Program-made: the position numbers and the translations under genes
DNA from: a virus
Length of the DNA stretch: 20,911 nt
Reading direction: 5' to 3' (one strand)
Virus record (IMG/VR): IMGVR_UViG_3300044302_001348
Location: 1 to 20,911 of that record
In this document: in pieces, positions 1-20,911 of the stretch
Position numbering within the stretch: position 1 is the stretch's first letter
Layout of the letters: the number at the start of each line of letters is the position of its first letter
Notes under the pieces: model-generated
What the model was told of the DNA's origin: nothing
Database searches by the model: none
What the model saw: the letters and a program-made list of their open reading frames with translations, nothing else

Positions 1-1
1 G

Positions 2-418
2 ACCGCAAGCGATGGTGGCTGCTTGCTGCCGACGCCGACGGCCATGCAATACGGTTACAACATCAGCCCCGGACCTGCGGGTCCAAGGCCGAGTCTGGCG
101 ACGATGGCCAAGATGGGTCAATGGCCGACGCCGACAGCGCGAGCGCAATCCGACTGCGCAGCGGAGCGGAGGCGGAAGTCTCCAGGGTTGGAAACGATGG
201 CCAAAATGCTGCCGACGCCGACGAAGCAGGACTCGAGCAACAACGCCGGCCCATCGCAGGCCGAGCGGAATACGCCGCCGCTAAACTGTGTGGCTGGTGG
301 CAAGCTGAACCCCCGGTGGGTCGAGTGGTTGATGGGATGGCCGATCGGGTGGGCCAGTTGCGAGCACTTGGAAACGGTCAAGTGCCAATGGCCGCAGCGA
401 CCGCTTGGCACTACCTGA
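2..418 (+). CDS. Phage C5-cytosine DNA methyltransferase, C-terminal part (5' truncated by window)
   Basis: The frame is open from the first bases of the window to a TGA at 416-418, giving 138 residues of a protein whose start lies outside. No catalytic methyltransferase motif lies in this part. The call rests on the tail: repeated LPTP-type units (LLPTPTA, QWPTPTA, MLPTPTK) followed by GGKLNPRWVEWLMGWPIGW, which closely matches the recurring C-terminal block (LNPxWVEWLMGFPxGW) of phage cytosine methyltransferases. Such enzymes methylate phage DNA at C5 of cytosine and so evade host restriction. It could instead be a separate gene for the C-terminal specificity part, because that block is sometimes encoded apart from the catalytic domain; the missing upstream sequence decides this. 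A 45-base gap separates it from the glycosidase gene. Confidence 0.75.
   Translation, partial: TASDGGCLLPTPTAMQYGYNISPGPAGPRPSLATMAKMGQWPTPTARAQSDCAAERRRKSPGLETMAKMLPTPTKQDSSNNAGPSQAERNTPPLNCVAGGKLNPRWVEWLMGWPIGWASCEHLETVKCQWPQRPLGTT
28..226 (+). repeat. Three imperfect copies of a CCGACGCCGAC-centred unit inside the methyltransferase tail
   Basis: Copies lie at about 28-45, 124-138 and 208-226, each encoding a (L/W)PTPT peptide. The last two are each preceded by a near-identical ACGATGGCCAA(G/A)ATG stretch that encodes TMAKM. The repeats stay in frame, so they are protein repeats visible at DNA level, not a mobile or regulatory array. Confidence 0.6.
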
Positions 419-463
419 TGCGGCAGCTCGGCAAGTAGCGGCGGCAGATGATAGCGTGGGCGC

Positions 464-1960
464 ATGCTCGCGCTGTCGTTGCTGTGCTGCCTGACGCCGC
501 AGGTGGGCGTCAACCTGGAGCCGGTCCTAGACTGGCACCGCCAGACGCCGTTCGTGGACGCATTCAAGTCGGCGCGCCCATGGATTAGCCACCAAGCAGG
601 CACGCACGCCAGCGGGTTCGCATGGGGCGGAGGCCCGCCCGCCCAGCTCGACGCCAAGGGCTGGCCGCAGACCTTGCAGCCGCACCAATGGCTCGAGTCC
701 ATCGTCTACGCCGACCAGGGGGGCAACTACCCCAGCGGCATCTACACCATCCGATGGGACGGCGGCGGCACCATCGAGCCGCGCGCGGGCGGCAACGGGC
801 AGCTAACCGTCCTGCATCAAGCGCCCGGCCTGATCCACTGCGCGCTCCGCGTGCCCACGCAGGGGTTGTTCTCGCTGCGCATCACCAGCATGGCCCAGCC
901 CATCCGCAACGTGCGCGTGTATCTGCCCGGCTGGGACCAGTCGCCGCAGGTGTTCTCGCCCGACTTCCTGGCCAGCCTCAAGCCGTTCCAGGCTGTGCGG
1001 TTTATGAACTGGCAACGCATCAACGACAGCCCAGTGCGGGCTTGGGCCGAGGTGCCTGGCACGGACCACTACACGCAGGCGACAGACGCAGGCGTCGCGC
1101 CCGCCTACATGGCCCAGCTCTGCAACGAGCTCGGCGCGGACATGTGGCTCTGCGTGCCCCACCTCGCGACCAACCACTACGTCGCCAGCCTTGCCCAGCT
1201 AATCGACAAGGCGCTGCGCCGCGACCTGACCCTGTACCTGGAATACTCCAACGAGGTCTGGAACAGCCAGTTCGGGCAGAACGCCTACGCAGCGAGCCAA
1301 GGGCAGGCGCTGGGCCTAGGGTCGACGCCGTGGGTGGCAGCGTGGCGCTATTACGCGCAGCGCAGCGTGGAGGTGTTCCAGGTGTTCCAGGCCGAGCTGC
1401 GCGCGGATCGCCAGCTTGTGCGAGTCTTGGCCGGCCAGAGCGTCAACCCGTGGGTGGGCACGCAGATCATGGACTGGCAGAACGCCTACCAGCACGCCGA
1501 TGCCTACGCCGTGGCCCCGTATTGGGGCGGCAGCTTGGGCAGCTCAAGCAACGCGGCGACCACCGCAGCCATGGATCTGCGGACCCTGCTGCATGCCTGC
1601 GACCTAAACAGCCAGCAGCAGCACCAGCTCCGCACCTCGCAGAACGCTATCGAGGCCCAGCAGCGCGGCCTTGCCTTGCTAGCCTACGAGGGCGGGCAGC
1701 ACCTAGTCGGCGTGGGCGCGGCCCAGAACAACCAGACGCTGACGGACCTGTTCGTCGCCGCCAACCGTCACCCGGCCATGCGCTCGCTCTACTTCCACGA
1801 CCTGCTGCGCTGGGACGCCCACGGGGGCGGCTTGTTCATGGCTTATCGGCTGACCGGCCAGCCTAGCCGGTTCGGGTCGTTCGGCATGCTTGAGTATCAG
1901 AAGCAGCCGCTGCACGCCGCGCACAAGCTTCGGGGGCTGTTAGACTTCATGCACAGATGA
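464..1960 (+). CDS. Putative exported clan GH-A-like glycoside hydrolase (TIM-barrel type)
   Basis: A protein of 498 residues, probably cleaving a polysaccharide outside the cytoplasm. Residues 259-266 contain LEYSNEVW; the Asn-Glu pair (N263-E264) fits the acid/base motif of retaining clan GH-A enzymes. LLAYEGGQ around E409 fits the nucleophile strand, about 145 residues later as expected for barrel strands 4 and 7. The N-terminal block (FVDAFKSARPW) resembles bacterial proteins often labelled cellulose-binding. The first 15 residues are hydrophobic with a Cys pair but no basic residue, so the signal peptide is weak and the start uncertain; I see no clear ribosome site. The stop overlaps the lipoprotein start (ATGA). 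Its position away from the tail genes suggests accessory cargo rather than a tail depolymerase. The fold is inferred from motifs; the substrate is unknown. Confidence 0.65.
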   Translation: MLALSLLCCLTPQVGVNLEPVLDWHRQTPFVDAFKSARPWISHQAGTHASGFAWGGGPPAQLDAKGWPQTLQPHQWLESIVYADQGGNYPSGIYTIRWDGGGTIEPRAGGNGQLTVLHQAPGLIHCALRVPTQGLFSLRITSMAQPIRNVRVYLPGWDQSPQVFSPDFLASLKPFQAVRFMNWQRINDSPVRAWAEVPGTDHYTQATDAGVAPAYMAQLCNELGADMWLCVPHLATNHYVASLAQLIDKALRRDLTLYLEYSNEVWNSQFGQNAYAASQGQALGLGSTPWVAAWRYYAQRSVEVFQVFQAELRADRQLVRVLAGQSVNPWVGTQIMDWQNAYQHADAYAVAPYWGGSLGSSSNAATTAAMDLRTLLHACDLNSQQQHQLRTSQNAIEAQQRGLALLAYEGGQHLVGVGAAQNNQTLTDLFVAANRHPAMRSLYFHDLLRWDAHGGGLFMAYRLTGQPSRFGSFGMLEYQKQPLHAAHKLRGLLDFMHR

Positions 1961-2421
1961 AACACCTACACCCGCTCGCCTGCTTCTTGGCCTTGGCTGC
2001 TTGCACCAAGCGCGTGGTGGTCGAGGCTCCATTGTTGCCAGTTCCGCAATACGAGCTGGACATGGTAGGCACCGTCTACGGCAGCACCAGCTACGGAGAC
2101 TTCAACACGCAGTTGACGTTTGACCAAGACAGTCGTGGGCTGATGGCCGTGCTCAGTCGGCTCGACGGGCTGCTGGTCGAGTTCGATGTGCATGCTGAGT
2201 TCTTCCCCTACAGCACCAGCCTGCCGTCGTATCTAGTGCTGACGCCACGCACGCCGTGGACCTGGACCGCCTACGCGCCACCAGACCCCAACAGCTACCC
2301 GACGCTGCTGCTCGACTGCTACCTGTACACGCAGGGCGGCACGGTCTGGCCTCCGTCCGGGTTTGACAACTTCGCGCAGTCCAATGCAGTTTGGCCGCTC
2401 ATATTTTTCCGAGTCTGGTAG
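1957..2421 (+). CDS. Small lipoprotein, phage cargo (moron-like)
   Basis: A 154-residue protein beginning with a lipoprotein signal: a basic start (MKH), a hydrophobic core and the lipobox LAAC with Cys16. Residue +2 is Thr, not Asp, so by Gram-negative sorting rules it would move to the outer membrane. The mature part is rich in Tyr, Trp, Pro and Thr and looks beta-rich; I recognise no family. Its ATG overlaps the glycosidase stop by four bases, so the two are translationally coupled and probably act at the same place. Phage lipoproteins often block re-infection by masking receptors. That is one possibility; binding or anchoring the glycosidase or its substrate is another. It ends just before a palindromic promoter-like site, so it is probably last in its transcript. 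Confidence 0.6.
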   Translation: MKHLHPLACFLALAACTKRVVVEAPLLPVPQYELDMVGTVYGSTSYGDFNTQLTFDQDSRGLMAVLSRLDGLLVEFDVHAEFFPYSTSLPSYLVLTPRTPWTWTAYAPPDPNSYPTLLLDCYLYTQGGTVWPPSGFDNFAQSNAVWPLIFFRVW

Positions 2422-2423
2422 CC

Positions 2424-2445
2424 GGTGTGCGATATAATGCACACC
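2424..2445 (+). promoter_or_regulatory. Palindrome flanking a TATAAT box: candidate operator/promoter
   Basis: GGTGTGC (2424-2430) and GCACACC (2439-2445) form a perfect 7-bp inverted repeat around GATATAAT, with a consensus -10 hexamer at 2433-2438. No good -35 hexamer sits 16-18 bases upstream (around 2409-2416). If the box is used, transcription would start near 2445, at the ATG of the next gene (2446), giving an almost leaderless mRNA; there is no ribosome site in front of that ATG. A repressor bound to the arms would cover the -10. It is the only candidate operon boundary between the accessory pair and the packaging genes. No T-run follows, so a terminator is unlikely. Confidence 0.45.
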
Positions 2446-2751
2446 ATGCCAGTGCCTCCCGCAGATGTGCGCCGCACCGCCCGCAACGCTTTGGAACGCC
2501 GCAAGCGCCACGGGCGCGGCGGCACCGAGGTGGGCGTGGCTCGCGCTCGAGACCTAGCCAACGGGCGCAACATCAGCGAGAGCACGCTGCGCCGCATGGC
2601 CAGCTACTTCGCACGCCACGGAGGGCAGGACGCCAGCAGCGCACCGCGCGACAGCGCCGCAAATATCGCCTGGGGCCTATGGGGAGGCAGCGCCGGGCAG
2701 GCGTGGGTGCGCTCCGAGCTGGCCAAGATCGAACGAGACTCCAATGATTAA
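2446..2751 (+). CDS. Small conserved phage protein (RxxARxxLExRxxxGRGGT...RMxSYFARH family)
   Basis: A 101-residue basic protein. Motifs in order are VRRTARNALERRK, GRGGTEVGVARARDLANG, a Ser/Thr-rich turn into LRRMASYFARH, then IAWGLWGGSAGQAW near the C-terminus. I know this arrangement as a widespread phage module with no settled function, sometimes joined to other head or DNA-metabolism domains. The start at 2446 is chosen because it begins right before the conserved region; in-frame alternatives are ATG 2437 and GTG 2425, which lie inside the palindrome. Its end overlaps the DnaA-like gene by eight bases. The basic content and neighbours suggest a DNA-associated role, which is inference only. 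Confidence 0.6.
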   Translation: MPVPPADVRRTARNALERRKRHGRGGTEVGVARARDLANGRNISESTLRRMASYFARHGGQDASSAPRDSAANIAWGLWGGSAGQAWVRSELAKIERDSND

Positions 2752-3052
2752 CGACACACAGACCAACGCAGACCCCTACATCGCCCGCATCTGCTCCGAG
2801 TTCGGCGTGAACCGTGAGCAGTTGCTCGGCCCAGGACGCAGTCAGACCGTCAGCGCGCCGCGCAAGTTGCTGATGGCAGCTCTACGAGAGCAGGGATGGC
2901 AGCTCCGGGAGATCGCCGCGCTCATTGGCAACAGGCACCACAGCACCGTGATCCAGGGCATCCGCGACATGTCGAAGCGCCTAGCCGCTTCGCCAGCCTT
3001 GCAGACGATCTACAGCCGCGTCACCCTTGGAGCCGAAAGCGCCAGCGAATGA
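2744..3052 (+). CDS. Stand-alone DnaA domain-IV-like DNA-binding protein
   Basis: A 102-residue protein that is essentially the C-terminal DNA-binding domain of the bacterial initiator DnaA. Residues 14-28 (ARICSEFGVNREQLL) match the first helices. Residues 38-50 carry the conserved basic helix (APRKLLMAALREQ). IAALIGNRHHSTVIQGI at 57-73 is the DnaA signature helix-turn-helix, normally GxRDHTTVxxA. There is no ATPase domain. It may bind DnaA-box-like sites as a replication or transcription regulator, or compete with host DnaA; such free-standing domains occur in phages but are poorly studied. It starts inside the preceding gene's 3' end and its stop overlaps the methyltransferase start (ATGA at 3049-3052), placing it in the same operon. 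Confidence 0.8.
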   Translation: MINDTQTNADPYIARICSEFGVNREQLLGPGRSQTVSAPRKLLMAALREQGWQLREIAALIGNRHHSTVIQGIRDMSKRLAASPALQTIYSRVTLGAESASE

Positions 3053-4215
3053 CAGATGCCCACATCGCGGAGCCGCTGCGGCGGCTTTCCATGTCCATCG
3101 CGGACCTGACGCCCGACCCGGCCAACGCCCGCAAGCACGGGCCGCGCAACCTGGACGCCATCAAGGCGTCGCTGTCCGCATTTGGGCAGCGCAAGCCCGT
3201 CGTGGTGCAAGCCGAGGGCATGATCGTGCGCGCGGGCAACGGCACGCTGGAGGCAGCAAAGGCGCTAGGCTGGGAGACCATCGCGGCCGTCGTGTTGGAC
3301 GATGACAACGCCACCGCTAGCCAGTTTGCCATCGCGGACAACCGCACCGCCGAGCTCGCGGAATGGGACGACGAGACGCTGGCCAGCCTGCTGGACGGCA
3401 TGGACGAGCCGACCCGCGACATGCTGGCGTTCGACGATAAGGAGCTGGCCGGCCTGATGCGCGGCCTCGAGCCTGACGAGATCGTCGAGGACGAGGCACC
3501 GGAGCCGCCCGCCGACCCGATCACGCAGCCGGGCGACCTGTGGACGCTAGGCCAGCATCGGCTGCTGTGTGGGGACTGTGCGAACACTGAACACATGGCG
3601 GCGCTTCTAGGGGGAGAGAAGCCCGACGCGGTGGTCAGCGACCCCCCGTATGGCATGTCGTACGGCGGGACAGCAGGCACCGCTCAGAATGGCATGGACA
3701 ACTCCGCACGTAGGGTCGTCAAGCCCGTGCATGGAGATGACCAACACTTCGACCCCACCGCAGTTTTGAGCGCGACGTCAGGTGATGTCTTGCTGTGGGG
3801 CGGCGACTGGTTCTACGACCGACTGCCGCCTGGGGGATCGTGGATCATCTGGGACAAGCGAGCATCAGAAGCCGCCGACGCAATACCCGGAGCACCGTTT
3901 GAGGTTTGCTGGTCGCGGCGCAGGCAGGCAAGGTCCATTGTACGCGTCCCCTGGGGCGGCTGGAACAATCGGGAGAAGGGAGACATGGAGCGGTGGCACC
4001 CCACGCAAAAACCCGTCGCCGTGATGGCGGCAAGCGTGTCGGCAGCGAAGGGCAATAGCATCTTGGACCCGTTCGCAGGCTCCGGAACCACCCTTATCGC
4101 TTGCGAACAGTCCAGCCGGAGATGCTTGGCCATGGAGATCGACCCCGCCTACTGCGACGTGATCGTCCAGCGGTGGGAGAACCTGACCGGGCAGAAGGCG
4201 GTGCGGAATGGCTAA
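3049..4215 (+). CDS. ParB/Srx-like domain fused to a DPPY-type DNA methyltransferase
   Basis: A 388-residue fusion. Residues 15-130 form a ParB N-terminal-like domain: SIADLTPDPANARKH, a GQRKPVVV strand and RAGNGTLEAAKALGW, which corresponds to the ParB GE(R)R/GN region. Residues 160-385 are a beta-class amino methyltransferase: LLCGDC at 172-177, DPPYG at 198-202 (motif IV, catalytic), WHPTQKP at 316-322, then FAGSGTT at 342-348 (motif I, S-adenosylmethionine binding). The DPPY tetrad favours N6-adenine over N4-cytosine. The likely role is methylation of phage DNA against host restriction; the ParB-like part may give nuclease, CTPase or DNA-binding activity. The ATG at 3049 is chosen because it overlaps the upstream stop and precedes the domain exactly; a longer in-frame extension upstream lies within the DnaA-like gene. 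Confidence 0.9.
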   Translation: MTDAHIAEPLRRLSMSIADLTPDPANARKHGPRNLDAIKASLSAFGQRKPVVVQAEGMIVRAGNGTLEAAKALGWETIAAVVLDDDNATASQFAIADNRTAELAEWDDETLASLLDGMDEPTRDMLAFDDKELAGLMRGLEPDEIVEDEAPEPPADPITQPGDLWTLGQHRLLCGDCANTEHMAALLGGEKPDAVVSDPPYGMSYGGTAGTAQNGMDNSARRVVKPVHGDDQHFDPTAVLSATSGDVLLWGGDWFYDRLPPGGSWIIWDKRASEAADAIPGAPFEVCWSRRRQARSIVRVPWGGWNNREKGDMERWHPTQKPVAVMAASVSAAKGNSILDPFAGSGTTLIACEQSSRRCLAMEIDPAYCDVIVQRWENLTGQKAVRNG

Positions 4216-4567
4216 GGCCAAGGCCAAGCCACGCGGGCGACCGCGCAGCGTGATGACGGACGAGGTCATCGACAAGATCCTGCGGACCATCGAGCTGGGC
4301 GTCTGGCCTGACCGAGCTGCCCAGATGCACGGCGTCAGCGGTGCCAGCCTGCGCTCCCACAAGGCCCGCCACGCCGACTTTGCAACGCTCATAGAAAAGG
4401 CAGAAGCCAAGGCAGAAAGCAGCATCCACGGCAAGATCCTGCGGCACATGGACAAGCAGTGGACCGCCGCCGCCTGGATGCTCGAGCGCCGATTCCCTGA
4501 GCGATACGCCAAGCGCGAGATGCCTGCCGTAGAAGCCCAGCACGAACCCGACCCGCGCTTCGATTGA
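4208..4567 (+). CDS. terS: Terminase small subunit
   Basis: A 119-residue DNA-recognition subunit of the packaging motor. The N-terminus is basic with an AT-hook-like KPRGRPRS (residues 7-14). A helix-turn-helix region follows (VWPDRAAQMHGVSGASLRSHK, 33-53). The C-terminal WTAAAWMLERRFPERYAKRE is characteristic of this small-terminase group. It selects phage DNA and presents it to the large subunit, which follows immediately. Its ATG overlaps the methyltransferase stop by eight bases, and its own stop overlaps the TTG of the large subunit (TTGA), so the two terminase genes are tightly coupled. Confidence 0.85.
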   Translation: MAKAKAKPRGRPRSVMTDEVIDKILRTIELGVWPDRAAQMHGVSGASLRSHKARHADFATLIEKAEAKAESSIHGKILRHMDKQWTAAAWMLERRFPERYAKREMPAVEAQHEPDPRFD

Positions 4568-5874
4568 CCACGACCGTCGCACCCTTCTGGCGCATGGACG
4601 AACCCGAGCTGGCCGAGGACGGCAGCATCGCACGGGGCGGCATGTTCGCGCATCAGCGGGAATGGTGGGAAATGCCCAACTTTATCCGGGGCCTCGTCAC
4701 CGGCTACGGGGGCGGCAAGACCCTGGCCCTGGCCAAGCGCATGATCTGGCTGGCCATCAAGAACGCGCCCGTGCCCGTGGTCACCGTCAGCCCCAGCTAC
4801 CCGTTCGCGCTGACGACGATCGTGCAGACGCTCGACGAGCTGCTCGACGGCAAGAGCCGCAACGAGCCGCACCTGACGTATCACCTGTTCCGCAGTCAGC
4901 CCTACAGGTTCCACATCCGCTACCGCGACCGCACGGCCACCATCCTTTGCATGTCGGGCGAGCGGCCCGAGCGGTTGAAGGGTGCCAACATTGCAGCGGC
5001 TGGGATCGACGAGCCGTTTATCCAGCCCGTCGAGATGTTCGAGCAGATCCTGGCTCGCGTGCGGCACCCAGACGCCCGGCACAGGGAGATCAACGTCACA
5101 GGCACGCCCGAGGGCGTCGTGGGCTGGGGATACGACCTGTTCCAGGGCGAGATGCGGGAGAAGCACGACCTGGGGCTGGTGCAGTGCGCCAGCACGGCAA
5201 ACCGCGCGCTGCCGGATGACTACGTCGAGCGGCTGACCAACACCTACGACGAGGCCGCTGCGCAGGCATACGTGCAGGGCAAGTTCGTCAACCTGTCCAC
5301 CGGGCGCGTCTATCACAGCTTCGACCCCGAGCAGCACAGCGTGGCGCTCGAGCAGCCCGCCGACGCCGAGCTCTGCGTGGGCATGGACTTCAACGTCAAC
5401 CCGCTGGCCTTTGTTGTCTTTTGGCGCACGCAGACCCGCATGCATGTGGTTGCCGAGCACGAGCTGCCCAACTGCGACGCCGAGCAGGCGGCTGCGTTCA
5501 TCCGCCAGACGTATCCCAGCATCCGCCGGATCTACCCGGACGCCAGCGGCCAGAACCGCCAGCACGCAGGGGCGGGCGGCAAGAGCGCGTTCGGCTATCT
5601 GCGCGAGGCAGGGTTCACCATCTCAGCCCGACGGGCGAACCCGCAGATCGTGGACCGCATCAACGCGGTGAACGGATCCATGCGCCACGGGCGGGTGACC
5701 TTGTCCCCGTCATGTCGTAAAATGCGCGCCTACTTGCTCGGCTACACGCACGCGGACAGCAACAAACAGGTGCAGAAGGATATGTCGCACCTGCTGGACG
5801 CATTCGGCTATCCGATCGCCTACCTGTTCCCCGTAGACCGCACGACCGCGACGACCGTGGCATTCAGACAATGA
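4564..5874 (+). CDS. terL: Terminase large subunit (ATPase-nuclease)
   Basis: The packaging motor and headful or end-cutting nuclease, 436 residues. The ATPase part has Walker A GYGGGKT (47-53), Walker B GIDEP (147-151) and a coupling motif TGTPEG (179-184). The nuclease part has acidic residues typical of the RNase-H fold: D275 in MDFNVNP, D326 in YPDASG and D412 in HLLDAFGYPIAY. The start is taken as TTG at 4564, which overlaps the small-subunit stop; ATG 4594 (MDEPELAED) is the alternative and would lose only ten residues. I see no strong ribosome site for either, so translation probably depends on coupling. The portal gene overlaps its stop by four bases. Confidence 0.95.
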   Translation: MTTTVAPFWRMDEPELAEDGSIARGGMFAHQREWWEMPNFIRGLVTGYGGGKTLALAKRMIWLAIKNAPVPVVTVSPSYPFALTTIVQTLDELLDGKSRNEPHLTYHLFRSQPYRFHIRYRDRTATILCMSGERPERLKGANIAAAGIDEPFIQPVEMFEQILARVRHPDARHREINVTGTPEGVVGWGYDLFQGEMREKHDLGLVQCASTANRALPDDYVERLTNTYDEAAAQAYVQGKFVNLSTGRVYHSFDPEQHSVALEQPADAELCVGMDFNVNPLAFVVFWRTQTRMHVVAEHELPNCDAEQAAAFIRQTYPSIRRIYPDASGQNRQHAGAGGKSAFGYLREAGFTISARRANPQIVDRINAVNGSMRHGRVTLSPSCRKMRAYLLGYTHADSNKQVQKDMSHLLDAFGYPIAYLFPVDRTTATTVAFRQ

Positions 5875-7568
5875 ACATCTACCACAACGAATACCAAGCT
5901 GCCGCGCCGCTGTGGCGCAAGGTCCGCGACTGCATCGAGGGCGAGGACAAGGTCAAGCACGAGCGGGAGCGATACCTGCCGATGCTCACCAGCCAGCGCG
6001 AGAGCGGCGACATCTACGCGCTCGAGAGCTACAACAATTACTTGCTGCGGGCATCGTTCTACGGCGCGGCGTCGCGCACGCAGGCCGGCTTGGTCGGTGC
6101 CGTCATGCGCCGCCCGCCTACGATCGAGGGCGTGCCCGACGCGCAACTGCAGCAGCTCGAGGACAACGCCGGGCCAAACTACGAGGGGCTGCAAGCCATC
6201 GTCATGCAGCAGCTCACCGAGGCCGTGAGCGTGGGCCGCTACGGTCTGCTGGTCGAGCGCGGCGAGGATGCGACGCTGCCGCCGTATCTGTGCATGTTCA
6301 AGGCCGAGGACATCGTCTTCTGGCACTGCAAGGACATGGGCGGGCGCAAGGTGCCGACGACGGTGACGATCCGCCAGACCTACGAGGTGCCCAAGCAAGG
6401 CGACCTCATTGGCAACGAGACCGAGCTGCGCGAGCAGTTCTTGATCCTGCGGCTGGGCTTCGTCAGCGACCACGAGTATGCGCTGCGCGCCATGGGCGGC
6501 GAGGCGCTAGCGTCTGCGCCTGCCAGCGAGATGGTGTACTGGCAGGAGTATTGGCGCGCGTCGGCCAAGAAGGGCAGCGGCGTGCGTAGCGGCCAGCTTG
6601 AGCTTGTCGCCGTCAAGGTGCCCACCAAGAACGGCGGGCGCTATTGGAACGAGATCCCCATGGACATCGTCAACGCCGTCGGCGGCGTGTCGGTGGACAT
6701 CGAGACCGCGCCCATGCTCGGCCTGTGCAACGTCATGCTGTCGCACTACCGAGGCAGCGCGGACCTGGAATGGGGCCGACACATGACCGCGATCCCGCAG
6801 CCGTGGGTCTCAGGCTTCCAACTGGAGGAAGGTGCCAAGCTGATGGTCGGATGCGGCTACGCATGGGCCAGCCCAGAGCCGGGCGCTAACGCTCAATACT
6901 TGGAGTTCAGCGGCGCGGGCCTTGGCCACATCCGCGAAGGACTCAAAGACAAAGAGCAGCAGATGGCCGTGCTGGGCGCGCGCATGCTCGAGGAGCAGCC
7001 ATCGACGGCGGAGGCGATGGGCACTGTGCGGCTGCGTCAAGCGGGCGAGCGCAGCGTGCTGTCGACGATCGCCGAGAACGTCAGCGAGGCCACGACGCGC
7101 GCCATGCAGCGGTGGATGGCGTGGCAGTTGCCAGCCTACGACGACACGACAACGGCGGAGGAGATCCGATACAGCCTCGTGGCAGACTTCGATGCGTCGC
7201 GCATGGAGTCGGGCGAGCTGGCCACGCTGACGCAGAGCCTGCAAGCGGGCACGATTAGCTGGGAAACCTACGCCTACAACCTGCGACGCGGCGAGATGCT
7301 GCCGCCTGGCGTGAGCGACGACGCCGAGCGTGAGCGCATCCAGATGGGCGCGCCGGGCCGCAGCCGCAAGGATGAACTGCTGATGCTGCAGACCGATGTG
7401 CGCGAGGGTCGCTTGAGCCAGCGCACCTATCTGGCACAGGTCAAGGCGCTGGGCATGCTGGGCGAGGTCGAGGTCGAGGCCGAGCTACAGGCCGCAGAAG
7501 ACGAGAAGGAGCGCGCGCTCGAGGCGCAGATGGCTCGCTTCGTTCAGCAACCCCGAGCTGACGCATGA
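5871..7568 (+). CDS. Portal protein (DUF4055-type)
   Basis: A 565-residue protein immediately after the large terminase, as portals usually are. The N-terminal region (ESYNNYLLRASFYGAASRTQ, then LVGAVMRRPP) and the middle block (GRYGLLVERG) match the DUF4055 portal group of siphophages. Portals form a dodecameric ring at one capsid vertex through which DNA is pumped and to which the neck attaches. The C-terminal fifth is Glu- and Gln-rich and predicted helical (ELQAAEDEKERALEAQ), consistent with a barrel or crown. Its start overlaps terL (ATGA) and its stop overlaps a small Cys-rich gene (ATGA). The ribosome site is weak. Confidence 0.9.
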   Translation: MNIYHNEYQAAAPLWRKVRDCIEGEDKVKHERERYLPMLTSQRESGDIYALESYNNYLLRASFYGAASRTQAGLVGAVMRRPPTIEGVPDAQLQQLEDNAGPNYEGLQAIVMQQLTEAVSVGRYGLLVERGEDATLPPYLCMFKAEDIVFWHCKDMGGRKVPTTVTIRQTYEVPKQGDLIGNETELREQFLILRLGFVSDHEYALRAMGGEALASAPASEMVYWQEYWRASAKKGSGVRSGQLELVAVKVPTKNGGRYWNEIPMDIVNAVGGVSVDIETAPMLGLCNVMLSHYRGSADLEWGRHMTAIPQPWVSGFQLEEGAKLMVGCGYAWASPEPGANAQYLEFSGAGLGHIREGLKDKEQQMAVLGARMLEEQPSTAEAMGTVRLRQAGERSVLSTIAENVSEATTRAMQRWMAWQLPAYDDTTTAEEIRYSLVADFDASRMESGELATLTQSLQAGTISWETYAYNLRRGEMLPPGVSDDAERERIQMGAPGRSRKDELLMLQTDVREGRLSQRTYLAQVKALGMLGEVEVEAELQAAEDEKERALEAQMARFVQQPRADA

Positions 7569-7738
7569 CGGACACCACATATGTCGATGTCGTCTGCGTG
7601 TGCGGTGCCAAGCTAATTCATGGCGGCGATCACGACTGCGAACCGCAAGACGATTACGGAATGGTGAGCAACCTAAGCTGCAACACGTGCGGGCGCGTTG
7701 TTTTTATCTACACGCCGCGAGCAGGCATTGAAACATGA
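7565..7738 (+). CDS. 57-residue Cys-rich, zinc-ribbon-like mini-protein
   Basis: A short gene overlapping the portal stop (ATGA, 7565-7568) and the next gene's start (ATGA, 7735-7738). Exact four-base overlaps at both ends are strong evidence that it is translated. The protein has CVC (Cys11, Cys13) and CNTC (Cys39, Cys42), with Cys25 and three histidines (19, 23 and the nearby HD pair) between, so a single metal site of the zinc-ribbon or knuckle type is plausible. I know no named family. It sits between portal and MuF-like genes, where a small head or connector factor could act. Confidence 0.7.
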   Translation: MTDTTYVDVVCVCGAKLIHGGDHDCEPQDDYGMVSNLSCNTCGRVVFIYTPRAGIET

Positions 7739-8799
7739 CCGGACTGCCGCCGCCGATCGACCCCGAGCTGCGCGCTCGCCTACGGCGCGAGCTCAAGCAG
7801 CGCGCCAGCGAGTTCCTCACGCGCTTCAATCGGCATGATGTGCTGATGGCTCGAGGCGTGCGCGGCGTGCAGATCGAGGCCGTGCAGCAGTTCCGCAGGC
7901 TTGTGGTGGAGCCGCTGCTCGACAGCATCGGGGGCACCTTAGCGGGCATCGACGCACGCGGGCGCGAGGTCACACCTGAGCGATACCCGCAGCTCGCCCT
8001 ACTACTAGACGAGATCGACCTGATCTTGCAGCGCGGCATCCTGGAGCTGCGCCAGTTGACAGAGGCACGGCTGCAAGAGGTGGGGCAGCGCGAGGCCGAC
8101 TTCGTAGCCGAGAACGTCGAGCGCACGACCGACCAAGCCATACCGCTGGTGCAAGCGCCAGACCCGTCGCAGCAGCGCGTCATGGGCGACACGCCGGAGC
8201 AGTGGTTCGACAAGATGCTGCAAGCGCCCACGGGCGACAGCCTGCGGCGGCGCATCCTGCAGGGACTTGAGCAGGGCGAGACCGTCGATCAGATCGTGCG
8301 CGGCATCCGTGGATCGCGCACCGAGGAGGGCATACTGGACAAGGCTGCAACAGGCGTCGAGACGCTGGTGCGGACTGCTGCGACGACGGAGAGCAACGCG
8401 GCGCGCGAGGAGACGTTCCGCGAGCTCGGCATTGAGCGGTGGCGCTTCGTGGCCACGCTCGACAGCCGCACGACCATCCTGTGCGCTAGCCTAGACGGCA
8501 AGACCTACCCGGTGGGCGAGGGGCCAATGCCGCCGCTGCATCCCAACTGTCGCAGCACTGCCGTGCCGTTTTTCGACGAGGAGCCGGAGGGCACGCGCGC
8601 GGCGTTTGATGGTCAGGTCGAGGCCAAGGTCACGTTCGAGGAATGGCTACAGACGCGCCCACAGGCCGAGCAGAACGAGATGCTGGGCAAGACCAAGGCA
8701 GCGGCATGGCGTCGCGGCGACATCACCTTGCAGCAGATGCTAGGCCGCGACTTGCAGCCGCTGACGCTGGAGGAATTACGACAGAAAGACAGGCTTTAA
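7735..8799 (+). CDS. MuF / SPP1 gp7-like minor head protein
   Basis: A 354-residue protein with the MuF signature in its C-terminal third: TLDSRTTILC (241-250), LDGKTYPVGEG (253-263) and PPLHPNCRST (266-275). The histidine and cysteines are in the conserved pattern. The N-terminal half is helical and rich in Gln, Arg and Glu. MuF proteins bind the portal or the inside of the procapsid and may be ejected with the DNA; their exact role differs between phages. Position after the portal is typical. No toxin domain follows the MuF domain here, unlike some polymorphic-toxin MuF fusions; the protein ends about 80 residues after the signature. Confidence 0.9.
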   Translation: MTGLPPPIDPELRARLRRELKQRASEFLTRFNRHDVLMARGVRGVQIEAVQQFRRLVVEPLLDSIGGTLAGIDARGREVTPERYPQLALLLDEIDLILQRGILELRQLTEARLQEVGQREADFVAENVERTTDQAIPLVQAPDPSQQRVMGDTPEQWFDKMLQAPTGDSLRRRILQGLEQGETVDQIVRGIRGSRTEEGILDKAATGVETLVRTAATTESNAAREETFRELGIERWRFVATLDSRTTILCASLDGKTYPVGEGPMPPLHPNCRSTAVPFFDEEPEGTRAAFDGQVEAKVTFEEWLQTRPQAEQNEMLGKTKAAAWRRGDITLQQMLGRDLQPLTLEELRQKDRL

Positions 8800-8801
8800 A
8801 A

Positions 8802-8870
8802 ATGCACAAATACAAGAAGGGCAAGAAGCCCAAGAAGCCCACGACCACGAAACCCAAGCCCAAGAGGTAG
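8802..8870 (+). CDS. 22-residue Lys/Pro-rich peptide (possible micro-gene)
   Basis: An ATG two bases after the MuF stop opens a 22-residue frame ending at TAG 8868-8870, three bases before the next ATG. The peptide is almost entirely Lys, Pro, Thr and Gly (KKGKKPKKP repeated theme). There is no clear ribosome site, but it fills the gap between two head genes neatly and reinitiation after the MuF stop is possible. Such a basic peptide could bind DNA or scaffold. It might also be non-coding spacer. Confidence 0.4.
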   Translation: MHKYKKGKKPKKPTTTKPKPKR

Positions 8871-8873
8871 ACG

Positions 8874-9644
8874 ATGCTGAGAAAGACCTACGCAGCGCAG
8901 GACGAGATCCCGGAGGGTCTGCGCGATTACTACGCCGACACCGGCAACGGATGGCAGCTCCAAGTTGAGACCGGCGACAGCCCGGCGGTTGACCTGACCC
9001 GATACCGCGAGATGCGCGACAACAACATTCGGATGAAGGCCCAGCTTGAGGAGCTGATGACGGAGCAGGAGCAGATCCGAGGCCAGTACAAGAGCATGCT
9101 GGACAAGGCGCAGGGCGAGGAGGAGGCCGCGCTGCTCAAGTCGGGGCAGTTCGACGAGGTGCTCGAGCGCCGCACGCAGTCGATCAAGAGCGAATACCAG
9201 CGCCAGCTTGAGGATCTGCACGCGCAGCGAGAGCAGGCCGAGAACGACAAGCAGGCCGCGCGCCAGAGGTTTGGCAGCGTTTACCTGGGCGAGCAGCTCG
9301 CGGGAGCTCTCGAGCGCAAGAAGCTGCGCCTACGCCCCACGGCCCGTGCCGACCTACTCACAAGGGCGGGGGGCACCTTCGAGCCGAACGATGCACTGGA
9401 TGCGCTGGTCGCTAAGCACGACAACGTGGGCGAGCGCGGCGAGTCGCTGACCATCGAGGAATGGCTGGATCGCACCGTGAGCGATGCGCCGCACCTGTTT
9501 GACGGTGGGGACGGCGGCGGAGCTACGCCTGGCGGCGGCGTCGGCGGGAACCGCATCCGCATGGCTGACGTTCAGTCAGACCCGGTGGCGTTCTTGCAGG
9601 CGTCCGAGAAGGTCGCGCGCGGGGAGGCACAATGGACAGAATGA
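8874..9644 (+). CDS. Capsid scaffold-like protein
   Basis: A 256-residue acidic, largely helical protein. Residues about 41-133 form a long coiled coil (heptad-like MKAQLEELMTEQEQIRGQYK and later QLEDLHAQREQAEN). A Gly-rich linker at about 205-220 leads to a C-terminal tail with DPVAFLQASEKVARG, a type of amphipathic end often found in scaffolds. It is placed between the minor head protein and the capsid gene, where scaffolds lie. It would form the internal core on which coat subunits assemble before DNA entry. AGAGG at 8862-8866 lies at proper distance from ATG 8874. No protease domain is visible in the gene or its neighbours. Confidence 0.75.
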   Translation: MLRKTYAAQDEIPEGLRDYYADTGNGWQLQVETGDSPAVDLTRYREMRDNNIRMKAQLEELMTEQEQIRGQYKSMLDKAQGEEEAALLKSGQFDEVLERRTQSIKSEYQRQLEDLHAQREQAENDKQAARQRFGSVYLGEQLAGALERKKLRLRPTARADLLTRAGGTFEPNDALDALVAKHDNVGERGESLTIEEWLDRTVSDAPHLFDGGDGGGATPGGGVGGNRIRMADVQSDPVAFLQASEKVARGEAQWTE

Positions 9645-9991
9645 TGCGAATGCACAGCGTGCAGTTCCGCCATCACAGCGGACCCGTGGACCTTGTGCAG
9701 CCCAAGGGCAGCAAGCTGCTGCGCGTCTACCAGAGCGGCAGCGGCTACTGGTTCGCCGACATGCTGTCGCCGGAGATGGCCCACGAGGAGGAGCCGCTGC
9801 GCCTGTGGCTGCTTACCCACAAGGACACGCATACGAGCGTCGCCGAGAACTGGGACTGCGTCGGGCACAGCACCAGCCGCCAAGGGCTGCGTGTTTACGT
9901 GTTCCAACAAACGAGCACGCCAGCCAAGCGCAAGCCGGGCAGGCCACGCAAGGCCGCCCAGAAGCCGCCGGTTGACCCCGGCACGCCCTAG
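9632..9991 (+). CDS. Unknown head-region protein with C-terminal AT-hook
   Basis: A 119-residue protein of no family I recognise. Residues 9-92 look like a small beta-rich domain (VDLVQPKGSKLLRVYQ, GSGYWFADML, LRLWLLTHK, GLRVYVFQQ). Residues 99-107, KRKPGRPRK, are a near-consensus AT-hook (core GRP flanked by basic residues), followed by a Pro-rich tail. The start at 9632 has an excellent ribosome site, GGGGAGG at 9621-9627; ATGs at 9641 and 9644 are too far from it. It overlaps the scaffold gene's end by 13 bases. A role binding DNA inside the capsid or regulating capsid transcription is possible; neither is shown. The -35 of the capsid promoter lies in its last codons. Confidence 0.65.
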   Translation: MDRMMRMHSVQFRHHSGPVDLVQPKGSKLLRVYQSGSGYWFADMLSPEMAHEEEPLRLWLLTHKDTHTSVAENWDCVGHSTSRQGLRVYVFQQTSTPAKRKPGRPRKAAQKPPVDPGTP

Positions 9992-10001
9992 CGGATACAA
10001 T
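9972..10001 (+). promoter_or_regulatory. Sigma70-like promoter before the major capsid gene
   Basis: TTGACC (9972-9977), an 18-base spacer and TACAAT (9996-10001) match the sigma70 consensus at five of six positions in each hexamer. This is notable in such GC-rich sequence and lies in front of the only sizeable gap in the late genes. The predicted start, near 10008, coincides with the first bases of a strong hairpin. It would boost capsid mRNA over the read-through level of the late operon. Confidence 0.55.
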
Positions 10002-10006
10002 GCCGC

Positions 10007-10043
10007 CGCGCAGGTTCCCGCGTCATGTAGACGCACCTGCGCG
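10007..10043 (+). promoter_or_regulatory. Strong stem-loop at the predicted 5' end of the capsid mRNA
   Basis: The outer stem is CGCGCAGGT (10007-10015) with ACCTGCGCG (10035-10043), nine perfect pairs. A four-base bulge (10016-10019) leads to an inner stem GCGTC (10020-10024) with GACGC (10030-10034) and loop ATGTA. It starts at the predicted transcription start and has no T-run, so it fits a 5' mRNA-stabilising hairpin better than a terminator. Protein binding is another option. Confidence 0.6.
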
Positions 10044-10210
10044 CCGCAGACGCGGTCGAGCTCGATCCACAGCGTGGACCGGGCGACGCCGCCGAAACGG
10101 TAGCCCAGCGGGCTGCCGACGACCGGGCCGGTCGGAGCGGGTTTGCAGAAAACTTGAACACCAAAGGAGACGGGCAGCGCCTGTTTCTGGTCGTCGGCCC
10201 GCAAGTCTGA
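10044..10210 (+). promoter_or_regulatory. Structured capsid leader with a displaced Shine-Dalgarno
   Basis: No gene is supported in this stretch. A strong AAAGGAGA (10163-10170) lies 40 bases before the capsid ATG (10211), and nothing resembling a ribosome site lies closer; no ATG, GTG or TTG follows it at normal distance. CGGGC (10171-10175) can pair with GCCCG (10197-10201), which would leave only nine bases (10202-10210) between stem and ATG. Competing with this, GCCGACGACC (10115-10124) is fully complementary to 10189-10198. A TGA directly before the ATG rules out an upstream extension of the capsid frame. Confidence 0.45.
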
Positions 10211-11329
10211 ATGGCGAACACCATTACCAACGTCGTCCCCAAGCTTGTGGGGCTGATGCTTCCCAAGTTGCGAGCGCACAGCGTCATGCCGCGCCTCGTC
10301 AACCGCGATTTTGACACGCTTGGCGCGCAGCCTGGCAGCTCGATCGATGTCCCGATTCCGCCGAGCATCACCACGGCGGCAGTGACTGCTGCGGCAACGC
10401 CTGCGGCCACGTCGGACATCACGCTGTCCACGGTCAACGTCCCGCTTTCGAGCTGGAACGAGGCCGCGTTCTACATGACCGACAAGGATCTGATGGAGGT
10501 CCAAGGCGACAAGCTGCCGGGCGTCGTCGATGCTGCTCTGGCGTCGATCGTCGAGAAGATCGACACCGACATTCTCGAGGCCACCATGAACGGTCACGGG
10601 CTTGCGGACGATCAATCGGCCAGCGTGTTTAACGCGATCGCCGACGTCACCGCGCCGCAGAAGTTGCTCAACAAGAACAAGGTCGCGCGTGGCGATCGCT
10701 TCTGCGTGTTCGACACCGACGCCGAGGCCAACTTGCTGGCGCTTGAGCAGTTCACCAGCGGCGACTACGTGACGGGCTTCCCGTTCGAGTCGGGCGACGT
10801 GGGCTTGCAGCAGAAGATGGGCATGGCGTGGGTCATGTCGCAGAACGTGCGGACGCACACGGCTGGCGGTGCTAACGCCAACTACGACCTGAACGGCGCG
10901 TCGTCTGCGGGTGACAAGACCATCACGGTGGACACCGGCTCGGGCACCATCCTCGAGGGCGACACGCTGACGATCGGCAGCTACAACTACGGCGTCGCAA
11001 GCACCGTAGGCGGCTCGACCGTGACCAGCATCACCCTCAACCAGGGTCTGCTGGAAGACGTCGCGGACGGCGCGAGCATCGCGCTGATCAGCACGGGTGC
11101 AACGAACACCGGAAACGTCGCGTTTCACCGCGACGCGGTCGTGTTCGTCTCGCGTCCGTTCCAAGCGAGCAACGCGGCGATCGCGTCGCAGACGATCAGC
11201 GACCCGGTCTCGGGCCTGTCGCTGCGGCTCGAGGTCACCCGTGAGCACAAGCGCGATCGCTGGTCGATCGACGCGCTCTACGGCACCAAGGTCGTGCGCC
11301 CTGAGGGCGTGGTCAAGGTCATCGGCTAA
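10211..11329 (+). CDS. Major capsid protein, P22 coat-like
   Basis: A 372-residue coat subunit. The N-terminus (MANTITNVVPKL, VMPRLVNRDFDTLGAQPG, SIDVPIPPSI) and the stretch WNEAAFYMTDKDLMEV match the P22-type coat family with an HK97 fold. Conserved FDTDAEANLLAL lies at 168-179, and the C-terminus KRDRWSIDALYGTKVVRPEGVVKV closes the core. Residues about 225-297 look like an inserted beta domain (many Thr, Gly, Val; NYDLNGASSAGDKT to DGASIALIS), comparable in place to added surface domains in this family. No N-terminal prosequence or protease is visible, so scaffold exit rather than proteolysis is likely. It is preceded by its own promoter and leader. The gene is unusually rich in CGATCG compared with the rest of the window. 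Confidence 0.93.
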   Translation: MANTITNVVPKLVGLMLPKLRAHSVMPRLVNRDFDTLGAQPGSSIDVPIPPSITTAAVTAAATPAATSDITLSTVNVPLSSWNEAAFYMTDKDLMEVQGDKLPGVVDAALASIVEKIDTDILEATMNGHGLADDQSASVFNAIADVTAPQKLLNKNKVARGDRFCVFDTDAEANLLALEQFTSGDYVTGFPFESGDVGLQQKMGMAWVMSQNVRTHTAGGANANYDLNGASSAGDKTITVDTGSGTILEGDTLTIGSYNYGVASTVGGSTVTSITLNQGLLEDVADGASIALISTGATNTGNVAFHRDAVVFVSRPFQASNAAIASQTISDPVSGLSLRLEVTREHKRDRWSIDALYGTKVVRPEGVVKVIG

Positions 11330-11395
11330 CGCCGGAACCTGCCCGGCTGCGCGTGGGTCTCGCGTGGCTGGGCTTAATCCCAGGAGCTGTAGAAA

Positions 11396-11932
11396 ATGCC
11401 GACGTTTGTTGTGGAAGATGGGACGGGCAAGAGCGACGCGAACAGTTACGTCAGCGTGGCCAACGCCGACACCTACTTCGACAACTACGGCGCGCCCGCT
11501 ACCTGGACGGGCGCGAGCACGGCGAACAAGGAGAAGGCCCTGCGGATCGCGACTGCCTACGTCAGCGAACGCTACGGCAACCGCTGGCGCGGCGTCATCG
11601 ACAGCGACACGCAGGCGTTGGACTTCCCGCGCAGCGGCGTGGTCGATGCGAGCACGGGGCTGTATTACGACAACGACGAGATGCCGGCCAAGCTGCTTAA
11701 CGCGACCGCCGAGGTGGCGCTGCGCGAGCTCGCGGGCACATCCCTGCGGCCTGACGTCAAGGCAGGCGAGGGGAACGTGACGAACAGCACGATCAGCGTG
11801 GGGGCGATCAGCATCTCCGAGGACTTTATCGGCAGCGCGACAACGTCTCCCGACTTTCCAGAAGTGCGCGACAAGCTCCGCGACCTGATGACGGACGGCG
11901 GCGCTGGCCTACTGCACCGGGTGACGCGATGA
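11396..11932 (+). CDS. Neck / head-tail adaptor protein (DnaT-like family label)
   Basis: A 178-residue protein with the pattern NSYVSVANADTYFDNYG, then a helix KEKALRIATAYVSERYG, WRGVIDSDTQALDFPRSGV and a helical ALRELAG segment. This is the family often labelled putative DnaT-like ssDNA-binding protein, but in phages it lies directly after the capsid gene and fits the first connector ring under the portal. CAGGAG at 11381-11386 is its ribosome site, partly inside a small CTGGG/CCCAG hairpin (11368-11383) that may tune initiation. The 66-base gap after the capsid gene also holds a GCCGG/CCGGC stem (11331-11347) with no T-run. The stop overlaps the next gene (ATGA). Confidence 0.8.
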   Translation: MPTFVVEDGTGKSDANSYVSVANADTYFDNYGAPATWTGASTANKEKALRIATAYVSERYGNRWRGVIDSDTQALDFPRSGVVDASTGLYYDNDEMPAKLLNATAEVALRELAGTSLRPDVKAGEGNVTNSTISVGAISISEDFIGSATTSPDFPEVRDKLRDLMTDGGAGLLHRVTR

Positions 11933-12294
11933 CGTTGGCCGATCGGTTCCGCGCGAAGACCGCCAGCGCCATCGCCAAGATGGGCCAGAGCGGCACGCTG
12001 ACGGTACCGGTCGGCACCTACAACGTTAACGGCACCGTGTCCGAGAGTGCGACCTCGGTGGTGGTGACGTTGGGCGGACCCGTAACAGATCAAAAGCGAT
12101 ATGCAGAGACGGGTGCCGATGTCCGCGTCACCGCCACCTTTTACGTGAGCGCCGACGGGCTGACCGTCACGCCGACCGTGGCTTCACGGATCACGGCTGG
12201 CGGGCGCACGTTTAGCTGCTATGCCTGCGAGCCGTTTAGCGTGCTGGGCAGCGTGGTCTGCTATCAGCTCGACGTGGGCGAGGTGGGCACCTGA
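11929..12294 (+). CDS. Head-tail connector / neck protein, family uncertain
   Basis: A 121-residue beta-rich protein (TYNVNGTVSESATSVVVTLGG, VRVTATFYVSADGLTVTP). I do not recognise a specific family. Size, beta content and location between the adaptor and the HK97 gp10-like gene match the small stopper-type protein that closes the neck after packaging. A short helical N-terminus (LADRFRAKTASAIAKMG) precedes the beta region, as in several stopper proteins. It overlaps both neighbours (ATGA upstream, one base downstream), so it belongs to the same transcript. Confidence 0.6.
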   Translation: MTLADRFRAKTASAIAKMGQSGTLTVPVGTYNVNGTVSESATSVVVTLGGPVTDQKRYAETGADVRVTATFYVSADGLTVTPTVASRITAGGRTFSCYACEPFSVLGSVVCYQLDVGEVGT

Positions 12295-12767
12295 TGGCTG
12301 ACGCCGCGCAGTTCCGCAAAGAGCTCGAGGAGTTCGCCGAAGAAGAGATCCTCGGGCGTGCCATCAAGCTGCAAAAGCGCATCCTGTCCGAGGTGCTCAC
12401 GCAGGTCGTGCAGCGCACGCCCGTGGGCAACCGGAAGCGGTGGAAGCGCAACATCGAGCGCGCAGGGCGCGGACTGCCGCCGCTGCCCAAGGGATACGTG
12501 GGCGGGCACGCGCGCAAGAATTGGCAGGTGACGCTCAACAGGCGACCCGCTAACGAGGTCGACGGGCGCGATGCACGCGGCCAGCAAACCATTGATCGCG
12601 GCCTGCGGCGTGTTGCACAGATCGACAAGCCGATGATCGGCTACGTGTCCAACCTGCTGCCCTACATGCAGAGGCTCGAGGATGGCCACAGCAAGAGCGC
12701 ACCAGAGGGCACGATCGTGCGCGACACCGTGCGGATGATCCGACGCAAATACAGGCGGGTGCGATGA
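12294..12767 (+). CDS. HK97 gp10-like neck / tail-completion protein
   Basis: A 157-residue protein. An N-terminal helix (FRKELEEFAEEEIL) leads to VVQRTPVGNRKRW, then PKGYVGGHARKNWQV, and finally NLLPYMQRLEDGHSKSAPEG. The TPVGxxxxxx...LRxNW-like and YxxxLExGxSxxAPxG patterns are typical of the HK97 gp10 group, which helps connect tail to head. The sequence is very basic at its C-terminus (RRKYRRVR). It overlaps the preceding stop by one base and the next start by four bases (ATGA at 12764-12767). Confidence 0.82.
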   Translation: MADAAQFRKELEEFAEEEILGRAIKLQKRILSEVLTQVVQRTPVGNRKRWKRNIERAGRGLPPLPKGYVGGHARKNWQVTLNRRPANEVDGRDARGQQTIDRGLRRVAQIDKPMIGYVSNLLPYMQRLEDGHSKSAPEGTIVRDTVRMIRRKYRRVR

Positions 12768-13177
12768 CCAGCCAAGCCGCCGTTTTCCAGGCCATCCGCT
12801 CGCGCTTTGCCACGCAGATCGGCACCGGGCAGAGCATCGACGTGGTCTATGACAACGGCCCAGAGCCGTCGAGCATCTCAGCGAGCTGGTGCCGCTTCAT
12901 GGTGTCGATCGACAACCAGGAGCAGATCAGCATGGGCACGGTCCGCTACCGCCTGACGGGCACGGCGACCGCGCGGCTGTTCGTCCCTATCGCCAAGGGC
13001 GACGGCGCTAGCATCACGCTGGCGGACGCTGTCGTTACCGCATTTCGTGGCGTGCGCCTGACTTCGCCCGACATCGTCTTCACACCGCCGCCGGGCGTCA
13101 TCGGCACCGCAGACCAAGCAGATGCGTGGTGCATCCGCACCGTCGACATCCCATTCCGAGCTGATATCCAACCATGA
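12764..13177 (+). CDS. Tail terminator-like protein (DUF4128-type)
   Basis: A 137-residue protein with a helix at the start (QAAVFQAIRSRFATQI), the segment IDVVYDNGPEPS, then SWCRFMVSIDNQEQISMG and a final strand CIRTVDIPFRAD. This layout of one helix pair and a beta sheet with a conserved W/F pair is typical of phage tail terminator proteins, which cap the tail tube when the tape-measure length is reached and join it to the neck. It lies just before the tube gene, as expected. Overlaps of four bases on both sides indicate translational coupling. Confidence 0.8.
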   Translation: MTSQAAVFQAIRSRFATQIGTGQSIDVVYDNGPEPSSISASWCRFMVSIDNQEQISMGTVRYRLTGTATARLFVPIAKGDGASITLADAVVTAFRGVRLTSPDIVFTPPPGVIGTADQADAWCIRTVDIPFRADIQP

Positions 13178-14352
13178 GCGATTCCAACCGCCTGCGCGTC
13201 TCCATCATCAAGGAGAGCACTTTCGGCACTACGCCTAGCAGCCCTGCCATGAAGGTGCTCTCGGTCACGGGCCAATCCATGCGCGACCGCGTGGGCTACA
13301 CGCAGAGCAACACCATCAACGACGACCGCAACGTTGAGGAGCTTGTGCGCCTGAGCAAGAGCGCGGCGGGCACCATCCCGATCGAGCTGATGTTCAGCCC
13401 CACGGGCGATGCTCTCGAGCTACTGCTGGGCGCGACCATGTGCGGCGTCGAGACCGGCAATAACGTCGCCTACACCGACAGCTCTGGCGTCACGCTGGCC
13501 GGAAGCAACAAGGAGATCACAGTCACTACCGATCCACGCACTAACGATCGCGTGGTGGTTGGGGACATCGTGTACGTTACTAGCGACGCCGGAAGTAACG
13601 CAGGCTACTACAAGGTGACCACGGTCACGGCCACCAAGATTACCGTTGAGGCCGACGCCAACTTCACCGCCGACAGCTCGAGCGTGTCCATCACGCGAGC
13701 CGCGCGCCGCACTAACGGCACGGCAGAGGACAGCTTCACCATCGAGGTCGCGCGCTTAGACGTAGACAAAGCGCAGATCTTCACGGGCTGCGTGGTCAAC
13801 TCGCTGGACCTGACAATCGCCGACGAGGCCATCGTGACGGGCACGCTGACGTTCGAAGCAGCGAATAGCACGTTCCAGGATACCGACCTTGGCACGGACC
13901 AGTTTATCGCCAGCGCCACCTACGCCGACGCGACCGCGCACCCTGTGCTCGACAGCCTGAGCGTGCCAGAGATTCGCAGCGCAGGAACCAGCTTCCCAGC
14001 CAAATCGGTCTCGCTGAACATCAACAACAACGTGATGGCGCGCACCGAGCTAGGCAAGCTGGGCGCGCAGAGCATGCGGCAGGGCGAGTTCAACGTCACC
14101 GGGTCGTTCGAGGCTTACTTTGAGGACTTCGCCGAGATGAAGGCATACGCCGACAACACGACTGGCGCGATGTGGTTTGCGCTGATCGACGCCAACTCGC
14201 GCGGCTACAGCTTCAGCTTGCCGACGGTCAAGTTCAGCGACGCGGGCGCAGACGTCAGCGGCAGCAACACCGACACCATGACCAGCGTCAGCTTCCAGGC
14301 AACGCTAAACAGCACCGAGAGTTGCACGGTTCGCATGCAGAGGTGGGCATAG
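13174..14352 (+). CDS. Major tail tube protein
   Basis: A 392-residue protein beginning with LRVSIIKESTFGTTPSSPAM and continuing with NTINDDRNVEELVR and SAAGTIPIELMFSPTGDALE, the pattern of siphophage tail tube subunits. It is longer than a minimal tube protein. Residues about 105-175 (GVTLAGSNKEITVTTD to TADSSSVSIT) look like an inserted Thr/Val-rich beta domain, probably exposed on the tail surface. The C-terminal part (FNVTGSFEAYFEDFAEMKAY, WFALIDANSRGYSFSLPTVKFSDA) returns to the tube fold. It stacks as rings around the tape measure and forms the DNA channel. Its stop TAG overlaps the GTG start of the chaperone by one base. Confidence 0.88.
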   Translation: MSDSNRLRVSIIKESTFGTTPSSPAMKVLSVTGQSMRDRVGYTQSNTINDDRNVEELVRLSKSAAGTIPIELMFSPTGDALELLLGATMCGVETGNNVAYTDSSGVTLAGSNKEITVTTDPRTNDRVVVGDIVYVTSDAGSNAGYYKVTTVTATKITVEADANFTADSSSVSITRAARRTNGTAEDSFTIEVARLDVDKAQIFTGCVVNSLDLTIADEAIVTGTLTFEAANSTFQDTDLGTDQFIASATYADATAHPVLDSLSVPEIRSAGTSFPAKSVSLNINNNVMARTELGKLGAQSMRQGEFNVTGSFEAYFEDFAEMKAYADNTTGAMWFALIDANSRGYSFSLPTVKFSDAGADVSGSNTDTMTSVSFQATLNSTESCTVRMQRWA

Positions 14353-14807
14353 TGGATCTGCAGAGCATCCAACTGGACGCCGACAAGCTCGACGGCGGCA
14401 TCTGGTGGCGCTTGTCTGTGCGCGACGGCCAGCTATCAGGGCAGCAGGTAGACCAGCCCGAGGCCGACGACGCCGCCATCCTGTTGGTGCCGATGGGCGT
14501 GGCCTACCAGCGCCAGCTCGAGCGTGAGCAGGAGCCGTATCGCGACAAGATGCGCGACAGCGACACGCCAGCCGACGAGCTCGAGCGGCTGCAACTTCGC
14601 ACAAGCGCCAAGGCGCTGGCCGCGACGGTCGTGCGCGACTGGCAAAACATCTCCTTCAAGGGCGACGTGGTGGGCTACAGCCAAGCGAAAGCCGCCGAGC
14701 TGCTAGCCGATCGCACCTTCCGCAACCTGCTCGACTTCGTGCTGATCCAATGCAGCCAACGTGAGGCGGCGCTGGTGCGCGTGGAGGCCGATTCGGCGGG
14801 AAACTGA
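14352..14807 (+). CDS. Tail assembly chaperone, short (G-like) form
   Basis: A 151-residue protein starting at GTG 14352, one base inside the tube gene's stop. This start is chosen because reading further upstream would run through the tube gene. The sequence has DGGIWWRLSVRDG early, a helical centre rich in Glu, Arg and Gln, and FRNLLDFVLIQCSQREAAL near the end. Gene position between tube and tape measure, size, and the frameshift site at its last codons identify it as the lambda gpG counterpart. The short form coats the tape measure before tube proteins are added. It ends with TGA right after the slippery heptamer. Confidence 0.85.
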   Translation: MDLQSIQLDADKLDGGIWWRLSVRDGQLSGQQVDQPEADDAAILLVPMGVAYQRQLEREQEPYRDKMRDSDTPADELERLQLRTSAKALAATVVRDWQNISFKGDVVGYSQAKAAELLADRTFRNLLDFVLIQCSQREAALVRVEADSAGN

Positions 14808-14846
14808 CGGACGTTCTGCGGTGGCACCTGCGACACGGGCAGAACG
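14798..14846 (+). promoter_or_regulatory. Programmed -1 ribosomal frameshift signal
   Basis: All three standard parts are present. The slippery heptamer G GGA AAC lies at 14798-14804 in the chaperone frame, directly before its TGA stop. The spacer is seven bases (14805-14811). The stimulator is a stem of eight perfect pairs, CGTTCTGC (14812-14819) with GCAGAACG (14839-14846), and an inner GTG/CAC extension (14821-14823 with 14834-14836) is possible. A -1 slip moves the ribosome at 14804 into a frame open to 15241. Lambda uses GGGAAAG at the same place. Confidence 0.92.
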
Positions 14847-15241
14847 AGAAATACCTACGCAGGCTGGCAGAATGGAGACAACGCAACAAGAAGCCCTTGC
14901 CGACTGCCTGGAAGCAGCGGCCCAGCTTGTGGCCGGACTTGCAGCCAGTCTGGGATGCCTGGCAGCTTGTGAGCATAGGCCGACCCGTAGGCATGTCGGC
15001 AGGCGGGTTGCCGTGGTCGGACCTGAGCAGCTACGCCGAGGACGCGGGCTATACGGGCGACCAGCGCCTGCGCCTGTGCCGTTTGCTAAGGGCGCTCGAC
15101 TGCACATGGCTGGCACACAACGCCGAACAACGGCAGGACAAGAGGAGCCGCAGAGATGCCCATAATCGAGATCGGGGCCGACACGCGGGGGCTGACGACA
15201 AACCTGCAGCAAGCCAACAGGGCGCTAGACGAGACGGCTAA
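14804..15241 (+). CDS. Tail assembly chaperone, -1 frameshift extension (T-like part of the GT fusion)
   Basis: This frame is open from 14765 to TAA 15239-15241 and has no ATG, GTG or ribosome site before TTG 14897, so it is best read as an extension reached by the -1 slip. It adds 145 residues to the 151 of the short form, for a fusion of about 296. The extension begins LTDVLRWHLRHGQ, has a basic stretch (RRLAEWRQRNKKP), then PVWDAWQLVSIGRP and a helical RLRLCRLLRAL region, the kind of composition seen in T-like extensions that bind tube subunits. Its last 86 bases overlap the tape measure start in another frame. Without the frameshift, 348 bases (14808-15155) would be unexplained. Confidence 0.85.
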   Translation: MTDVLRWHLRHGQNEKYLRRLAEWRQRNKKPLPTAWKQRPSLWPDLQPVWDAWQLVSIGRPVGMSAGGLPWSDLSSYAEDAGYTGDQRLRLCRLLRALDCTWLAHNAEQRQDKRSRRDAHNRDRGRHAGADDKPAASQQGARRDG

Positions 15242-16487
15242 GAAGGCCGACCGCACCGAGCGCGAGGTCGAGCAGATGGGCCGGTCTGGCCAGCAGGCCG
15301 GCCACAACATGTCGGCGGCGTTTGCCGCGACCGGCGGCGGGCTTGCCATCACGCACGGCCTCGAGGGCATGGCTAGCGGGTTCCGCTCGGGCAACTCTGC
15401 CATGGCTGCGTTCGCGGCATCTCAAGCGCTGCTCGACTTGGGACGCTTTAAGGAAGACATGAAGGGCGTGACCAGCGCCACGGGCGGCGCGACTAGCGTC
15501 TTCACCAAGCTTGGCGGGATCATGAAGGCACACCCGCTGATGACGATCGCCACGGTGCTGGCAGGCGCTGCGTCGTTCATGGCTATATTTGGGTCTGAGA
15601 CGGAGGAGACCGCCGACGAGTTTGAGCGGCTAGCCGATTCGATGCGAAAGGTGCAGCTCAGCCGTCAAGGTGCCGAATTGCTGGGCCTTGGACAGCAAAC
15701 AGAAGCCGGACAAGCTAAAAACGTTATTCGCGAAGCTGCGAACGTCATGGCCCAAGGAGGCACCTACGAACAAATGGCAGGCGCAACGGGCCGCAGTATT
15801 GGCGAGCTGTTGGCCATGCAGCGCGGCTTGCAGGTGCCACTGCCCACGCCAGCCTTGCGACCCACTGGCGAGACGCGGGTCATCCCCGGACTGCAAGGGG
15901 CTACCGCTCCGGTCATGGCTCCGTCGTTCGCGCAGACACAAGTGCCGCCGGAAGCCGTGCAAGCGATACTGCGCGCTTTGTACAAGCAATTCTCGATCGA
16001 AGCCAAAACGCTCGAAACGACAGGAACAATCGGCGGGCAGACTGTGCCGCCCTTGGCATTCCCGCTGCCAGCCTACAGCCCGCAGCGCGTTGACTCTGGC
16101 GTGACCTTCGGACCTACAGCGGCGGAAGGGCCGTTTGTGCGCGGCGGCGTGCGATACGGCGAGAGCTACGGCACAGGCGCGATGCTGATGCGACAGGCGG
16201 GCGACCCTGGCACGTTCGAGTTCCAGAACGCACAAGCCGAGGCAGCCAAGGCCAACATGCAGGAGCTCATCGCGCAGGGCGAGATGTTCGGCCAGACGAT
16301 CGGCGACGCATTCTTCCGCGTGGCCGAGGGCACAATGACCGCCAAGCAGGCCCTGGCCGAGCTGGTGCGGATGTTCGCGCAGATGGGCGCGCAGCGCGTG
16401 TTCAGCCAGCTAGGCGGCGCAGCGTTCGGGGCAACGCAAACACAAGGCACAGTCGACAACATGGCCGTGCCGGGCCAAGGACCATAG
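15156..16487 (+). CDS. Tape measure protein
   Basis: A 443-residue protein with a strong ribosome site, AGAGGAG (15141-15147), eight bases before ATG. The N-terminus (IEIGADTRGLTTNLQQANRAL) is a common tape-measure opening. Residues 11-45 are helical and charged, Ala/Gly-rich segments follow, and there is a hydrophobic membrane-like stretch at 126-146. The C-terminal part (IGDAFFRVAEGTMTAKQALAELVRMF) matches tape measure ends in many siphophages. It sets tail length and probably helps DNA pass the inner membrane. At about 0.15 nm per residue it predicts a short tail of roughly 65 nm. The middle (about residues 165-310) is Pro-, Gln- and Thr-rich and uses more A/T-ending codons than the rest. 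Confidence 0.85.
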   Translation: MPIIEIGADTRGLTTNLQQANRALDETAKKADRTEREVEQMGRSGQQAGHNMSAAFAATGGGLAITHGLEGMASGFRSGNSAMAAFAASQALLDLGRFKEDMKGVTSATGGATSVFTKLGGIMKAHPLMTIATVLAGAASFMAIFGSETEETADEFERLADSMRKVQLSRQGAELLGLGQQTEAGQAKNVIREAANVMAQGGTYEQMAGATGRSIGELLAMQRGLQVPLPTPALRPTGETRVIPGLQGATAPVMAPSFAQTQVPPEAVQAILRALYKQFSIEAKTLETTGTIGGQTVPPLAFPLPAYSPQRVDSGVTFGPTAAEGPFVRGGVRYGESYGTGAMLMRQAGDPGTFEFQNAQAEAAKANMQELIAQGEMFGQTIGDAFFRVAEGTMTAKQALAELVRMFAQMGAQRVFSQLGGAAFGATQTQGTVDNMAVPGQGP

Positions 16488-17441
16488 ATGGCATTTCACG
16501 ACGTATCCCTGCCGGACGGCTTTGAGTATCAAGCGATCAGCGGCGCGGGCTTCTCCACGATCATTCAGGAGACCGCCAGCGGCCACGAGTTCCGCGTGGC
16601 GCGGCAGGCGCAGGGTCGCCATCGCTTCCGTCTACGCAAGGCGCTACAGACGGCCACAGAAGCGCAGGCGATCAAAGCGTTCGGCCTAGGTCGTCGCGGC
16701 AGCTTGCACAGCTTTAAGATCAAGGACTGGGCCGACTACACCACGCACGCCGACGGCATCAGCGCGGCCACCAATGCCGACGTGATTATCGGCACGGGCG
16801 ACGGCACCGAGACCACGTTTCAACTGATCAAGGTCTACGACAGCAGCGGCAGCGCACCCTACCAGCGCACCCTATCGCTGCCGGTCAGCGGCACGGTCGT
16901 GGTCAGCGTAGACGGCGCGAGCTCGTCGGCCTTCTCGGTCTCGAGCAACGGCGAGGTGGTTATGAGCAGCGCGCCAACCGCTGGGCAGGTCATCCGCGCG
17001 GGTTGCCAGTTCGACGTTCCTGTGCGCTTTGCCAGCGAGGTCGATGCGTTCATGCAACTGCAAGCGAGCGGCTACCAGATCTGGGACATCCCGCAGCTCG
17101 ATTGCGTCGAGGTGCTGGGCGAGGTCGAGCAGCCGGAGCGATGGTTCGCAGGCGGAGCTACAGACCACGGAGCGGTGACCGTCACGCAGACGCTGCGGCT
17201 TAACGGTGGCATGTTTCACAGCTTCACGCCCGGCTCTGCGCTGAACGTCTACCTGCCGCCCGTGTCGCGCATTCCTGGCGGCGGGCAGATCTTCGTCATC
17301 CACTGCAAGACTGGCTCGTCGGGCACGCTTCAACTGGTAGACGAGTCTGGCACCAACGTCGGCAGCGCCATCAGCGCAGGCAGCACCAAAACCGTGGCGC
17401 TGGCTCGAGGCAGCACAACGGCGACGTGGGTGGTCTACTAG
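16488..17441 (+). CDS. Distal tail protein, DUF2460 type, with added C-terminal beta domain
   Basis: A 317-residue protein. Residues 1-215 match the DUF2460 group, the gene transfer agent distal tail protein that joins tube and hub: FHDVSLPDGFEYQAISGAGFS, GRHRFRLRKAL, the strand FKIKDWADY (76-84), and later RFASEVDAFMQL with IWDIPQLDCVEVL near 198-210. Residues about 252-317 are an extra domain (LPPVSRIPGGGQIFVI, GSSGTLQLVDESGT) that resembles the first part of the next protein. ATG follows the tape-measure stop directly, with AAGGA a few bases upstream. It forms the ring at the tail end on which hub and fibre assemble. Confidence 0.88.
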   Translation: MAFHDVSLPDGFEYQAISGAGFSTIIQETASGHEFRVARQAQGRHRFRLRKALQTATEAQAIKAFGLGRRGSLHSFKIKDWADYTTHADGISAATNADVIIGTGDGTETTFQLIKVYDSSGSAPYQRTLSLPVSGTVVVSVDGASSSAFSVSSNGEVVMSSAPTAGQVIRAGCQFDVPVRFASEVDAFMQLQASGYQIWDIPQLDCVEVLGEVEQPERWFAGGATDHGAVTVTQTLRLNGGMFHSFTPGSALNVYLPPVSRIPGGGQIFVIHCKTGSSGTLQLVDESGTNVGSAISAGSTKTVALARGSTTATWVVY

Positions 17442-18568
17442 TGGCGCGCACGGCTGTCGAAGAGATGTGGGGCGGGACGTATACGCCAACGGGCACAAGC
17501 AACCTGCCGCTGCCGTCGGGCGTGCCTGGCGCGGCGCGTTTCATCTACAACACCAACGACAGCGGCGTCCTGACAATGCCCGACGCGCGGCTGCTGACTA
17601 CAGGCGGGCCGCTGTACACGATCTGCAACAACGAGGGCGGCTCTGGCAGCGTCATTATCAAAGACAACGCGAGCGGCGCGCTGTTGACGATGAACAACCA
17701 CGAGGTCGCGCACTTCTACCTCGTAGACAACAGCACGCAGGCAGGCGTTTGGCAGGTAGTCGAGGTAGGCACGGCCTCGTTCAGCGCCGCGCAGACGATC
17801 ACGGTGGACGAGTTCACGATCGAGTTCGGCCCGGGTGTGAACCTCGACGCCAACATCCGCACGATGTGCGACGACCTCGGATATGCGGGCACCAACCCGG
17901 TGCGCGTCAACGTCTTCGTCGGCCCGCAAGGAGCTGCCACGGTTGGCGCAGTCGGTGGCAACGGCACTAGCCTGCCAGCTCTGGACACGGGCACCTTTCC
18001 AGCGGGCAGCGTGATCATCCTGACCGTGCTGGCCAACGGCTATATCGCAGGCCGTGGCGGGCAGGGTGGCACCGGGCAACCGATCACAGGCGGCACGCCG
18101 AGCTCGCCAACAGTCGGCAGCGTCACCGTGGGCGGCATCGGTGGCGATGGCCTATACGTGCGAACCAACACCGTGCTGTACAACTACGGGCGCGTGCAGG
18201 GCGGCGGCGGCGGCGGCAGCGGCGGCAGTGCTGTCGGAGCTATCAGCGGACCCGGAGGCGGCGGCGGAGCTGGCCACCGCAAGGGCGTGGCTGGCCCAGC
18301 GGGCGGCTTCCCAACCAACCAAGGGTTTGGCTCAGGTGGCGACGGCCTAGCGGGCTTCCTCAACCATGCGGGCGAGGGCGGCGGCACCAGCAACGGAGCG
18401 CCAGCGGGCACAGGCGGAGCAGGCGGCGACCCTGGCCAAGCTGGCAGCGCAGCAAGCGACAGCACGGCGGGGTTCGGCCAGCCCGGGTTCGCTATTAAGG
18501 TGGCGTCGGGCGTGACGCTGACCAAGGCCGTGGCGGGTAGCATCGACGGCAGCGAGGGCACGATCTAA
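17441..18568 (+). CDS. Glycine-rich tail-tip protein, possible receptor binder
   Basis: A 375-residue protein from GTG 17441, one base inside the preceding stop; a GTG at 17426 would overlap more. Residues 42-107 form a small beta domain resembling the end of the distal tail protein. Residues 120-200 contain a second beta region (ITVDEFTIEFGPGVNLDANIR to GSVIILTVLANGYI). Residues 201-339 are strongly Gly-rich, with runs such as QGGGGGGSGGS and PGGGGGAG, and a short hydrophobic end follows. Gly-rich arrays of this sort are known in tail-tip adhesins of other phages, where they pack as polyglycine-II helices and the loops between bind the receptor. The role here is inferred. It is inserted between the two proteins that are adjacent in gene transfer agents. 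Confidence 0.72.
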   Translation: MARTAVEEMWGGTYTPTGTSNLPLPSGVPGAARFIYNTNDSGVLTMPDARLLTTGGPLYTICNNEGGSGSVIIKDNASGALLTMNNHEVAHFYLVDNSTQAGVWQVVEVGTASFSAAQTITVDEFTIEFGPGVNLDANIRTMCDDLGYAGTNPVRVNVFVGPQGAATVGAVGGNGTSLPALDTGTFPAGSVIILTVLANGYIAGRGGQGGTGQPITGGTPSSPTVGSVTVGGIGGDGLYVRTNTVLYNYGRVQGGGGGGSGGSAVGAISGPGGGGGAGHRKGVAGPAGGFPTNQGFGSGGDGLAGFLNHAGEGGGTSNGAPAGTGGAGGDPGQAGSAASDSTAGFGQPGFAIKVASGVTLTKAVAGSIDGSEGTI

Positions 18569-19455
18569 TGACGACGCGACCGGGACGCATGGCCGAGGAC
18601 TTGCTGCGATACCATCGCGGCAAGCATCTGGCGCACTGCCTGCGCGTCGTCGCTTTGGATGGCAGCGAGCTGCTGTTCACAGATCACGACCGCAAGCTAA
18701 CGGTCGAGAGCAAGACATACCTGCCGATCGTGTTGGGCAGTCTGAGCGCCGACCGTCGCGAGGGCGGGCTGCGCGCGGGCGATCAAGACGTGCGCGGCGT
18801 CATCGACGGAACAAGCATCACGCTGCCACAGCTACGGCAGCAGAAGTATCGCGGCGCGACCGTGCATCTGCTCGTCGTGGACTGGTGCAAGCCCGCCATC
18901 GTCTACAGCAGGCACCAGCGAATCATCGCGCGCATCGTCTACGACGGCAGCAACTTCGTGGGCACCATGCAGAGCGTCACCCAGAAACTGCGACGCCAGA
19001 CCGGCGGGCGTTTCGGTGGCCATTTCAGCGAGACTTGCCAGTACGAGCTGGGCGGCGGGTTCTGTCAGGCTGACATCAGCGCCACGACCATCGCCACGGC
19101 GATCGTGGACACCGTGCCCGATGCCTACATGACGGTGCGGTTCACCACAGCCAGCTTCGCGCCGCCGTCTGCTGGGCAGGTAGACGATTACTACCGCGAC
19201 GGCAGCATCGTCTGGACTACCGGCAACAACGTGGGGCAGGTCAGCCCGATCGTCGGGTTCACCTACAGCACGCGAGAATGCCGTCTGCTGATCCCGACGC
19301 TGCAAGCGATGGCCGTGGGCGACCGTGGCACCGTGAAGCCCGGATGCAACGGCCTGTTTGACACCTGCAAAGACAAGTTTAGCAACCAGCAGAACTTTGG
19401 CGGCAGCGACCTCGAGCCGCGCGCAGGCAACATCAGGGAACCTGTCATCGAATGA
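18568..19455 (+). CDS. Baseplate hub protein (DUF2163 / BR0599 type, gpL-like)
   Basis: A 295-residue hub protein. The N-terminal half has LRVVALDGSELLFTDHDRKL and REGGLRAGDQDVRGVI, typical of DUF2163. The C-terminal half has HFSETCQYELGGGFC (Cys157, Cys166) and PGCNGLFDTCKDKFSNQQNFGG (Cys260, Cys267), the conserved BR0599 block. The paired C-x8-C and C-x6-C spacing is the one I recall for lambda gpL and related tail-tip proteins that hold an iron-sulphur cluster, so a cluster is likely. It closes the tail and carries the central fibre. ATG overlaps the upstream stop by one base, and the stop overlaps the peptidase start (ATGA). Confidence 0.9.
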   Translation: MTTRPGRMAEDLLRYHRGKHLAHCLRVVALDGSELLFTDHDRKLTVESKTYLPIVLGSLSADRREGGLRAGDQDVRGVIDGTSITLPQLRQQKYRGATVHLLVVDWCKPAIVYSRHQRIIARIVYDGSNFVGTMQSVTQKLRRQTGGRFGGHFSETCQYELGGGFCQADISATTIATAIVDTVPDAYMTVRFTTASFAPPSAGQVDDYYRDGSIVWTTGNNVGQVSPIVGFTYSTRECRLLIPTLQAMAVGDRGTVKPGCNGLFDTCKDKFSNQQNFGGSDLEPRAGNIREPVIE

Positions 19456-19874
19456 TTGCTTGGCAAACATACGCCGACGCAGTGCGCTCGCTTGTCGGGT
19501 GCTCCGTGAGGCATGCAGGACGCAGCCGAGGGGGCGGCGTCGATTGTGTGGGCGTTCCGTATGCGGCAGCGGTGCAAGCGGGCGCAGAGCTCGAGCCGAC
19601 GCCCACCTACAGCTCGCAGCCAAGCGAGCAGGATCTGATCGACGGCCTCTCGGACTTTTGCCAGCCTGTCGAGGACGCAGGGATCGCGCACATCTGGCAG
19701 GTTCCGTTCGTAGGCGGCGCGCGGCATGTCGTCGTGCCACTGCATGACATCGACGGCGGCACGTTGTGCGTCACCGCGTATGCGCGGCGCAACCGCGTCG
19801 TCGAGTTTGTATGGCGTCGCGAGAACGTGCGCGGCTGGTGCTTTAAGGAGATCGCATGGCGTCAGCAGGCGTAG
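19452..19874 (+). CDS. NlpC/P60-type tail peptidase
   Basis: A 140-residue protein of the tail-associated cell-wall peptidase group. GRSRGGGVDCVGVPYAAAV (23-41) holds the catalytic cysteine (Cys32) in the usual GGxDCxG context, and ARHVVVPL has the candidate catalytic histidine (His92). Asp75 begins a segment like the one that usually precedes that histidine. It would cut peptidoglycan peptide links during DNA entry. The position after the hub matches the gene transfer agent order. Its end overlaps the fibre gene by 19 bases, and the fibre gene's ribosome site lies inside it. Confidence 0.85.
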   Translation: MIAWQTYADAVRSLVGCSVRHAGRSRGGGVDCVGVPYAAAVQAGAELEPTPTYSSQPSEQDLIDGLSDFCQPVEDAGIAHIWQVPFVGGARHVVVPLHDIDGGTLCVTAYARRNRVVEFVWRRENVRGWCFKEIAWRQQA

Positions 19875-20911
19875 GAGCAGCAGCAGCAGCCGGAGTCTTT
19901 ACCGTCCCCGTCGTGGGCTGGGCGGTCGGGCTAGCCGCTGCCTACATAGACCAGACCTACATATACCCGGCGCTCGCAGGCGATCCCGACGAGAGCCGCC
20001 TGCCGCAACTGGCCAGCCTTCCGTTGACAGAGCAAGGGCCAGGAGCGCCGCGCGTGTTTGCGCTAGGAGCTCGCATGCGCGTGCCGTCGCACGTCATGTA
20101 TCAGAGCAGCAAGGCACGCGAAGAAGGCGTCGGGGGCGGCAGCAAGGGCGGCACGGATGTCAGCCTCAAGCGCGTATACGTCAACGCGCTGGTGCATCTG
20201 AACGACCGCAAGACCGCGCGCCTGTTGCAGCTAATCGGCAACGGCCAACTGCTGCTGTTTAACGACCGGAACCTGATTGGCGTGACCACGGCCAACCTGA
20301 GCGCAGCCGTCTCGAGCAGCTCGGTGGTGGTTAGCTTGGTCGATGAATACGACCCCGACTTCCGCGATACGTTCAAGGTCGGCGACGTTGTCATTCCTAG
20401 CGACTTTGTGCGCGTCGCAGGCCCGACTACGTGGAACGGCAAGCACTACGAGGTGACCGCAATCACTGCCGCTACTCCGACCGCAGGCAGCACGCTCACG
20501 GTCGCGCCGCTGTCAGGCGAGAGCGTGACCAGCTTGAGCTACACGGGCGGCACGCCGTTCAGCCCGGCCAGCGTCAAACGCGCGGACGACGCTCTGGGCG
20601 GTTCGACGATGACCGTCAAGGCCGATGCGTTTCCTTCGTCTGCTTTGACGTATCAGCATGTGACTAGCTCGCTGGTGGATCCTGGTGTCGTTTTCCAAGA
20701 GCAGGATCGCGTCTTGTTGCTGAATGCCAAGCTGCAACTGAGCACGGGCGGTGCATTTTTTACGACCCCGTTAGCGTTAAGAGTCCGACGGATTCTCAGC
20801 GCAGGCGCGACGGTTGAATTGGAAGACATGGCGCAAGCCCTCGACGATGCCGAGGCTGGTGCGGGTTCGGCGGTCCTTAGCACTACAGGGGGCAACATCG
20901 ACGCACTAAGC
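19856..20911 (+). CDS. Central tail fibre / host-specificity protein (3' truncated by window)
   Basis: An open frame of 352 codons that runs off the window. TAAGGAG at 19844-19850, five bases before ATG 19856, fixes the start. The first 33 residues are Ala/Gly/Val-rich and membrane-like (AGVFTVPVVGWAVGLAAAYI), then comes PRVFALGARMRVPSHVMYQS, KGGTDVSLKRVYVNALV and LLQLIGNGQLLLFNDR, a pattern of large phage tail-tip proteins that follow the NlpC/P60 gene. These correspond to the gene transfer agent fibre (ORFg15) or lambda J position and decide host contact. Residues 150-260 are beta-rich with Thr and Ser. From about 20640 codon use is less GC-rich. Because most of the protein may be missing, the receptor part is not visible. 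Confidence 0.8.
   Translation, partial: MASAGVGAAAAAGVFTVPVVGWAVGLAAAYIDQTYIYPALAGDPDESRLPQLASLPLTEQGPGAPRVFALGARMRVPSHVMYQSSKAREEGVGGGSKGGTDVSLKRVYVNALVHLNDRKTARLLQLIGNGQLLLFNDRNLIGVTTANLSAAVSSSSVVVSLVDEYDPDFRDTFKVGDVVIPSDFVRVAGPTTWNGKHYEVTAITAATPTAGSTLTVAPLSGESVTSLSYTGGTPFSPASVKRADDALGGSTMTVKADAFPSSALTYQHVTSSLVDPGVVFQEQDRVLLLNAKLQLSTGGAFFTTPLALRVRRILSAGATVELEDMAQALDDAEAGAGSAVLSTTGGNIDALS

Follow-up and report, generated by a model that had tools for sequence, protein, structure and literature searches.

A clan GH-A-like glycoside hydrolase with a putative export signal is an accessory gene of tailed phages

What does a tailed phage do with a glycosidase-like gene that stands apart from its tail genes, and does the small lipoprotein gene that overlaps it belong to the same device? 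The question is raised by one end of a 20.9-kb virus record of the fragment class, here called the window, which is the whole stretch of DNA that was analyzed (20,911 nt). The window encodes terminase, portal, major head, and tail genes. Its terminase large subunit (TerL) identifies it as a tailed phage and allowed sister phages to be found. TerL is closest to Vibrio phages (45%) and the portal to a Dinoroseobacter phage (31%); TerL matches in 392 genomes from the phylum of the bacterial relative L055 were weak, partial, and reached at most 33%. The initial annotation had placed two plus-strand reading frames here, an enzyme and a lipobox lipoprotein sharing a four-base ATGA overlap, at a distance from the tail genes, and this layout was confirmed (Table 1), with the noted interval closing on the stop codon of the lipoprotein gene. 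The enzyme gene lies within a row of same-strand genes behind a 25-nt gap, and the tail genes begin ~12 kb downstream of it. No second copy was detected in the 3.5 kb past the tail-tip gene of the near-identical contig G001.

Table 1. Features of the window around the enzyme gene
Feature	Positions	Strand	Basis
DNA cytosine methyltransferase, C-terminal part, cut at contig end	1..438	+	left neighbor of insertion site
Clan GH-A-like glycoside hydrolase, 498 aa, accessory gene	464..1960	+	ORF; model; Foldseek; relatives
Hydrophobic N-terminus MLALSLLCCLTP, putative short export signal	464..499	+	hydrophobicity; model pLDDT <50 over residues 1-9
Beta-sandwich insert between first and second barrel strands, residues 68-153	665..922	+	DSSP strands 68-70 to 148-153 in model
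N263-E264, proposed acid/base (EYSNEVWN), after strand 4	1250..1255	+	invariant in alignments A1 and A4; strand 257-261 precedes
E409, proposed nucleophile, end of strand 7	1688..1690	+	invariant in A1 and A4; strand 404-410
Lipoprotein, 154 aa, separate accessory or resident gene	1957..2421	+	ORF; relatives L136 90%, L143 54-55%
Lipobox L-A-A-C (C16), residue +2 = T	1993..2004	+	sequence
108-aa phage protein, phrog_2859	2425..2751	+	PHROG E 1.3e-14; right neighbor
Terminase large subunit	4564..5874	+	phrog_2 E 1.4e-37; sister loci 82-91%

The left neighbor has a complete homolog in sister phage L143 (504-1544), and the DNA of the two is 90% identical as far as window position 419; the methyltransferase family call is a reading of the L143 protein. 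The 108-aa gene on the right is common across viral contigs. Ahead of the terminase genes, at window positions 2896-4215, a single protein fuses ParB-like and DNA methyltransferase domains (phrog_498, phrog_8071). Contig L135 extends past the right end of the window, where the tail-tip gene and a fiber-like gene precede a row of four (1696-2954, minus strand): genes for two membrane proteins, one small and one of 167 aa, then one for a second lipoprotein (LLTGCEG), and finally a 93-aa gene. This group is possibly a lysis cassette, and its second lipoprotein and 93-aa gene read as homologs of the genes that immediately precede the enzyme in phage L027.

A structure model of the enzyme built from 26 relatives (pLDDT 92, pTM 0.91) predicts a TIM barrel, a (beta/alpha)8 fold, that starts at residue 14 and holds a beta-sandwich insert. 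A short strand at residues 14-17 is followed by barrel strands at about 177, 226, 257, 318, 347, 404, and 458. Clan GH-A enzymes carry their catalytic glutamates after strands 4 and 7, with an asparagine before the acid/base. By strand order in the model, the Asn-Glu pair follows strand 4 and a second glutamate ends strand 7, while R179 follows the second barrel strand and Y353 the sixth. N263, E264, E409, R179, W228, P232, Y353, and Y408 are invariant in 26 of 26 aligned relatives, and dN/dS values of 0.03-0.17 between enzyme pairs indicate purifying selection. The best PDB structural matches found by Foldseek are GH51, GH5, GH53, GH164, and GH113 enzymes, and the best 50 of the 95 matches at E ≤ 0.001 are mostly GH-A enzymes. 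The window enzyme differs from these GH-A structures in its low identity (7-14%), in TM-scores that reach only 0.56, and in the beta-sandwich after the first strand region, which probably accounts for the modest scores. The initial annotation's clan GH-A-like enzyme with N263-E264 and E409 thus held up in the structure prediction and GH-A search, and fold and residues together support a protein of clan GH-A architecture with a predicted hydrolase activity. A non-catalytic glycan-binding or decoy protein that has merely kept the fold would fit the lack of any member with demonstrated activity among those found here, but is highly improbable, as none of R179, N263, E264, Y353, Y408, and E409 varies in the phage alignment and the matching positions of the bacterial alignment are invariant too.

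The enzyme had no relevant match in Pfam, NCBIfam, PHROGs, or PDB sequences, and profile searches of the first three gave none for 26 and 36 aligned relatives either. Cultured-phage records contained no relative of the enzyme or of the lipoprotein. Relatives of the enzyme are nevertheless numerous: 49 are viral, and a scan of 84,980 species genomes confirmed at least 590 bacterial loci, the best 80 of which are mainly from Planctomycetota, with cyanobacteria, Armatimonadota, and others. Plasmids of Rhizobium, Shinella, Sulfitobacter, Paracoccus, and Novosphingobium also encode relatives. Of 36 relatives scanned, two have a sorting domain for type 9 secretion, and a GDSL hydrolase domain was seen in one. 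The reading frame of a Pirellulaceae relative (L124, 5344-7533) includes upstream GDSL/SGNH hydrolase-like sequence, which suggests an acetylated substrate.

The claim that the locus is undescribed therefore stands for the enzyme family and falls for the phage-borne glycoside hydrolase as such, since a GH5 endomannanase (PMC6786970) and a chitosanase (PMC9485262) have been reported from soil viruses. Like the window enzyme, these are bacterial-type glycosidases in uncultivated viruses. The window enzyme differs in belonging to a family absent from the searched libraries, in its putative export signal, and in gene-for-gene swapping between phage types, and these three points are what is new.

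The N-terminus of the enzyme points to export. Residues 2-11 have a mean Kyte-Doolittle score of 2.43, in the top 0.08% of the 6202 ten-mers from the window's proteins, and all 11 phage-clade relatives checked keep a hydrophobic start (1.9-2.8) despite changed sequence. Most bacterial relatives carry, by eye, a signal peptide, a Tat-like signal, a lipobox, or a type 9 sorting domain. The putative phage signal spans ~12 residues and has an h-region, with neither a basic residue nor a clear cleavage motif. Export of the window enzyme is rated likely, and no higher because the N-terminus is short and lacks a basic residue.

The enzyme has spread among phages as a single gene. In a quick tree, with SH-aLRT as the sole support measure, the 13 solo phage enzymes form one clade (support 100) that covers three genome types: the window and L004, with siphovirus-type tail genes; L003/L138; and ten members of a large-phage lineage (≥91 kb). 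The clade is nested (support 99) in sequences from Planctomycetota and a UBP7 bacterium. The enzymes of phages L027 and L028 have lipobox N-termini and probably represent a separate acquisition. The gene adjoins thyX and DNA polymerase in large phages L006, L011, and L016, lies upstream of the terminase in L012, L014, L018, and L019, and sits just downstream of the tail module, after its tail-tip genes, in L004.

Most upstream sequences examined in the large-phage lineage have a TATATAA box 11-14 nt before the enzyme ATG; the box is absent in L014. TATATAA was rejected as the general late promoter in the large phages, since it occurs only nine times in a 91-kb contig. By analogy, the box would act like a private promoter of cargo genes. 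In the 91-kb phage of contig G007 (L248-L252; 48124, minus strand, and 83256, plus strand), it precedes two start codons by exactly 11 nt, that of the enzyme gene and that of a 115-aa gene whose product has a clear signal peptide, and in L012 it lies 9 nt before an exported 238-aa gene (3349, minus strand). TATATAA may be a near-leaderless promoter common to exported accessory genes.

Phage enzymes that act on polysaccharides are viewed mainly as virion spikes, and the main alternative to an exported enzyme is a virion-associated depolymerase that would sit on the tail or head as a small appendage and clear host polysaccharide during adsorption. The family is probably used in virion form too. 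A 2220-aa tail-fiber-like protein of a 285-kb contig (L043, 6852-13514) contains the glycosidase domain, and adjacent proteins share its N-terminal segment. In a cousin phage (TerL 60%), the N-terminal half of an 859-aa protein reads as a tailspike beta-helix fused to a distant family member with EYSNETWN (L155, 29-2608); this fusion protein has no signal and is encoded upstream of the ParB-methyltransferase gene and the packaging genes for TerS and TerL, and cousin L156 likewise has the 859-aa protein with a tailspike-like N-terminal segment. These fusions, and the L004 gene that follows tail-tip genes, keep a virion role for the window enzyme alive. Against it, neither a fused virion-anchoring domain nor a beta-helix is present in the window enzyme, these being confined to the distant relatives L043 and L155, and the window clade keeps a hydrophobic N-terminus in place of an anchoring domain. 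The window gene also lies outside the tail module, some large phages keep its relatives next to replication genes, sister phages can do without the gene (see below), and one clade spans unrelated genome types. A virion depolymerase is therefore somewhat unlikely. The initial annotation had favored an exported enzyme over a trimeric tail fiber; the hydrophobic N-terminus and the signals of most bacterial relatives make it probably exported and not a stand-alone fiber, and the probable virion proteins among its distant relatives leave a virion role some probability.

The presence of the enzyme gene varies at fixed sites. Sister phage L143 is close to the window (TerL 91%, portal 88%). In the window the methyltransferase and lipoprotein genes flank the enzyme, and in L143 a gap of 9 nt separates the same methyltransferase from the lipoprotein (54-55% identical), and neither this gap nor the rest of the 29.5-kb contig holds an enzyme gene. 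By itself this difference fits either gain or loss of the enzyme gene. Two further sisters, L145 and L147, have neither enzyme nor lipoprotein upstream of the 108-aa gene. The enzyme is thus missing at the same site in three close relatives, as is typical of moron-type cargo. A second exchange site was found between the collinear contigs L138, whose portal is podophage-type by reading, and L136. At this site, whose flanks align at 74% and 87%, L138 has the enzyme (17522-19009) and, in its sequenced part, no lipoprotein, and L136 has the lipoprotein (9185-9649, 90% identical to that of the window), an unrelated gene, and no enzyme. Next to the lipoprotein at this exchange site, which in L138 is occupied by the enzyme, L136 carries a 142-aa gene with a metallopeptidase-like HDLGH motif (about 8744-9170, plus strand). 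When the opening 3.1 kb of the window was compared with L136, only the lipoprotein gene matched at the DNA level (87%, window 1947-2420), and protein comparison of the window genes with L136 gave nothing beyond it. The two comparisons show that each gene travels alone and that both use shared sites. Together with the single clade across genome types, they bear out the description of the enzyme gene as accessory.

The same comparisons speak against the proposal that enzyme and lipoprotein form a functional pair. The lipoprotein is itself well supported: MKHLHPLACFLALAAC places a lipobox after a basic n-region, LAAC is the same in L136 (the L143 homolog has a non-consensus LVCC), and dN/dS between the window and L136 copies is 0.086. 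Besides near-identical copies, wider searches found relatives in L054/L136 and L143 only, and none in the 392 genomes from the phylum of L055. Its structure model (pLDDT 47) was too poor for structural search. Superinfection-exclusion lipoproteins such as Ltp (PMC3952083) are likewise small phage lipoproteins with a lipobox; no sequence relation of the 154-aa protein to Ltp-type proteins was found. The 4-nt ATGA overlap recurs in near-identical contigs, and adjacency and overlap would suit a working pair, with the lipoprotein as anchor of the enzyme or as exclusion factor. Each gene, however, stands alone in related phages, at two separate loci. None of the other phage copies of the enzyme had a lipoprotein relative next to it, and conservation of the pair was looked for without success. 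ATGA was rejected as a mark of special coupling, as it occurs at 8 of 22 neighboring gene junctions in this genome. A working pair is very unlikely, and by sequence comparison the lipoprotein is best described as a neighbor, an independent cargo gene at the enzyme's site and not a fixed partner.

The substrate was approached through bacterial gene neighborhoods. The three bacterial relatives closest to the phage clade adjoin Alg14 and GT2 genes (L055), an SLBB/Poly_export gene (L057), and a GT2 gene (L060). The Shinella relative is flanked by genes for an O-antigen ligase and for polysaccharide export, and the Sulfitobacter relative lies near a mannose-1-phosphate guanylyltransferase. Most of 100 bacterial neighbor genes are unrelated to polysaccharide. 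From the polysaccharide-export and glycosyltransferase neighbors we infer an exopolysaccharide target, and the mixed neighborhoods keep this at the level of inference; the phage enzyme is probably aimed at host extracellular polysaccharide. PslG is a GH-A-clan enzyme. PslG-type endoglycosidases are encoded in polysaccharide synthesis clusters, as are some bacterial relatives here, and the likeness is one of gene setting; glycosyl hydrolase genes are known to occur within exopolysaccharide clusters (PMC9075953). The phage gene differs from the PslG type in standing without polysaccharide genes. No direct precedent for a secreted phage exopolysaccharide hydrolase was found in the open-access papers searched.

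An auxiliary metabolic gene, whose secreted product digests an environmental glycan and feeds phage replication, would be in line with the soil viral endomannanase (PMC6786970) and chitosanase (PMC9485262) and with the Rhizobium relative, which by eye adjoins apparent sugar ABC-transporter genes. It is unlikely all the same, as the closest bacterial relatives adjoin polysaccharide-making genes, no uptake or catabolic gene was recognized beside the enzyme in the phages examined, and a lytic burst would presumably leave little time to profit.

We lean slightly toward a captured bacterial enzyme that is now optional cargo and is exported to cut the polysaccharide of the infected cell. A secreted enzyme of a Planctomycetota-like bacterium would have been captured once and would now be carried as optional single-gene cargo by unrelated phages. 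Made in the infected cell, it would cross the inner membrane by means of its short hydrophobic N-terminus. There it would act as a retaining glycoside hydrolase, with E264 as acid/base and E409 as nucleophile, and cleave the cell's own envelope or extracellular polysaccharide. The benefit would be easier escape of progeny and easier spread through capsule or biofilm matrix. A wider proposal, which we regard as possible rather than probable, is that unrelated virion types share a pool of swappable envelope-modifying cargo at fixed sites, consisting of the exported exopolysaccharide hydrolase, small lipoproteins, and an HxxxH-type protein. The enzyme might then act as a public good, diffusing out to open up the matrix that surrounds the infected cell, in place of a virion-bound depolymerase, and might define an unassayed glycoside hydrolase family.

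The family, which is encoded at no fewer than 590 bacterial loci and for which neither a curated model nor a solved structure was found, is a class directly open to assay, and sister phages with and without the enzyme provide a clean natural comparison. If the enzyme is indeed soluble, exported, and passed freely between phages, infected cells could have their surrounding matrix remodeled before or during lysis, with effects on phage spread in biofilms and on carbon release in water and soil.
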